Below are positions 1 through 64,000 of a stretch of DNA of 64,000 nucleotides, in pieces. Made by a program: the position numbers and the translations under genes. The notes beneath the pieces were generated by a model. The model was not told the DNA's origin and ran no database searches. It saw only the letters and a list, made by a program, of their open reading frames with translations. The first letter of the stretch is position 1, and each line of letters starts with the position of its first letter. This DNA comes from Leptolyngbya sp. FACHB-321 (GTDB lineage Bacteria; Cyanobacteriota; Cyanobacteriia; Leptolyngbyales; Leptolyngbyaceae), in assembly GCF_014695975.1 (NCBI RefSeq), contig NZ_JACJPI010000078.1, positions 1 through 64,000 of the forward strand, written 5' to 3'.

Positions 1-1564
<1,564 letters not shown>

Positions 1565-1605
1565 TACTCAAGCTCAAGCTTCGGTTGCATAAATCGGTCA
1601 CTAAT

Positions 1606-1640
1606 AAGGCTTCTGCTTCACCGCAGGAGCCTTTTAGTTT
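1606..1640 (+). terminator. Rho-independent terminator of psbDC
   Basis: AAGGCTTCTGC and GCAGGAGCCTT pair as an 11-base stem with one wobble around a six-base loop, followed by a T-rich stretch. It sits about 40 bases after the psbC stop codon. Confidence 0.85.
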
Positions 1641-1751
1641 GATGGTGGTTGACTGACAAACAGCTAAAAACCATGCGCAGTCTTTAACAACTAGGGTATT
1701 CTGAACGTAATTACAGTAGAAACATACGGCAACAAAGGCTCTGAAAGTAGC

Positions 1752-2942
1752 ATGAAACTGGCAAAGCGAGTTGAGCAGGTTACTCCTTCATTAACTCTGG
1801 CGATCGATGCTAAAGCGAAGGCACTGAAGGCAGATGGGGTTGATATTTGTAGTTTCAGTGCTGGAGAACCCGACTTTGCCACACCTGCCCACATTGTAGA
1901 AGCAGCAAAGCAAGCGCTCGATGCTGGTAAAACTCGTTATGGCGCAGCGGCAGGTGAACCAAAACTAAGAGAAGCGATCGCTCAGAAGCTACAGAACGAT
2001 AACGGGCTTTGCTACGGTGCTGAGAATGTGATTGTCACGAATGGCGGCAAGCATTCTCTGTTTAATCTGATGCTGACGATTATTGATGCTGGCGACGAGG
2101 TGATTATTCCAGCACCCTATTGGGTGAGCTATCCCGAAATGGTAAAACTGGCTGGCGGCACTCCTGTCATTGTGCCGACCGACGAGAAAAGCCAGTTTAA
2201 GATTACGCCAGCCCAACTTCAGCAGGCGATCACACCCAAGACAAAGCTTTTTATCATTAATTCGCCCTCTAACCCAACCGGGATGGTTTATACGTCAGCA
2301 GAGTTAGCAGCTTTGGCTGAGGTAATCGTTAACAACGATCTCCTTGTTGTCTCGGACGAAATTTACGAAAAACTTGTCTACGACGGTACCCAGCACGTCA
2401 GTATCGGTACCTGCAGTCCAGAAATCTATGAGCGGACTTTGGTTAGCAGTGGCTTTGCCAAAGCTTACTCAATGACGGGCTGGCGTGTGGGTTGGCTAGC
2501 GGGTCCTGTAGAGATTATTCGAGCTGCAACGCGGATTCAAGGGCACAGTACGTCTAATGTTTGTACGTTTGCCCAATGGGGGGCAATTGCAGCTTTAGAA
2601 AGTTCTCAAGCCTGTGTTGAGACCATGCGAGTTGCCTTCGCTGAACGCCGTCAAGCGATGTTCGATCGCATCAACGCGATTCCGGGCTTAAGCTGTGCTA
2701 AACCTGATGGTGCCTTTTATCTGTTTCCAAGCATTGCAAAGACTGGTATGACCTCTCTAGAATTTTGCGACGCGCTCTTGGAAGAACAGCAGGTCGCTTT
2801 GATTCCTGGCATTGCCTTCGGTGCAGATGACTGTATTCGGCTATCCTATGCCACTGATATGGATACCATCAATCGGGGCATGGAGCGACTGGATAAATTT
2901 GTGCGTTCACGAAGTGGCTCCACTGAAGCACCGCGCCTCTAG
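1752..2942 (+). CDS. Class I aspartate-type aminotransferase
   Basis: This 396-residue PLP enzyme belongs to the class I/II aminotransferases, closest in pattern to the prokaryotic aspartate aminotransferase subgroup (I-gamma). The PLP lysine is K237 in [14 protein letters not shown]. The phosphate/PLP-binding elements SPSNPTG (171-177) and [12 protein letters not shown] (199-210) and the N-terminal SFSAGEPDF loop are intact. It should transfer amino groups between aspartate (and possibly prephenate or other acids) and 2-oxoglutarate in the cytosol. The ATG at 1752 follows a psbC terminator, so it has its own promoter. A VOC gene converges on it with a 9-base gap. Substrate range (aspartate only, or also prephenate) cannot be read from motifs alone. 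Confidence 0.92.
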
Positions 2943-2951
2943 GCATACGTG

Positions 2952-3407
2952 CTAGGGATTGCAGCGAATCTCTAGCAAAAATCCATCTGGATCATAAAAG
3001 TAGATTCCGCGCCCCGTTGGACGTGTGACAGGACCATGCTCAATGAGCACCTGACTCTGTTGCAGCGTGTCCACTACCTGATCAAACGCCTCTGGCGCGA
3101 CATCAAACGCGAGATGGCTGGCACGGGTAAACTGTTGCTGCGGGTCTGCGCTCGGCGGTGCTAAAGCTGGTTCCCAAAACAAATCGATGACTGTCCCATC
3201 AGGGGTGACAAAGTTAGCAACCTTACCTTCAGCTACTAACGCTTTGAGCGTGCTGGGTACTTCGTCACCTGTCAATTCATGCAGCCCCAAAAACGCGCCA
3301 TAAAAGTGGCGAGATGCCTGCATCTCGCTCACGTTGAAGGCAATATGATGCACCCTTCGCAGCAGACCCGGAGCAAGAGCGTGAGCCGAACGAGGAGTTG
3401 CTAACAT
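2952..3407 (-). CDS. VOC (glyoxalase/bleomycin-resistance) family protein
   Basis: The 151-residue product shows the two beta-alpha-beta-beta-beta modules of the vicinal oxygen chelate fold: RRVHHIAFNVSEM at the start of the first, ASHLAFDVAPEAFD at the start of the second, and the closing YFYDPDGFLLEIRC. Histidines in HHIAF and HLAF and the glutamate in LLEI are candidate metal ligands. Members include glyoxalase I, dioxygenases and fosfomycin/bleomycin resistance proteins; the reaction here is not predictable. It is monocistronic and convergent with the aminotransferase. The ATG at 3407 is the only good start. Confidence 0.85.
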   Translation of the reverse strand: MLATPRSAHALAPGLLRRVHHIAFNVSEMQASRHFYGAFLGLHELTGDEVPSTLKALVAEGKVANFVTPDGTVIDLFWEPALAPPSADPQQQFTRASHLAFDVAPEAFDQVVDTLQQSQVLIEHGPVTRPTGRGIYFYDPDGFLLEIRCNP

Positions 3408-4130
3408 GGCAGTGACTAACGAATGAGTGCTTTAATCAGGGGAACTTAGGACGAAATTGCTTGTGGCTATGTTTCAGCTTTAGTAACGGTTAGCGTGTGC
3501 TACCAGTACGAATTAGTCTGTGATTCTAACTTGATTTTGGACGCTATAGCACCCAAATCCTGGATAATTGACCGCTGCATCATCCATTCTTGCGTTCGCT
3601 GAAAGTTCCTAATTTTGTTCGTTCATCCTTAATTTTCGGACAAAGATTCAATCGGAATCAACGAGTGGATGAAGGTTCTCAAGAACAATTTACAGTTTTT
3701 TTAACTCTTTCAAGAAAAACTATGCTAACGGCACCTTCGCTTTTTCAGGAGAAGTGGAATCATTGTGATGCTATCCATCTCTTCAATACAGCCTCTTAGT
3801 TAGGTCAATTCATTTAGCTTGGAGGACAACAAATCTTTTTCCGCTCATTCTTTATCCTGCAATGAGCCTGTCTAGTTCTAGTCAATGAAAACGATGACTG
3901 CGATACTAGCCAGAATCGATCTAAGTAGAAGACCTCATCAAACGAATAATCTCTAAAAGCTGTTGTCGGGAAATCTGTAGCCATTAGTATGAGCCGTTAA
4001 CTTTCAGCGTTCAGTCTGCTCAGTTTAATTCTATCCACGTACTTGAAAGCGCTTATAGACAGCTCGTCTAGCATCAACTTCAAGTTACAAGTTAAATGTA
4101 CTGGTATTAATGCAGCTACTGACAACTCAC
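3408..4130. other. Gene-poor spacer, 720 bp
   Basis: Lies between the VOC gene's 5' end and the 3' end of the methionine gamma-lyase-like gene. Short open frames of up to 75 codons occur on both strands but none has a convincing ribosome site, domain or cyanobacterial-protein look. I see no RNA gene or clear repeat. It should hold the VOC gene's promoter near 3410-3500. Confidence 0.6.
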
Positions 4131-5360
4131 TTAAGCGTGTCCGATCGCCTCGATCGCCGCTTCTAGCGCAATTGAAACATGCGTCCAATGAGTACCGCCC
4201 TGGCAAAAGACCGTATACGGTTCTCGTAAAGGACCATCAGCAGAAAACTCTGAAGTGCTACCGTCAATAAAAGTGCCCCCTGCCATAACTAGTTGGCTCT
4301 CGTAACCCGGCATTGCAGCAGGTACAGGGTCAAGATAAGAGCCGATCGGAGAGTGTTGCTGAATAGCACGGCAGAAAGCAATGAGTTTTTCTGGCGACCC
4401 AAGCTGGACTGCCTGGATTACGTCTCGGCGAGGGGCTTGCGGGAGAGGGTTAACTGGATAGCCTAAGCGATCGAAAACAGTAGCAGTCAGATGATTGCCC
4501 TTCATGGCTTCGCCCACCATTTGCGGCGCAAGAAATAGCCCCTGAAACAGCAGTCGATTTTGGTCGAAGGTCGCGCCTCCAGCACTGCCAATACCGGGAG
4601 CGGTCAGACGACAGGTTGCTGCTTCAACGAGATCAGCGCGTCCTGCTACATAGCCACCAGCGGTCACGATCGTACCGCCAGGATTTTTAATCAACGAGCC
4701 TGCCATCAAATCGGCTCCAACTGCGGTTGGCTCTCGATCAGTAACGAATTCACCGTAGCAGTTATCGACAAAGCAAACAGTGTTAGGGTTTTGCCGCTTA
4801 ACAATTTGGATAATTTTTTCAATGTCAGCGATCGCCAAGCTAGAGCGCCACGAGTAGCCACAGGAGCGTTGGATTAAGACCATCCGTGTCTCTGGCTTGA
4901 TAGCAGACTCTAATGCATGCCAATCGATTGTGCCTAATTCAGTCAGCGCCAGTTCTCGATAGCGAATGCCAAACTCTGCAAGGGAACCTTGATTCTCCCC
5001 CCGTACACCAATCACTTCTTCCAGCGTGTCGTAAGGGGAACCTGCGACAGCTAATAGTTCGTCACCAGGACGAAGGGTGCCATACAGAGCACAGGCGATC
5101 GCATGGGTGCCTGAGACAAACTGCACGCGCACTGCTGCCGCTTCTGCACCGACGATTTCGGCAAACACCTGATCGAGTACCTGTCGTCCCAAGTCATCAT
5201 GACCATACCCTGACACACTACTAAAGTGATGCGTGCCCACTCGGTGATTGCGAAAGGCAGCCAGCACCCGCCGTAAATTTTCCTTGACCTGCGTGTCAAT
5301 TCCAGAAAAAATCAGGGATAGTGCTTGGTCTCCTTCGCTTGAAAGATGAAAGCTGCTCAT
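4131..5360 (-). CDS. Methionine gamma-lyase family (aluminum-resistance-like) PLP protein
   Basis: The 409-residue protein belongs to the Cys/Met-metabolism-like PLP family often annotated aluminum resistance protein or methionine gamma-lyase family protein (PF06838). Recognisable are SVSGYGHDDLGRQVLDQVFAE near the N-terminus, RVQFVSGTHAIACALYG, VCFVDNCYGEFV, and the PLP-lysine segment AGSLIKNPGGTIVTAGGY with its glycine-rich surroundings. The C-terminal part ends in SIALEAAIEAIG, typical of the family. The true substrate is not established for most members. The gene is monocistronic. The upstream 150 bases separate it from the divergent desaturase, so both promoters share that region. Confidence 0.85.
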   Translation of the reverse strand: MSSFHLSSEGDQALSLIFSGIDTQVKENLRRVLAAFRNHRVGTHHFSSVSGYGHDDLGRQVLDQVFAEIVGAEAAAVRVQFVSGTHAIACALYGTLRPGDELLAVAGSPYDTLEEVIGVRGENQGSLAEFGIRYRELALTELGTIDWHALESAIKPETRMVLIQRSCGYSWRSSLAIADIEKIIQIVKRQNPNTVCFVDNCYGEFVTDREPTAVGADLMAGSLIKNPGGTIVTAGGYVAGRADLVEAATCRLTAPGIGSAGGATFDQNRLLFQGLFLAPQMVGEAMKGNHLTATVFDRLGYPVNPLPQAPRRDVIQAVQLGSPEKLIAFCRAIQQHSPIGSYLDPVPAAMPGYESQLVMAGGTFIDGSTSEFSADGPLREPYTVFCQGGTHWTHVSIALEAAIEAIGHA

Positions 5361-5508
5361 AGATGTCTCATTATTTTCTAGAATACGCTAGGTGTTTTCT
5401 GAAGCATCGACGTAAATTACGTAGTCTCAGCTTGAGTTCACCCCTCTAAAGATGAGCGAAACCGATTGCCGTACAGATTGGCACCATAATCTACATTGAG
5501 ATGAATGA

Positions 5509-6324
5509 ATGACTGTTGCAACTTCTAAAAAATCGACCTTTGACTTGCCCGTGATTCTCTTCATGGTGATCGTGCATGGAGGCGCACTTTTTGCCCTCAT
5601 ACCAGCAAACTTTAGCTGGGCGGCGCTTGGTGTTGCAGTATTTTTGCATTGGGTAACGGGCGGATTAGGCATTACTTTAGGCTTTCATCGCTTGCTCACC
5701 CACCGCAGCTTTCAAGCACCTAAATGGCTAGAGTATTTTCTTGCCTTCTGCGGCACGTTAGCCTGTGAGGGGGGAGTAATTGATTGGGTAGGAATGCACC
5801 GGCTCCATCACTTGCATTCTGATCAAACCGCTGATCCCCATGACTCTAATCGTGGTTTTTGGTGGAGCCATATGGGCTGGATGTTGCGCGAAATTCCTTG
5901 CCGTTCTCAAGTCGATCGCTTTACCAAAGATCTGCATGATGACCCATTTTACCAATTTTTAAACAAGCAATTTATTCCCTTGCAGGTACTGTTAGGTCTG
6001 GGTCTTTACTTTCTAGGTGGCTGGCCATTTGTGGTTTGGGGCGTTTTTGTGCGCCTGGTTGCCGTCTTCCATTGCACCTGGCTGGTTAACAGCGCCACGC
6101 ATCAGTTCGGCTACCGTACCTATGAGTCGGGCGATCGCTCAACTAACTGCTGGTGGGTTGCCTTGCTGACCTATGGTGAAGGCTGGCACAACAATCATCA
6201 TGCGTTTCAACACTCTGCCCGTCATGGCTTGCAGTGGTGGGAAATTGACATCACTTGGATGACAATTCAGCTTCTACAAACTTTGGGGTTAGCGACAAAG
6301 GTAAAACTGGCAGGGAAAGAGTAA
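5509..6324 (+). CDS. desC: Acyl-lipid/acyl-CoA delta-9 type fatty acid desaturase
   Basis: A 271-residue membrane di-iron desaturase with the three histidine boxes in order: HRLLTH, HRLHH and HNNHH. Hydrophobic spans lie near residues 14-55, 75-95 and 155-195. The layout and the GEGWHNNHHAFQHSARHG segment match cyanobacterial DesC enzymes, which place the first double bond at C9 of stearoyl groups in membrane lipids and draw electrons from ferredoxin. Delta-9 specificity is inferred from family similarity; a second desC-type paralogue is common in cyanobacteria. The gene is divergent from the methionine gamma-lyase-like gene and converges on proA2, with a shared terminator. Such genes are often cold-induced, but no element for that is visible. 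Confidence 0.88.
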   Translation: MTVATSKKSTFDLPVILFMVIVHGGALFALIPANFSWAALGVAVFLHWVTGGLGITLGFHRLLTHRSFQAPKWLEYFLAFCGTLACEGGVIDWVGMHRLHHLHSDQTADPHDSNRGFWWSHMGWMLREIPCRSQVDRFTKDLHDDPFYQFLNKQFIPLQVLLGLGLYFLGGWPFVVWGVFVRLVAVFHCTWLVNSATHQFGYRTYESGDRSTNCWWVALLTYGEGWHNNHHAFQHSARHGLQWWEIDITWMTIQLLQTLGLATKVKLAGKE

Positions 6325-6340
6325 GGAAAGATCAAAGCAG

Positions 6341-6369
6341 AGGCTAAAGGGAACAACCTTTTAGCCTTT
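6341..6369. terminator. Bidirectional terminator between desaturase and proA2
   Basis: AGGCTAAAGG and CCTTTTAGCCT form a nearly perfect stem around a short A-rich loop. It lies between the two converging stop codons, with T-rich ends on both strands. Confidence 0.65.
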
Positions 6370-6380
6370 ATACTTTCTGT

Positions 6381-7646
6381 TTAGAATTGCCCTGTGCCTT
6401 GCACAATATGTTTAATGGTTGTCAGTGTCTCTAAGCTAATTAACCCGCGTCGCTGACCTTTCTGGTTAGACATCCCCAGAAAAATCGAGTCACCTCGGTT
6501 GGGGTTGCGGGAGAACCTGGGCGAGGCGTTAATGTAGGTCGAGGCACTGTTCACCCCCAGCGCAAATTGTCGACTTTCTTGATAAGACTCCGTTACTAAA
6601 CAGTCGGCATGACCGCTGCTGTAAAGGTTAATCCAGGCGATCGCGGCTTCTATGTTGTCTACAACTTTGAAGGCAACGACTTTTGCTAGGTAGGCTTGTC
6701 GCCATTCGGTTTCTTCGCTAAACCGGAGTTCAGGAAACTCCTCGCTTAGCTCAGCATCGCCTCTCACTTCAAACCCCTTTTCTCTCAGGCTGTTCCATAA
6801 CATGATGAGAGAAGAGGGGTTTTGATTGCGGTGAATCAAGACTTTTTCGATCGCATTAACTGGATCTGGCTCGCTTTGATGGCTGTCGAGAATCATCCAA
6901 CGTACGGCATCCAGGCTCCCAGATGGCGACCAGTAAAGGTAGCAATTGCCCATTGCCGACTTCAGCACAGGCGCAGCCGCTTGGCGTACAATTTGCTGCA
7001 CTAAATTAGGTCGCCCATAGGGAATGACCAAATTGATGTATTGGTCTTGAGCAATCAGCTCACGCACTGATGTGCCCTGGTCAGAGGGCAATGCTTGAAA
7101 ACAGCCATCTGGTAAGCCAGCCCGTTCGATCGCCCCATGTAGCGCCTGGGCAATCACCAGATTAGAATTGCTGGCTTCGCTACCACCCTTAAGAATCAAA
7201 CTATTGCCTGTTTTGGCACAAAGTCCGGCAGCGATCGCAGCAAGCTCTGGAAACGCTTCGTAGATCAGCACAATCACGCCGAGCGGCATCAACTGCGAGT
7301 AAGTTTGGCAGTGAGCAACCTGGTAGGTTGCATTCATCACACGACCAATCGGATCGGGTAACTCACTTAAGCGCTGTAAAATCTGTATCGCTGCTTGAAG
7401 CCGCTCTGGCGTTAGTTTAAGCCATTCTAAAATCAAATCCGGTACTGCCATCTCACGGCTAGCTTCTAGATCTAGCGTATTGGCATCGAGAATATCATCC
7501 TGCTGCTGCTTCAGCGCCTGAGCCATTGCCTGCACAGCGTAGCTTCGCACTGCCCCTTTTGTCGTCGCCATGTCCACAGACGCTCGATGGGCACGGTGGA
7601 CAGCAGTAACGGGATCAGGAGAGGGGCTAAAAGAGTCAGTTGTCAT
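6381..7646 (-). CDS. proA: ProA (glutamate-5-semialdehyde dehydrogenase) paralogue without catalytic Cys
   Basis: The 421-residue protein aligns along its length with gamma-glutamyl phosphate reductase, the NADPH step of proline synthesis: PLGVIVLIYEAFPE, the ILKGGSEASNSN nucleotide-loop region, INLVIPYGRPNLVQQIV and the C-terminal NASPRF and GLISLETLTTIKHI. In ProA the nucleophilic cysteine lies in a CNAMET-like motif. Here the same place (residues 261-269) reads DPVNAIEKV, so valine (V263) replaces cysteine. The C-terminal motif normally GLGAEVGIS is also altered (IFLGMSNQKG). This may be the second, divergent ProA seen in some cyanobacteria and may not carry out the reduction. It is 4 bases downstream of a small membrane-protein gene, in an operon. 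Confidence 0.8.
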   Translation of the reverse strand: MTTDSFSPSPDPVTAVHRAHRASVDMATTKGAVRSYAVQAMAQALKQQQDDILDANTLDLEASREMAVPDLILEWLKLTPERLQAAIQILQRLSELPDPIGRVMNATYQVAHCQTYSQLMPLGVIVLIYEAFPELAAIAAGLCAKTGNSLILKGGSEASNSNLVIAQALHGAIERAGLPDGCFQALPSDQGTSVRELIAQDQYINLVIPYGRPNLVQQIVRQAAAPVLKSAMGNCYLYWSPSGSLDAVRWMILDSHQSEPDPVNAIEKVLIHRNQNPSSLIMLWNSLREKGFEVRGDAELSEEFPELRFSEETEWRQAYLAKVVAFKVVDNIEAAIAWINLYSSGHADCLVTESYQESRQFALGVNSASTYINASPRFSRNPNRGDSIFLGMSNQKGQRRGLISLETLTTIKHIVQGTGQF

Positions 7647-7650
7647 TGAG

Positions 7651-8082
7651 CTAACGTCTATAAGCTAGCAAAACCATCAGTGCAGGGAGTAACGCCAACA
7701 GTAGCAGCACTATCACCCAAAACATTGGTCCAGAATTGCCTGGAGAACCAAGCGCCAGCAGCAACCCGATGATCAACATCGTTAGCACAATACCAAGCGC
7801 GATCGACAAGTAGCTGTCGCCAAAGCCAGACGACGCACCCTGCCATTGATGTCCGTTCCAACGCCATGTGCGCTTGTAGCGATAGCTAGTCGAAAGCTCT
7901 TCCAGGACATAACCACCTTCATCGACAACAAAAATTTGCTGACAGCGGTTACACCCAAACGCTTCGGTCAAAGCAATCTGAGTGAGTTGCCCCCGACGAC
8001 GACACGGACAGGGGTAGCTTTGAGCTAGATCTATCTTTTGAGCTTTTTGAGGTTGCACAGGCAGCAAAAAAACTTCTGGCAA
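7651..8082 (-). CDS. Small membrane protein with N-terminal zinc-ribbon-like cysteines
   Basis: I do not recognise a named family. The 143-residue product has CPC at 25-27 and CNRC at 44-47, spaced as a metal-binding ribbon, followed by an aromatic segment (YKRTWRWNGHQW) and two hydrophobic spans, roughly residues 90-112 and 119-140. This suggests a cytosolic metal-binding head on a membrane hairpin. Translation appears to start at TTG 8082; no in-frame ATG occurs before the cysteines. It ends 4 bases before the start of the proA-like gene, so the two are co-transcribed and perhaps functionally linked. Function unknown. Confidence 0.7.
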   Translation of the reverse strand: MPEVFLLPVQPQKAQKIDLAQSYPCPCRRRGQLTQIALTEAFGCNRCQQIFVVDEGGYVLEELSTSYRYKRTWRWNGHQWQGASSGFGDSYLSIALGIVLTMLIIGLLLALGSPGNSGPMFWVIVLLLLALLPALMVLLAYRR

Positions 8083-8485
8083 AGATTAGGTAAGTGTCCA
8101 AGCTACAACAGTACGAACTCTTCGGGCTGTACTTGTGCCCGCTGATAAAGCACCCAGATTCAGTTCATTCCTACTGTCATCACCAAACGGTATGAGCGGC
8201 ATTAACTGCTTAACGCAAATATTACCATTCTTGCCCCTAATCTGAATCCGCCTTCAGACACGCATCAACGTCTTGCTTAGTAAGCCAGGAAAGAGGTTGC
8301 TAGCCATGACGATCGCTTACGTTTCAACTCATCTACCTAACTTGGTCTAGAAATTATGGGTAGAGCAATTTCATCAAGATTAGCTTCAAACACTGGTAAA
8401 ACCAGACTAAAAGCGCACAAGCAACATCAATAAGAGAGTTTACTAATGGACTCTCCTGCAAGAATCCACTAATAACCGTAACTTA
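8083..8485. other. Spacer of 400 bp upstream of the ribbon-protein/proA2 operon
   Basis: Contains no supported gene. It must include the minus-strand promoter of the two-gene operon and the region downstream of tRNA-Gly. I could not identify a convincing promoter or repeat by eye. Confidence 0.5.
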
Positions 8486-8557
8486 AGCGGGTGACGCGAT
8501 TCGAACGCGCGACATTCACCTTGGCAAGGTGACGCTCTACCACTGAGCCACACCCGC
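8486..8557 (-). tRNA. trnG: tRNA-Gly (anticodon GCC)
   Basis: On the minus strand a full cloverleaf can be drawn. The acceptor stem is GCGGGTG pairing with CACCCGC. The D arm is GCTCAGTGGTAGAGC. The anticodon stem is CACCTTGCCAAGGTG with loop TTGCCAA, hence anticodon GCC (glycine). The T arm contains GTTCGAATC. The 3' CCA is not encoded. It decodes GGC/GGU. Confidence 0.96.
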
Positions 8558-8800
8558 GAAATCAGACGATCTTTAATATCTCAAAAGAAAACGGATCTGT
8601 CAACTACTTAGGAGATTTTTCTTAGAGGTTTTCACTAAAGGCTTGTAGCTTGGGACTTGTAGCTTAGAGAGGTCAGGCTGCTGACAAACCTAAGGAAGTA
8701 GAGGCAGAGTGATTAAATGCTCGATCGCGTACGATAGCTGGAAGAAGTTCGTTCAGCTCTAAGCCGCCAGCAACAAGTTAAATTTGACGATATTAAATGC

Positions 8801-9175
8801 ATGGATAGCATTCAACTAAGCGGCATTCGCTGTTATGGCTACACAGGGGCGCTGCCAGAAGAGCAAATTTTGGGACAGTGGTTTGAGGTGGAGCTGACGC
8901 TGTGGTTAGATCTGACGACGGCTGGGCAGAGCGATCGCCTGGATGACACACTGGACTACCGCACGGTTATTGCCACAGTGCAGACGCTTGTGAAAACGGC
9001 AAAATTTGCATTGTTAGAGCGGTTAGCAACTGCGATCGCCGATGCCATTCTGCATCCAGCAACGTCCAGTCAGGCTGCCCTCATCCAGCAAGTGCGGGTG
9101 CGTTTGCATAAACCTGCCGCGCCGATTCCAGATTTTGGTGGCGCAATCACGATCGAGATCACGCGCTCGCGCTGA
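8801..9175 (+). CDS. folB: Dihydroneopterin aldolase
   Basis: At 124 residues this matches FolB, which converts dihydroneopterin to 6-hydroxymethyl-dihydropterin plus glycolaldehyde in folate synthesis, as a cytosolic ring-shaped oligomer. Family landmarks are the N-terminal GIRCYGYTGALPEEQ (with the pterin-site glutamates), LDYRTV, LLERLATAIAD and the catalytic lysine in RLHKPAAPIPDFGG. It is a single gene downstream of a spacer after tRNA-Gly (divergent). The ATG at 8801 is immediately preceded by an AT-rich stretch without a strong Shine-Dalgarno sequence. Confidence 0.93.
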   Translation: MDSIQLSGIRCYGYTGALPEEQILGQWFEVELTLWLDLTTAGQSDRLDDTLDYRTVIATVQTLVKTAKFALLERLATAIADAILHPATSSQAALIQQVRVRLHKPAAPIPDFGGAITIEITRSR

Positions 9176-9471
9176 AGGAGTCAGCGAAATAAAAGCCCCA
9201 CTGATTCACCAAAGCTGGCAAACCGAATAGGGCTAGAGACGCAGTTAGGAGGTATCTTGACTATCAAGCTACCTAGAGAATTTGCATTACTCCGATCTTT
9301 TAATAAGTTCTTAAACTCTGTGAAGCCGTCAGGCGACAGCATGGAGTCTAAAGTCAGAAGCTAACGAAGGATTAACGGTTGCAAATCAAATCAAGTTACC
9401 CGTTAGGAGCAGAAAGCTGGTAGCGTTTGAGCAAGACCTGATGCAGACATTGAAGGGAACTGAGGCTTACT

Positions 9472-10911
9472 ATGCGAATTTTGTTTGTTGCTGCCGAAGC
9501 GGCTCCGATCGCAAAAGTCGGTGGCATGGGAGACGTAGTTGGGGCACTCCCTAAAGTGCTGCGTCAGATGGGACACGATGTCCGTATCTTTTTGCCTTAC
9601 TACGGCTTTCTACCTGACAAAATGACGGTGCCCAAAGAGCCAGTCTGGTCAGGAAACGCAATGTTTCAGAGCTTTGATGTGTACGAAGCGGTGCTGCCAG
9701 GGACAGATGTACCGCTATACCTGTTTGGGCATCCCTCATTCTTGCCACGACACATCTATGCTGGCGACATGGAAGAGTGGCGGTTCACACTATTTGCCAA
9801 CGGAGCGGCTGAGTTTGCCTGGAATTATTGGAAGCCTGAAATCATACACTGCCACGATTGGCATACAGGCATGATTCCTGTATGGATGCACCAGTCGCCC
9901 GATATTTCGACCGTGTTTACGATTCACAATCTGGCGTATCAGGGACCCTGGCGCTGGAAGCTGGAGCAGATGACCTGGTGCCCGTGGTATATGCAGGGGC
10001 ACAACACAATGGCAGCCGCCGTGCAGTTTGCGAATCGCGTTAATACGGTGTCACCCACCTACGCAGCACAGATTCAGACGGCTGCCTACGGCGAATCGCT
10101 GGAAGGGCTGCTGTCGTTTATTAGCGGCAAGCTATCTGGCATTGTCAACGGGATTGATACAGAAGCGTACGATCCGGCGATCGACAAAAGCCTGACACAG
10201 ACCTTCACAGCCGACACACTTGATCAACGCAAAGCCAACAAGATCGCACTGCAAGAGGAAGTAGGGCTGGAGGTGAATTCGGGTGCCTTTCTGATCGGTA
10301 TGGTGACGCGGCTTGTGGAGCAAAAAGGGTTAGATCTGGTGCTGCAAGTACTGGATCGCTTCATGGCGTATACCGATTCGCAATTTGTGCTGTTGGGCAC
10401 GGGCGATCGCTACTACGAGACCCAAATGTGGCAGCTAGCCTCTCGCTATCCAGGGCGAATGTCCGTTTACCTGCTGTTCAACGAAGCATTGTCAAGACGC
10501 ATTTATGCAGGCAGTGATGCGTTTCTCATGCCATCTCGGTTTGAGCCGTGCGGCATCAGTCAAATGCTGTCGTTGCGGTATGGCTGTGTGCCGATCGTCC
10601 GTCGCACTGGTGGCTTAGTCGATACTGTAGAGCCGCATGATCCTGCTAACGACAAAGGGACAGGCTACGCGTTCGATCGCTATGAGCCGCTAGACCTTTA
10701 TACAGGCATGGTACGGGCATGGGAAGGCTTCCGCTTCAAAGACGCATGGCGCAAGCTGCAACAGCGTGGGATGGCAGCGAACTTTAGCTGGGACAAATCC
10801 GCGATCGAATACGTCAAGCTCTATCGAGATGTCTTGGGTTTGCCTGCTGAGGAAGCACTACCGAAGCAGCCCGAAGCAGCACCACCGAAGCAACCCGAAA
10901 TGGTTCCATAG
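9472..10911 (+). CDS. glgA: Glycogen synthase (ADP-glucose)
   Basis: The 479-residue GT5 enzyme extends alpha-1,4-glucan chains from ADP-glucose. The ADP-glucose-binding KVGGMGDV motif is at residues 15-22, the catalytic-site segment IHCHDWHTG follows, and the C-terminal GT-B domain contains LVEQKGLDL and [17 protein letters not shown] (the E-X7-E type motif). GAGG stands about 7 bases before ATG 9472. The last 20 residues form a proline/glutamine-rich tail with the unit PKQPE repeated, probably unstructured and lineage-specific. Cyanobacteria often have two glycogen synthases; this sequence looks like the GlgA1 type, but this was not tested. A secreted-protein gene follows 25 bases downstream. 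Confidence 0.95.
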
Positions 10912-10936
10912 CGTTTATCTTGAGTACCGTCCACCC

Positions 10937-11413
10937 ATGTCAATCCACTCTCAACGATGGTTTTTCCGGTTAGCACTGCCGTTAGTTGCCGTGAGTGCTG
11001 CTGTTCTTCCACTGACGACCGTGACAGCCGCTAACTTACACACGACTCCTGTAACGTTACAGAACACATCTCAAGCGCCAAAGCTGGTGGCTCAACAATC
11101 GCGCCTCCGACGAGTGCGGTTTGCACCGGGTGCAAGTTCTGCCACGATCAAAGACAGCGTTGTGAGTGGAACCCGTGATCGCTATCTCCTCAGTGCCCGC
11201 AAAGGGCAAAAAATGAGCATTAGAATCGTGTCGCTAGAGGACAATGCCGTTTTTGATGTAGTCGCCCCCGTCAATCAAGCGGGGCAGCAACGGACGTTGA
11301 AGCAAGAAGCCTTTAGCTGGACTAACACCCTACCGGAAACAGGAGACTACCAAATTGTGGTAGGTTCAACGCGGGGAAATGCCAGTTACAGGCTGCAAGT
11401 CACGATTCGCTAA
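10937..11413 (+). CDS. Hypothetical secreted protein with C-terminal beta-rich domain
   Basis: From ATG 10937 the product has 158 residues. It begins with a signal peptide: basic RWFFR, a hydrophobic core LALPLVAVSAAVLPL, and a likely cut after VTAA or LVAQ. The remainder, with RDRYLLSARKGQKMSIRI, DNAVFDVV, LPETGDYQIVVG and ASYRLQVTIR, resembles the small beta-sandwich domains of the bacterial pre-peptidase C-terminal (PPC) type found in exported proteins. It lies 25 bases after glgA and 30 before the DUF3122 gene, so it may be transcribed with both. Reading further upstream in frame would run into glgA, so the internal ATG is preferred. Function unknown. Confidence 0.75.
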   Translation: MSIHSQRWFFRLALPLVAVSAAVLPLTTVTAANLHTTPVTLQNTSQAPKLVAQQSRLRRVRFAPGASSATIKDSVVSGTRDRYLLSARKGQKMSIRIVSLEDNAVFDVVAPVNQAGQQRTLKQEAFSWTNTLPETGDYQIVVGSTRGNASYRLQVTIR

Positions 11414-11443
11414 ACGATCGATTCATTTAGCAACAACACGCCA

Positions 11444-11920
11444 TTGAAAAAGATCTGGTTAATTGGCGCGCTTCTCATGCTCTTTCTGGTCGTTGGAGCA
11501 TCGGACGGCTTAGCATCTGTGCATACGTACCCAGAAAGCAGTGACAGCGTAATGTATCGATCGCTGCAAACATTGCGCGATCGCACGAATCAGACGTGGC
11601 AGGTGGTGCTTTACAAGCGGGTGCAAGGTGGATTAACGCAAAGTTTGCATCTACGGCTAGTAGGCTTTCCAGGCAGGGCAGCGTTAGAGCATCCTCATCC
11701 ATTAAAAATTACCACTGGAACAGAACGCATCTGGTTAGCACCAGAAACTCCGCCTGTTACGGACACCTCAAATGTTGCAGAGTATGACCTACTTGAGGTG
11801 ATGCGTGAGTTAAACTCAACCACACCACTGCGGTTGACAGTGCCCGTGCAGGGACAGCCGATCGAACTACCCGTGCCGCCATTTGTGGTTGAAGAGTGGC
11901 GACAGGTAGCCCAAAAATGA
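11444..11920 (+). CDS. DUF3122 family secreted protein
   Basis: The 158-residue product looks like the cyanobacterial DUF3122 family (PF11320): after a signal peptide (KKIWLIGALLMLFLVVGAS) come VHTYPESSDSVMYRSLQTLRD, TWQVVLYKRV and a C-terminal LRLTVPV and PPFVVEEWRQV. Family function is unknown; export to the periplasm or lumen is expected. The start is TTG 11444, because no ATG or GTG lies upstream of the lysine pair that opens the signal peptide. It follows the preceding secreted-protein gene by 30 bases. It converges on purN, with 33 bases between the stops. Confidence 0.8.
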   Translation: MKKIWLIGALLMLFLVVGASDGLASVHTYPESSDSVMYRSLQTLRDRTNQTWQVVLYKRVQGGLTQSLHLRLVGFPGRAALEHPHPLKITTGTERIWLAPETPPVTDTSNVAEYDLLEVMRELNSTTPLRLTVPVQGQPIELPVPPFVVEEWRQVAQK

Positions 11921-11953
11921 GCGGTCAACCCTGCATTTAAGGTAATCGCTACA

Positions 11954-12628
11954 TTAAGCGTTTGAAGGCGGTTGAACCTGGGCTGCCAGGGCGATCGCTT
12001 TGGGGAAAATACGATATTCCTGCGTATGAATACGATCGTGCAGCGTTTCGAGCGTGTCATTGGGGAGTATAGGCACCGCTGCCTGCATAATAATGTCGCC
12101 GCTGTCCACTTCGGGCACGACTAGATGCACTGTGCAACCTGTGATTTTCACCCCTGCTGCCAGCGCTTGCTCCACAGCGCGGTTGCCCTTAAAGCTGGGG
12201 AGTAGACTGGGATGAATGTTCAAAATGCGTCTGGGAAAGGCGTTGATCAAAACAGGCGTAACAATCCGCATCCAGCCTGCCATGATGACCCATTCTACAT
12301 CGTGCTGTCGAAGCGTTTCGACGATCGCTTCATCCAGTGCTTCTCGGCTCTCAAACTCGCGATGATTGAGCAGCACAGCAGGAATACCCCAACGATCGGC
12401 TCTAGCCGCCGCCTTTGCACCAGGATTGTTGTAAAGCAGTACGTTTACCTGCGCGTGAAGCTGCTGATCGGCAATGGCTTGGGCGATCGCCTCAAAGTTA
12501 CTGCCACTTCCCGATGCCATCACACCCAATTTTAACAGTGAGGCATTCTGAAGCGAATTGCTTGCCACTTCAGGAGCGACAAGGCTAGGTGTAGGCGTAA
12601 CGTGATTGGTCACTGGCTCTAAACTCAT
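11954..12628 (-). CDS. purN: Phosphoribosylglycinamide formyltransferase
   Basis: A 224-residue GAR transformylase, which uses 10-formyl-tetrahydrofolate in purine synthesis. Catalytic residues are in place: N and H in RILNIHPSLLPSFKG and D in VVPEVDSGDIIMQ. The N-terminal KLGVMASGSGSNFEAI holds the phosphate-binding loop. About 30 residues precede the family's usual start (SLEPVTNHVTPTPSL), a common cyanobacterial extension; translation from a later start is possible but no ATG is available before KLGVMAS except M33, which is too late. A secreted-protein gene lies 9 bases upstream, so the two form an operon. Confidence 0.94.
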   Translation of the reverse strand: MSLEPVTNHVTPTPSLVAPEVASNSLQNASLLKLGVMASGSGSNFEAIAQAIADQQLHAQVNVLLYNNPGAKAAARADRWGIPAVLLNHREFESREALDEAIVETLRQHDVEWVIMAGWMRIVTPVLINAFPRRILNIHPSLLPSFKGNRAVEQALAAGVKITGCTVHLVVPEVDSGDIIMQAAVPILPNDTLETLHDRIHTQEYRIFPKAIALAAQVQPPSNA

Positions 12629-12637
12629 GTAGCAGTC

Positions 12638-13228
12638 TCATTTTGCTGAAGATTTCTTCAACTCGCTGCCAGGGGGCGGGGTCGTATCGTCAGAAATTTT
12701 CTGAAAAAGCGTGGCGTTGTCGTTCAGCTCCTTAGGACGCAGCTTGCCAGGTCGGGTGTCCAACATCTGTACACGCAAATCGCCATCGGCTGTAAACTCA
12801 AACAGGGTTTCAACCGTTGTCTCTGCTGCCAAAATGACATCCAGATGCATGGGTTGAGGTTTGTCGTCGAGGCGATATTGTACTTGGTTGGCGATCGCAT
12901 TTCCTGACGCAGACGTGCCCGAAAGAATGTACAGCTTACCCTCTGGCGCAAAGACAAACATCACTGTATCACCCTCCAGTGGCTCCTTTGTCAACCATTG
13001 CCCCAAAAGCTTCTTGGCAACTGGGATCGTAGCCACAGGCATTGTGACAGGCGTTTTTGTAAGCTGTGGTGCGGATTTCCCAGGCAACGTTTCGGCACTC
13101 GCTGAGTGGCTGATAAAGACGGTTGCCATACCGAAACAACTGATGATGAATCTGAGCGCTAAAGCAGCACGATCGCTAGAGACAAAAGCAGGTAAGCGGT
13201 GGGTTCGAGTTGATTGATTTATAAGCAT
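12638..13228 (-). CDS. Hypothetical secreted protein
   Basis: The 196-residue product has an N-terminal hydrophobic export signal (LRFIISCFGMATVFIS, likely cut near SASAET). A threonine/proline linker follows, then a domain with KKLLGQWLTKEP, GDTVMFVFAPEGKLYIL, NQVQYRLD and ADGDLRVQMLDTRPG. This reads like a small beta-barrel stress/lipocalin-type fold, but I do not recognise the family with confidence. It starts at ATG 13228 and ends 9 bases before purN, probably co-transcribed. Function unknown. Confidence 0.7.
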   Translation of the reverse strand: MLINQSTRTHRLPAFVSSDRAALALRFIISCFGMATVFISHSASAETLPGKSAPQLTKTPVTMPVATIPVAKKLLGQWLTKEPLEGDTVMFVFAPEGKLYILSGTSASGNAIANQVQYRLDDKPQPMHLDVILAAETTVETLFEFTADGDLRVQMLDTRPGKLRPKELNDNATLFQKISDDTTPPPGSELKKSSAK

Positions 13229-13645
13229 ACTGTCAGCAAGCGATTAGCGTCAGCAGGTGTCAGCATCTTATACGGAATCGGGTTAAGGCGTGTCCTTTAG
13301 CCAGAACTTAAGAGCTTTTCTATAGATTTGTCGTTAATATACCTAAAGCAGCGTAAATCGAAATAGCTCTGGGCTGACGATCGTTCAAGCTGTAGTGAAG
13401 GGTACCATTAATTTTAAGCCGTATCGATCAACTGTTGAAGCGACACTATTAAGTTGTTTGTTACGGTGCTCGTAAGCATATGTTCCGCTTGGTGCCTTTT
13501 ACTCTGCATCACACGGGCGATCGAACTTCAAGTTGGCTTTGGCAGAACCAACACCATTAGCTAGGCAGACTAGAAAATGTGCCAGTCAGTAGGAAAACTG
13601 ACATCGAAATGAGCAACCAAAAACACCGCTCCAGACGGCGATCGT
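13229..13645. other. Spacer of 417 bp, no gene seen
   Basis: Upstream of the secreted-protein/purN operon on the minus strand and downstream of the small gene at 13646. It holds no supported frame or RNA. A short inverted pair (CAGTCAG and AAACTGACA near 13583-13603) is too weak to call. Confidence 0.5.
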
Positions 13646-13840
13646 TTAAGTGCTGGGGACGAGCTTAATTCGTCCAGCATCCATCTCAGACATCAGCAGT
13701 TCAAGTGCTTCAAAATCAACATCTGAAATGTAACCTAAACGAGTGAGTTCATAGTTGATCTCATTTTCAATGTCAGGAGTCAACCGTTTGAAATAAAGTG
13801 CTTTTTCGACCAAGTGCCGGATCATGGCTGTTCTTTTCAT
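13646..13840 (-). CDS. Small conserved-type hypothetical protein, 64 aa
   Basis: The 64-residue product starts MKRTAMIRHLVEKALYFKR and continues with EINYELTRLGYISDVDFEALELLMSEMDAGRI. It is amphipathic, helical and acidic toward the C-terminus; the codon pattern and sequence look like a genuine cyanobacterial small protein, similar in style to short hypothetical proteins seen across the phylum. No enzyme or DNA-binding motif is visible. It stands alone, with long spacers on both sides. Its upstream region (13877-13932, minus strand) holds two hairpins that cannot form together, which suggests post-transcriptional control. Function unknown. Confidence 0.65.
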   Translation of the reverse strand: MKRTAMIRHLVEKALYFKRLTPDIENEINYELTRLGYISDVDFEALELLMSEMDAGRIKLVPST

Positions 13841-13876
13841 AGTGAGTGGCAGGAACTCTGTCTAAATTCTCTAATG

Positions 13877-13932
13877 CTTGCTTGATGAAGCAAGTGATCC
13901 AACCCCGCTACGGGGGTGATTGAGATCACTTG
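13877..13932 (-). promoter_or_regulatory. Two mutually exclusive hairpins upstream of the small gene
   Basis: Hairpin A: CAAGTGATC (13891-13899) pairs with GATCACTTG (13924-13932), enclosing CCCCG-CTA-CGGGG. Hairpin B: CTTGCTT (13877-13883) pairs with AAGCAAG (13888-13894) with loop GATG. They share bases 13891-13894 (CAAG), so only one can fully form at a time. They lie 37-92 bases upstream of the ATG at 13840. If transcribed, this may act as an attenuator or structural switch; the pairing is seen, the function is inferred. Confidence 0.45.
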
Positions 13933-14143
13933 ACTAATCTGAGTGATAATCTGGCAGCATAAAAAGCTAACCGTTTCGCACTGAACGTTGTGCTGGTATT
14001 GGCAAGTATTTTGTCGGCAGCAGTGTGCTAAGTAAGCTGCGCTAAAAGCCAATTATTCATCACGCTTCTGAACGGTAAGCAATACACTTGACCGCAAGAA
14101 AGTACTGCCTCTAACACAGCATTATGCTAGGAGTGCTGAACGC

Positions 14144-14614
14144 TTACCCAAGACGCATAGTGCATTCCAGGAGCAATCGCTGATTTGCCAAGGCATACGG
14201 CTGAATGGCTGTTGCTTTGCGAAATGACTCGATCGCCGCTGGATAGTTACCCAAAACAGCGTGGCATAACCCCAAACCATGTAGAGCACCAAAGTGAACC
14301 GGGTTCAGGCGAAGGACAGTCTCGCAGTCTGCGATCGCCTGCTGGTATTGACCCTGAGTATAGTAGAGTACGGCGCGACGATTCCAGGCTTCGGCAAAAT
14401 CAGGTTGATCTTCCACCAGTGCTGTCAGGGTCGCCTCTGCTTCAGCACTATTGCCTTCTTGTAGTAAGGTCTGAGCGCGTTGAATTGTCTCGAAACCAAG
14501 CACCCCTTTCTGCTCGAACCAGATGCGCCAAAGCGCTTGAGTAGCGCGATCGCGAATTGATTCGTCTGGACTTTGCAAATCTTTGAGTAATGGCGCGATC
14601 GACGGTTCTTGCAT
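14144..14614 (-). CDS. TPR-repeat protein
   Basis: From ATG 14614 the product has 156 residues. The first third (PSIAPLLKDLQSPDESIRDRA) contains a helical pair ending in WRIWFEQKG. Two to three tetratricopeptide repeats follow: AQTLLQEGNSAEAEATLTAL, AEAWNRRAVLYYTQGQYQQA and FGALHGLGLCHAVLGNYPAA. Such proteins scaffold protein contacts. Alternative starts are 14632 (MGCFIAMQEP) and 14749, but the longer version adds an atypical cysteine-containing leader. It is monocistronic, about 170 bases before the hydrolase gene's 3' end. Partner unknown. Confidence 0.78.
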   Translation of the reverse strand: MQEPSIAPLLKDLQSPDESIRDRATQALWRIWFEQKGVLGFETIQRAQTLLQEGNSAEAEATLTALVEDQPDFAEAWNRRAVLYYTQGQYQQAIADCETVLRLNPVHFGALHGLGLCHAVLGNYPAAIESFRKATAIQPYALANQRLLLECTMRLG

Positions 14615-14788
14615 TGCTATGAAGCACCCCATGAGAAGAGATAGAGTTTCGATCGCTTGCAAATGCCTCAAGTATTGTGTCTGATGAGGACAAGTTAAAA
14701 CCGCTACAACCACAACATTTGCTGAACTAACAAGATCGTGCGGAAGCACTTTATCGCTCGTTCACATTGACAACACCTTACAGCTTAG

Positions 14789-15676
14789 TTAAGCGGTAGA
14801 GGCAGCGTCATACCCTGCGCGAGGCGTAACCGCGGTTGGGTATTGCGCTAACCAACGATCAATGTCTGCCTGCACAAGGTCAGGGATTTCCCACGGGAAC
14901 AAGTGCGCGGCGTTAGGGTAACAATGGTACTCGGCATCAGGCAGGGCTTGGGCAGTTTCCAGGCTGGAAGCAGCAGTGATGTGACGGTCTTCAGCACCTG
15001 CAAGCACCAGGCAAGGACACTGAATGGCAGACAGATCAGTAAGGCGATTGTAACCCCGCTGGAGAGCCGTAAAAAGCGCTTGCGTTGCCCGCTTGGAGGT
15101 TTGCAGATAGGCAGGCAGAGCATCCTTAGCGAGATAGTGATAGGCAGCAGGCGTATGTTGCTGAATCAAATAGCGATACAGCGATCGCCGTCCAAAGGTG
15201 TCAATATTCCACTGCCAGCCAGGATGGAACCAATTCACGATCGATGCAATACCTGTATAAGCATTATCCTGCCACGTAATTGCTGGATGGTTGCCTTTTG
15301 GACGCGCTGCCGTTGCAACTAAAATCAAGCCGCTCACTCGCTCGGGCGATCGCAACGCCAACTCAAGCGCTAAAATACCACCCAACGACCAACCTAAGAC
15401 CAAACAACGATCAATTTGATGGCGATCGAGCAACGCTTCTAAATCGCTCAAATGGTCAGTCATCACAAAATCTGTCTGAGTGTGACTGTTGCCATAGCCA
15501 CGCAAATCAGGCGCGATCGTCTTGAACCGTGCAGACAACGGCTTTGTAAAAACGGACAGGCTCTGCCCCGAACCCGGATGACCATGGAGACAGAGAATGG
15601 GAAAACCCTGCCCTTGCACTAACGTATGAAGGCTAACTGCCTGAGAAGGTAATGGCGGCACGGGTAAATCGATCAC
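14789..15676 (-). CDS. Alpha/beta hydrolase
   Basis: The 295-residue protein has a complete catalytic set: oxyanion-hole motif HGHPGSG, nucleophile Ser in GWSLGG, acid Asp in AGAEDRH and His in NAAHLFPWE. The fold family includes esterases, haloalkane dehalogenases, epoxide hydrolases and C-C hydrolases; the substrate is unknown. A cap region lies between LRSPERVSGLILVATAA and the acid. There is no signal peptide, so it is cytosolic. Translation appears to start at GTG 15676. The C-terminal tail (TPRAGYDAASTA) is likely unstructured. Monocistronic. Confidence 0.87.
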   Translation of the reverse strand: MIDLPVPPLPSQAVSLHTLVQGQGFPILCLHGHPGSGQSLSVFTKPLSARFKTIAPDLRGYGNSHTQTDFVMTDHLSDLEALLDRHQIDRCLVLGWSLGGILALELALRSPERVSGLILVATAARPKGNHPAITWQDNAYTGIASIVNWFHPGWQWNIDTFGRRSLYRYLIQQHTPAAYHYLAKDALPAYLQTSKRATQALFTALQRGYNRLTDLSAIQCPCLVLAGAEDRHITAASSLETAQALPDAEYHCYPNAAHLFPWEIPDLVQADIDRWLAQYPTAVTPRAGYDAASTA

Positions 15677-15913
15677 AGCTTACTGTCCACAAACTCTATG
15701 CTAACGGTTTACATTTCCTCTAGCCCCTAACTCTGCATTCCACTAAGATAAAACGCAGGAAGTGATCAAACGCCGACAGTGCGCTGCCCCTTCTTTAAGG
15801 AGCTTACAGAAAAGAATTCATATTCTCTGTTACGACACCTCCAGATTTCTAAGCTACTGTCCTCACACCGCGCGGCGATCGCTGCAACTTTGAAATAAGG
15901 ATTGACCTGAAGC

Positions 15914-16555
15914 ATGGCAGAAGAAACTCCAAAACAAACCGAGCCGAACCAAAGCGAAGGTCAAGCTCTGACTAATGCTGAAGCTAAAACAACCGATATG
16001 CCAACGGCAAATGCCCCGGAACCAGAAGCCGCTAAACCAGATGCTATTTCTGATCACCCTGAGGCAGATACAGCCACCAAAAAACCAGCCGCCAAACGCC
16101 CCTCTAAAGCAGAGGCTGAAGGAGAAGAGGGTGCTAAACCTGCTGCAAAGGCAAAGAAAGAAAAGCCGCCTGCGTTAGAAGATAAGCCTTTTGCTGACTT
16201 TGTTCAGCAGGATTATTTGCCCGCCCTAAAAGCAGGCTTGGCAAAACAAGAGATTCCCAATGTCGATCTCACGTTTGAAAAGCGCAAAATCAACGTTATC
16301 GGCTTTGCCCAGGCACCAGAATGCTGGCAGGTCATTGGTCAATGGTACAACGGCGATCGACAAACCCGAGAGTTCAACATTTACTTCTTTGACGAAAAGA
16401 TTAACGGACAAAAGGGCTTTTCCTGTGCAGAAAGCGGTGGCAAAGCCAGCACCCTGGAATCCTTTCGGATTGATGAGCGCAAGGTTGATCTAGGCTTGCT
16501 GGTTTTCTGGACGCTGCAACGGCTAAATGCTCAAAAATGGCTGGTGAGAAATTAA
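15914..16555 (+). CDS. DUF2996 family protein
   Basis: The 213-residue product has two parts. The N-terminal 85 residues are low-complexity and rich in Ala, Lys, Glu and Pro (AEAKTTDMPTANAPEPEAA, KPAAKRPSKAEAEG). The C-terminal domain, from about PFADFVQQDYLPALKAGL, includes VDLTFEKRKINV, CWQVIGQWYNGDRQTREFNIYFF and WTLQRLNAQKWLVRN, the pattern of cyanobacterial/plastid DUF2996. AAGGA lies 11 bases before ATG 15914. The domain is conserved in oxygenic phototrophs; its role is unknown to me. It converges with the TM2 gene. Confidence 0.85.
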   Translation: MAEETPKQTEPNQSEGQALTNAEAKTTDMPTANAPEPEAAKPDAISDHPEADTATKKPAAKRPSKAEAEGEEGAKPAAKAKKEKPPALEDKPFADFVQQDYLPALKAGLAKQEIPNVDLTFEKRKINVIGFAQAPECWQVIGQWYNGDRQTREFNIYFFDEKINGQKGFSCAESGGKASTLESFRIDERKVDLGLLVFWTLQRLNAQKWLVRN

Positions 16556-16617
16556 AGGTTCTAAACGAACGGCTACATAGAGCTGGACTTCTGTAGTCTC
16601 ACATTTAGAAGTCTTTC

Positions 16618-17139
16618 TTAAAGCTCTTTGAATTCATAAGTGACAACCCCAGTTTTGGGATCATTAGTGATTTCAACGTAGCCCGTTCTCACCATTTGTA
16701 GCAAGGTGGATTCAACCTCAGCAAAGCTAGCCCCTGTTTCCATCACGCCTTGAGTCACAGAGAGATTACCACCTCTCGCTTCTGCTGCTTTTAGCAGTTT
16801 AACGACCAAGGAATTTGGCATGGGCTGAGGTGGCACCGGCTTTGCATCAACTGTAACGACTCGCTGAATCACAGGTTGGGTTGGTAAAGAGCCGTCGGGC
16901 AGCCAACCCTGGCGCGCTCTGAGTTTGGTATTGTGTTCATCAACCATATTGGGAATGAGCAGAAGATCAATGACTTGCCCAAAGCCAAAGAGACCAAAAC
17001 TGAACATCCACAACAGTCCGGTCAAAATCTTGCCATTGTAAAGACGGTGCAGACCATGCAGTTGGAGCAAGCAGCCGAGCCAAAGGATGTAAGCCGTACC
17101 AGCTTTGTTCATACCTAGTTGGGATGCGTTCGTTTTCAC
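16618..17139 (-). CDS. TM2-domain membrane protein with C-terminal winged-helix-like tail
   Basis: The 173-residue protein carries a TM2 domain near residues 10-70: two hydrophobic helices around the LHGLHRLYNGKILTGLLWMFSFGLFGFGQVIDLLLIP segment (polar DxF-like turn). The C-terminal half (VVKLLKAAEARGGNLSVTQGVMETGASFAEVESTLLQMVRTGYVEI) looks like a small winged helix. The start is uncertain: GTG 17139 gives 173 residues, while ATG 17112 gives 164 and matches the usual family start better. GTG 17139 falls inside a direct repeat, which also favours the ATG. Function unknown; possibly sensory or membrane-anchored regulation. Confidence 0.75.
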   Translation of the reverse strand: MKTNASQLGMNKAGTAYILWLGCLLQLHGLHRLYNGKILTGLLWMFSFGLFGFGQVIDLLLIPNMVDEHNTKLRARQGWLPDGSLPTQPVIQRVVTVDAKPVPPQPMPNSLVVKLLKAAEARGGNLSVTQGVMETGASFAEVESTLLQMVRTGYVEITNDPKTGVVTYEFKEL

Positions 17140-17165
17140 AGTGCTTCAGTTCTCACAGTGCTTCA
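17136..17165. repeat. Direct repeat of 13 bp upstream of the TM2 gene
   Basis: TCACAGTGCTTCA occurs at 17136-17148 and again at 17153-17165, start points 17 bases apart. The pair lies just upstream of the likely ATG of the TM2 gene and could be a repressor or activator site, or a chance duplication. Confidence 0.4.
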
Positions 17166-17492
17166 CGTTTACAAGGCTTGGAAGTTCCCACTTCTAGATC
17201 ATAAAGACTTTGCTCTGAAGCAGGCACAGTAAGCGGTGTGATATGACTCAGTGGTTACAAAAGTTGATGGTGTGTTGCAAGTCTTAACGCGATCGCCGCG
17301 TTTTGTCACCGTTTACCTTGATAGACTAGACCACGTAATCATCGTAGTGGTTTCGTACGCTGCTGGGCTTCAGCAAATTCCTTCTTAGCTCGGTTGCGCC
17401 AGTTACTGGCTTTCGTCTTAAGAGTGAGGCACTGCGGCGGTTCAGCACACCATCCCTGCGATGTAGAATCTGAAAAAAGAACGAAACGACTC
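17140..17492. other. Divergent promoter region between TM2 gene and acsF
   Basis: This 350-base spacer separates the minus-strand TM2 gene from acsF. It contains the 13-base direct repeat described separately and a purine-rich stretch (AAAAAAGAACGAAACGA) directly ahead of the acsF ATG. No gene is supported. Frames that extend acsF upstream to 17394 look non-coding. Confidence 0.5.
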
Positions 17493-18569
17493 ATGGTAGA
17501 TTCCCTTAAAAAGCCTGGCTTTGAAGAAATACGCCCCGGAGTAAAAGTTCCTGCGAAGGAAACGATTCTAACGCCCCGGTTTTATACAACCGATTTTGAT
17601 GCAGTGGCGGCGATGGATATTTCGCCCAATGAAGATGAACTGCTGGCGATTCTGGAAGAGTTCCGCGTCGATTACAATCGGCATCATTTTGTCCGTACGA
17701 CTGAGTTTGACCAGTCCTGGGAGCATATTGATGGGGAAACGCGCCAACTGTTTGTTGAGTTCTTAGAACGCTCTTGCACGGCTGAGTTTTCTGGCTTTTT
17801 GCTTTACAAAGAACTGGCGCGCAAGCTGAAAGGCAAGAACCCCGTGCTGGCAGAGTGCTTTGCGTTGATGTCGCGTGATGAAGCACGACACGCAGGCTTC
17901 CTCAATAAGGCAATGTCAGATTTTAACCTCCAGCTGGATTTAGGCTTTTTGACTAAGAGCCGCAGCTATACCTTCTTTCAGCCAAAGTTTATCTTTTACG
18001 CCACCTATCTGTCTGAAAAGATTGGCTACTGGCGCTACATTACAATTTATCGTCACCTCGAAGCACATCCAGAAGACCGAATTTATCCGATCTTCCGCTT
18101 CTTTGAAAACTGGTGCCAGGATGAAAATCGGCACGGTGATTTCTTTGATGCGATGATGCGCTCGCAGCCCCAGATCTTGAATGACTGGAAGGCAAGGCTA
18201 TGGTGCCGCTTCTTTCTGTTGTCTGTCTTTGCCACGATGTACCTGAACGACATTCAGCGATCGGGCTTTTACAAAGCGCTTGGTTTGGATGCACGCGAAT
18301 ATGACATTCACGTGATTAACAAAACTAACGAAAGCACCGCAAAGGTCTTTCCGGTTGTTCTGGATGTAGAAAATCCTGAGTTCTATCAGCGTCTTGATCA
18401 GTGTGTGCAGAACAATGCCAAGCTAACGGCGATCGTCAGCGCTGGTACACCAAAGGTTGTGCAGTTCTTCCAAAAGCTACCTTACTATGCATCTAATGCG
18501 TGGCACCTCATCCGGCTTTATTTGATGAAGCCGATCGACGCTGCCCCCTTACAGGGAACGGCTCGTTAG
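17493..18569 (+). CDS. acsF: Mg-protoporphyrin IX monomethyl ester (oxidative) cyclase
   Basis: The 358-residue aerobic cyclase makes the fifth ring of protochlorophyllide from Mg-protoporphyrin monomethyl ester using O2, in chlorophyll a synthesis. It is a di-iron enzyme, with ligand motifs [30 protein letters not shown] and [12 protein letters not shown]. The start ATG 17493 ([13 protein letters not shown]) gives the standard length; a longer frame from 17394 adds a Cys/His-rich leader unlike the family. Many cyanobacteria carry two copies (aerobic and low-oxygen forms); this one resembles the main aerobic form, though this was not tested. The gene ends at a strong terminator. Confidence 0.96.
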
Positions 18570-18594
18570 ATTGCTTTTTCGTCCTTGGTTTTAG

Positions 18595-18638
18595 CGGCTT
18601 TGCTAACCTGCAACTTACAGGTGCAAAGCCGTTTTTTT
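18595..18638 (+). terminator. Rho-independent terminator of acsF
   Basis: CGGCTTTGC pairs with GCAAAGCCG, extended internally by ACCTG/CAGGT around loop CAACTTA, followed by seven T residues. It is about 25 bases after the acsF stop codon and upstream of the next gene's ATG. Confidence 0.92.
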
Positions 18639-18676
18639 GTGGAAATGCTTTGAAGTATGCCAGTATCAACGTGTTC

Positions 18677-19669
18677 ATGAACCGAGATAACCTGTTGCGA
18701 TCGCACTCACTAACCTCACATTGCTACCTTCAAACACTTTCACTAGCAGTGAGTCTTGCTTTTTTCGCTGCTCCCGCCTGGTGTCAGTACCCTGAAGCTG
18801 CACCGTTGATGCTCGAACCTGTAGAAACAAAAGAGCGATCGAAGGAAGCAGCGGTCACAGAAGTTGGTAAAGAGCCTCAGCCAACCCGTTTAGTCGCATC
18901 ACTGATGGCGAACCAAGGGACAGACTCAACAACTACAAGGCTAAATACTCAACCTTCGACTGCCCAACCTGTCGAAGGACCACAGCATTCTGACCTTACG
19001 ACATCACAGTCTACCCCACTGCCCCAACCGGCCCCAACCCCTAACCCTCAGACCCCAAACCCTGCCGCTACCATTCCGATTGACCTTGACCCAGCACTAA
19101 CCGAAAGCAGTCCCGTTTTGCAACGCTGGCTGAAGCAAGTGCCCAACGTTCTGACCGACATCAGGCGTGATCCTAGCTTTAGGACGCGCTTGCGTTTGGG
19201 CTATTCCCAGTTTCCATCGACTCGGCAGGCAGGAGGCGTTCATCTTGGCATTGAGGATATCTTTGTCGGGCGATCGGGTTTGACGCTCAGTGCTGATTAT
19301 CAGACTGCATTTAATGGCACCCGCGAAGCATGGGGAGCCGATTTGCGTTACTACGTTCGTCCTTTAGGTAGCATCATTAATGTGGCTCCGGTGATTGGCT
19401 ATCGCCATTTGGCAACCACTCGTTACACGACTGATGGCGTTCACGTGGGTCTGCGCTTGCTACTAGTGCCATCACGGACGGGTGCCGCTGATCTTGCCCT
19501 TACACAGAGTTGGGTTGCCCCTGGCAGTGAAGCTGAAGTTGGGTTAACGACCCTTTCCTTCGGCTATGCCCTTACACATAACCTGCGTCTATCCACCGAT
19601 CTACAGAAGCAAAATTCTCGGTTTCGCAGCGATAGCCGCGTGGGCATCGGCTTGGAGTGGATGTTTTAA
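18677..19669 (+). CDS. Probable secreted/outer-membrane beta-barrel protein
   Basis: From ATG 18677 the product has 330 residues. A signal peptide (LSLAVSLAFFAAPAWCQ) is followed by a Thr/Pro/Gln-rich linker of about 100 residues, then a C-terminal region of alternating short beta-type segments: RTRLRLGYSQFPSTRQ, FVGRSGLTLSADYQTA, GADLRYYVRPLG, HVGLRLLLVPS, LTTLSFGYALTHNLRLS and final VGIGLEWMF. A terminal aromatic residue and amphipathic strands suggest an outer-membrane barrel. I do not recognise a family name. It lies just downstream of the acsF terminator, with its own promoter. The start codon is supported by the signal peptide; an upstream extension would overlap acsF. Confidence 0.78.
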   Translation: MNRDNLLRSHSLTSHCYLQTLSLAVSLAFFAAPAWCQYPEAAPLMLEPVETKERSKEAAVTEVGKEPQPTRLVASLMANQGTDSTTTRLNTQPSTAQPVEGPQHSDLTTSQSTPLPQPAPTPNPQTPNPAATIPIDLDPALTESSPVLQRWLKQVPNVLTDIRRDPSFRTRLRLGYSQFPSTRQAGGVHLGIEDIFVGRSGLTLSADYQTAFNGTREAWGADLRYYVRPLGSIINVAPVIGYRHLATTRYTTDGVHVGLRLLLVPSRTGAADLALTQSWVAPGSEAEVGLTTLSFGYALTHNLRLSTDLQKQNSRFRSDSRVGIGLEWMF

Positions 19670-19782
19670 CGCATGGCGTTTCACTAGCGACGATCGCCCT
19701 CGTTTCTCTAAAGCACAATCGGTCAGAGGTGGATGGAAAGTGCGCGGAGCTTGGTAGAAGAGCATTGAAAGAGGAAAAAGGG

Positions 19783-20184
19783 ATGAACGATGCAGAACTG
19801 ATCAACACTTTGGAAGAAGCGATCGCAGGCTTGCAGTGGATGAGCGAGTCAGATTACCCCTTCACTGTGGTCTATTGGCAGGACGAGTTACCCATCCTCA
19901 CGCCAGAACACTTGCTGCAATTGACTAATCACCCCCCAGATACGCTTGTTGAAACCGAAGCAGTGGATGACTTTTTTGCGATCGCTACCCAAGCACAAGA
20001 TTGGCACAACGCTGAAGCCACAGTAATTGTCCAACGCTACCAGACGCTTGTCGAAACCTTAAAGCAGTCTCTTGATGCTTTAACAGTCTATCGTCTGGGT
20101 CAAATCAATCTCGATCTCTACATTATTGGCAAAACTACGACAGGGGCACTAGCTGGACTGGCAACGCAAGCCGTAGAAACCTAA
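19783..20184 (+). CDS. Nuclease A inhibitor-like protein (NuiA family)
   Basis: The 133-residue product matches the NuiA family (PF07924), which in Anabaena binds and inhibits the nonspecific nuclease NucA with high affinity. Typical segments are LEEAIAGLQWMSESDYPF, VDDFFAIATQAQDWHN, RYQTLVETLKQSLDALTVYRLG and the C-terminal LYIIGKTTTGALAGLATQAVET. ATG 19783 is preceded by GAGG/AAAGGG at suitable spacing. No nucA-like nuclease gene is in the window, so the partner is elsewhere, or this inhibits another nuclease. It begins 113 bases after the barrel gene's stop. Confidence 0.88.
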   Translation: MNDAELINTLEEAIAGLQWMSESDYPFTVVYWQDELPILTPEHLLQLTNHPPDTLVETEAVDDFFAIATQAQDWHNAEATVIVQRYQTLVETLKQSLDALTVYRLGQINLDLYIIGKTTTGALAGLATQAVET

Positions 20185-20383
20185 ATAGGATTGGGATTTC
20201 TTGTCACTCAGCTTAACGTGGCTACATCATGTGATGGTTCTCTTTTTTAAGCGCAGTATTTCTAAAACTGCTCGCCCGATTTACGCCCAACATCGTGAGC
20301 AATCTCAGTCAAGCGAACCAGAAAATTCAAAAGCGTCAGCTCTGCCATTTCTTTTGAACTGTTCTAAATGCATTGTTTAAAGT

Positions 20384-20420
20384 AAAAGCGTACGATCGAT
20401 TAAGTCGATCGTACGCTTTT
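20384..20420. terminator. Perfect 16-bp palindromic hairpin, probable bidirectional terminator
   Basis: AAAAGCGTACGATCGA and TCGATCGTACGCTTTT pair without mismatch around loop TTAAG. Both strands end in a T run after the stem. It lies about 200 bases after the nuclease-inhibitor gene and 99 bases after the pentapeptide gene on the opposite strand, so it could end transcription from both sides. Confidence 0.75.
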
Positions 20421-20518
20421 ATATCTTTACCGATAGAGACTGATGTTTGCTGCTACTGTGCAACACAGTTTATTTATTAAGGCATCACTTTATGCTATTT
20501 ACTAGAGGAAGCATAAAT

Positions 20519-20899
20519 TCAGTCATTCAGATGATTTGCCACAGCGCTAGGGCTAACGCCATCAGCCATCCTTGCCCCACGTAAATAGGCATGGCTTAAA
20601 TTTGCCTCACTTACGTTTGTATCACTTAAGTCTGTATTAGTTAAATTTGCTTTAGTCAGATTTGTTTCCGTCAGATTTGCACCCGTAAGAATGGCATCTG
20701 TGAGATTAGCATGGCTTAAATTTGTGCGGGTTAAGTTCGCTTTGGTTAAGTTAGCACCACTCAAATTTGCACCACTTAGATTCAGGTTCCTGAGGTTAGC
20801 TGCCATTAGGTTTAGGCTTCTAAAATCTCTTTGTCCTGCCGAATAACGGCTCATGAGTTCTTTCGTGTTCATGGGGTTTTTGAGAGTAAGAGGTGACAT
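20519..20899 (-). CDS. Pentapeptide-repeat protein
   Basis: The 126-residue product contains about 14 tandem A(N/D)LXX pentapeptides (for example LSGANLSGANLTKANLTRTN), which fold as a right-handed quadrilateral beta-helix. The N-terminal MNTKELMSRYSAGQRDF is a common leader in cyanobacterial family members, so ATG 20872 is an alternative start that removes nine residues. No signal peptide, so cytosolic. Function unknown; related cyanobacterial proteins are numerous. The gene lies five bases after the stop of a winged-helix-like gene that overlaps rpsU, so it is likely the last gene of that transcript. Confidence 0.8.
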   Translation of the reverse strand: MSPLTLKNPMNTKELMSRYSAGQRDFRSLNLMAANLRNLNLSGANLSGANLTKANLTRTNLSHANLTDAILTGANLTETNLTKANLTNTDLSDTNVSEANLSHAYLRGARMADGVSPSAVANHLND

Positions 20900-20904
20900 A
20901 CAAA

Positions 20905-21129
20905 TTAATCAGCGCTTGAGCGCAGACGATAGGTGAGTACAGATATGTCCCCAGTGGGAACAAAATACGTTTCAATGTGGTTCTGGTCCTTAAGATGCTG
21001 CAAGGCAGGAACCAGCGCTGAATAGCTTTTACCAGTCAAATCAAAAAGCTGACCACGATTTTTGTCTCCATGTTGCAGCGCTTCTAAAATCACATGATCG
21101 ATAGGCACAGAAGACGCTTCAGCGGTCAT
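20905..21129 (-). CDS. Small winged-helix-like hypothetical protein
   Basis: The 74-residue product looks like a compact helix-turn-helix: [42 protein letters not shown] followed by a beta wing ([17 protein letters not shown]). The layout matches winged-helix domains that follow the MarR/PadR style, but it lacks an extended dimer helix. The start ATG 21129 overlaps the rpsU stop as ATGA, typical of translational coupling. A pentapeptide gene follows. This may be a small regulator or an RNA-binding partner of the ribosomal protein; the role is inferred only from position. Confidence 0.65.
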
Positions 21130-21314
21130 TGGTTAAATCTCCGCTTGCCTTGTTTGTGTTTAGCCAGTGCTTTGCGCTTACGTTTTTCGATCGGTGTTTC
21201 AAAGTGGCGGTGTTTACGCATATCTGGGAAAATGCCTGCTTTGGAAACAGCGCGCTTAAAGCGGCGTAGTGCTGAGTCAATGCCTTCACTTTCACCCGGA
21301 ACAATTTGAGTCAT
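21126..21314 (-). CDS. rpsU: 30S ribosomal protein S21
   Basis: The 62-residue basic protein shows the S21 pattern: [37 protein letters not shown] and a lysine-rich tail. It binds the 3' domain of 16S rRNA and helps initiation. Cyanobacteria frequently place rpsU directly downstream of a cold-induced RRM gene (rbp-rpsU), and here the RRM gene lies upstream in the same orientation. Its stop overlaps the next gene's ATG. A terminator between the RRM gene and rpsU means that read-through or a separate promoter is needed for rpsU. Confidence 0.95.
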
Positions 21315-21378
21315 TCAACCTCCGCACAGATTAATTCAATACTGTTGAATGCTTGCTGTACATAAGCAAGCTATCAGC

Positions 21379-21406
21379 AAAAAAGGCAGACTCCTTGTCT
21401 GCCTTC
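21379..21406 (-). terminator. Terminator of the RRM gene upstream of rpsU
   Basis: AAGGCAGAC and GTCTGCCTT form a perfect 9-base stem with loop TCCTT; on the minus strand it is followed by a T run. It lies between rbp and rpsU and probably separates a strong rbp transcript from a weaker read-through. Confidence 0.82.
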
Positions 21407-21439
21407 AAGACTTTAGAGTGAAAGCCTCTGTCTCTAAGC

Positions 21440-21742
21440 CTAATAGGAGCGAGAAGAGCGATTGTTGTTTGACCAGTTGCCGCCGGACGATCCTCTCTCT
21501 TCACGCGGTCGCGCTTTATTAACCTTCAGGGCACGACCCATCCATTCAGCACCATCTAATGCTTCGATCGCGGCGGTTTCTTCTACTTCTGTACTCATTT
21601 CGACAAAAGCAAAGCCTCGCAAACGACCTGTTTCTCGGTCTGTCGGCAACTGTACGCGCTTCACCTCGCCATACTCGGCAAAGGCTTGGCTAAGATCATC
21701 CTGAGTAACGTCATAGGATAGATTGCCAACATAGATTGACAT
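21440..21742 (-). CDS. rbp: RRM-type RNA-binding protein (Rbp family)
   Basis: The 100-residue protein is a single RRM with RNP2 IYVGNL and RNP1 RGFAFVEM motifs and a short C-terminal Gly/Ser/Asn-rich tail (GSSGGNWSNNN). Such proteins in cyanobacteria are cold-inducible RNA chaperones; some stabilise photosynthesis or desaturase mRNAs. ATG 21742 follows GGGAGAG and gives the standard MSIYVGNL start; longer frames add no domain. The 5' leader before this start is long and may hold cold-responsive structure. It ends at the terminator preceding rpsU. Confidence 0.93.
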   Translation of the reverse strand: MSIYVGNLSYDVTQDDLSQAFAEYGEVKRVQLPTDRETGRLRGFAFVEMSTEVEETAAIEALDGAEWMGRALKVNKARPREERGSSGGNWSNNNRSSRSY

Positions 21743-22498
21743 GGAGACTCTCCCGAATCTGAAAGTGTAGAGAGTTAGATCCGGAGAAACGCTCCTAAGA
21801 CGAATCACACAGCCGAAAATAATCCTTATTCGTAAGCCTAGCACAACTTTCTGTAAAGACGTGGTTCCTACCCCATGAGCAGTGCTCCTGCAAGCGATCG
21901 TCCTCTAGTAAACGCAATCATCATATGAGCCGGTTTGCTAATCTGTTCAACCGGAGCACGCTTGCTTATATACAGCTTTGGTACCTTTGATTAGTTAAGA
22001 GGTAATAGGTCTGTAAATTGTCAAAGTCTTTCTGAATCCTAAATCCTGAATCCCAATGCCTTGCTAAATTTTTTTTTTGAGTTGCACCCTGTCAACCGGC
22101 TTGTGGGACGATCGTTCAGCGATCCAATCGCCCATCAAGCATATCTTTTCATGGTAATTTATACTCTGAGATGCTATCACCTACTGGTCTTGAAGATGAG
22201 AATCTTTTTATATAGATCGAAGATTATTGCAAGAGCGTCTGGTTGTTTATGAGCAACAGCAGGGCACAATCCTAACTATTAGCTTCTCGTTAAGTGAATT
22301 GCTAAGACATAGATGGTTGACGCACTGCAAACTGTTTTAAGGCACTTTAAACTAAACCTCTCCACGTAAAGTCTAAAGAACGTAAAGTCTAAAGATTAAT
22401 GAAGATTGATGAAGTGGATGAACGTTTAGCTAAAATCTCAGTCGATTGCCCCATAGAAATCAACCATTTCTCTCTAACTTTTTATTAGGAGCGCTTTC
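21743..22498. other. Spacer of 750 bp between rbp and the lpxA-like gene
   Basis: Contains the divergent 5' regions of rbp and lpxA-like. A 16-base tandem duplication (see 22365-22396) lies near the right end. A short frame around 22061-22252 has no coding character. No RNA gene or terminator was found. Confidence 0.5.
22365..22396. repeat. Tandem 16-bp duplication
   Basis: CGTAAAGTCTAAAGAA is followed directly by CGTAAAGTCTAAAGAT, differing only in the last base. It lies about 100 bases upstream of the lpxA-like gene and may be a slippage product or operator pair. Confidence 0.7.
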
Positions 22499-23347
22499 TT
22501 GATTACCTTGCTGCATCCAACGGCGACCATTCATCCTGATGCCGAATTGCATCCAACTGTGCAAGTCGGAGCCCATGCTGTAATTGGGGCGAAAGTGAAA
22601 GTGGGTCCTGAAACCGTTATTGGTCCCAATGTTGTGCTAGACGGTTGGACTGAAATTGGCGCACGTAACCATATTTTTCCGGGTGCGGCGATCGGTGTTG
22701 AACCACAAGACCCCATTACGACTAGCGCAAACAGTTTAGTCAAAATTGGGGATGACAACCAAATTCGAGAATATGTGACGATCAGCCGATCAAATCGAGC
22801 AGATGAAGTAACGGTGATTGGCGATCGCAATCTATTGATGGCGTATATCCATATTGCTCAAGGATGTGTCATTGAGAACAATGTTGTGATCGCCAATGCA
22901 GTCATTCTGGGCGAACACGTTCATGTTGAATCGCGAGCATTTATCAGCGGCATCGGTGAAGTTTATCCGTTTGTTCGCATTGGTCGCTTAGTGATGGTCG
23001 CATTCATGCACCAAATTACCTGCGACATACCGCCCTATATGCTGGTAGAAGGTCAGCCTGCTCGAGTGCGATCGCTGAATCGGGTCGGTCTTAAACGTGC
23101 CGGGTTGATGGCAGAACAGGAAGGGCAAGTGATTCAGACCTTAAGAACTGCCTTTCGTTTGCTCTATCGGTCAGACTTATCGCTGGATGAGGCGCTCGAA
23201 AAGCTCGATCAACTGCCCGATAACGAACACTTACTGCATCTGAAACAATTTTTATGTAGCTCTCAAATGGAAGGACGGCGTGGGCTTACTCCTGGAAAGA
23301 GTGCGGACAGCAAAAGTGATATGAAGCTAAGTGCTGTACAGGAATAA
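22499..23347 (+). CDS. lpxA: LpxA-type acyltransferase paralogue with altered active site
   Basis: The 282-residue left-handed beta-helix protein resembles UDP-GlcNAc O-acyltransferase, the first lipid A enzyme, with hexapeptide repeats (VIGPNVVL, VIENNVVIANAVILGEH) and the C-terminal PPYMLVEGQPARVRSLN. E. coli His125 lies in HIAHDC; here the same position is Gln121 in HIAQGC. His160 is also replaced (Tyr156 in GEVYPF), while the counterparts of His122 and His144 remain. Catalysis by the usual general-base route is therefore doubtful. Translation starts at TTG 22499 (GGAGCG upstream). It stands alone rather than with fabZ, lpxC and lpxB. It may be a different acyltransferase or a structural paralogue. 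Confidence 0.8.
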   Translation: MITLLHPTATIHPDAELHPTVQVGAHAVIGAKVKVGPETVIGPNVVLDGWTEIGARNHIFPGAAIGVEPQDPITTSANSLVKIGDDNQIREYVTISRSNRADEVTVIGDRNLLMAYIHIAQGCVIENNVVIANAVILGEHVHVESRAFISGIGEVYPFVRIGRLVMVAFMHQITCDIPPYMLVEGQPARVRSLNRVGLKRAGLMAEQEGQVIQTLRTAFRLLYRSDLSLDEALEKLDQLPDNEHLLHLKQFLCSSQMEGRRGLTPGKSADSKSDMKLSAVQE

Positions 23348-23466
23348 TTGGTAGTCGATAGGGAAAAACGCAGCCTTGTTGAGTACAGACTGCTTACTGA
23401 TGCAAACGATAGACATGAATAAACAGTAATACGGGCTTTGTATACCCTCCTTAGCCTACTGTGACG

Positions 23467-25680
23467 CTAGCGATAAGCTTGGACAAACGCGATCGTGCTG
23501 CGCCACTTCACAGCTTGATTCACCAGGCGCGTGAACGCCGATCGCACTTTTGTAAGTTCTGCTTGAGATAAGTGGTGCGAGAGGTGAGTAGCATAGGAGG
23601 GTTGAATGCTGTTGGCCGCGAACCAGCGATCGACCAGTGCTGCCGTGATGAGCATTTCTGTAGACAACGGTTCGACCTGAAGCACAACCGTAAAGCCAGC
23701 TGTCTCAAACATTGCTTGTAGATCTGGCGCATCCCAGTTCACCATTGAATCGTCGGGCTGAGTGTAGATCGCCTCTTCTGCTTTCACCAGCTTCTGATAG
23801 AGCTTGTCACTCAGCCAACCAGGATCAAGCAGTTGGTAAAGCCGCTGTGCCTGATGGGGAATCGATTCCGCCAAAGTGACTGTGCCGTTGGGTTGCAACC
23901 AGTTGGCAAGCGATCGCACAATGCCGGCTTTACCCACTTCTCGCATAAGTGCATTTCGCCCCATAATGTGGTCAAACCGCACGTCGCTTGCTTGTGCCTC
24001 TAGAGCTGTTGGCAATTCAGCAAGGGACGTTTGCAGCACGAGCGGGCGGGCGAGTTCTGGTAAAACGGCAGCTTGCTGGGTCATCGCGTTGGCATCGGTC
24101 GTGGTGCGAACGCAGGCAATGACGCTGCCTTCAGGAGTCTGGCGTATAGCTTCCCAGGTCAGCAAACCGCTGCCAGCGTTGAGATCCAGCACAACATGAT
24201 GACGTTGAGGGGCGGCGAGGGCAAAGAGGCGATCGCGCACCTCTCCTAAGCGATCGCCTGCCTGTCCTAGTGTGCGCAGGAGCCAACGCTCCTGAGCCGA
24301 ATCCACAGGTCCAAAGGTTAGCACTTCGGGCAGTGCCACACTCGTCCCTTCGAGCAAAGCTGCTAGTTGTGCTTCACGGCGTCGCGCCACTTGCGTCTGA
24401 ATTGCCGACTCAAAGCCGCGATCGGACGGTTGGTAGAAGACCTGACCTTGCAGACTGCTAGGCAAATACTGCTGTGCCACCCAGTGGTCGCGGTAGGCAT
24501 GAGGATAGAGATAGCCTGCGCCATGCCCAAAGCCTTTTTTGTCTCGATTGGCATCTTTAAGCGGATTAGGGACATCGCCTTCCCGCTCTTGCTCGACGGC
24601 TGAGAGCGCATCGAAAAAACCCATAACGCTGTTGGATTTGGGAGCCGTTGCTAAATAGAGCGTGGCATGAGCCAGTGGATAGCGACCTTCGGGTAAACCA
24701 ATGCGATCGAAGGTCTCGGCACAGGCATGGACAATCGTGATCGCGTTAGGGTCTGCCATCCCCACATCTTCACCTGCTAGAATCAGCAGCCGACGAAAAA
24801 TGAAGCGCGGATCTTCCCCGGCATAAACCATCCGTGCCAACCAGTAAAGCGCTGCATCGGGGTCTGACCCACGTACACTTTTAATGAACGCGCTAATGGT
24901 ATCAAAGTGAGCATCGCCTTCTTTGTCATACAGCACAGCACGGCGCTGAATTGATTCTTCCGCAACCGCTAGGGTGACATGGATGCTGCCTGCTGCATCC
25001 GGTGGTGTGGTTTCAACTGCCAGTTCCAACGCATTCAGCAGCGCGCGGGCATCGCCATTGGCGACATTCACCAGATGATCGAGCGCCGCGTCCTCTAACT
25101 GCACGTCGAGCTTGCCATAACCGCGATCGTCATCCTGTAATGCCTGCTGCACCACATTTCGCAAGTCTTGTTCGTCCAGTGGCTTGAGTTGGAAGAGCCG
25201 CGATCGACTTACCAGTGCCTTATTCACCTCAAAATACGGATTCTCGGTTGTCGCTCCAATCAGAATCACCGTGCCATTTTCTACCCAAGGTAAGAGCGCA
25301 TCTTGCTGTGCTTTGTTAAACCGATGCACTTCATCTACGAACAAAATGGTTCGCTGACCATACATCCCGCGTTTGTCCTGGGCAGCAGCGATTGCCTCTC
25401 GAATCTCCTTCACCCCTGACAGCACCGCATTAATCGCAATAAAATGTGCCTGTGTAGTGTTGGCAATAATCCGCGCTAGCGTTGTTTTTCCCGTGCCTGG
25501 TGGTCCATAGAAGATGAGTGAAGAAAGCTGGTCTGCTTGAATCGCTCGTCGCAGCAGTCGTCCAGGACCGACGATCGCATCCTGCCCCACAAACTCATCC
25601 AGTATGCGGGGGCGCAACCGTGCTGCCAGCGGTGCTTCAGCTTCAGTGATATCTAAGCGATGCTGCTGGAAGAGATCCAT
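23467..25680 (-). CDS. rarA: RarA/MgsA-type AAA+ ATPase fused to a methyltransferase-like domain
   Basis: The 737-residue protein has two parts. Residues 1 to about 430 are a RarA (MgsA) replication-associated recombination ATPase: GPPGTGKTT at 59-67, [23 protein letters not shown], and the MgsA C-terminal tetramer region ([31 protein letters not shown]). Residues about 470-737 resemble a SAM-dependent methyltransferase core: [24 protein letters not shown] and later hydrophobic strands, with no clear catalytic NPPY. This fusion is a known cyanobacterial RarA/unknown-domain architecture. RarA acts at stalled forks in the cytosol. The ATG 25680 sits 5 bases from the divergent DUF3445 start. Confidence 0.88.
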
Positions 25681-25685
25681 AAAAC

Positions 25686-26729
25686 ATGATAGCTGGTATG
25701 GCTTTTTCTACTGATCGACTACTGCAAGGAGCGCCACCCGTTGAGGTCTGTAACGATTCAGCGTACTACTTTCCTCTGGTGCATGGACGCTACGAGGTAA
25801 AACCAGGGCTGGTGAAGTTTGGCACTGATTTTGGCAATGAGGCAGTCGATCGACAAGTGTTTCAGTTTGATAGCAGCTTTGCTCATTATCGACAGATGAA
25901 GCGTCAGGCGCGGGCAGAGCAGTTAAGCAAGTATTACCAGACTCACAACTATACCGATGCAGTAGCAAGCGCGATCGCCCGCTTTATTGTCCATCGCCTT
26001 GTGCAGGAACATCCTCAGCACTTTCAACTGACATCTCAGACCGGCGGCACTTTGAGCGTTTATAGTCAGCTTACCGGAGAGATATTTTACCTGAATGCCG
26101 CATACCGGCTACAGCAGGTGCAAGCAGTAGAACCGATTGAGCCACCCTATGTTTCTACGTTAGACGCACTCGCGTCTCAGTTGCAGGACGATATAACCGT
26201 TGTCAGTCGATCGAACGACGACCACTGGATAAGCGCCATTCATCTCTGCTATCCCAATCATTGGTCAGCCGAGGCAAAAATCGGCAGAGAGTTTGCGACC
26301 GTTCATGCGCCTGTTGCAGGTATGACGGCAATGAATCAGAGGGGAAAGGCGATCGTGCAAACGATGATTACCCGCAAGCCCTCGGTTCGCTTTGCCTGGG
26401 GACTCAGCACTGACACCCGCTTAAACCATCATCCTGTCCCACCGGCTGGGGTGGCGATCGATACCTGGCAAGGCAGAGCCTTTAATCCACAGCAACCGCA
26501 ACTCTATCTCAGAATTGAGCGCCAGGTTGTTTGGGGCTTCCCAGACTGTGACGCCGCCTTGTTTACCATTCGCACCTACTTTAGAGATTGCCACGCTATC
26601 AAGCAAGATCCCAGACTAAACGCTAGTCTCGTTTCTGCGTTGCAATCTATGCCATCAAACTCACTAGTTTATAAAGGGTTAGATGTAAGTAGAGAGGCGA
26701 TCGTCGCCTGGCTAACTCAAGAGCCTTAG
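25686..26729 (+). CDS. DUF3445 / heme-dependent oxidative N-demethylase-like protein
   Basis: The 347-residue product matches the DUF3445 family: DQVFQFDSSFAHYRQMKR-like acidic N-terminal region, VSRSNDDHWISAIHLCYPNHWSA, GREFATVHAPV, and the C-terminal LRIERQVVWGFPDCDAALFTIRTYF with a conserved RQ-FP pattern. Family members include heme-dependent dimethylamine-type demethylases; the true substrate here is unknown. ATG 25686 or 25698 could start translation. Its start codon lies 5 bases from the divergent rarA-type gene, so each promoter must lie within the other gene. No signal peptide. Confidence 0.85.
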   Translation: MIAGMAFSTDRLLQGAPPVEVCNDSAYYFPLVHGRYEVKPGLVKFGTDFGNEAVDRQVFQFDSSFAHYRQMKRQARAEQLSKYYQTHNYTDAVASAIARFIVHRLVQEHPQHFQLTSQTGGTLSVYSQLTGEIFYLNAAYRLQQVQAVEPIEPPYVSTLDALASQLQDDITVVSRSNDDHWISAIHLCYPNHWSAEAKIGREFATVHAPVAGMTAMNQRGKAIVQTMITRKPSVRFAWGLSTDTRLNHHPVPPAGVAIDTWQGRAFNPQQPQLYLRIERQVVWGFPDCDAALFTIRTYFRDCHAIKQDPRLNASLVSALQSMPSNSLVYKGLDVSREAIVAWLTQEP

Positions 26730-26776
26730 CGCTTTCGATCCCTTATTAAAGAAATCGGAAATTTAGTTTGGCTCGG

Positions 26777-27442
26777 CTACGCTTCTAGCCTTTGTAGCCC
26801 AAGTCGGGCAGCTTCAGACACATGTCGATGACTATCTTTTTCTAAATATTTCAACGCAGAAACACTCTTAGGAGAGGGCAAATTACCCAGCGCTTCAGCT
26901 AAACGTTGCCGTACTAACCAATCATCCGATTGAGCAAACCGTAAGATATGGTCAACTGCATCGATTGCCTTGATTTCACCTAACGCTGCGATCGCAGCCT
27001 GATGCAGCACCACCTCGTCACTGTCAAGCGCCTCAATGAGCGCATTGTACGCACGCGGATCTTTCAGGTTGCCTAGTGATACTGCTGCGCTAAACCGCAC
27101 CAGCCAATCTGTATCCTCATAAAAGGCGTGTACTAAAGGCTCTAGTGCCCGTGGGTCTTCCAAATAGCCTAAAGCTCCAGCGGCATCAGCTCGAATACCG
27201 TAATCAGCCTCGCTCGTCAGTAGCTCTACTAAAAGCGGATAGCACTCAGCCGTCGGCTTCAAGCCTAATGCGAACACTGCCATCGATCGCACCTGAAGGC
27301 TTTCATCGTTCAGCACTTTCTTGATCAGTGGTACAGCCTCTTCAGCAGAAACGTGGCGCAGAGAGACCAGCCCCAGCATTCGGTCTTTCATGCTTAGGCT
27401 CTCTAGCTGGAGTGAAATTTCCTGTAAGTTTATTGGATTCAC
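26777..27442 (-). CDS. HEAT-repeat protein
   Basis: About 221 residues of HEAT/PBS-lyase-like repeats: VSLRHVSAEEAVPLIKKVL, VRSMAVFALGLKPTAECYPLL, IRADAAGALGYLEDPRALEPL, VRFSAAVSLGNLKDPRAYNAL, LHQAAIAALGEIKAIDAVDHI and VRQRLAEALGNLPSPKSVSAL. The family includes cyanobacterial phycobilisome-related lyase-like proteins, but this one is a general repeat protein and likely a protein-interaction scaffold. GTG 27442 (MNPINLQEIS) is preferred; ATG 27532 would add 30 residues of non-repeat sequence unlike a leader. It is cytosolic. It converges on the DUF3445 gene, 47 bases apart. Confidence 0.75.
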   Translation of the reverse strand: MNPINLQEISLQLESLSMKDRMLGLVSLRHVSAEEAVPLIKKVLNDESLQVRSMAVFALGLKPTAECYPLLVELLTSEADYGIRADAAGALGYLEDPRALEPLVHAFYEDTDWLVRFSAAVSLGNLKDPRAYNALIEALDSDEVVLHQAAIAALGEIKAIDAVDHILRFAQSDDWLVRQRLAEALGNLPSPKSVSALKYLEKDSHRHVSEAARLGLQRLEA

Positions 27443-27627
27443 GTTACAAAACGTTATATTTATGATTCTCTCATTGTAGTCTCTAATCCAGAATAGCTGA
27501 GTGAGGAGAACCGATAAATGTCTAGGCTCCACCGCACATATGCTGAGAATCTGGTAGCTTCACTGTTTGGCGCGTGCGGTAATTGAAGAGGCTATAGAAG
27601 CGACCACGATTATCACCAGGCGGACAA

Positions 27628-27927
27628 TTACGTGGAAGAGAGTAAACAAAGTTTGACCTTTTCTCCAACTTTAGAATTTTTGAGTGGTGCAACCTCGTCA
27701 TACGAGACTAGATAAATGCCGTTAGTGAGAGTAACACTCGTACCGCTGCCCTCGATCGGTGCACCAGTGGAACCATCACTCAGCCGAGCGCCAACGTTCT
27801 GAATAAACGTATCCGCGCATTTGCCAACTTGGGTAGGTGGCAGAGCGCTGAACACAGGCATAGCAAACAAAACGAGACCACTAGAAAGCACGATCGAATT
27901 GATGAGGTTATTGGTTGAGCGTTTCAT
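27628..27927 (-). CDS. Small hypothetical secreted protein
   Basis: The 99-residue product begins KRSTNN and a hydrophobic core (INSIVLSSGLVLFAMPVFSA), an export signal likely cut after FSA. The mature part (LPPTQVGKCADTFIQNVGARL, VTLTNGIYLVSYDEV, GEKVKLCLLSST) has two cysteines that may form a disulfide and is beta-rich. GAGG lies shortly before ATG 27927. I know no family name. It is monocistronic, about 95 bases beyond the sensor kinase's stop codon. Confidence 0.65.
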   Translation of the reverse strand: MKRSTNNLINSIVLSSGLVLFAMPVFSALPPTQVGKCADTFIQNVGARLSDGSTGAPIEGSGTSVTLTNGIYLVSYDEVAPLKNSKVGEKVKLCLLSST

Positions 27928-28022
27928 GGACTGACCTCAGGTAGTGCTTTCATCACAATTTTATTGGCAGCGCGAGGAAGCGGTCTGCCAGTTCGTAGCT
28001 ATAAGCGACTGGCTATCAGCGT

Positions 28023-30218
28023 TTACTTCACAGGTGTCTGCTGTCGTACTGGAATCTCCAGCCAAAATTCTGCTCCCTGCCCTGGTGCGGAAACGCATTT
28101 CAAACTGCCGTGATGCTTCTCGACAATGATTTGGTAGCTGATAGATAGCCCTAGCCCGGTGCCTTTGCCGATCGGCTTGGTGGTGAAAAACGGGTCAAAC
28201 AGTTTGGCATAATGCTCAGGCGAAATGCCAGGACCGTTATCGCGAATGCGAATGACAACGGAAGACGGTGAGGATTGACTGGCTAACGCCTTACCGCTTG
28301 CCCCTACCCCTTCACTCTTGATTGTCTCTGTCTGAATTGTGATTGTCGCTGGGTTTGCCATCAACTCGGCAGTCGATCGCCCCTCGTTATATTTTTCCAG
28401 CGCGTCGATCGCGTTGCTCAAAATATTCATGAAGACCTGATTCAACTGTCCGGCGTAGCATTCTACTAGGGGAAGATCGCCGTATTGCTTAACAATTTCG
28501 ATCGCAGGCTGCGCGAGGTTGGGTCTCAGCCGATTTTGCAGAATGAGCAGCGTGCTATCAATGCCTTCATGAATCTGCACGCGCTTCATGTCGGATTCAT
28601 CCAAGCGCGAAAAGTTCCGCAGCGAAAGTACAATTTCACGAATGCGATCGGCTCCAATGCTCATTGAAGCAAGCATCTTTTGCAAATCACTGACCAGAAA
28701 GTCGAGATCAATTTCTTCTCGATAAGCACGAATCTCTGGGTCGAGGTCAGCATACCGCTGCTCGTACATTTGAATCAGCGTCAGCAAATCTCTGGTGTAG
28801 TTTGTTGCATGAGGCAAATTGCCATAAATAAAGTTGATGGGGTTGTTGATTTCGTGGGCAACACCTGCGACTAGTTGCCCCAGACTTGACATTTTTTCAG
28901 TTTGAATCAACTGTGCCTGAGTTTGCTGCAGTGCCTGAAACGCCTGCGCTGATTTCGCAGTCTCTTTTCGCAGCCTGCGTTCATTCACTGTTACTTGCCC
29001 TAAGAGGGCATAGAACGAAATGGTCAAGCGCCCCAGTTCATCTTCCCGACTCATTAGCTCTTCGCTTTTGGCGCTGGTTTCTGCTAAACGGTTGCATTCG
29101 TCCATAATGGGCTGTAAACGTTGGTTAAGGCGTTTTACAAACATCGCCACAACCAGACCCAGGACGATCGATACACCAATAATTGAGCCAAGCGCACTAA
29201 TCGCTGTAAAACGAATCACGGGACCCAATACGACTGCTTCGGGGACAGCCGCCATCAACACCCAGTCGTTACTTGGAATGCGCTGGTATGCCCAGTACTC
29301 GCGCTTTCCTGTTGCATCTTGCCACTGTGTGATGCCGCTGTTTGTGCCTGATTGAAGCGCAGTTTGAAGGCGTTGCCACAGCCCAGCATAGTTATTCATG
29401 CCAGGAAACTGCTTAAGATTCGTGCTTTTTTGGGCATCGCCAGAATAAACCACCTGCGGATCGGGCGGATAGGCAATCAAGCCCCCTTTCGCGCTGACCA
29501 GAATGAAGTAGCCTGCATCGCGCATGACTTGAACTGACAGTTTTTTGCTAAGGAAACTCAGCTCAAGATCTTGACTCAGTACACCCAAAAGTTGCCCTTT
29601 ACTGCTGTAAAACGGCATGGAGTAGGCAGTGCTGACCAAAATTTGGGGTGGTTTGAGCGTGTCTTCTAGATAGGGTACTGGCTCTAACCAGATAGGTTTG
29701 CCCGCTACGATCGGCTGCGTAAAGTAGTTCTCTTGAAAATTGGTTTGAGCCGCTTCTCCTCCTTGCGCCTCAATTTTGCCAGTCTTAGGATTGCGTACAG
29801 CATAGGGGTAGGCAAATTTTCGCGATGGCAGAATGAGGCGATTGTCAGGTGGCTGCCCAAAGCCCAAGCCAGTGCCTAAGGGAGACGTTGTTAACGAGCG
29901 ATCGAGCAAATTGACATACACTTGCTCTCGCCGTTCACCGGCTTCGTAAAAAGTTTTGATGGCATCAGCAACCAGCTTTGTCGAATATTCAAATGTGGTG
30001 AAGTCGCCATCCAGGTTTTCGGCTTTGACCTGGAGGCTCGATCGTAGTTCAGCTTCAGACTGTCTTGCCAGTTCCCAATAGGTTAAGAAGGCAGTGCCAA
30101 CCAACCCAACGAGGGAGCCGCCCACTACCGAGAGAAACAGCCGTGATCCCACAGAGCGCATGAGAGAGATTTGCCGCTTGGGGCGCGGTGACACCGAGTC
30201 CGAAGCGCTGGACTGCAT
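28023..30218 (-). CDS. Membrane sensor histidine kinase with Cache and HAMP domains
   Basis: The 731-residue kinase has a first membrane span (LFLSVVGGSLVGLVGTAFLTYW, about 27-48), a periplasmic double-Cache-type sensor with YFTQPIVAGKPIW, AYSMPFYSSKGQLLGVLSQDL and ISSNDWVLMAAVPE-like segments, and a second span (ISALGSIIGVSIVLGLVVAMF). A HAMP region and coiled coil follow, then a HisKA with AHEINNPINF (phosphoacceptor His) and a HATPase with NAIDAL, DNGPGIS and GTGLGLSIS. It should sense a small extracellular ligand and phosphorylate a response regulator not found nearby. Monocistronic, divergent in function from the SET gene upstream in the same orientation, which is 105 bases away. Confidence 0.93.
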   Translation of the reverse strand: MQSSASDSVSPRPKRQISLMRSVGSRLFLSVVGGSLVGLVGTAFLTYWELARQSEAELRSSLQVKAENLDGDFTTFEYSTKLVADAIKTFYEAGERREQVYVNLLDRSLTTSPLGTGLGFGQPPDNRLILPSRKFAYPYAVRNPKTGKIEAQGGEAAQTNFQENYFTQPIVAGKPIWLEPVPYLEDTLKPPQILVSTAYSMPFYSSKGQLLGVLSQDLELSFLSKKLSVQVMRDAGYFILVSAKGGLIAYPPDPQVVYSGDAQKSTNLKQFPGMNNYAGLWQRLQTALQSGTNSGITQWQDATGKREYWAYQRIPSNDWVLMAAVPEAVVLGPVIRFTAISALGSIIGVSIVLGLVVAMFVKRLNQRLQPIMDECNRLAETSAKSEELMSREDELGRLTISFYALLGQVTVNERRLRKETAKSAQAFQALQQTQAQLIQTEKMSSLGQLVAGVAHEINNPINFIYGNLPHATNYTRDLLTLIQMYEQRYADLDPEIRAYREEIDLDFLVSDLQKMLASMSIGADRIREIVLSLRNFSRLDESDMKRVQIHEGIDSTLLILQNRLRPNLAQPAIEIVKQYGDLPLVECYAGQLNQVFMNILSNAIDALEKYNEGRSTAELMANPATITIQTETIKSEGVGASGKALASQSSPSSVVIRIRDNGPGISPEHYAKLFDPFFTTKPIGKGTGLGLSISYQIIVEKHHGSLKCVSAPGQGAEFWLEIPVRQQTPVK

Positions 30219-30323
30219 AAGGTTTCTCCTGGGACTCGTGGTAGCGTGAGCTTAAAACAGCTTGATAGCGTGCATAGTAACGTGCAGATTAATCACGTGC
30301 AGGGGAGCAGACTTGTTATGAGG

Positions 30324-30935
30324 TTAGCTAGCCGCTTTAAAGGTGGTAGTGCGATCGTAGTAGCAGGCAAGAATTGAGTCCATTTTCGCGTCTCCTCGCG
30401 CAATCGCTGCCACCTTTGCCATAAATTTATGGTCGATCAGGTGTTTGAGCGGTTGCTCTACATGATTGAAACAGCGCATTGCCTCATCGGCTTTACAGTC
30501 CCATTCTGGATAATGGTACAAGATGTCGTCGGGCATGACTTTAGTGCGGGTGCTACCAGGTTCGGGAACGCAGTAAAACGGTTTGTCTAAATTAAAGTAG
30601 CCGTAATCATCAGTCAACTCGTCACCTGGATGAATATCCCGCGCTGCCAGTTCAAATTTATACGGTGTAGCAATGCAGCTTGAGTTGAAGCTGTGGTTGA
30701 CATACCGTGCAATGTCCCAACACAAAATGTAGCGTCCCTGCTCATCCCGATAGCTGTACTTGATAAGGTGCTCACGCTGCACAGTATCAAGCGACGCAAG
30801 ATGAGACTCATCAAACATCTGATCGAGGTCGTCCAAAATCCAGGTAATGCTTCCTTTGGGGATCAGCTTGGTTGCAAAAACACCGTAGCCAATCGAGTCA
30901 TTAATAAACCGAAGCTCTGTATCCGGATGCATCAT
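30324..30935 (-). CDS. SET-domain protein
   Basis: From ATG 30935 the product has 203 residues. SET-domain signatures are visible: the N-terminal GYGVFATKLIPKGS, the NHSFNSSC motif (NHSxxxNC-like, SAM/pseudoknot region) and GDELTDDYGYF (the catalytic-tyrosine-like ELxxDY). A C-terminal extension contains CVPEPGS and a Cys-rich DCKADEAMRCF that could be a post-SET. SET proteins methylate lysines on proteins; bacterial members are less common than eukaryotic ones and their targets are mostly unknown. TTG 30947 would extend it by four residues. Upstream of the sensor-kinase gene in the same orientation, 105 bases apart. Confidence 0.82.
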   Translation of the reverse strand: MMHPDTELRFINDSIGYGVFATKLIPKGSITWILDDLDQMFDESHLASLDTVQREHLIKYSYRDEQGRYILCWDIARYVNHSFNSSCIATPYKFELAARDIHPGDELTDDYGYFNLDKPFYCVPEPGSTRTKVMPDDILYHYPEWDCKADEAMRCFNHVEQPLKHLIDHKFMAKVAAIARGDAKMDSILACYYDRTTTFKAAS

Positions 30936-31163
30936 TGCAGTAAACAACCCTCAAACTTGAAAACCAGGCTTGCTCAAAACAGACTTTAGCCGTAGCTTGA
31001 AGCGCAAACAGTTTAACGGCTAGAAAGATTGCAAGTCTATCCCAACTGGCTCTAGCAGTTCAAAGGTAATTCTACGGAACACAGTTTCTAAAAGTTCTAA
31101 AAAGCACGATCGCTCAAGCTTAGAGGTCAGTTTTCTTGAGGCAGTCTAAGCTTTAACGAAGCC

Positions 31164-32126
31164 CTAATAGCCCTCTTCTTCGTACTCTGGAGCTTTTGTT
31201 TTTTCGGGGATGTTGATGCGAGGAGGCTGGTAGGGCAAAGGCTTTTGGTCTTCGTCTTCCCACGCATCGCTTTCGAGGTCTTCGTCTTCGTAATCAACGT
31301 CAGGATAGGGCTGCTGTGGTTCGGGGCGAGGGACATAGCGATCGCGGGCAGGCGTTGCCTCACTCCAGTTGTCTTCCTCTTCATCATCGTAGTAAAGCGG
31401 TTCAGCACGGCGCTGTTGCCGCAACTGCCGAGGCTGCGAATCGCTCCAGTTATCGTCATCCCAAGTTTCTTGGATAACGGGTTCTTTCTGGCGAACAGGG
31501 GTAGCGATCGGCGTACGTAACCCAGTGCCAAGCTGATTGTCTGCACGCACAGGTGCCACGTAGCTGTCTTCTTCTTCGCGCTCCCAAGGGGGGTTGCCGA
31601 TGCCAAGACGCTCTAATACGCCCACAGACAACTGCATCAAGCGTTCTTCTGAACCTTCAAATACAATCAGGCGATCAGGTCCGCTGCTGACCACTTCATC
31701 GACAGACAACTCGTAGGTACTGACAACCTGGTCGGGAATCAGCGGTAAACCGATCGATGCCAGGATCAAAGACGTAACCTTACCGTTATCAATATCAAAC
31801 TTAAAGCCGCGTACTTTGCCTAGCAGCTCGCCTGTTTCGGTAACGACCTCACAATTAATCAGGCTGCTGTAAGACTCGACATCAATATCTTCAATGACAT
31901 CGTCGTTATCCACCAGAATGACATCCCCAATCTGCCGAATACTGCTCAAGAGCATAGGCTGAGGGGTGCCGTAAAGTATGTTTGGACGCAGGCTGAGGGC
32001 AACCACCTCTTGCTGGTCGATATCTACCCAGAGTTGACTGACAACACCAAGTTTTTTGCCCGTATCACGGGTAATCACCTGCGTGCCAAGGAGGTCTGAG
32101 CGTTGGCGGATCTCTTCAAATGCCAT
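31164..32126 (-). CDS. PRC-barrel domain protein with acidic tail
   Basis: From ATG 32126 the product has 320 residues. Two PRC-barrel domains are seen: RQRSDLLGTQVITRDTGKKLGVVSQLWVD near the start, and INCEVVTETGELLGKVRGFKFDI at about 105-130. The C-terminal 140 residues are strongly acidic and aromatic (YYDDEEEDNWSEA, YPDVDYEDEDLESD) and probably unstructured. It lies 74 bases after smc in the same orientation, an adjacency seen in cyanobacteria, so it may act with SMC on the chromosome; PRC proteins usually mediate protein-protein contacts. Cytosolic. The longer frame to 32150 lacks a better start. Confidence 0.85.
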   Translation of the reverse strand: MAFEEIRQRSDLLGTQVITRDTGKKLGVVSQLWVDIDQQEVVALSLRPNILYGTPQPMLLSSIRQIGDVILVDNDDVIEDIDVESYSSLINCEVVTETGELLGKVRGFKFDIDNGKVTSLILASIGLPLIPDQVVSTYELSVDEVVSSGPDRLIVFEGSEERLMQLSVGVLERLGIGNPPWEREEEDSYVAPVRADNQLGTGLRTPIATPVRQKEPVIQETWDDDNWSDSQPRQLRQQRRAEPLYYDDEEEDNWSEATPARDRYVPRPEPQQPYPDVDYEDEDLESDAWEDEDQKPLPYQPPRINIPEKTKAPEYEEEGY

Positions 32127-32200
32127 TATGGGTCGAATCCTGATTCGCAAATCCTGATCACTATCAAATCATATAGCGGTGAAATCATACAGCAGCTAAC

Positions 32201-35200
32201 TTAGACGGAGGCGCTTTGAGGCAGTAGGTTAATACCTAAAACCTGCGTATACGCTCCTCGCGCTTGAGTGACCCCGATCGTGCGATCAGCTGACTCAATC
32301 ATCGGTCGCCGTAGACTTACAACAAGAAACTGTGCTTCCTGTGCCTGCTGTTTGATCATTCTAGCTAATCGCTCTACGTTTGCCCCATCCAAAAACATAT
32401 CCACTTCATCAAAGGCGTAAAAGGGCGAGGGACGGTAGCGCTGTAAGGCAAAGATAAAGCTGAGTGCAGTAAGCGATTTTTCGCCGCCGGACATAGAAGC
32501 GAGACGCTGGACAGGCTTGCCCTTAGGATGAGCTACAAGGTTAAGTCCGCCGTTGAATGGGTCTTGCGAGTCTTCTAGCTGCAAGTGTCCGTCACCATCT
32601 GAGAGGGTGGCAAAGATAGATTGGAAGTTGATGTTAACCGCATCAAAGGCTTCTTTGAACGCACGTTGCCGTAGAGTGGTGAAGTTTTCGATGCGAAGAA
32701 GGAGTTCGGTGCGCTCTTCTTGCAGGGTATGGAGTTTATCCGTCAGTTCTTCAAGCCGTGCCTGAGTGCGATCGTATTCTTCCAGCGCCAGCATATTGAC
32801 GGGTTCCATTGCCTGGAGGCGTTTCTGGAGCGATCGCAGCTCATGCTGTAGCTCTACCAAATCGCGGGTGGCTGTGTCGGGAATTTCTGGCAATGGATCG
32901 GGCAGATCGGGCTGTTGTGCTTCCAGTTGCGCGGTGAGTTCGCTCAATTCTGCTCGGCGTGCCTGTTGGGTTTCCTCAAGTTTCTGCTGTTGCCAGGTTA
33001 GCTGCTGCTGCTGGGTTTGCTGCTCTCGCAATTGACGCTCGGCGCGATCACGAGTTTGTTTCTCCAGACCCAACCGGGTTTCTAACTCTGCCAGTGCTGC
33101 CTGCGTTTCACCAATTTGCGCCTTCAAAGCTGACTGCTGATCGCTGACTGCTGACTGCTCCTGTATCTGCGTCGTTTGCTGCGTACGGTATTCCTGTAAG
33201 CGCTCCTGCCCTTGCTGGATTTTTTCCTGCGATCGCTGGCGCTGGTTCTCCAGATTTTGCAGCCGTTGTTCGAGCGATCGCACAGCCAGTTCTCGCTGCG
33301 TGAGTTCGGCTTCCTGAGCGCGGAGGGCGGTTTGAATCTGCTGCCATTCGCTATGGGTTTGCGATTGTTCCAGGTCAGCTAAGGTTTGCCGCAATGTCTG
33401 TAGCTGGAGATCTTGAGCGGGAAGCTCGGTTTCGAGTGTGTGCAGGCGCGTTTGAGCGATCGCTAACTCTTGGATGTTTTGAGTCAACTGCGTTTGCACC
33501 TGCGTCACTGTCACAGCGAGATTTTGGTGTTCGGCATCCAGTTGTTGTGTCTGAAGTTGTGCCTCGCGGTGCTGCTGGCGAGCTTCTGTTAATGCTTGAG
33601 TGCGCTCTTTAGTAAGTTGGGTCGCTCGTTGCATGGCGTGGTTGCAGCGTTCGAGAATGCGATCGATTTCATGCAGGCGATCGCGCAGGGCAATGACCTC
33701 GGCGGACTCGGTAGCTTCGACAGTGCCAAAGTGGATCGATTGACGATTGCTGTTGCTACCGCCAGTCATCGCACCACTGGCTTCCAGCAATTCCCCATCT
33801 AGCGTCACAATGCGGTGCTGACCCATGTGGCGACGAGCAGCGCTGAGGGTCTCAAAGACAACGGTGGTGCCGAAGACGTAGGCGAAGACGTTGCGGTAAC
33901 GATCGTCAAACTCCACCAGATTGATGGCGTAATCAACGCAGCCAGAGAGCGATCGCACGCCGTTACCAGAGGGTGTCCGTCCAGACTGGAGCTTATTCAG
34001 CGGTAGAAAGGTGGCACGTCCAGCCCGCTTTTGTTTAAGGATTTCGATGCCAGCGGCGGCGATCGCGTCATCTTCCACAACTAAATTTCCCAAACGTGCC
34101 CCTGCTGCCGTTTCTAACGCCAGTTGATAGCGGGGATCAACTCGTCCCAATTGAGCAACCAGCCCGCACACACCTGTCAGCCCCATTTGCAAAATAACTT
34201 GAGTCGCATGAGTACCTTGCGCTTCCTGTATCGCCTGAGTTTGGGCTTCGAGCTTGTCCAGTCGGCGTTGCTTTTCGCGCTGTTCGTGCAGCAATCGCGT
34301 CTGGGTTTCTTGCTGGATCTGGAGTTCTTGTTCGGCAGCGGCAAGACTTTGGGCAATCGCCTGGATCTGTTCTTGAGTCGCCAGCAGCCGTAGCTCAAGG
34401 TCGGCTTTTTGAGTTTGGCGATCGGTCAGCCGTTGCTGTAAGGTTTCTAGAGATTGAGTTTGCTCCTGGATCTGCCGTTCTAGCTGGCGGGTGCGCTCCT
34501 GTAGCTGGGCTTGCTCGGTGCGCTGGGGTTCGAGGGCATCAACCAGTGTCTCAATGTTGTGATGCAGGGCAGTTTGCTCTTGCACCCAGGCTTCAGCACT
34601 GGCGGCTGAGGCATTGGCAGCGGCGCGGCTTTGCTCTAAGGTTTGCTGCGCCTGATCTCGTTCGTGCTGTCGAGCGGCAATGAGTTGAGCCTCTGCCGCG
34701 TGCTGTTGAGTGTAGGTGTCGATCGCCTGCACGTGTTCTTGGAGGTCTCGTTGCGTTTGCGCCAGCTTTGCAGCTGTGTCTCGACTAGCAGCCTGCAAAT
34801 CTTGCTCTTGCCGCTGAAGTTGGCGTAGCTCTGCCTCACGCGTTGCCAACGTGGACTGAAGCGCAAGCTGTTCGTCTTCGCCTAGCGCACGGACGCGGGC
34901 ATTGAGTTGGTCTAACTCAGCGGTGGCTTGCTGGATAGTCGTCACCAAAGCAGCCAGTTGGGTGTTGAGGTCGGTGTGTTCGCGATCGCCGCTGGCAAGC
35001 TGTTCCCGTAACCGCTGGGCACTCTGGAACGACTGCTGATAGCAGATCACAATTTCCCACTGCTCTTTGGTTTGCAGTTCGTGCCGCAGTTTTTTGTACT
35101 TTTCGGCTTTGATGCGGTCTTGGGCAAGGCGATCGCGCTGGTCAATCAGCTCTTTTTCGACAATGTGGTAGCGGTCTTCGTGATCTCTGACGGCATCTAG

Positions 35201-35923
35201 CTTTTCTTTTGCCTGGTTGATTTTGCGATCGAACGTGGCAACGCCTGCTAACTCATCAATAATCTCGCGGCGTTCACGCGCATTCATCGAAATAATACGA
35301 GTCACGTCCCCTTGTAACACGACGTTGTAGCCTTCAGGATAAACGCGCAAACGGTTCAACTCTTCGTGGAGTTCTGTCAGGGTGCAGGGTTCGCTGTTGA
35401 TGTAATAGTTGGAGGTGTAGGTGCCTTGCTGCGTGACGCGCAGTTTGCGAGTGACACTCCATTCGGTGCGGAGGGGGCGCGCTCCCTTACCGTTTTCTGA
35501 ATGCCCACTTTCTAAATGACCATTGTTTGAATGCCCGTTTTCTGAATGCTTATCACCGTTCTGGACGCCGTTCTGAATATTGGACGAGCCGTCTTGACGC
35601 ATGGAGCCGTCGCTGTTGACCTGCCGTTCGATCGCATCCTCCAGCAATTCTGGCTCATCCGAAAGATCAAATGTAACGGTCACGCTTGCCTCTACCGTCG
35701 ATCGACCGCGTGTACTTTGCGTATGGTTAACCAGATCGGGGAGACGCTCTGCCCGCATCCCTTTTGACCCTGCTAGGCCGAGGCAAAACAGCAGCGCATC
35801 CAGTAAATTCGACTTTCCAGAACCGTTGGGTCCAGACACCACTGTAAAACCGGGCAGCAACGGAATTGGCGTTGTGCCACCAAAGGATTTAAAGTTGGAG
35901 AGTTCTAGACGCTTGATGTACAC
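32201..35923 (-). CDS. smc: Chromosome segregation protein SMC
   Basis: The 1240-residue SMC compacts and segregates the chromosome as an ATP-dependent dimer. The N-terminal head has Walker A GPNGSGKSN at 31-39; long heptad coiled coils flank a hinge (GVCGLVAQLGRVDPRYQLAL to about residue 690); the C-terminal head has the signature SGGEKSLTAL and Walker B FYAFDEVDMFLD. It starts at GTG 35923. Two lineage-specific inserts are seen: an Asn/Gly/Ser/His-rich stretch at residues about 103-149 of the N-head, and a heptamer-repeat stretch near residues 921-931. ScpA and ScpB partners are not in the window. A palindrome resembling an SOS box lies about 105 bases upstream. Confidence 0.96.
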   Translation of the reverse strand: MYIKRLELSNFKSFGGTTPIPLLPGFTVVSGPNGSGKSNLLDALLFCLGLAGSKGMRAERLPDLVNHTQSTRGRSTVEASVTVTFDLSDEPELLEDAIERQVNSDGSMRQDGSSNIQNGVQNGDKHSENGHSNNGHLESGHSENGKGARPLRTEWSVTRKLRVTQQGTYTSNYYINSEPCTLTELHEELNRLRVYPEGYNVVLQGDVTRIISMNARERREIIDELAGVATFDRKINQAKEKLDAVRDHEDRYHIVEKELIDQRDRLAQDRIKAEKYKKLRHELQTKEQWEIVICYQQSFQSAQRLREQLASGDREHTDLNTQLAALVTTIQQATAELDQLNARVRALGEDEQLALQSTLATREAELRQLQRQEQDLQAASRDTAAKLAQTQRDLQEHVQAIDTYTQQHAAEAQLIAARQHERDQAQQTLEQSRAAANASAASAEAWVQEQTALHHNIETLVDALEPQRTEQAQLQERTRQLERQIQEQTQSLETLQQRLTDRQTQKADLELRLLATQEQIQAIAQSLAAAEQELQIQQETQTRLLHEQREKQRRLDKLEAQTQAIQEAQGTHATQVILQMGLTGVCGLVAQLGRVDPRYQLALETAAGARLGNLVVEDDAIAAAGIEILKQKRAGRATFLPLNKLQSGRTPSGNGVRSLSGCVDYAINLVEFDDRYRNVFAYVFGTTVVFETLSAARRHMGQHRIVTLDGELLEASGAMTGGSNSNRQSIHFGTVEATESAEVIALRDRLHEIDRILERCNHAMQRATQLTKERTQALTEARQQHREAQLQTQQLDAEHQNLAVTVTQVQTQLTQNIQELAIAQTRLHTLETELPAQDLQLQTLRQTLADLEQSQTHSEWQQIQTALRAQEAELTQRELAVRSLEQRLQNLENQRQRSQEKIQQGQERLQEYRTQQTTQIQEQSAVSDQQSALKAQIGETQAALAELETRLGLEKQTRDRAERQLREQQTQQQQLTWQQQKLEETQQARRAELSELTAQLEAQQPDLPDPLPEIPDTATRDLVELQHELRSLQKRLQAMEPVNMLALEEYDRTQARLEELTDKLHTLQEERTELLLRIENFTTLRQRAFKEAFDAVNINFQSIFATLSDGDGHLQLEDSQDPFNGGLNLVAHPKGKPVQRLASMSGGEKSLTALSFIFALQRYRPSPFYAFDEVDMFLDGANVERLARMIKQQAQEAQFLVVSLRRPMIESADRTIGVTQARGAYTQVLGINLLPQSASV
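33129..33162 (-). repeat. Heptamer tandem repeat within smc
   Basis: On the coding strand this reads about four units of GCAGTCA, one altered to GCGATCA, encoding QSAVSDQQSAL in the C-terminal coiled coil. The same heptamer occurs in tandem in the spacer at 60681-60711, so this looks like a mobile or slippage-prone short repeat that has entered a coding region in frame. Confidence 0.7.
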
Positions 35924-36025
35924 AGCTTGCCTAAGCCGCTTAAGAGGGCGAAATCAGTGTTCAGTGTAGCCTCTAAGCGATGCTATGAACGAAACGATCG
36001 CTGTTCTTTCTATTCATAGCATTTT

Positions 36026-36041
36026 TAGAACAAGCGTTCTA
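36026..36041. promoter_or_regulatory. LexA/SOS-box-like palindrome upstream of smc
   Basis: TAGAAC-AAGC-GTTCTA is a perfect 6+6 palindrome. The core GAAC-N4-GTTC fits the Gram-positive LexA consensus and is close to the cyanobacterial consensus RGTACNNNDGTWCB, missing only the T of the left half. It lies about 105 bases upstream of the smc start codon. Whether it binds LexA is inference. Confidence 0.35.
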
Positions 36042-36117
36042 TAGGCATCGTACTTTTTGACAGTGTTTTTTGGCAGTTTCTTCCCAAGCCTGAGTACGGT
36101 CGAGTCGGGGTACGGCT

Positions 36118-37374
36118 TCACTTAACTTGGGTAACACGCCAACTTAGCTTCAAGTTAATCCAGAAGTTCCAGAGTGTAACTGCCGCAATCGCCAAAAAGT
36201 TTGCTACGTAAGGATTGAGATGCAGCCCATTAAACAGCACATTTAAGAGCAAAACTTTGAGAATCAGACCCATTAAGCAAATCAGGTTGAATTTGATAAA
36301 GCGTTTGATGACTTGATGTCGTTTTTGCTGCTGCTGCGTCAGATCGCTAAAAGTCCAGCGATCGTTCCAGACGAAATTATTGATGATTGCCAGTTCTGCC
36401 GCCACGATCGCGCTGCGAGTCAGCCCAAAACCTAACGTCCCATGCAGCAGATAGAGCAGCCCCATATCAACCACTAGCCCGCTCAGACCGACAAAGCCAA
36501 ACCGTATAAAGCGTCCGATGGGAAAATCTAGCGCTTGACGAAACCGACTGAGCCGTCCTAAAGACACCCGCAAGCGCACGAGATGACGGATATAGTCGCG
36601 GTACTGCTTCCATGTCACCTTGCTTTCGCCAGCCTCGCGCTCCTGAAAGACATAGCCAACTTCTGTAATGCGATCGATCGCACCCCGTCCCAGCACTTCT
36701 AACAAAATCTTGTAGCCGAGTGGATGCAGCGATCGTCCTGCAATGGCACTACGACGCACTAAAAAATAACCGCTCATAGGGTCAGACACGCGACTCAGCA
36801 CACCTGGCAGCAAAACTAAACCCAACAGTTGCGCGCCTCGTGAGAGAAACCGCCGTGCTGCGCTCCACGTACTCACGCCACCGCCATCAGCGTTGCGGCT
36901 AGCGAGCGCCAAATCTGCACCTTGCTCGATCGCAGACAAAAGCTGCTCTAAAACCTCTGGCGGGTGCTGTAAATCGCCATCAATGACTCCTAGAACGTCG
37001 CCTCTAGCCGCTTGCCAGCCACGGATCACTGCGGTTGAAAGCCCTCGTTCTTCCTGACGACGCATCACGCGCAAGCAGGGGTAGTGAACGAGCAACGCTT
37101 GTGCTAGCTGCCAGGTGCCATCCGGGCTGTTGTCATCCACCACAACAATTTCATAGCGATCGGGCAACACTGCATCCAAACGCTGGCTCAACAGCGCCAC
37201 AATACGCTCAATGTTACGACTCTCGTTGTACGTCGGCACTACCAGCGAGAAGTGTACCGGAGCGATCACGCCTGCCGTTTTCTCAGCACGACCTAACGGT
37301 GGCTTTGCTGCGGTCGGCACCTGCAATGCCCCTGTAACTTCTGGTAGAAGCTGATAATCGTTCGTCGTTAACAT
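36118..37374 (-). CDS. GT2 polyprenyl-phosphate glycosyltransferase fused to GtrA domain
   Basis: The 418-residue protein has a GT2 domain with SLVVPTYNESRNIERIV, VVVDDNSPDGTWQ, GDVLGVIDGDLQHPPE (DxD) and SDPMSGYFLVRRS, resembling dolichol/polyprenyl-phosphate mannosyl- or glucosyltransferases. From about residue 275 a GtrA-like domain of four membrane helices follows (RFIRFGFVGLSGLVVDMGLLYLL to FWINLKLSW). It likely makes and flips a lipid-linked sugar for envelope glycans at the inner membrane. The sugar is unknown. ATG 37374. Monocistronic; the 250-base spacer downstream leads into smc. Confidence 0.9.
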   Translation of the reverse strand: MLTTNDYQLLPEVTGALQVPTAAKPPLGRAEKTAGVIAPVHFSLVVPTYNESRNIERIVALLSQRLDAVLPDRYEIVVVDDNSPDGTWQLAQALLVHYPCLRVMRRQEERGLSTAVIRGWQAARGDVLGVIDGDLQHPPEVLEQLLSAIEQGADLALASRNADGGGVSTWSAARRFLSRGAQLLGLVLLPGVLSRVSDPMSGYFLVRRSAIAGRSLHPLGYKILLEVLGRGAIDRITEVGYVFQEREAGESKVTWKQYRDYIRHLVRLRVSLGRLSRFRQALDFPIGRFIRFGFVGLSGLVVDMGLLYLLHGTLGFGLTRSAIVAAELAIINNFVWNDRWTFSDLTQQQQKRHQVIKRFIKFNLICLMGLILKVLLLNVLFNGLHLNPYVANFLAIAAVTLWNFWINLKLSWRVTQVK

Positions 37375-37797
37375 AAAGAGTCTGAATCGATGACTGCGTG
37401 CCCGTGATTAAGTCGCAACATTGCCATGCATCCTTGCGGTACACCACAAATGGATTAAGCAGCGATCGCCTATGACTACTATCTAGCAATCACTCAGCCA
37501 GCGATCGTGCTGAAACTAAACCATTGATGCGTGTTGCCCCTTATAGGTTTGCATAGAGCTACCGTTGTGTAAATCTTTGGTAAAGGTCATCGTGTTACGA
37601 AGCAGACGCAAAACCAGCTTCAAAAGTGCCTGGTGCAGCGATCACGGCAAGTCTTAGCCCAGCCTTGAAAGTGCTTTAAGCCGTTTAACCAAAGGTACTT
37701 AACGGCGATCGCCTGCGTTACGTACTGCCTAACGATCGAGCGGTCAAAGCTGCCTGATACCATGTGCTAGCGTTGGCATGGCCAATCGCGTCGCACT
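37375..37797. other. Divergent spacer of 420 bp
   Basis: Lies between the GT2-GtrA gene and the MuiA-family gene, both of whose promoters it must hold. It contains several GCGATCG/HIP1-like cores but no supported gene, terminator or repeat. Confidence 0.5.
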
Positions 37798-39456
37798 TTG
37801 AGAGAACTGGCAGTGGATACTTCGGCAACGCCTTCAACCGTTATTTCCTTAGAAACCCACATTGTTGCCGTAACTGTGTACACCGATCAGGCGCTCATTA
37901 CACGGCGAGGCAAGGTAATACTGGCTGGGCAAGAGCAAGCCTTAACGCTGACCCATTTACCGCTGACGCTCAAACCTGAATCGGTACGAGCAAGCGGGGT
38001 TGGCAACGTCGCCGTGCAGCTACGGGATGTACAGACAGAGCGGATTTATGCAACGGAACCAGTTGTTGATCGCATCGCTCAACTAACGGCACAGATTGAG
38101 GCACTGACTGATGAAAAGCAAACGATTGAGGACAGGATTGCTGCCGATGCGATCCAACGCAAATTTATTGAGGGATTGAGTGAAAAAGCAGTCGATCGCT
38201 TTTCGCGTAGTCTGGCGCAACAGCAGGTCAGTCTTGCCGAAACTCGCAATCTACTAAACTTTGTGGGACAACGCTATGGTGATCTGTCAGCCGCGATCGC
38301 CCAACACAAGCGAGAACAGACCCAACTGACAAAACAAATACAAGTGCTCTACCAGCAGTTGCAGCAGATTCAAACGCCGCGTCCGAAAGAAAGCTACAGT
38401 TTGACCGTTGGCATTTCGCCCGCAGGAGCCGGAGAATTTGAGTTGGAGGTTTCCTATGTGTGCGATCGTGCCAGTTGGAAACCCCTCTACGACTTACGCG
38501 TTGACAGCACAGATAGCCGGGTTCATCTCACTTACCTTTCAGAAGTGGTTCAAAACACTGGCGAGAACTGGAGTGCCGTTGCCCTTACCCTTTCAACCGC
38601 CAAGCCGGGGCTGGGAACCCTTCCTCCCAACCTGACGCCCTGGTACGTAGACGTATACCAGCCCCTACCGCCGCCCGCTTCCGCTCCTATGATGTTTCGC
38701 AACCGTGCCGTTGCTTCAGCCGCTCCCGGAGGTAAGGATGAGGAGGACGAGATGGTAGCAATGGCAAGCAGCTATGCTTTTGAGTTAACCCAGCAAGCGA
38801 TCGTCGCAGAAGCCCCATCGGCACAAATCACAAACGAAGGTGGTGTTGTCACCTTTGCGATCGATGGCGGTAACAATATCCCTGGTGACGGTGCATCGCA
38901 CAAAATTACGATCTTCAATGATGCTTACCCATCGCATCTAGAACACATCGCTGTGCCCAAGCTGGTGAGCTTTGCCTACTTACAGGCGATCGTCACCAAT
39001 CCCGCTGATGGCGTAACGCTGCTAGCCGGTCAAGCAAATATCTTTCGTGACAATCGTTTTGTTGGCACTACGCCCTTAGAGAACGTCGCCCCTGGTCAAG
39101 AGTTCAAATTAAACCTGGGCATTGACGAAGGGCTGAAACTCACCCGCACTTTGATCGAACGCAAAGTCGAGAAGCAACTGATTGGCGGACAGCGACGACT
39201 CACCTACGCCTATCGTCTAGTAGTAACGAACTTACGTGAACAGGAAGCAATGCTGAAAGTTTCTGAGCAACTGCCAGTCAGCCGCAGCGAACAAATTAAA
39301 GTCCGTTTGAATCGCACAAGCCCGCAAACCCAGCTTGGCGAAATGGGGCTTTTAGAATGGTCATTACAATTAGAGCCGAACGCGAAGCAGGAACTTTCCT
39401 ATCAGTTCACTGTGGAACACTCGCCAGCGCTCACCGTCACTGGCTTAGATATCTAG
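37798..39456 (+). CDS. Mucoidy inhibitor MuiA family protein
   Basis: The 552-residue product has the N-terminal DUF4140-like segment (HIVAVTVYTDQALITRRGKV, LPLTLKPESVRASG), a coiled-coil middle (residues about 95-195), and the DUF4139 beta-sandwich (SYVCDRASWKPLYDLRVD, HLTYLSEVVQNTGENWSAV, SLQLEPNAKQELSYQFTVEH). The name derives from a proposed mucoidy-inhibiting role; biochemical function is unknown. No signal peptide is evident. Starts: TTG 37798 or GTG 37813; GTG is the more usual cyanobacterial choice and gives MDTSATPSTV. Monocistronic. Confidence 0.85.
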   Translation: MRELAVDTSATPSTVISLETHIVAVTVYTDQALITRRGKVILAGQEQALTLTHLPLTLKPESVRASGVGNVAVQLRDVQTERIYATEPVVDRIAQLTAQIEALTDEKQTIEDRIAADAIQRKFIEGLSEKAVDRFSRSLAQQQVSLAETRNLLNFVGQRYGDLSAAIAQHKREQTQLTKQIQVLYQQLQQIQTPRPKESYSLTVGISPAGAGEFELEVSYVCDRASWKPLYDLRVDSTDSRVHLTYLSEVVQNTGENWSAVALTLSTAKPGLGTLPPNLTPWYVDVYQPLPPPASAPMMFRNRAVASAAPGGKDEEDEMVAMASSYAFELTQQAIVAEAPSAQITNEGGVVTFAIDGGNNIPGDGASHKITIFNDAYPSHLEHIAVPKLVSFAYLQAIVTNPADGVTLLAGQANIFRDNRFVGTTPLENVAPGQEFKLNLGIDEGLKLTRTLIERKVEKQLIGGQRRLTYAYRLVVTNLREQEAMLKVSEQLPVSRSEQIKVRLNRTSPQTQLGEMGLLEWSLQLEPNAKQELSYQFTVEHSPALTVTGLDI

Positions 39457-39717
39457 TTTTAGTAGTGTTGCAAGGAAGTGTTGTAAGGATGTTGTCGTCG
39501 TTCGTAACAAGATTATAGGTAATGCCTTCACTAGATGTAGCGGTATACTCCAAACACGCTCGCCTGACCGTATGAAAGTTCAGCAGGCTTGAGAGTTAGG
39601 TTTACGCTCCTTCCTGTAAAATAGCGTCACCATTCGCTGGCTCCACATCTGTTTGCCTAGTGATATTTGCCTGGTGAATGGCGATAGCAGCTACCGGAGG
39701 ATCAGTTGAATCAATAC

Positions 39718-39747
39718 TCGGCTAACAGGCATTCGGCTAACAGGCAT
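39718..39747. repeat. Tandem 15-bp duplication upstream of the TPR gene
   Basis: TCGGCTAACAGGCAT occurs twice head to tail, followed by a degenerate third copy (TGACTATCAGACAT). It lies about 30-60 bases before ATG 39776, in the expected promoter or leader region. Confidence 0.75.
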
Positions 39748-39775
39748 TTGACTATCAGACATTAGGCATGAATCT

Positions 39776-40681
39776 ATGCAAGCACAGCGGCAACGGCACC
39801 TCAGTGAATTGATTGGGTTAGTAATCTTGGGTAGTATGCTGGCACTACCGCAGCCAGGCATAACACTGCCAAACGTTCAGGTTGCTCAGGCTACCCAAAC
39901 TGCCGAAAGTGCTGTTAATGAAGGCATCCAGTACATCCAACAGGGAAAGCTGAATGACGCGATCGCTGCTTTTCGTCGTGCGGCCCAGCTTAACCCCCAA
40001 CTGTCGGCAGCTCACTACAATCTGGGTCTCGCATTGCGTCAACAAGGGCAGCTTCAACCCGCCGCTACAGCCTTTTATCAAGCCACGCAAGCAGATCCCA
40101 CCTTTGCACTTGCCTACGCCAACCTGGGAGCTGCCCTCCTAGAAGGCAACAACCTGCCCCAAGCAAAAGATTACTTGCAACGCTCTGTCGAACTCAACCC
40201 GAAACTGGGTCTGGCTCACTACAATTTAGGGCTGGTGCTAGAGCGGCAGGGCAACTTAGACCCAGCAATTAACGCCTACCGCAAGGCGATCGAACTCAGC
40301 CCCACGGCTCCTGAACCTGCCTACCATTTGGGTATGGTTTACACGCAGCAGCGCAAAACAAAAGAAGCCCGCGCTGCCTTTGAGCAAGCCATCAAAATTG
40401 AGCCAAACTATGCCGAAGCTCACTATAATCTTGGCTCACTGCTCTTTGCCCAAGGCGATCTAGACGGAGCGCTAAATGCTTTCCGGCGATCGGCAGAAGC
40501 CAACTCTAACTACGCTAACGCCTACTATGCGGCTGGACTTGTCTTCATGCGCCAGAGCAAGTTCACCGACGCGCAAAAAGTGCTGACCTATGCCAAAGAT
40601 CTCTACGCCAAACAAGGTAACAATCCGTGGGCAACCAAAGCAGAACAGCAGTTGCAGAAAGCCAAAACTGGGCAGCGGTAG
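39776..40681 (+). CDS. TPR-repeat protein with N-terminal export signal
   Basis: The 301-residue product begins with a basic, hydrophobic leader (RHLSELIGLVILGSMLALPQPG) typical of an export signal or membrane anchor. About seven tetratricopeptide repeats follow, for example EGIQYIQQGKLNDAIAAFRRAAQLNPQ, AHYNLGLALRQQGQLQPAATAFY and AYYAAGLVFMRQSKFTDAQKV. It probably scaffolds a periplasmic or thylakoid-lumen/peripheral complex; the partner is unknown. The upstream tandem repeat may be part of its promoter. It converges on the hybrid kinase gene. Start ATG 39776 is the only good one. Confidence 0.85.
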   Translation: MQAQRQRHLSELIGLVILGSMLALPQPGITLPNVQVAQATQTAESAVNEGIQYIQQGKLNDAIAAFRRAAQLNPQLSAAHYNLGLALRQQGQLQPAATAFYQATQADPTFALAYANLGAALLEGNNLPQAKDYLQRSVELNPKLGLAHYNLGLVLERQGNLDPAINAYRKAIELSPTAPEPAYHLGMVYTQQRKTKEARAAFEQAIKIEPNYAEAHYNLGSLLFAQGDLDGALNAFRRSAEANSNYANAYYAAGLVFMRQSKFTDAQKVLTYAKDLYAKQGNNPWATKAEQQLQKAKTGQR

Positions 40682-40965
40682 GTAGGGAAGGAGAGAGGAG
40701 CAGGGGGGCAAAGGCGGAGCAGAGGAAGCGAGGGAGGGGAATTTTGAGGCTACACTTCCTGGTTAAGCAGCGATCAATCAAACGACTCCGTTGGAGACGC
40801 TTCGCATTTCTTAGATGCTGTTTGTGTAACGGCTTGCAGAAGGGACTTTACGCGACTACAGAAGCAAAGTTTGCCTGGGGTCAAAGGCTAAAGTCTTAGG
40901 TTTTGAGTTCCAGGTTTTGAGCGTCTTCCCTTCCTGACCTAACCCTTGCTGCCCCCGGCTCCCGA
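40682..40965. other. Purine-rich low-complexity spacer
   Basis: The first 60 bases are G/A-rich (GGAGAGAGGAGCAGGGGGGCA and so on). The last 50 bases are C/T-rich (CTGCCCCCGGCTCCCGACTACTCCCC), roughly complementary in composition. It resembles the G-rich low-complexity stretches common between cyanobacterial genes. Between the convergent TPR and hybrid-kinase genes; may fold into a termination structure but no clean stem is seen. Confidence 0.5.
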
Positions 40966-43900
40966 CTACTCCCCATTCCGCAGGCGACTATGCAAACTTG
41001 GTTCTGATGTAACGGCAAAGGTAAGAACGGTTTCATCCACACCTTTTAGTCGTAGTGGGCTGAACTTAGTGATTTCGTCCTGCTCCAAATAGTCAGCGAC
41101 AGCGGCAGAGACCAGAATGCAGTCAGGTTCAGCGGCTTCTTGAATGCGGGAGGCGATGTTGACGCTAGGACCGATCGCAGTGTAGTCCGATCGCTCCGCC
41201 CCACCAAACATCCCCACAACAGCCGTACCCTGATGGATGCCACAGCGAAACTGCACTTGACTAATACCTTGTGCCAGCCAACGTTCATTCAGCAGATGTA
41301 GCGATCGCTGCATCTGACGGGCAGCGGCGATCGCGCGACGCACCTGCTCATTAGGTGTCATCTCCTCAGGAGAGCCAAACAATGCCAGAATCGCATCGCC
41401 CATAAATTTATCCACTGTGCCACCATTGTCAAAAACAGCGCGGGTCATTTCTGCCAGATATTCGTTCAAAAGCTCGGCAACGCGTCGCGAGCGTAGTGTA
41501 TTAGACAGTTGCGTAAAGCCAATAATGTCGCTAAACAACACGGTTACTAGGCGTGGCTCCGGTCTCAGATCGAGCGACAATTCGCCCCGGGCAGCACGTT
41601 GTACCAGGGATGGCGGCAAGAATCGTTTTAAGACAGATTCTGTAAGGTAAGTGTTGAGTTCCGCTACACGCTGCTCATTAGCTTTTAGCGCCAAAAGGTT
41701 ACGGACTTCTGCCAGGAGTTCGCGATCGCTGAACGGTTTTGACAAGTACGCATCGGCTCCACGCTCGACACCTTCAATCCGGGTATCCTCATCTGCTTTA
41801 GCAGTCAAAAGAATGATGGGAATACCTTTCAGCTCATCCTCTTCCCGAATCATCCGAATCATATCAAGACCTGATACCAGCGGCATCATTAGGTCGCTGA
41901 CAATCAGTTGCGGACGATGAGTTTGCGCGGTCTGAAAGCCCTCAGCGCCGTTACGAGCCGTCCACACCCGATAGCCTTTTTCACGCAAAATGGTTGAAAC
42001 ATACGTTCGCAAGTCGGGGTTGTCATCCACGATCAAAATGCGTGAGGCATCAGACGCTATAGGAAGCGTGGTCGGTAGAGTGGATACATCCTCAACGCTA
42101 TCCTCCTGTAGCTCCATCTCAACGTCTGCTAGCTCCACCGAGGCACGATTTGGCTGAGCTTCTGCCTGCACCTCAATCAACTGTTGCGGCGGCAAGTGCG
42201 ACATGCCTGTTTGAAGCCAAACAGTAAACGTTGTGCCTTCACCATAGACAGACTCGACCGAAATTTGCCCACCGTGCAAATCAACCAGTTCTTTCACCAG
42301 TGCCAGTCCTAAGCCGCTGCCTTCATAGCTACGGTTTGCTGAACCTTCTGCCTGTCGAAACCGCTCAAACAAATGCGGAATTTGGTCGGTACGAATGCCA
42401 ATGCCTGTATCGGTTACTTTGAGCAGGCAGTGATCCCCGGCAGGCTGAAGCATAACCGTAATCTTGCCGCCCTCTGGAGTAAATTTCATCGCGTTGGACA
42501 ACAGGTTGTACAGCACCTTGTCAAACTTTTCCAGGTCTAAGTAAACCTGGGGGCAAGGGGTGAGGTTGGTTGCAAGGGTTATGCCCTTTTTGTCGCAGTA
42601 GGGGCGGAAGGAATCAACCGTTTGACTGACAAAATCTGCCATATCGCAGGGGCGGAAACTGGGCTGCATTCGCCCTGCATCTAACCGTTGTAGGTCTAGC
42701 AGTTGGTTGACCAATCGCAGTAGGCGGCGTGAGTTTCGCAGTGCAACCGTTGCCTGGTCGTGAGATAAGCCTTGCTGCTGGGCGATCGCCGACTCTAGCG
42801 GACCAATCATCAGCGTCAGGGGCGTGCGAAATTCGTGCGAAATATTTTGGAAGAACTCTGTTTTTTGCTGGTCTAGTTCCAGTAGCTGTTCTGCCTGTTG
42901 ACGTGTTTTTTGATAGAGGCGAGATTGATGTACCGCGATCGCTGCCTGCACTGCGACTGCCTGCGCCAATTCAATTTCTGAAGACAACCAGCGACGGGGC
43001 TGGCGATTTTGCCGCAGTGAAATGCTGCCAATAATTTGACCATCTAGAATGAGCGGTACCACCAGCAACGCCCGTGCTGGGTTGCGAAACGGCTGTTCGG
43101 TCACCGTCATGCCTATACTTTGTTCTAGATCGCTTAGTACCACAGGTTGTTGGGTAAGCAAGAGTTGCCGGAGGACGGGATTGCCCTCGATCGGCACTGT
43201 AGATTGAGGCAACGGACGTGGTGTTGCGTCTTCTGCCGACGAAGGAAAAACCGAGTGGGTTTTGCTGCTAGCACCGATTGCAGCAGGCGCGTCTGCTACC
43301 GACGACGCTGACCAACCAGCCTGAGCCGCATCATGCAGCCCCACGAGCTGGACAAACTCATCTTCCCGCGTCCATAGTGACAGCGCGCATCCATCGGCAT
43401 GGAGTGCCTGCCCAAGCTGTTGGGTAATTGCCGCAAAAATTTCTTGGGGATCAAGGCTAGACCGAATGGCAGTTGTAATTGTGTTGATCAGCGCTTCTCG
43501 TTTTGCCAGCGCCCGCACCTGCTCGTAGGTACGTGCCTGAAAGAGCGCCAGTGCTGCCTGGTCCGCCACCATCGTCAGCAATTGTACTTCGTCGTCCTGC
43601 CAGGTACGTGGTTCACCACACTGATGCAACGCCAACACTGCCATCAATTCTTGCTGACAAACTAGCGGCACCAGCAAGCTAGACCGTATCCCTGCCTCTG
43701 TGTAAACCTGCCGACGCGCCTGAATGTCTGGATGATCGCTATTGAGGCGATCGTCCGTCTCAATAGCCTGAATCACTTCAACGGTGTGAGTTTCCCAAAC
43801 TGTCTGCGCTAGTGCTGCTTTCTGTTTCGCTAGCCCATCCGCATCAGCGACAGCAGCTTGTGCACTCACATACACAAACCAGTCATCATCCATATACCCA

Positions 43901-44463
43901 TCCTGAAATGGACGCACAACGCAACTGCTTACTTCCAGGATGTGACCAACCGTTTCACCGATCGTATGCAAAATTTGGCGATAGCTAAGATCACTCCGAA
44001 TCGTACTGGTAACGGCGTTGAGTAATGATTCTTGACGCAGCGATCGCCGCAATTCTCGCGTTCGTGTCTTTAGTACGTTGTGGGTATCTGCCGCCTGACG
44101 TACCACGCCCTTCAGTTCCTCGTCATCCCACGGCTTTGTGACATATTTGAACACCTTGCCCGAGTTGATTGCATCGACCAGATCTTCAACATCGGTATAC
44201 CCCGTTAGAATAATCCGCATAATGTCGGGATACTGAGTTGCGGTTAAGCTCAAAAACTCTGTCCCGCTCATCAACGGCATTCGTTGATCAGAAATAATTA
44301 CGGCAACATCGCCCTCCTTTGCCAGAAGCTCAAGGGCAGTTGGTCCGTTCTCAGCTCTTAAAACCTTGAACTCACGATGAAATGTGCGGTACAGCAAATC
44401 CAAGTTATCTGGTTCGTCGTCGACGACCAGTAAGGTTGGCTTTTTGGGTGGGGGCGTTTTCAT
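40966..44463 (-). CDS. Hybrid histidine kinase/response regulator with adenylate cyclase domain
   Basis: From ATG 44463 the product has 1165 residues and no membrane span. Order: receiver (LLVVDDEPDNLDLL, ISDQRMPLMSG); two GAF domains (VCQQELMAVLALHQCG; PLILDGQIIGSISLRQN); HisKA (ISHEFRTPLTLM); HATPase (NAMKFTPEGG, SGLGLALVKEL); second receiver (ILIVDDNPDLRTYV, VSDLMMPLVSG, LTAKAD); class III cyclase (VTVLFSDIIGFTQLS, VDKFMGDAILALFG, SDYTAIGPSVNIASRI). The cyclase keeps both metal Asp residues, a substrate-selecting Lys in DKFMGD and the Asn-Arg pair, so cAMP synthesis is likely. GGAGGG lies 7 bases before the start. It links phosphorelay with cyclic nucleotide signalling. Confidence 0.93.
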   Translation of the reverse strand: MKTPPPKKPTLLVVDDEPDNLDLLYRTFHREFKVLRAENGPTALELLAKEGDVAVIISDQRMPLMSGTEFLSLTATQYPDIMRIILTGYTDVEDLVDAINSGKVFKYVTKPWDDEELKGVVRQAADTHNVLKTRTRELRRSLRQESLLNAVTSTIRSDLSYRQILHTIGETVGHILEVSSCVVRPFQDGYMDDDWFVYVSAQAAVADADGLAKQKAALAQTVWETHTVEVIQAIETDDRLNSDHPDIQARRQVYTEAGIRSSLLVPLVCQQELMAVLALHQCGEPRTWQDDEVQLLTMVADQAALALFQARTYEQVRALAKREALINTITTAIRSSLDPQEIFAAITQQLGQALHADGCALSLWTREDEFVQLVGLHDAAQAGWSASSVADAPAAIGASSKTHSVFPSSAEDATPRPLPQSTVPIEGNPVLRQLLLTQQPVVLSDLEQSIGMTVTEQPFRNPARALLVVPLILDGQIIGSISLRQNRQPRRWLSSEIELAQAVAVQAAIAVHQSRLYQKTRQQAEQLLELDQQKTEFFQNISHEFRTPLTLMIGPLESAIAQQQGLSHDQATVALRNSRRLLRLVNQLLDLQRLDAGRMQPSFRPCDMADFVSQTVDSFRPYCDKKGITLATNLTPCPQVYLDLEKFDKVLYNLLSNAMKFTPEGGKITVMLQPAGDHCLLKVTDTGIGIRTDQIPHLFERFRQAEGSANRSYEGSGLGLALVKELVDLHGGQISVESVYGEGTTFTVWLQTGMSHLPPQQLIEVQAEAQPNRASVELADVEMELQEDSVEDVSTLPTTLPIASDASRILIVDDNPDLRTYVSTILREKGYRVWTARNGAEGFQTAQTHRPQLIVSDLMMPLVSGLDMIRMIREEDELKGIPIILLTAKADEDTRIEGVERGADAYLSKPFSDRELLAEVRNLLALKANEQRVAELNTYLTESVLKRFLPPSLVQRAARGELSLDLRPEPRLVTVLFSDIIGFTQLSNTLRSRRVAELLNEYLAEMTRAVFDNGGTVDKFMGDAILALFGSPEEMTPNEQVRRAIAAARQMQRSLHLLNERWLAQGISQVQFRCGIHQGTAVVGMFGGAERSDYTAIGPSVNIASRIQEAAEPDCILVSAAVADYLEQDEITKFSPLRLKGVDETVLTFAVTSEPSLHSRLRNGE

Positions 44464-44469
44464 GCCGTG

Positions 44470-44475
44470 CCCTCC
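44470..44475 (-). promoter_or_regulatory. Ribosome binding site fixing the hybrid-kinase start
   Basis: On the minus strand GGAGGG precedes ATG 44463 by 6-7 bases. It decides for this start over in-frame ATGs further upstream (44511 and 44610), which have no such site. Confidence 0.7.
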
Positions 44476-45547
44476 AACCGGGAGGGTAGCCGGATGAACC
44501 AGTATTGACATATGCAGCCTTGTTTCAACGTTAGCGTTGGGCACCCCTGCGTAAACCGATCGTCCTGTAGCACCGACTGTTGTTTCTTTGTTGCCTGTAT
44601 CGCTCCACAACGTTCAGCGGGCTGCACGCCACTACGGCTACGCACACGTTGGTTTTTAGGAGCCAAAACTGAAGTGCCGATCTTAGTTAGTAAGAGTTTC
44701 AACGTTGAAAGAAGACGCAGAAAGCGGCACAAATTGAGATCTTGAGCACTCGGAAGCGTGTTCTGAGTCCAGCGGCAATGTGAAAGCAATTGATCAGCGG
44801 TGTGATACTCGAACTCCAATTCAGCACAATCCATTAACGAGTCCTCACTAAGGTTGCCCTTGGTGACACCTTCTCTAACGCCCTAATTTGCCAACCTTCA
44901 TCACAATGGCTCCAAGCGTTTTAAGCAAAGGGATCTCACCCGCGATCGCTCAGTTTTTTGCTCTGCCGGACGATCGCTTACTAGAGGCAGTATCCTAAGC
45001 CACGTCGATCGCAGCTCTCAAACTTTAAGCAAGGCAGCAGCAACCTCAAAGCCCCTGCATATTTGGACGCCACCCTAGAGAACAAACGCGCACCAAAAGC
45101 CGACGTTGTTCAGTCGATCTTTTAGCACTTCCTATGCTTAGTTCTGTAAGTTTGCTCCAGATTGCCCCTCATCAACCCTCTTATAACAACGTCATAGCAA
45201 GCTTGCACCATCCAACGTTAGATGCCCTTCTACACATCCTAGTTTCTCTAGAGGGATTTTCACACGCCTCGATCGCAATTTTGCTTCCGGTTGAGGTGGC
45301 TGCGACCCGGTTTTACAGCAAGTTTCAAAGGGGTGAGTCATAGTGCCTGTGGAAGGGGTAGAGGGGTAGAGGTAGGGAGGGGCGCGAATGGAAACAGGTT
45401 GTCACAGTTAGCTTGCAGCTTTAAATCCTGCCCTTAACACTGACTGCTTCACAAACTAACAAGCCAAATCAGGCATAATTAATGAAAATTGTATGATCGG
45501 GCTAACGTAGGTAGGAGGGCTAAATTAAGCACCACTGAGAGACCGGG

Positions 45548-45605
45548 TTTCGGCTGCGCTTAACCCGCTGACACATAGGACTGAGAGCATTAAGCGAAGT
45601 CGAAA
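45548..45605. repeat. Imperfect inverted repeat, possible mobile or RNA element
   Basis: TTTCGGCTGCGCTTAA (45548-45563) and TTAAGCGAAGTCGAAA (45590-45605) pair with two mismatches across a 26-base spacer. The arm TTTCG(A/G)CT(T/G)CGCTTAA resembles dispersed palindromic repeats found in many cyanobacterial genomes. It lies in the long spacer before nrdR. Confidence 0.55.
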
Positions 45606-45888
45606 TGCCACTTATAAATAACTACGCCCAGCTACTGAACAGCGTAGTGTTTAAGTTTTACCGCAGTCGTCCTATAAGGTAAGGGCAAAAGAGAGGCTTA
45701 TGGTTAGAGCGATATCATCTCTACTGCTTCAGCACTCCTGTCCTTAATAATTGACAACAGCAATCAGCGGATGATAACAGGAAAATTTTAGTTCGCTTGA
45801 TTTGTGTCATTTCAACCATTGGCGTTTATAACGGTATCGCATACGCCTTCCTCAGCTTTGTTCCTTCCGCCCGGAGTTTTCCCTAGTC

Positions 45889-46443
45889 ATGCGGTGTCCC
45901 TTTTGCCAATACACTGAAAATCGTGTTCTTGAGTCGCGTTCAGCAGAAGCGGGTCAAAGTGTGCGACGACGACGGGAATGCCTGCGGTGTGAGCGTCGCT
46001 TTACAACCTATGAACGCATTGAGTTTGTGCCCATTACTGTAATTAAGCGAGATGGCGATCGCGAATCTTTTGATCGCTTCAAGCTTTTGCGTGGCATTGT
46101 GCGTGCCTGTGAAAAAACAGGTATTTCCTCGGTGCAGCTTGAAAACCTGGTGGATGAGATTGAAGCCGAATTACAGCAGCGTGCTGTCCGTGAAGTTAAC
46201 AGCTCCGAAATTGGTGAGTTGGTGCTCCAAAGTTTGCCAAGCCTGAGTGAAGTTGCTTATATTCGCTTTGCGTCGGTCTATCGCAAGTTTCAGGGCATTC
46301 GCGACTTTGTGGATACGCTTAACCACCTTCGCAGCAATTCAGACTCGGCACAAGCGACAGATGATTTACCGCTTAACCCGCTTGAGAATGCCGCTGATAC
46401 ATCAGTGCTTGCTTCATCACAGCCCCCGACTGCTCGTCATTAG
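45889..46443 (+). CDS. nrdR: Transcriptional repressor NrdR
   Basis: The 184-residue protein has the zinc ribbon with C3, C6, C31 and C34 ([19 protein letters not shown]) and an ATP-cone domain ([36 protein letters not shown]). NrdR represses ribonucleotide reductase genes in response to dATP/ATP. A C-terminal tail of about 35 residues extends past the family norm. rps1 follows 330 bases downstream, an adjacency common in cyanobacteria. No NrdR box was sought in the window because no nrd genes are present. Confidence 0.95.
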
Positions 46444-46775
46444 GCAGAGCACTACTAAAATACTGGCACTGCTCGTATCACACGATCGCCCCTACCATCA
46501 GTTCAAGCATTCGCTATGCTAGGCGAAGAGCAAGCGCTTTTCATGCGTTGCCTCCCTGCTAAATTTGTGATGAAACATCTTAAGCTGATCGTAAAAGGGT
46601 GTGTTGAGTTACCTGACATCGGTTATCATGGTTCTTCTGAGCCACTAATTTATCCAAATTTAGCTCTCTCATCGACAGTTGAGAGAAATGTAGGTGTAGT
46701 TAGCACAACTGCAATGTGCGTATACATCGACAGGAGGCAAAATTTTACGGAGATAACTACCAGGAAACGATTCGC
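46444..46775. other. Spacer before rps1
   Basis: This 330-base stretch should contain the rps1 promoter and leader. A TTGAGT and TATCAT pair (46604-46629) is separated by only 14 bases, too short for a standard promoter. No gene supported. Confidence 0.45.
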
Positions 46776-47744
46776 ATGGTCAATCAGGAAACGACAGAAA
46801 TAGATGTTGGCTTTACCCACGAGGATTTCGCTGCCTTACTTGATAAGTATGACTACCACTTCAGTCCAGGTGATGTGGTCGCTGGAACAGTGTTTAGTCT
46901 TGAGCCAAGAGGCGCACTGATTGACATTGGCGCGAAAACGGCTGCATATATCCCCATCCAGGAAATGTCAATTAATCGGATTGACGGTCCTGAAGAGGTG
47001 TTGCAGTCTAATGAAACTCGCGAGTTTTTCATTCTTGCTGACGAAAACGAAGACGGACAGCTCACTCTTTCAATTCGACGCATTGAGTATATGCGTGCGT
47101 GGGAAAGAGTACGGCAGCTTCAAGCCGAAGACGCGACTGTACGCTCTAGCGTTTTCGCTACCAATCGCGGTGGTGCGTTAGTGCGGATCGAGGGTCTGCG
47201 CGGCTTTATTCCTGGCTCTCACATTAGCACTCGGAAGCCGAAGGAAGATTTGGTGGGTGAAGAACTGCCACTGAAGTTTCTTGAAGTTGATGAAGAACGG
47301 AATCGTCTGGTACTGAGCCATCGTCGGGCGTTAGTTGAGCGTAAGATGAACCGCTTGGAGGTTGGCGAGGTTGTGATTGGTACCGTTCGTGGCATCAAGC
47401 CATACGGTGCTTTTATAGATATTGGAGGTGTCAGCGGTCTACTGCACATCTCCGAGATTTCTCATGATCATATTGATACCCCTCATAGCGTGTTTAACGT
47501 TAATGATGAGGTGAAGGTAATGATCATTGATCTGGATGCAGAGCGGGGTCGAATTTCGCTCTCTACCAAGCAATTGGAACCAGAGCCCGGTGACATGGTG
47601 AAGAACCCACAGGTTGTCTACGACAAGGCAGAGGAAATGGCGGCTAAGTACCGTGAACAGGTACTTGCTGCTCAACAACAGCAGTCGATCGCTGTAACGA
47701 TTCCAGAGGTCGAGCTAGAAGAACTTCCTTCTGCTGCGGAGTAA
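46776..47744 (+). CDS. rps1: 30S ribosomal protein S1
   Basis: From ATG 46776 the product has 322 residues with three S1 RNA-binding domains, the cyanobacterial/plastid-type length. The domains begin near GDVVAGTVFSLEPRGALIDIGAKTAAYIP, at VFATNRGGALVRIEGLRGFIPGSHI, and at GEVVIGTVRGIKPYGAFIDIGGVSGLLHISEI. It recruits mRNA to the 30S subunit. An upstream in-frame ATG at 46716 would add 20 residues without domain similarity. A strong terminator follows at 47806. Confidence 0.95.
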   Translation: MVNQETTEIDVGFTHEDFAALLDKYDYHFSPGDVVAGTVFSLEPRGALIDIGAKTAAYIPIQEMSINRIDGPEEVLQSNETREFFILADENEDGQLTLSIRRIEYMRAWERVRQLQAEDATVRSSVFATNRGGALVRIEGLRGFIPGSHISTRKPKEDLVGEELPLKFLEVDEERNRLVLSHRRALVERKMNRLEVGEVVIGTVRGIKPYGAFIDIGGVSGLLHISEISHDHIDTPHSVFNVNDEVKVMIIDLDAERGRISLSTKQLEPEPGDMVKNPQVVYDKAEEMAAKYREQVLAAQQQQSIAVTIPEVELEELPSAAE

Positions 47745-47805
47745 CCGCCGGCTTTGTAAGGCTTCAACCGAGACAAGGGCAGACAGATATAAGCATCTGT
47801 CGCCC

Positions 47806-47833
47806 AAAGAGGGGGGTATCCCCTCTTTTTTTT
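47806..47833 (+). terminator. Rho-independent terminator of rps1
   Basis: AAAGAGGGG pairs with CCCCTCTTT around loop GGTAT, followed by a long T run. It lies about 60 bases after the stop codon. Confidence 0.92.
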
Positions 47834-48002
47834 GGAGTAGCGATCGTTAGTAGAACACTAGCTGCTGCCTTTAGAGTACCAGGCAACACATAAAAGCTTA
47901 TGGGAGCAAAGGGTAGGTTGCCTCAGCTTATGTTCCTAGTCCTAGACTTACTTGCTAAAGCTCTGCAAACCAGCGCGAATTTTTTGATTTGGAGTCTCTG
48001 CC

Positions 48003-48743
48003 TTGGCTACTATTCAGTGCGGTCATGTTCAATTTTCGTCAATTCAAGCGGTGCTGTTTGATAAGGATGGTACCCTGGCAGATTCACAAACATTCTTGCG
48101 AAGTTTGGGACAAAAGCGATCGCGCTTGATTGATGCTCAAATTCCTGGCGTGCAAGAGCCGTTGCTAATGGCTTTTGGGCTGAACGGAGATCAATTGAAT
48201 CCAGCAGGATTGCTAGCAGTAGGGACGCGTCAGGAAAACGAAATTGCGGCAGCGGCGTATGTAGCAGAGACAGGGCGCGATTGGGTTGAGTCACTTACAT
48301 TAGTGCGATCAGCGTTTACAGAAGCCGAGCGAGTCTTTCAGCGCAAGGCAGATAATACGCCCTTGTTTGAAGGCGCACGTGAGGTTTTGCAAGCCCTGAC
48401 AACGGTTGGGTTACGGGTCGGCATTGTGTCAGCTGACACGACTGCAAATGTCAAAGATTTTGTGGAGCGTTATGAACTGGGGGCTTGGGTGCAAGTTGGC
48501 TTGGGGATTGACAATGCCCCTGGCAAGCCTGATCCAACCGTTTTTTATCAAGCTTGTACCTTACTAGGGGTTGCACCGGAAACAGTGCTGGTGATTGGCG
48601 ATGCCACTGCTGATATGCAAATGGCAAAGACGGCAAAGGCGGCAGGTTGCGTTGGTGTGACATGGGGTTGGACACGATCAACATCGTTGCAGCAGGCAGA
48701 TGCTTTGATCGCACGGTTTTCAGATATCCAGATTCTTGAGTAG
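48003..48743 (+). CDS. HAD-superfamily hydrolase (phosphatase)
   Basis: The 246-residue HAD phosphatase has the motif I FDKDGTLADS, motif II IVSAD, motif III lysine in NAPGKPDPTVF and motif IV VIGDATADMQMAK. The cap between motifs I and II suggests a phosphoglycolate-phosphatase or beta-phosphoglucomutase-like type. The first aspartates (DKD) are intact, so it is likely active. Start TTG 48003. It precedes metK by 400 bases in the same orientation; HAD-metK proximity recurs in cyanobacteria, but separate promoters are probable, since a candidate promoter for metK exists. Confidence 0.9.
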   Translation: MATIQCGHVQFSSIQAVLFDKDGTLADSQTFLRSLGQKRSRLIDAQIPGVQEPLLMAFGLNGDQLNPAGLLAVGTRQENEIAAAAYVAETGRDWVESLTLVRSAFTEAERVFQRKADNTPLFEGAREVLQALTTVGLRVGIVSADTTANVKDFVERYELGAWVQVGLGIDNAPGKPDPTVFYQACTLLGVAPETVLVIGDATADMQMAKTAKAAGCVGVTWGWTRSTSLQQADALIARFSDIQILE

Positions 48744-49067
48744 CCCCGCTGAAGCAGGATGCATGATAAAAACTTGGTAGGGAATGTTGCCTACTTGTCC
48801 TCTCCAGCTACTTGCCTTCTCCAGATAGAACTTCTATATTCTTTTCTAAATCGATTCAATCAAGTTAGCTTCCTTAACGCTAATGCTCGTTGTCAGTTAG
48901 GTGGACATGGAAAGCCTGCAAGTCTTGTACTGGCGGGTAAAGGACAGTCGTTGTGATTGAGCTGACCCATCATACCTTCTACAGCTTTAGTCATTAAGGG
49001 TAGTACAAGCATGAATTTTACGGGATTCCGATCGAAGAAGGCGATCATTCCGGTCAAGCTCCAATGC
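48744..49067. other. Spacer between HAD gene and metK
   Basis: Apart from the metK promoter candidate at its right end, this region shows no gene, terminator or riboswitch. No SAM-riboswitch helices were recognised in the leader. Confidence 0.45.
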
Positions 49068-49073
49068 TATAAT
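49065..49073 (+). promoter_or_regulatory. Candidate extended -10 promoter of metK
   Basis: TGCTATAAT at 49065-49073 is a perfect -10 hexamer preceded by the TGn extension. No good -35 is seen 17 bases upstream (TCATTC), which is acceptable for extended -10 promoters. The predicted start near 49080 would give a leader of about 60 bases before TTG 49140. Confidence 0.5.
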
Positions 49074-49139
49074 CTGCTGAACTTGTAGCAATTATGCTTA
49101 ATTGATTGTTTTTAGTCGTTTGCCAGAGAGGATTGACGC

Positions 49140-50399
49140 TTGTCCCGCCGCTATCTCTTTACTTCTGAATCAGTGACCGAAGGTCATCCAGATAAAATCT
49201 GTGACCAAATCTCAGACACAATTTTAGACGCCCTGCTGGCTCAAGATCCTGCAAGTCGGGTGGCTGCTGAGGTGGTGGTCAATACAGGTCTTGTTCTGAT
49301 CACAGGCGAAATTAGCTCTAAAGCTAAGGTGAACTATATTGATCTAGCTCGGCAAAAAATTGCTGAAATTGGCTACTCCGGTGCCGATTGTGGTTTCTCA
49401 GCAAATAGCTGTGCCGTGCTGGTAGCTCTGGATGCTCAGTCGCCTGATATTGCTCAGGGTGTAGATACTGCCCAGGAAACTCGCGAACAGGCAAGCGACG
49501 AAGAGCTTGATCTGATTGGTGCTGGTGATCAGGGCATTATGTTTGGGTTTGCCTGCAACGAAACGCCAGAGTTAATGCCGCTGCCCATCTCTTTGGCACA
49601 CCGGGTTTCGCGGCGTCTTGCAACCGTTCGCAAGACGGGTCAGCTACCCTACCTGCGTCCTGATGGCAAGACTCAGGTAACGGTTCTGTATGAAGACAAT
49701 CGACCGATCGGCATTGATACCATTCTCGTCTCAACTCAGCATACGGCGACCATTGGGGAGATTACAGACGAAGCGGCAGTTCAGGCAAAGATTAAGGAAG
49801 ATCTGTGGACATTGGTGGTGCTGCCTGTCTTCATGGACATTGACGTGAAGCCCGATCGCGATACCCGCTTTTTGGTCAATCCAACAGGCAAGTTTGTGAT
49901 TGGTGGTCCTCAAGGGGATTCTGGGCTAACGGGACGCAAGATTATCGTTGATACCTACGGTGGTTACTCCCGACACGGTGGCGGTGCTTTTTCAGGCAAA
50001 GACCCTACCAAAGTTGATCGCAGTGCTGCCTATGCATGTCGCCATGTTGCTAAGAACATTGTGGCGGCAGGTCTGGCAGATCGATGCGAAGTGCAGCTCA
50101 GTTATGCGATCGGTGTAGCACGTCCGGTCAGCATTATGATCGACACCTTTGATACCGGTAAGATCAGCGACGATCGCCTGCTTGAATTGGTCAAAGAACA
50201 CTTTGAACTCCGACCGGCTGGCATTATCCAGACCTTTAACTTATGCCATTTACCAGGCGATCGTAATGGTCGGTTTTATCAAGATGTCGCGGCGTATGGT
50301 CATATGGGACGCACCGATCTAGATTTGCCTTGGGAGCAGCTTGACAAGGCACCACTTCTACAAACCGCTTTGACAGATGTTCTAACGCTGAAGCATTAG
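49140..50399 (+). CDS. metK: S-adenosylmethionine synthase
   Basis: The 419-residue enzyme makes SAM from methionine and ATP. Signature elements are [20 protein letters not shown] (N-terminal ATP/metal site), the hexapeptide GAGDQG and the C-terminal [19 protein letters not shown] loop with the catalytic lysines. Start TTG 49140 gives [11 protein letters not shown]. Cytosolic tetramer. A stem-loop follows the stop codon, and the cysteine desulfurase gene converges. Confidence 0.97.
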
Positions 50400-50493
50400 T
50401 CTTAAGTGTTACTTGTGTTGTTGATGGTTTGTTGTTCAGCAGCACTTTACTATATAGTCAAGCATTAGTAGTTTTTCAATTGCATTCGGCTAG

Positions 50494-50540
50494 AAGCAGT
50501 GTCAGAAGGTGAGCTTTCCTTCCTGGCACTGCTTTCTCTT
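50494..50540. terminator. Hairpin terminator after metK
   Basis: AAGCAGTGTCAGAAGG and CCTTCCTGGCACTGCTT pair with minor irregularities across a short loop, followed by TTCTCTTT. It lies between metK and the convergent cysteine desulfurase and may serve metK mainly. Confidence 0.75.
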
Positions 50541-50650
50541 TATGCTCTCTTTAACACTAATTAGCCTTCTGCCGAGGCGAACGGAATTGAGGAGAGAAAG
50601 CTTTCACACACTGACTTTCAGGAAGAGTGTCCTTACTCATACAGCACAGA

Positions 50651-51847
50651 CTAAATTCTTGCTAGAGACGGTTCTGGCGTGAGCCGAGCTAAAACTTGTT
50701 TAAGTACCATTGCTGTCCAATCAATGTCAGCAGCGGTCGTTTCGCGTCCTACCGTGAGGCGGATCCCCGCTTTGGCGGCACGATCGCTGTAGCCCATCGC
50801 TTGCAGAATTGGGCTAGGGGACAATTTGCCGCTGTGACAGGCAGAGCCAGCACTAATGCCAATGCCAGCAAGATTCATCTGACGCACCAGCGTTTTGCCG
50901 TTGAGCGTTTCGCCGTCGGCAGATGGCAGGTAGAAACTGGCATGATGAGGCAGGCGGCTTGCAGAGGCTGTTTTGAGCGCTGCTCCGCTTACGCCTGTGG
51001 GTAACAATCCCGGTACATCAGCTAATTGCTCAAAGAGGTAATCGCGCAAGTGCATTAATCGTGGTGTTTCGATCGCCATTTCCTGCACCGCCAACTCAGC
51101 CGCAACGCCAAAGCCTGCGATCGCGGGTACAGCCTGAGTACCCGATCGTAGCTTTGCTTCTTGACCACCACCGCTGACTAGCGGCAGCAGCGTTACACCA
51201 GGACGTACATACAGCGCACCTGCGCCTTGAGGACCATACAGCTTATGGCTGGACAATGACAGTAAATCAACGGGTAACTGCTGCATATCCAGTGGCAAGC
51301 GTCCGGCGACCTGAACGGCATCGGTATGAAACACAGCACCATGAGCACGAGCGATAGTCCCCAACGCTTGAATGGGCTGTAGGGTGCCAACTTCACTCTG
51401 ACCGTAAATGATTGACACCAGCACCGTATTTTCTTGCAGTGCTGCCCGCAGATCCAGGGAATTCACTCGTCCTTGAGCATCGACAGGTAAGCGTGTAACC
51501 TGCCAGCCTAGCTGTTCTAACCAGCGCACAGGCTCGGCGATCGCTGAATGTTCCACGCTGGAAATAATCATATGCTGCGGTGTGGCATACTGACGCACAA
51601 CACCCATAATCGCAAGATTATCTGCTTCGGTGCCACCAGCGGTAAAGACGATCGACTCAGCAGGCGCATTGATTAGCCGTGCCACTTGCACCCTGGCGCG
51701 CTCGACCACAATGGCAGCACGTTGCCCCCAAACGTGGAGGCTGGACGGATTGCCCCACTGCTCACTCAAGGCAGCTTGCATTGCCGCGATCGCCTCGGGA
51801 CGAGTGGGTGTCGTAGCGCTGTAGTCCAAATAAATTTGCATGAGCAT
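50651..51847 (-). CDS. Cysteine desulfurase (NifS/IscS type)
   Basis: The 398-residue PLP enzyme moves sulfur from cysteine to a persulfide for Fe-S cluster and thio-cofactor synthesis. It starts MQIYLDYSATTPTRPEA, has the PLP lysine in LSSHKLYGPQGAGALYV and the active-site cysteine loop GISAGSACHSGKLSPS (group I NifS/IscS type). ATG 51841 (MQIYLDYS) is the family start; ATG 51847 adds two residues and is equally possible. It lies 54 bases downstream of rpaB in the same orientation, so it may be co-transcribed with it. Cyanobacteria have several paralogues; the physiological role here is not distinguishable. Confidence 0.93.
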   Translation of the reverse strand: MLMQIYLDYSATTPTRPEAIAAMQAALSEQWGNPSSLHVWGQRAAIVVERARVQVARLINAPAESIVFTAGGTEADNLAIMGVVRQYATPQHMIISSVEHSAIAEPVRWLEQLGWQVTRLPVDAQGRVNSLDLRAALQENTVLVSIIYGQSEVGTLQPIQALGTIARAHGAVFHTDAVQVAGRLPLDMQQLPVDLLSLSSHKLYGPQGAGALYVRPGVTLLPLVSGGGQEAKLRSGTQAVPAIAGFGVAAELAVQEMAIETPRLMHLRDYLFEQLADVPGLLPTGVSGAALKTASASRLPHHASFYLPSADGETLNGKTLVRQMNLAGIGISAGSACHSGKLSPSPILQAMGYSDRAAKAGIRLTVGRETTAADIDWTAMVLKQVLARLTPEPSLARI

Positions 51848-51901
51848 CTAAGCGGTAGACCTTCTCCCTTTAAGCATACAAGCCTGCAACAGGAGTTTGG
51901 T

Positions 51902-52633
51902 TTACTCCGTTTCGCCAGGTTCAAGAATGCGCTGAAAGAGATACCCTGTGCCACGAGCGGTCAGAATTAACTCTGGATTGCTGGGGTCGTCCTCAAGTTT
52001 GGCGCGGAGACGCGAAATATGCACATCGACAACGCGGGTATCAACGTGGCGTTCAGGTGTATAGCCCCAAACCTCTTGTAAGATTTCCGATCGCGAGAAC
52101 GCTTCCCCAGAGCGGCTTACCAACAGTTCCAGCAGGCTAAACTCCATGCCAGTCAGCCGAATACGCTCGTCGCCTTTGTAGACCTGACGCTTATTAGTGT
52201 CGATGCGAATGCTGTTGATGTGGATCACACCAGAGCTAGGAATGCCCGTAGTGCCCGTTTTTTCAACCCGCCGTAGCACCGATCGAATCCGCGCTTCTAG
52301 CTCTTTAGGCGAAAAGGGTTTAACAACATAATCATCCGCACCCAGTTCCAATCCGGTGATGCGATCGGCAACGTCGCCCAATGCCGTTAGCATGATGATG
52401 GGCACATCAGATTCTTTCCGCAATTCTTGACAAACACCGTAGCCATCCAGCTTTGGCATCATGACATCCAGCACCACCAGATCGGGGTCAGCATTACGAA
52501 AGGTGTCAAGCGCCTCTTCACCATCAGCCGCTGTTACCACGTCGTAGCCAATCATTGAGAGGCGTGTTTCTAAAATGCGACGAATGCTTGCTTCGTCATC
52601 AACTACTAGTATTTTTTCTTTGTGATTTTCCAA
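51902..52633 (-). CDS. rpaB: Two-component response regulator RpaB
   Basis: The 243-residue OmpR-type regulator begins ENHKEKILVVDDEASIRRILETRLSM, with phosphoacceptor D56 in VVLDVMMPK, and carries a winged-helix domain (GMEFSLLELLVSRSGEAFSR, RHVDTRVVDVHISRLRAKL). The sequence is nearly the RpaB/Ycf27 standard, which controls high-light and photosystem genes through HLR1 sites and is phosphorylated by Hik33/NblS. It starts at TTG 52631-52633, which fits the conserved (L/M)ENHKEKIL. radA is divergent across 185 bases. The cysteine desulfurase lies downstream. Confidence 0.95.
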   Translation of the reverse strand: MENHKEKILVVDDEASIRRILETRLSMIGYDVVTAADGEEALDTFRNADPDLVVLDVMMPKLDGYGVCQELRKESDVPIIMLTALGDVADRITGLELGADDYVVKPFSPKELEARIRSVLRRVEKTGTTGIPSSGVIHINSIRIDTNKRQVYKGDERIRLTGMEFSLLELLVSRSGEAFSRSEILQEVWGYTPERHVDTRVVDVHISRLRAKLEDDPSNPELILTARGTGYLFQRILEPGETE

Positions 52634-52818
52634 GTTAATAGACTCCTTAAGCTTGTTTTAGAAACATTAATTTCTGTACTTTATCATTAAAGATAATACC
52701 CGATTTAATTTGGTTCGGAACGCTAAAATTGTCTCCCTTAAAGCACTTCGGACTTTCTTAATATTCTATTTGGGAGCATTCTCACTGCTATAAGTACTTC
52801 TACCTTTCCTCATAAAGA

Positions 52819-54339
52819 ATGCCGAAACTTCGATCGCACTACGTTTGCAACCAATGTGGCGCAGAGTCTTCTCAATACTTTGGCAAATGCCCCGCCTGCA
52901 ATAGCTGGAATGCACTAGAAGAACAGCCTCTTTCCACTACGACCGTTGCCGCGCGTCCGGGTGCCGCCCGCATCGGTAGCCGTGCCTCAGCAACCCGCCA
53001 GCTACCGGCACAGCCCAAAGCTGCCCTTACACTGGCACAAATTTCTGACCATCCCCAAGCTCGCCTCTCGTCTGGCTATGTTGAACTCGATCGCGTCTTA
53101 GGCGGCGGCATTGTCCCTGGCTCCCTAGTACTCATTGGCGGTGACCCTGGTATCGGCAAATCGACCCTGCTGCTACAAACTGCTAACCGTATGTCTCAAA
53201 GCTATCGTACTCTTTACGTCTGTGCCGAAGAGTCAGCCCAACAGGTGAAGTTAAGAGCACAGCGGTTGGGAGTAGGGGACGAGAGGGTAGTAGAGGAGCA
53301 GCAAGGCAAACGGCAAAAGTTAGAAGGCAAAACGCAGTCCTCAGACTCGAGTCCTCAGCTCTCCGAACCCTCCAACCTCTATCTCTTGCCCGAAACCGAT
53401 CTCGACACCGTTCTGGCAGAGCTAGAGTCACTGAAGCCTCATGTGGCAGTAATTGACAGTATTCAGGCACTGTACTTTAGTGCGTTGTCATCGGCTCCCG
53501 GTTCAGTAGCGCAGGTGCGGGAGTGTACGTCAGTGCTAATGCAGATGGCAAAGCGGCAGAATATTACGCTGTTTATTGTGGGGCATGTGACGAAGGAAGG
53601 GGCGATCGCCGGTCCTAAAGTGCTGGAGCATCTGGTGGATACAGTGCTGTACTTTGAGGGCGATCGGTTTGCCAGCCATCGTTTGTTGCGATCAGTGAAA
53701 AACCGCTTTGGGGCGACGCACGAAATTGGTGTGTTTGAGATGGTGGATGAGGGGTTACAGGAAGTGCTGAATCCCTCAGAGCTGTTTCTGGGCAATCGGG
53801 ATGAGTTTTCATCAGGGAGCGCGACAATCGTTGCCTGCGAAGGCACGCGCCCAATTGTCGTTGAACTGCAAGCGTTGGTTAGCCCGACGAGCTACAGTTC
53901 ACCCCGACGATCAACCACAGGCATTGAATACAATCGACTGCTGCAAATTCTGGCAGTGCTGGAAAAGCGCGTCGGTATTCCTCTCTCGAAGCTAGATGCT
54001 TACGTTGCGTCATCAGGTGGCTTGAGTGTGGGAGAACCGGCTGCTGATTTGGGCGTTGCGATCGCAGTGGTGGCAAGTTTCCGCGATCGAGTGGTTGATC
54101 CGCGCATGGTTTTAATTGGCGAAGTCGGCTTGGGCGGTCAGGTGCGCCCCGTGTCGCAGATGGAGCTACGGCTGAAAGAAGCAGCAAAACTCGGCTTTAA
54201 GCAGGCGATCGTCCCCAAAGGGCAAGTCTTGCCTGACTTGGGTATGGAGATTTTTCCTGTTGCGAGAGTGGTAGATGCCATTGCGATCGCCCTGGCAGGC
54301 AAGAAGTCCACTGATGAGCCTCTTGATGAAACTGAGTGA
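52819..54339 (+). CDS. radA: DNA repair protein RadA
   Basis: The 506-residue RecA-like ATPase helps branch migration in recombination repair. The N-terminal zinc finger uses C10, C13, C24 and C27 (CNQCGAES, GKCPACNSW); Walker A GGDPGIGKS is at 107-115; the RadA-specific KNRFG motif and the Lon-like C-terminal domain (EVGLGGQVRPV) are present. Residues 153-185 form an in-frame low-complexity insertion (for example QQGKRQKLEGKTQ) between GVG and NLYLLPETD, absent from the E. coli protein and encoded by repeat-like DNA. Divergent from rpaB. Start ATG 52819. Confidence 0.95.
   Translation: MPKLRSHYVCNQCGAESSQYFGKCPACNSWNALEEQPLSTTTVAARPGAARIGSRASATRQLPAQPKAALTLAQISDHPQARLSSGYVELDRVLGGGIVPGSLVLIGGDPGIGKSTLLLQTANRMSQSYRTLYVCAEESAQQVKLRAQRLGVGDERVVEEQQGKRQKLEGKTQSSDSSPQLSEPSNLYLLPETDLDTVLAELESLKPHVAVIDSIQALYFSALSSAPGSVAQVRECTSVLMQMAKRQNITLFIVGHVTKEGAIAGPKVLEHLVDTVLYFEGDRFASHRLLRSVKNRFGATHEIGVFEMVDEGLQEVLNPSELFLGNRDEFSSGSATIVACEGTRPIVVELQALVSPTSYSSPRRSTTGIEYNRLLQILAVLEKRVGIPLSKLDAYVASSGGLSVGEPAADLGVAIAVVASFRDRVVDPRMVLIGEVGLGGQVRPVSQMELRLKEAAKLGFKQAIVPKGQVLPDLGMEIFPVARVVDAIAIALAGKKSTDEPLDETE
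53275..53373 (+). repeat. In-frame repeat-derived insertion in radA
   Basis: The coding DNA contains G-rich and A-rich units (GGCAAACGGCAAAAG, GAAGGCAAAAC) and CCTCAG-type units, as in short repeats between cyanobacterial genes. It encodes about 33 residues with no counterpart in typical RadA between the strand ending RLG and the segment LYLLPETD. Confidence 0.6.
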
Positions 54340-54404
54340 TGACAAGACCTCACAAAATGGATCTACATCGAGCAGGTAATCAATCATCTCCACTGGAATA
54401 AACA

Positions 54405-54584
54405 GTTGCTCAGCACAGCAATGCCATCACCCAGATCAACGAAATCCTGTTATTAATTGCACGACGACAGCAAGAATCCGATCGCATTCAACAGGAGACC
54501 ATTCAGATTCAGCAGGTAAACGCTCAACAAATTGCCTCTAATGCTCAAGCTATTGCTGAATTAAGAGCCGCCATTCAGGATTGA
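54405..54584 (+). pseudogene. Gene remnant with helical coding pattern
   Basis: This 60-codon open frame ends at TGA 54582-54584 and encodes a coiled-coil-like segment (TQINEILLLIARRQQESDRI, then QQIASNAQAIAELRAAIQD) similar in style to cyanobacterial helical hypothetical proteins. An in-frame stop lies just upstream and no start codon is available in frame, so the 5' part seems lost or frameshifted. It directly precedes the toxin-antitoxin pair. Confidence 0.35.
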
Positions 54585-54622
54585 TACGGCGGCAATAGAC
54601 AACGAACAAACTAACAAGCGGA

Positions 54623-54847
54623 ATGATGACTATTAACCTTAAGGAAAAACTGTTGCGGGCGATCGAGCAAGCACCAGATCCAGTGCTAGAAGAAGCTCTA
54701 CATTATTTGGAATACTTAACAGAGCGCCATATTGAAGCGATGGAGTTGCAGGAAGACCTGGACGATCTTCGAAGCATTAGAGAAGAGATTCAGCGTGAAG
54801 GCACCATTCCTCTTGCTCAGCTCAAAGCAGAGCTAGGGTTGCCATGA
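54623..54847 (+). CDS. Antitoxin of a RelE/ParE-type toxin-antitoxin pair
   Basis: The 74-residue acidic protein (LKEKLLRAIEQAPDPVLEEALHYLEYLTER, then DLDDLRSIREEIQREGTIPLAQLKAELGLP) overlaps the following RelE-like toxin gene by 4 bases (ATGA). Small acidic helical proteins in this position act as labile antitoxins that bind the toxin and usually repress the operon. The helical part resembles cyanobacterial DUF2281-like antitoxins, but the family is not certain. ATG 54623 or 54626 may be the start. No operator palindrome was identified. Confidence 0.75.
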   Translation: MMTINLKEKLLRAIEQAPDPVLEEALHYLEYLTERHIEAMELQEDLDDLRSIREEIQREGTIPLAQLKAELGLP

Positions 54848-55101
54848 AGTATGAGGTAACGTTTTCGGCTGCTGCTAGTCGGCAAATCAAGAAACTTTCA
54901 CCTGACTTACGCATCAACCTGATCGCATTGGCTGAAACTCTGGCAATAAATCCTCGTCCTTCAGGTGTAGTCAAACTAGAGGGAGACGACAACGCGTACC
55001 GCATTCGATTCCGCGACTACCGCATTGTTTATGAAATTTTTGACGACAAGCTAATTGTTGTAGTCATTAAAGTAGGGCATCGTCGTAATATTTATCGATA
55101 G
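54844..55101 (+). CDS. RelE/ParE-family toxin
   Basis: The 85-residue basic protein (KYEVTFSAAASRQIKKL, AYRIRFRDYRIVYEIFDD, VVVIKVGHRRNIYR) matches the RelE/ParE fold with the C-terminal GHRRxxYR motif. Such toxins cleave mRNA on the ribosome or block gyrase; this type resembles mRNA interferases (RelE) by its YRIRxxDYRIxY pattern. It starts at ATG 54844, overlapping the antitoxin stop. A terminator follows immediately, so the pair is a compact, possibly mobile unit. Activity is inferred. Confidence 0.85.
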   Translation: MKYEVTFSAAASRQIKKLSPDLRINLIALAETLAINPRPSGVVKLEGDDNAYRIRFRDYRIVYEIFDDKLIVVVIKVGHRRNIYR

Positions 55102-55115
55102 AAAATATAGCCTTT

Positions 55116-55145
55116 AGCAGGCTGATTGATTCAGCCTGCTTTGTT
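55116..55145 (+). terminator. Terminator of the toxin-antitoxin pair
   Basis: AGCAGGCTGA pairs perfectly with TCAGCCTGCT around loop TTGAT, followed by TTGTT. It starts 15 bases after the toxin stop codon. Confidence 0.82.
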
Positions 55146-55179
55146 GGGAAGCAACCGAATTGAAATAAAGAGAATTGGA

Positions 55180-55650
55180 ATGTTTAAGTTTACAAAAGTT
55201 AGAATCGGCGAGATCGCCCTTGCAGCACTATCCAGTATCGCTATAGCATCAGATGTAAAAGCAGAGCTTAAAAGCACTTTAACTATTGAAATTGATGGCT
55301 TAAAAGCTCAAAAGGGTGCCATCTGCTTCAAGCTCTTTTCCAGAAGCTTTGGGTTTCCTGATAACGCTAAGAATGCTGTCATGAATCGTTGCGTCAAGGT
55401 GACTGAAGACTCACCCCAAATTACGCTTAAGGATATTTCATCGGGTAGCTATGCCCTTGCTCTCTTTCAAGATGTGAACGGCGATCGCAAGCTCAACCGC
55501 AACACTACAGGTATTCCCACTGAAGGCTACGGTTTTTCTAACAATCCTGCGACTCGTCAAGACCTTACTCGCTATGGTGACTGCGTGTTTCTGCTAGCGG
55601 GTGCCAGCAGGACGCTCAAAATTCAGATGAAGTATGCGCCACAGAAGTAG
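55180..55650 (+). CDS. DUF2141 family secreted protein
   Basis: From ATG 55180 the product has 156 residues: a signal peptide (RIGEIALAALSSIAIASDVKA), then the DUF2141 pattern TIEIDGLKAQKGAICFKLF, MNRCVKV, ISSGSYALALFQDVNGDRKLNRNTTGIPTEGYGFSNN. Two cysteines in the first half could form a disulfide. The family is exported and of unknown function. The upstream frame to 55126 lacks a signal-like start and overlaps the terminator, so the later ATG is preferred (AGAG-rich leader before it). Monocistronic. Confidence 0.85.
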   Translation: MFKFTKVRIGEIALAALSSIAIASDVKAELKSTLTIEIDGLKAQKGAICFKLFSRSFGFPDNAKNAVMNRCVKVTEDSPQITLKDISSGSYALALFQDVNGDRKLNRNTTGIPTEGYGFSNNPATRQDLTRYGDCVFLLAGASRTLKIQMKYAPQK

Positions 55651-55828
55651 AGTCAGGTATATGAATGGGTCGATAGGTGTAAGTGTGGAAGGTCCAATTG
55701 GAAACAGCTATAGCCCTGCGTCAATACAATTTGGATAAGATGACCGACCCTGATTTTTAGCCTCATTGCTCTTCACCGTCTCACCCCTTTACTTTTTTAT
55801 CGCTCCATCCCTTCACTTTCTGACCCTT

Positions 55829-56980
55829 TCACTGTCTTAGTAGATCACCATAATGAACCAAATGCATCTTCGCAGAGGCTTCCCAGGAGTAGCAGGGCAG
55901 AATTGCCTGGCTGTTTTCGCGTAGAGATTGAGCAAGTTCTGGAGTTAAAACTGATCGCATTGCCTGGGCGATCACATTTGGAGACGTAGGATCAACTAGC
56001 AGCGCCTGTTTCTCGGTCAGAAACTCGGTAAATGGCGGTTGATTCGCAGTAATAACAGGAATGCCGCTGGCGATCGCTTCCATTACAACCAAACCCCACC
56101 CTTCTTTTACAGACGGAAAAACAAACGTATCAGCTAGGCGATAGAGTGCGGGCAGCACCGCATCAGGAATCACGCCTGGTAGAAGCAAGGCTTCGCCAGT
56201 GGTAATGCCCAGTGTGTCTGCCAGGGCAAAAAACTCGTCACGGTACGCCTGATAATCGAAGAGAGTTGCGCCACCAGCAATGATCAGTTGGGCGTGAGGA
56301 TGGCTGACGCGGAGTTGGCTAAAGGCTTGCAAAAGAACAAGCGAATTCTTGCGTGGTTCAATGCCGCCAACGGTTAAGTAAATGGGTGAGCCGTTTAGCC
56401 CTAATTGCTCACCGAGTGATTGTTCCGAGCCATCCAACCTGGCAGTAAACCGTTGTGTATTTACGCCATTACTCACTCTGGGCGCATCAATCTGATACTG
56501 CTGTTGCAATTCGCGTTGCCAGCGAGTGCTGACGCAAAGACACAGGTCGGGATCACGAATCGATCGCTCCTGGCACTGCTGGAGATAAATGCTGTTGTAC
56601 GCCTCGATATGATGAACAGTGCGGACAAAATGGGGAATGAGCTGGAGTTGACGCAAGCGAGACAACGCATTTGCGCCAATGCAGTCTTGAGCATGATAAC
56701 AGTCGTAAGTATCGCTGGACTGGCTGAAGTACGCCACAAATTCTTGAATACGTTGCTGAATCAGGGCATCAATGCCATCCGGTGCAGGCTGAGCCGTAAT
56801 GAGTTTGTAAGCGCAGGAGAGCGGGCGATCGAACCCAACCCCATCCTTCGCCAGTGCGTAGACGCAAACGGTGTGACCCATGGCATGGAGCGCCTCTGCT
56901 AACTCCAGGGTATGCACCACGCTACCCCTGAGCCTGGTTGAGTATGTCAGTAGCGCAATACGGAGCGACGGATCAGGCAT
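55829..56980 (-). CDS. GT4-type glycosyltransferase, MSMEG_0565 family
   Basis: The 383-residue GT-B enzyme resembles the MSMEG_0565 family: the N-terminal RIALLTYSTRLRGSVVHTLELAEALHAMGH, CYHAQDCIGANAL, and the C-terminal LTVGGIEPRKNSLVLLQAF and PSVKEGWGLVVMEAIASGIPV. In many bacteria this glycosyltransferase sits in a conserved cluster (MSMEG_0565-0572 types) with a nitrilase and a radical SAM protein; none of those is seen next to it here. Sugar donor and acceptor are unknown. Soluble. It is 6 bases downstream of phoH, possibly co-transcribed. Confidence 0.85.
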   Translation of the reverse strand: MPDPSLRIALLTYSTRLRGSVVHTLELAEALHAMGHTVCVYALAKDGVGFDRPLSCAYKLITAQPAPDGIDALIQQRIQEFVAYFSQSSDTYDCYHAQDCIGANALSRLRQLQLIPHFVRTVHHIEAYNSIYLQQCQERSIRDPDLCLCVSTRWQRELQQQYQIDAPRVSNGVNTQRFTARLDGSEQSLGEQLGLNGSPIYLTVGGIEPRKNSLVLLQAFSQLRVSHPHAQLIIAGGATLFDYQAYRDEFFALADTLGITTGEALLLPGVIPDAVLPALYRLADTFVFPSVKEGWGLVVMEAIASGIPVITANQPPFTEFLTEKQALLVDPTSPNVIAQAMRSVLTPELAQSLRENSQAILPCYSWEASAKMHLVHYGDLLRQ

Positions 56981-56986
56981 CGATGC

Positions 56987-57943
56987 TTAAGGCTGCTCAT
57001 GCTGCTCATAGGCAGCAACAATGCGCTGCACCAGAGGATGACGCACCACATCGGCTTTGGAAAGGTGACAAAACGCAACCCCTTCTACCGGTTGTAAGAT
57101 TTTCTGCGCGATCGCCAAGCCCGACGACTGGTACTGTGGCAAGTCTGTCTGAGTTAAATCGCCCGTTACCACCATGCGAGAGCGAAAGCCGAGGCGTGTC
57201 AGAATCATTTTCATTTGAGCAGGCGTGGTGTTCTGCGCTTCGTCAAGAATCACAAACGCATTGTTGAGTGTACGACCTCGCATATAAGCGATCGGTGCCA
57301 CTTCAATCACACCACGCTCCATCAAGCTGGGAATTTTCTCTGGATCAATAAACTCATACAGCGCGTCGTAGAGCGGACGCAAATACGGATCAATCTTTTG
57401 CTGCAAGTCTCCTGGCAAAAAGCCAAGCTTCTCTCCTGCTTCAACAGCAGGACGAGTCAAGATCAGCCGTTCATACTGGTTAGCTAGCACTGCCTGTACC
57501 GCTAGCACGGCTGCTAGAAAAGTTTTACCCGTGCCTGCTGGACCAATGCAGAAGGTCAGGTCATGGGTGCGAACGGCTTGAATATACTGGCGTTGCTGGA
57601 GGGTTTTGGCACGGATGTCTTCACCACGACGAGTGCGTGCCAACACATCTTGCCGCAGTTCGTGAAGCTCGTCCTGCTGTTTAGTATCTAGCGCATGGCG
57701 AGCAGTCAGTATATCAACACCAGAGATAACCGTGCCGCGACCCCAAACAGCTTCAAGCGCTTTTACTAAACGAGTGGCTAATTCAATTTGAGGATCAGTA
57801 CCAGAAATCCGTAGTGCTAGCCCATGCAAGACTAGCGTTGCACCAGTCTGTCTGGCTAAAATTTTCAGATTTTCTTCTCGCTCCCCGGCGAGGGCGATCG
57901 CGCTTGCAGCATTGGGTAATTCGACAGTAACAGCCTCTACCAT
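56987..57943 (-). CDS. phoH: PhoH family ATPase
   Basis: The 318-residue protein has the PhoH core: GPAGTGKTFLAAV (Walker A), LTRPAVEAGEKLGFLPGDL, VILDEAQNTTPAQMKMILTRLG (Walker B) and VTGDLTQTDLP. An N-terminal KH-like/RNA-binding region (LARQTGATLVLHG) precedes it. PhoH proteins act in RNA/ribosome quality control; exact activity is debated. It lies 42 bases after the KH-domain gene and rpsP in the order rpsP-KH-phoH, suggesting a ribosome-maturation operon. ATG 57943. Confidence 0.94.
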   Translation of the reverse strand: MVEAVTVELPNAASAIALAGEREENLKILARQTGATLVLHGLALRISGTDPQIELATRLVKALEAVWGRGTVISGVDILTARHALDTKQQDELHELRQDVLARTRRGEDIRAKTLQQRQYIQAVRTHDLTFCIGPAGTGKTFLAAVLAVQAVLANQYERLILTRPAVEAGEKLGFLPGDLQQKIDPYLRPLYDALYEFIDPEKIPSLMERGVIEVAPIAYMRGRTLNNAFVILDEAQNTTPAQMKMILTRLGFRSRMVVTGDLTQTDLPQYQSSGLAIAQKILQPVEGVAFCHLSKADVVRHPLVQRIVAAYEQHEQP

Positions 57944-57985
57944 GCAAACATTTGTGAGTCCAACGACGAATCAGCGATCAAATTT

Positions 57986-58408
57986 TCACGTCTCCAATTC
58001 ATCAGGAGGGGCACTGCGCGAGCGCAGCTTAGGCGCTTCTTTGACACTAGATGAGCGGCGCGGTGGAGGTTTACTTGCCACGTCCTCGCGATCGCTACCA
58101 TCCTCGCTGCTTTGAGGTGAACTACCAAAAACATCCAGATAGGCTGTACTACCAGCCGCACGAGCTGCCGCCTCAAGTACCGAACGAATTGCCTGGATGT
58201 TGCGACCGCCACGCCCAAACACACGCCCTTTATCAGTTCCTTCAAATGCTACACGTACCCAAACTTTGCTTCGGTTTGGCGAGATTTCGCAGTCAACCTT
58301 AAGTGACTCTGGCAGCTCCAAAAATGGTGCCACCAAAAACCTGACCAGCCCAGCATAGTCTGGCTCGGCTGGTTTAGCAGCATGAGTGTGTTGAGACGGC
58401 TCAGGCAT
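57986..58408 (-). CDS. KH-domain RNA-binding protein
   Basis: From ATG 58408 the product has 140 residues: a KhpA/YlqC-like KH domain ([59 protein letters not shown]) containing the GxxG-type loop GRGGRN, and a basic/serine-rich C-terminal tail ([11 protein letters not shown]-like). It overlaps the rpsP stop by 8 bases (ATGCCTGA), a typical coupling. KhpA-type proteins bind RNA and influence translation and cell-size control in Gram-positives; in cyanobacteria the role is open. PhoH follows 42 bases downstream. Extending to 58564 gives an implausible leader inside rpsP. Confidence 0.9.
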
Positions 58409-58649
58409 TGACCTGTTCAAACACGTTGTTTTTCTGCAAAATGCTGCGTACCGTATCAGTTGGCTGCGCTCCATCTTGCAACCGCTTGACGATCGCGGGA
58501 ATATTGAGCCGGATTTCATCGGTTCTAGGGTTATAAAAGCCCAATTCTTCCAAGGGACGTCCATCCCGGCGATCGCGGCTATTCATTGCCACAATGCGGT
58601 AGCTAACTTCACGCTTTTTGCCGTATCGCTTCAATCGCAGTTTGATCAT
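58401..58649 (-). CDS. rpsP: 30S ribosomal protein S16
   Basis: The 82-residue protein shows S16 landmarks: [40 protein letters not shown] and [20 protein letters not shown]. It binds 16S rRNA during 30S assembly. Its stop codon lies within the start of the KH-domain gene. First gene of the rpsP-KH-phoH unit. Start ATG 58649. Confidence 0.96.
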
Positions 58650-59050
58650 GGTGCTGTGCGGATTCTCTTTATCAATTGATGGGTTGCGGAGGCTGACAAT
58701 TTAGAGGCCCTGCAGCCTGTTGCTGATAGCATAATTTTTGACAGCCATCTCGAATTAACAATCTTATCACAGACAGGTTTTCAAGACTCTATAGGAAGCC
58801 ATAACTTAATTTAGCTCCAAATATTTAGATCTGCTCCTTGCAACTGGTTAGGGCATAGTGGCTGCAACCTTAACTTCAGGGGTTCGACTCGCTACTGCAC
58901 GGATACGCGGTAGCAATCCTGTCCGGAGTACACGCTTACCATCCCTTAGAGCCCCCCACTTTCATCTTTCTAGCAACAGCGATACCGTGATCTTGCCATC
59001 GGAAATGGCCTTTGTCGTTGATAATAACAGTAGAGTTTCGAGGCAGATCT
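58650..59050. other. Divergent spacer of 400 bp upstream of rpsP and the TPR gene
   Basis: Holds the promoters of the rpsP operon and of the TPR gene. A GGTTCGACTC segment near 58878-58887 looks like a T loop but no tRNA cloverleaf can be drawn. No gene or clear repeat. Confidence 0.5.
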
Positions 59051-59938
59051 GTGACCAATAAGCGCAATCGCTGGATTATCAATGTGGTTCTTATCCTGGC
59101 AGTCGTCGCTTTTGTAGGCTTTTCACTGATCCCACTCATTGAAGCCGCCTTTCAAGGACAACAACAGACAGCTACTAAACCTACGCCAACACAGTCTGCC
59201 AGCGCGACTCCTAAGAAGGAAGAACTGGAGGCGCAGGCAAAGGGCTATGAGTTGGTGCTGCAACGGGAACCTGAAAACGCAACAGCCTTACGCGGTCTTC
59301 TGGAAGCACGGCTGGGTCTAGGCGATGTGAAAGGCGCGATCGCCCCACTTGAAAAACTGGCAAAACTCAACCCGAAGGAAACTGAGTATGCCATTCTGCT
59401 GGCTCAGGCAAAGCAGCAAACCAATGATACAGAAGGAGCCGCCCAGACCTATCGCGAGATCTTGAAAACACAACCCGGCGATCGCAACGCGCTTCAAGGC
59501 TTGTCTAATTTACTGCTGCAACAAAACCGTCCTGAAGCAGCCGTCGGTTTATTAGAAGACACGATTAAGACTGCACCGCAGGCAAACAAAATTCAGGCGG
59601 GTAGCGTGGATGTTGGCTCAGTTCAAGTCATTTTGGGGCAGGTGTATGCCTCGCAGAAACGCTTTGATGAGGCGATCGCGGTATTTGATGAAGCTGCCAA
59701 AAGCAATAAGCAAGATTTTCGTCCCATTCTTGGCAAAGCGCTGATTTTGAAGGATCAGGGCAAGACTGAGGCTGCCAAACCACTGTTTGCTAGCGCTGCT
59801 GAACTTGCACCAGCACAATTTAAGGATCAGATTAACCAACTTGCCAGTGCCCCTTCACCAGGAGCATCTCCAACGAGCGTGCCTAGCCCCGCAGGCAGTG
59901 CGCCTAGCCCTTCAGAAACACCAGTACCGAAGCCTTAA
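59051..59938 (+). CDS. Membrane-anchored TPR protein
   Basis: From GTG 59051 the product has 295 residues: an N-terminal membrane anchor (RWIINVVLILAVVAFVGFSLIPL), a short Thr/Ser/Pro-rich linker, and tetratricopeptide repeats including KGYELVLQREPENATALRGLLEARLGLGDVKGAIAPLEKL, AQTYREILKTQPGDRNALQGL and GQVYASQKRFDEAIAVFDEAA. A C-terminal Ser/Pro-rich tail (PSPGASPTSVPSPAGS) is unstructured. This arrangement matches a widespread cyanobacterial TPR family, anchored in a membrane with repeats on one side. GTG gives MTNKRNRW; a longer ATG frame at 59012 adds sequence unlike the family. Converges on the GDT1 gene by 15 bases. Confidence 0.87.
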   Translation: MTNKRNRWIINVVLILAVVAFVGFSLIPLIEAAFQGQQQTATKPTPTQSASATPKKEELEAQAKGYELVLQREPENATALRGLLEARLGLGDVKGAIAPLEKLAKLNPKETEYAILLAQAKQQTNDTEGAAQTYREILKTQPGDRNALQGLSNLLLQQNRPEAAVGLLEDTIKTAPQANKIQAGSVDVGSVQVILGQVYASQKRFDEAIAVFDEAAKSNKQDFRPILGKALILKDQGKTEAAKPLFASAAELAPAQFKDQINQLASAPSPGASPTSVPSPAGSAPSPSETPVPKP

Positions 59939-59953
59939 CGGATTGAGTTGCCC

Positions 59954-60571
59954 TCATGCTCCTTCCATCCAGGCGGCAACACCAAACACGAGAAACAGCA
60001 GACCACCCAAGCCTGTGATCAGCTTTTCGGAGATGTGCGCAGCGATTAACCGTCCGCCCATGACCGCGATCGCTGCACAGATAGCGTGTCCGACAATTGC
60101 ACCTGCTGTTACGCCCCAGGGATCATTCGCAGCGGCAAGCGCGATCGTAGCAAATTGCGTGCGATCGCCCCATTCGCCTACAAACGTCAGCACAAATGCC
60201 TGAAGCACAATACTGCGTCTGGCTCCGTGCTTTGCTGCTACCGTATCAGCATGTTGAATCGTTTCTTCAGCTTCTTTAACCTCATCGCAGATAGCAGTAC
60301 TGGGCATTTGCGTCGCGTCATACAGCAGCTTCATGCCAAAGCTGATGAACAAAACGACTTCAGCGATATGCACTAGGGTTTTGGGCAACAGCGCCACGGC
60401 TTGCCCCAGCAAAACGGACAGGATCGTCATCGTTGCCAGCGCTGCGATCGAGCCAACAAAAACAAGACGACGAGAATGTCGCATTGCCAGAAGCATGGCG
60501 ATAAAAAACGTTTTATCACCTAGTTCTGAAATCGTAATAAGCAATAATCCAGCCGTAAACGCTGCCAGCAT
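59954..60571 (-). CDS. TMEM165/GDT1 family cation exporter (Mnx-like)
   Basis: The 205-residue protein has six hydrophobic spans in two homologous halves, each with the family motif: ISELGDKTFFIAM and TFVGEWGDRTQFATI (E-x-G-D-K/R-T). GDT1 family members export Mn2+ and/or Ca2+; in Synechocystis the Mnx protein of this family exports Mn2+ from cytosol to thylakoid lumen, needed for photosystem II assembly and Mn tolerance. Ion and membrane location here are inferred. A polar linker (EVKEAEETIQHADTVAAKHG) separates the halves. ATG 60571. Confidence 0.92.
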   Translation of the reverse strand: MLAAFTAGLLLITISELGDKTFFIAMLLAMRHSRRLVFVGSIAALATMTILSVLLGQAVALLPKTLVHIAEVVLFISFGMKLLYDATQMPSTAICDEVKEAEETIQHADTVAAKHGARRSIVLQAFVLTFVGEWGDRTQFATIALAAANDPWGVTAGAIVGHAICAAIAVMGGRLIAAHISEKLITGLGGLLFLVFGVAAWMEGA

Positions 60572-60680
60572 TCCATCAAACTCCTCAGATCTCTGCTATC
60601 TAAGTAAGCTTGATGAGGGCTGCAACAGCTTCACCAAGCTCACAAAGGTTGTGAACTTAGTGAAGGTCTCGCTTGCAAAT

Positions 60681-60711
60681 AGCAGTCAGCAGTCAGCAGT
60701 CAGTAGTCAGC
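60681..60711. repeat. Heptamer tandem repeat (STRR)
   Basis: Four copies of GCAGTCA, the last altered to GTAGTCA, head to tail, in the spacer upstream of the GDT1 gene. The same heptamer is found in frame in smc at 33129-33162. Such short tandem repeats are typical of filamentous cyanobacteria. Confidence 0.85.
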
Positions 60712-60903
60712 TTTTGAAGATCAATAATTCAATCAAAGCTGCTTACTGAAGGTTGATCGCTAGAAGCTTTTTGTCATCTGAACCAGGCTCATCGCCAGTA
60801 TGTTGATTCAAATGGGCTGGCACCTGCCAGCAGCTACTCCCCTTCAAACACACTTATCATACAGGTTCTGTCAACAGCGGACAACTAGAGGCATCGTTGC
60901 CGA

Positions 60904-62673
60904 CTACGGCACTTGCCAGAGGCGGGCAGCAGGTAAAATAAACTGGAGGGAGCCACGCGATCGCTCCAATCCTTGCCTGAGTTGATTTGAAGGACGAAAG
61001 GTAAACACCGTCGCGCCGTCAATTTGCGATTTAAATGACTCAGTTGTTACCCAGTTAGCATCTTGATTCAGTAAGAGTAGCCGCACGTTTGGCTGGAGCT
61101 GATAGCTGAGTGAAATCAAGTCAGCAATATTGGTAAAGTCATCGCCACGATCGCTCACCACCAGAGGCGATGGCGCGACGTTGACACGACGGGCAACTGC
61201 CGCATTAAAGTAGCTCGGTACGTTGTGCCACCAGGTGTCAGAGGCTGCACTCACGGTGCAAGATACAAGGCTGGCGGTAAAGAGAGCGAACAAGACAGTT
61301 CGCCAAAACCAGCGGTTGAGGAACGACAGTGTGTAGGGTGTAAAGCGAAAGCGAAACCGAGACGCACCTGTTGACCGCAGAGGTATGCGGTTGAGGTAAT
61401 GAGGTTTGGGTGGGAGCTTGGTGACGATGAGATAGGCGATCGCCAACTGAATACCGGGGTAACAGGCGATGAGATAGCGGCTAACTGCCGATCGTCGACT
61501 GCCCAGCACTAGATCGGGCAATGCCAGCAGCAAAAAAGGCACAACCGTCGCAGTTACCACAAACAGCCACACCGGGCGATCGCTCCGTCGCACCAGCGTG
61601 TAGAAAGCCATCCCAATCAACACTATGATCGGCACTCGCAGCACAAACGTCCAGGGATTGTTGAAGCCAAAGTCAAGATCGAGAAACAACGCGGTAAAGC
61701 TTAATGTCCAAAGTTTCAGCAAATAATCAAAGCCTGCTACGGCAGTTGCCCAGCTTGTTGTGTCAAGCGCACGCTGGAAGCCCTGCAACATGACGATGAT
61801 CCACGGCGCATAAAGCATAATGGCAGCCGTTAAGGCGAGACCAAAACCAGCCAACCGTTGTTGAAGGCGATCGCGCTGTCCATCTGCGATCGCTTCCAGC
61901 ACTACATAAACGCCATGTCCAATCAGCGTCAATGCAAAGAAAGGCTGCGTATACAAGCCGATCGTGATGGCAAGCGCATACAGCCCCCAATGCTGCCATG
62001 CGGCTGGTGGACGTTGACACACATCGCGAGAGCGGGTTTTAGGCACCTTCGACAGGCGGATCGCCCGCAGCAGGAAATAGTGGCTGGCAATCACCGCTAA
62101 TGCCAGCAAACTGTACTGACGTGCGACTTGAGCAAAGAGGATATCAAAGGGTGAGAGTGCTAGAAAGGCAGTCGCCAGTAGTGCGATCGCCTGAGACGCA
62201 AACAATTCCTGAGCCAGGGCATACATGAACGGCAGCGATAGCAGGCTAATTAGCACTGGCAACAGTCGTGGTGCGGTAATCGGACTGCCAAAAATTGCTT
62301 CCAGCGGTTTGCCTAACCACTGTACCCAGACTCGATTAAGCAAGAAATAAAGCGGCGGATGTTGGGGATCTTCCACTGCCAGCGATCGCACGGTATCAGC
62401 AGGCGTACTGCCTGGCTTGATCTGCTGGTACTGGAGCAAATCTTGCGGCGAAAACAGTTTGTTCTGAAAGATTTCTTGACCGATTTCCTGCCCGGTATAG
62501 CCAGCGGCTCGAAGTGACGTATACACCTCATCGTGCCAGTAAACCTTATGGTTCAGGTTGACAAAGCGAAACACAACACCTACAACGATGAGAAAAATCA
62601 CCAACCATCGCAACCAGAGAGGAGACAGTGGGTTGGATCGGCTCACAAGTGGTTGGCTGACAAAAGGTTTCAT
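60904..62673 (-). CDS. GT39-type integral-membrane glycosyltransferase
   Basis: The 589-residue protein has about ten to twelve hydrophobic helices and the N-terminal GT39/PMT-like signature: a helix followed by NHKVYWHDEVYTSLRAAGYTG (DE motif in the first periplasmic loop), and VEDPQHPPLYFLLNRVWVQWLG. It probably transfers a sugar from a polyprenyl-phosphate donor to a lipid or protein acceptor on the outer face of the membrane. It may use the product of a GT2-type synthase such as the one at 36118, but this is conjecture. It lies 17 bases after the membrane-methyltransferase-like gene in the same orientation. ATG 62673. Confidence 0.85.
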   Translation of the reverse strand: MKPFVSQPLVSRSNPLSPLWLRWLVIFLIVVGVVFRFVNLNHKVYWHDEVYTSLRAAGYTGQEIGQEIFQNKLFSPQDLLQYQQIKPGSTPADTVRSLAVEDPQHPPLYFLLNRVWVQWLGKPLEAIFGSPITAPRLLPVLISLLSLPFMYALAQELFASQAIALLATAFLALSPFDILFAQVARQYSLLALAVIASHYFLLRAIRLSKVPKTRSRDVCQRPPAAWQHWGLYALAITIGLYTQPFFALTLIGHGVYVVLEAIADGQRDRLQQRLAGFGLALTAAIMLYAPWIIVMLQGFQRALDTTSWATAVAGFDYLLKLWTLSFTALFLDLDFGFNNPWTFVLRVPIIVLIGMAFYTLVRRSDRPVWLFVVTATVVPFLLLALPDLVLGSRRSAVSRYLIACYPGIQLAIAYLIVTKLPPKPHYLNRIPLRSTGASRFRFRFTPYTLSFLNRWFWRTVLFALFTASLVSCTVSAASDTWWHNVPSYFNAAVARRVNVAPSPLVVSDRGDDFTNIADLISLSYQLQPNVRLLLLNQDANWVTTESFKSQIDGATVFTFRPSNQLRQGLERSRGSLQFILPAARLWQVP

Positions 62674-62690
62674 GCAGGCGGCTCAAGCGA

Positions 62691-63353
62691 TCAAGACTCC
62701 TCAGTCGGTACAATACCGTCTGGAGTAGCGCTTGTCACCCCCACTAGCTGCGGCAAGAGCAAGCCCGATCGCGCTTTGTAGCTGGCAAAGTCGGGGTAAC
62801 GCGAGAGCGATTGATCTTTTTTCAGCATATTGGGCACAAACACGAAGCTGATAAATAAAGCCAAAATTACAAACGGCAGCCAGTGTTGCGCTAGCAGTGC
62901 GAAGGACAGGTAAATCAACACTTCGCCTAGATAGTTAGTGTTACGACAGCGAGCAAACAAACCTTCAGTGATTAATCCCGCTCGGTACTTGAGCGTGTAA
63001 TATTTCTGAGCGTCGCTAACAAAGTGTAGAAAGATGCCCAAAATATTGAGCGCGATCGCCCCTGCGACTAACGGTAACGGCGGCACAGTGCCACGGCTAA
63101 TAAGCAGAAACGGCGGCACCCAGTAAAGCCCCAGTAGAGCAAACGTAAACACACCTGTCCCAAGCGGGATAACCTGCTCCCATTGCTTGTCTGGATAGAG
63201 CCGATCTTTGAGTAACCATAGAAAGCCGTAGCTTCCATGCAGCGCTAGATACACCCAAGGACCCAAGGTAAAGTTCTGGTATGTCACCATGAAGCCAACT
63301 ATGATCGCGGCTGTCAAACCTTTGTGCAAATTAATTGCGTCTTTAATTTTCAT
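62691..63353 (-). CDS. Membrane methyltransferase-like / DUF1295-type protein
   Basis: From ATG 63353 the product has 220 residues with about five membrane helices (GLTAAIIVGFMVTYQ, FTFALLGLYWVPPFLL, LVAGAIALNILGIFLHF, EVLIYLSFALLAQHWLPFVIL). The C-terminal half, KYYTLKYRAGLITEGLFARCRNTNYLGEVLIYLSFAL and SRYPDFASYKARSGLLLP, matches the ICMT/steroid 5-alpha reductase-like (DUF1295) fold that binds a nucleotide or SAM cofactor. The substrate is unknown. It precedes the GT39 gene by 17 bases. The frame extended to 63380 adds MLLPAKNCL, a less likely start. Confidence 0.75.
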   Translation of the reverse strand: MKIKDAINLHKGLTAAIIVGFMVTYQNFTLGPWVYLALHGSYGFLWLLKDRLYPDKQWEQVIPLGTGVFTFALLGLYWVPPFLLISRGTVPPLPLVAGAIALNILGIFLHFVSDAQKYYTLKYRAGLITEGLFARCRNTNYLGEVLIYLSFALLAQHWLPFVILALFISFVFVPNMLKKDQSLSRYPDFASYKARSGLLLPQLVGVTSATPDGIVPTEES

Positions 63354-63505
63354 GAGACAGTTTTTTGCAGGTAATAGCAAGGGTAGAGGTCGTTACCATG
63401 AGCATGCTCTACTGCTGGTAAGTGAGCCACTGTAAAGGAAGAAGCAGTCAGGAGCCAGAAAAAAGCTGATAGCGATCCCAAATGCAGTTATGTTCTAGCA
63501 CGCCT

Positions 63506-64000
63506 TTACTCTGCGCCCTCGATCGGTGCAAAGCCCTGACGCTGAATGTTTTCGGTCACCACACGGGGTTCCAGGAATTGCAGCAGGTAATCGGGTCCGC
63601 CGGCTTTGGAGCCAACGCCCGACAGCTTGAAGCCACCAAAAGGTTGACGCGCCACGATCGCCCCAGTGATACCGCGATTGATGTACAAATTGCCTACTTC
63701 AAAGTCGGCGCGTGCCTGCTCAATGTGCGATGGGGTGCGTGAGTAAAGCCCACCCGTGAGGGCAAACTGAGTACCATTAGCCAGTTCTAGCGCCTCATCA
63801 AACGTCTTTGCGCGCATGACTGCCAGAACGGGACCAAAGATTTCTTCACGGGCGATCGTCGCCGTCGGTGGCACATCGTGAAAAATAACGGGTCCTACAA
63901 AATAGCCACCGTCGGGCGCGGGCATTTCTAACGCCAGTTCGCATTCCTGCCGCCCTTTGTCGATGTACTCCAGGATGCGATCGCGGGCAGCAGCATCAAT
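63506..64000 (-). CDS. putA: P5C dehydrogenase / PutA C-terminal part (partial)
   Basis: The frame runs off the right edge and gives the last 164 residues of a delta-1-pyrroline-5-carboxylate (glutamate-semialdehyde) dehydrogenase, which oxidises the proline-degradation intermediate to glutamate with NAD+. Landmarks are GGYFVGPVIFHDV, REEIFGPVLAVMR, the NLYINRGITGAIVARQPFGGFKLSG segment and the C-terminal RVVTENIQRQGF. The NAD-binding and active-site cysteine regions lie outside the window. In cyanobacteria this domain is usually fused to proline dehydrogenase (PutA), which cannot be checked here. Confidence 0.92.
   Translation of the reverse strand: MDAAARDRILEYIDKGRQECELALEMPAPDGGYFVGPVIFHDVPPTATIAREEIFGPVLAVMRAKTFDEALELANGTQFALTGGLYSRTPSHIEQARADFEVGNLYINRGITGAIVARQPFGGFKLSGVGSKAGGPDYLLQFLEPRVVTENIQRQGFAPIEGAE

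Follow-up and report, generated by a model that had tools for sequence, protein, structure and literature searches.

The gene at positions 22499–23347 (forward strand) of the window, the 64,000-nucleotide stretch of DNA analysed here, raises the question of whether a protein that matches the acyltransferase LpxA over its full length, but has no histidine at the position of the catalytic base, is still an LpxA and, if not, what it is kept for. LpxA catalyses the reaction with which synthesis of outer-membrane lipid A begins, and it is regarded as a simple homotrimer. The open reading frame encodes 282 amino acids, and its product scores 292 bits against NF003657 (cut-off 226) and 258 bits against TIGR01852 (cut-off 231), with Hexapep repeats (PF00132) and a C-terminal PF13720 (Acetyltransf_11) domain. 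Its best-scoring solved relative is 4EQY, and E. coli LpxA (1LXA) is also matched. Since the curated cut-offs are passed, profile annotation alone gives the name LpxA to what is probably a non-enzyme.

The genome of the filamentous cyanobacterium from which the window comes (6.7 Mb in 91 contigs) also contains a canonical LpxA, 63% identical to the window protein, on contig C52. There the gene order is lpxC-fabZ-lpxA-lpxB and the HVGHNC and GVHQF motifs are intact; an LpxD-like gene lies on contig C61. The lipid A pathway of cyanobacteria has been described as a simple one of four enzymes (PMC3087551), and it appears to be complete in this genome without the window gene. The first-pass annotation had described the gene as isolated from the lipid A genes, as is indeed the case, the cluster being on another contig, and had proposed a search for a second lpxA with intact motifs; that search finds it between fabZ and lpxB. 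The window copy is thus a paralogue and not the sole LpxA of the cell, a full-length duplicate by its frame and its profile and Pfam matches.

The TTG start noted at first pass lies behind an AGGAG ribosome-binding site (22487–22491, forward strand) located 7 nt 5' of it. TTG is common to all eight orthologues, a GGAG-type site lines up with it at the seven other loci, and a TTGACA-like box is visible by eye in five of seven aligned upstream regions. On one side the window gene is flanked by genes for an RRM protein and bS21, and on the other by rarA; the other loci of the genus place it likewise between bS21/RRM/pentapeptide genes and rarA. On the left, the window agrees with all five loci long enough to include that flank (L034, L035, L037, L038 and L039), that of L036 being lost to a contig end; on the right, rarA occurs in the window and in all of the six loci but L039. 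The Scytolyngbya genome (G017; L040, L066) has its paralogue in a different neighbourhood. Within the genus the arrangement has the appearance of simple vertical descent. The neighbours in the window, the genus loci and Scytolyngbya reveal no partner or regulatory link; nor do they give any hint of the role in lipid or surface-glycan metabolism that had been suggested.

Two features of these surroundings may be recorded in their own right. The RarA-like AAA ATPase gene of the window (23467–25680, reverse strand) is a 737-residue frame, conserved within the genus, with what appears by eye to be a methyltransferase-type C-terminal domain. In Scytolyngbya, two related genes that have a common N-terminal region adjoin the paralogue (L066:3706–7576), and one carries a HELTHVAQQSG-type motif, of a kind known from proteins associated with contractile injection systems.

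For the active site, the eight paralogues and 41 comparison cyanobacterial LpxAs were aligned to E. coli LpxA with MAFFT; the 41 are not independent of one another, since the eight host copies and several closely related sequences are among them. In LpxA, as described in PMC6286764, His125 is the base, Asp126 completes the dyad, Gly143 forms the oxyanion hole, and Gly173 and His191 set the chain length; the roles of His122, His144 and His160, and the effect of the G173M substitution, are taken from PMC6408518. As reported at first pass, the family motif reads HIAQGC in the window protein, with Gln121 (CAA codon, 22859–22861, forward strand, as are all codons given here) at the position of His125. 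The histidine is present in 41 of 41 comparison sequences and lost in seven of the eight orthologues, which have Gln in six cases, Pro in one and His in one. Lys76, a GlcNAc contact, is Ile73 (22715–22717) in the window protein and Ile (three), Thr (three), Ser (one) or Ala (one) across the paralogues, against Lys in 41/41. Gly143 is replaced by Glu139 (22913–22915; Glu in 8/8, Gly in 41/41). His160 and Gln161, both invariant in the 41 LpxAs, correspond with Tyr156 and Pro157 (22964–22969), and Pro157 is common to all eight paralogues. The tyrosine, also noted earlier, is true of the window protein but not of its family, being peculiar to this genome; five of the other orthologues keep His, one has Gln and one Phe. 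The acyl-chain ruler Gly173 becomes Phe169 (23003–23005), again in 8/8, compared with Gly in 36 and Ala in five of the 41.

Further changes surround these. The Asp126 position is Gly in seven paralogues and Ser in one (Asn in 40 and Asp in one of the comparison set). Glu154 occupies the Ala158 position in all eight (Gly in 41/41), His171 the Ser175 position (Ser in 35, Thr, Gly and Ala in two each) and Gln172 the Gly176 position (Arg in 40, Lys in one). Glu139, Glu154, Pro157, Phe169, His171 and Gln172 are thus fixed new residues, whereas Lys76, His125 and His160 vary freely, with four, three and four residue types among the eight sequences. One orthologue (G003) retains His125 although Lys76, Gly143 and Gln161 are already changed, so that these three losses need not have awaited loss of the base.

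What has been retained is equally distinctive. The UDP contacts Asn198, Arg204 and Met170, and also Met118, are kept in all eight paralogues, as are Gln73, His122, His144 and Gly201, with Asp74 in seven. Active sites in LpxA lie between subunits (PMC6408518, PMC7072397). In these accounts one subunit contributes a UDP face (Asn198, Arg204 and Met170), with Gly173 on the same protomer face as Met170 and Gly155 (PMC6408518), and the next subunit a GlcNAc/catalytic face that comprises Gln73 to Lys76, His125, Gly143, His144 and Gln161. The changes are concentrated on the second face. Among 101 columns that are near-invariant (≥95%) in the 41 LpxAs, 16 are changed in at least seven of the eight paralogues; these 16 include four of the six GlcNAc/catalytic contacts (Lys76, His125, Gly143 and Gln161; hypergeometric P = 0.005) and none of the four UDP contacts, the contact lists being those given in PMC7072397. 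Among the paralogues themselves, one of ten positions varies on the UDP/ruler face and six of twelve on the catalytic face, in a grouping made after inspection of the alignment table.

No catalytic histidine shifted along the sequence, a possibility that had been set down as counting against loss of the base, is evident. Each of the 11 histidines in the window protein was compared with the aligned sequences, and only His171 is new near the pocket; it is far from Gln121 in sequence, and we do not accept it as a likely replacement base. A small residue is usual at its i+4 position of the hexapeptide register, from which the side chain presumably points inwards. An AlphaFold2 monomer model of the paralogue, built with eight sequences, is poor (mean pLDDT 54), and a scan of viral contigs for more diverse LpxA sequences gave weak, partial matches only.

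The canonical LpxA shows a variation of its own at another position. His144 is Tyr in the canonical copies of G000 (the window genome), G001, G002, G004, G005 and G006 (L061, L052, L053, L055, L056 and L057), which are exactly the six genus genomes with Gln at position 125 of the paralogue; G003 and Scytolyngbya have His144. As the six are close relatives, the match may reflect one event and coincidence.

The paralogue is present in all seven genomes of the genus that were compared (G000–G006; the Stenomitos/Tildeniella/Leptolyngbya group) and in Scytolyngbya, that is, in eight of 42 family genomes at E ≤ 1e-115. The loci of closest relatives come from Leptolyngbya sp. ES-bin-22, Tildeniella nuda, Stenomitos frigidus, Stenomitos rutilans, Lyngbya sp. 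HA4199-MV5, an Oscillatoriales MAG and Scytolyngbya sp. HA4215-MV1. Among 338 genomes of the class, further matches as strong occur only in three of family f25 (G065, G079 and G092), one per genome, at 67% identity and with the catalytic pocket intact. Two LpxA matches at E ≤ 1e-50 are found in ten of the 338, namely the eight, G057 and G099; the second match in G057 sits on a cut-off contig, is near-identical to the LpxA of another genus and probably represents contamination. With the threshold relaxed to E ≤ 1e-15, a hand count gives about 60 of the 338 with two or more matches; part of these are split genes (G014, G072 and G141), and the 13 divergent ones examined belong to a different family that has His125, described below. 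The idea that a second LpxA is rare is accordingly wrong as a general statement, and rarity holds for the window paralogue.

The paralogue is maintained under strong purifying selection across the genus. All eight frames are open, and the median dN/dS is 0.053, compared with 0.042 for the canonical gene (seven genus genomes, 21 pairs each). For each gene a single pair yielded no ratio; over the 20 computable pairs the range for the paralogue is 0.03–0.09. dS is near saturation (median about 1.25), which makes these ratios rough. Since the ratio of about 0.05 is like that of the true LpxA, this is not a decaying copy. The paralogue might have arisen when the host lpxA was recently duplicated. 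All trees recover one paralogue group (support 1.0, 1.0 and 100) outside the host copies, but a topology that unites the two is not rejected by an AU test (p = 0.059), and such an origin may still hold. The f25 sequences are the nearest relation in both FastTree runs, with weak support or midpoint rooting, and not in the third tree. Where the Scytolyngbya copy falls with respect to those of the genus changes from tree to tree, with weak support, and both vertical descent and transfer of that copy are compatible with them.

That the window gene encodes a probable pseudoenzyme derived from a cyanobacterial LpxA is well supported by these comparisons. The earlier suggestion of a non-catalytic paralogue is strengthened by the changes at Lys76, Gly143, Gln161 and the acyl ruler in a gene that selection evidently preserves, and the protein probably no longer makes UDP-3-O-acyl-GlcNAc alone. 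Its likeness to LpxA lies in the full-length profile match, the hexapeptide helix with PF13720 and the UDP contacts; it differs in lacking His125, Lys76 and Gln161, in having Glu for Gly143 and Phe for the ruler Gly173, and in being a second copy outside the lpx cluster. It has probably been kept for a job other than that of LpxA, and the reading that we prefer, with a probability of roughly 0.4, is that it enters mixed trimers with the true LpxA as a non-catalytic subunit. This proposal is drawn from the siting of LpxA active sites between subunits: a UDP face that is kept, apart from the Phe ruler, and a catalytic face that is broken are what would be expected of a subunit that works beside a true LpxA and never alone. 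In such a trimer, a site to which the paralogue supplied the catalytic face would be dead, and one in which its UDP face lay beside a true LpxA could retain activity, now with Phe as the ruler. Because G173M shortens the chain accepted by E. coli LpxA (PMC6408518), Phe at 173 would be expected to do likewise, and a shorter acyl chain or lower output is predicted; the paralogue would then tune the amount or chain length of the lipid A precursor. A stricter form, in which LpxA is asymmetric, the paralogue acts as a specificity subunit whose UDP face and Phe ruler complement the catalytic face that the true LpxA supplies, and cyanobacteria of this genus set acyl length or output by the ratio of the two, seems to us doubtful. 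Were it true, the lipid A enzyme would have a split site with one half preserved and the other abandoned. A conserved copy with a substrate-binding face and no catalytic face could serve as a natural experiment on shared trimer sites, and as a possible regulator in cyanobacteria.

Several observations pull against mixed trimers. That the two LpxAs bind one another is our own conjecture, and in Segatella copri AlphaFold3 is described as favouring homotrimers over heterotrimers (PMC12643348), although that pair is ~45% identical compared with 63% here. One orthologue still has His at 125, and the Glu at 143 and Pro at 161 are fixed rather than drifting, which may mean that the site of the paralogue itself has acquired a positive function. 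A self-trimerising pseudoenzyme with its UDP pocket intact, serving to sense or scaffold UDP-sugars or acyl-ACP or to bind another protein, would fit the sequence nearly as well, as would a new enzyme. The self-trimer is somewhat unlikely: the invariant Asn198, Arg204, Met170 and Met118, the retention in 8/8 of Gln73 and His122, which contact the acyl 3-OH (PMC6286764), the presence of the C-terminal domain and the six fixed new residues all suit it, but no partner, neighbour or regulatory link accompanies it, the genus neighbourhood being one of plain descent and the Scytolyngbya copy lying elsewhere. Neofunctionalisation, giving a different transferase with, for example, His171 as a new base alongside Glu154, or with substrate-assisted transfer, we consider unlikely. 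His171, Glu154, Glu139 and Gln172 are fixed in all eight where the comparison LpxAs differ; against this, the small-residue setting of His171 would suit a buried side chain, and the free drift of Lys76, His125 and His160 is unlike that of a reused sugar or catalytic pocket. The repurposed acyltransferase proposed at first pass is likewise possible but gains no positive support.

Continued function as an LpxA, with slow acylation of UDP-GlcNAc now or until recently by a redundant copy or one of altered chain length, is improbable. Scores above the NCBIfam equivalog cut-offs and the His125 of one orthologue in eight would favour it, and for S. copri and Psychrobacter the duplicates have been suggested as a means of varying the acyl chains (PMC12643348, PMC4557000); yet Lys76, Gly143 and Gln161 are changed in 8/8, the His125-bearing orthologue included, and the cell has a complete canonical copy. 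Least credible of all is a decaying duplicate heading for loss. Catalytic positions do vary between species as decay would have it, but the open frames and canonical-like dN/dS refute the idea as it stands, and the start and ribosome-binding site are conserved as well.

Genomes with two lpxA genes, a likeness to the present case, have been described for S. copri and other Bacteroidetes, Psychrobacter and Geobacter (PMC12643348, PMC4557000, PMC3087551). The S. copri pair keeps its catalytic residues according to PMC12643348, whereas the window paralogue lacks them. In the open-access literature found, duplicate LpxAs are known, but none is described as lacking catalytic residues, and we met no account of a conserved paralogue in which the catalytic histidine of LpxA is missing. 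A precedent is CAL2 of plant complex I, a subunit that has only one of the three zinc histidines and forms a heterotrimer with the more intact CA1 and CA2 (PMC7447434). Like CAL2, the paralogue has lost active-site residues beside an intact copy in the same cell; it is also maintained by selection. CAL2 differs in belonging to another enzyme family, being gamma-carbonic-anhydrase-like, and in that its mixed trimer has been solved where that of the LpxA paralogue is proposed. Trimers of the CAL2 kind are of the hexapeptide-helix type.

Other LpxA-like proteins were met in the course of these comparisons. A lone, very divergent second LpxA (L082:1501–2280, in G099 of family f30) has its QDLKY loop replaced, Phe for His122, Ala for Gly143 and Pro for Gln161, and keeps His125; some of these losses are common to the window paralogue, with no particular relationship between the two. 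A second LpxA-like family occurs in many cyanobacteria, represented by 13 loci in the 13 genomes examined (L123–L135), and was not found in the window genome. Its members resemble the window paralogue in being LpxA homologues that stand beside a canonical lpxA and have lost Lys76; they differ in keeping His125, in forming a separate, deeper branch and in being 34–42% identical to the window protein. All 13 retain His125, Gly143, Gln161 and Gly173, and in all 13 Lys76 is replaced by Ala, Ser or Thr and His144 by Tyr. Lys76 and His144 are described as holding the GlcNAc 6-OH in P. aeruginosa LpxA (PMC7072397), and this family may comprise acyltransferases for a UDP-sugar altered at C6.
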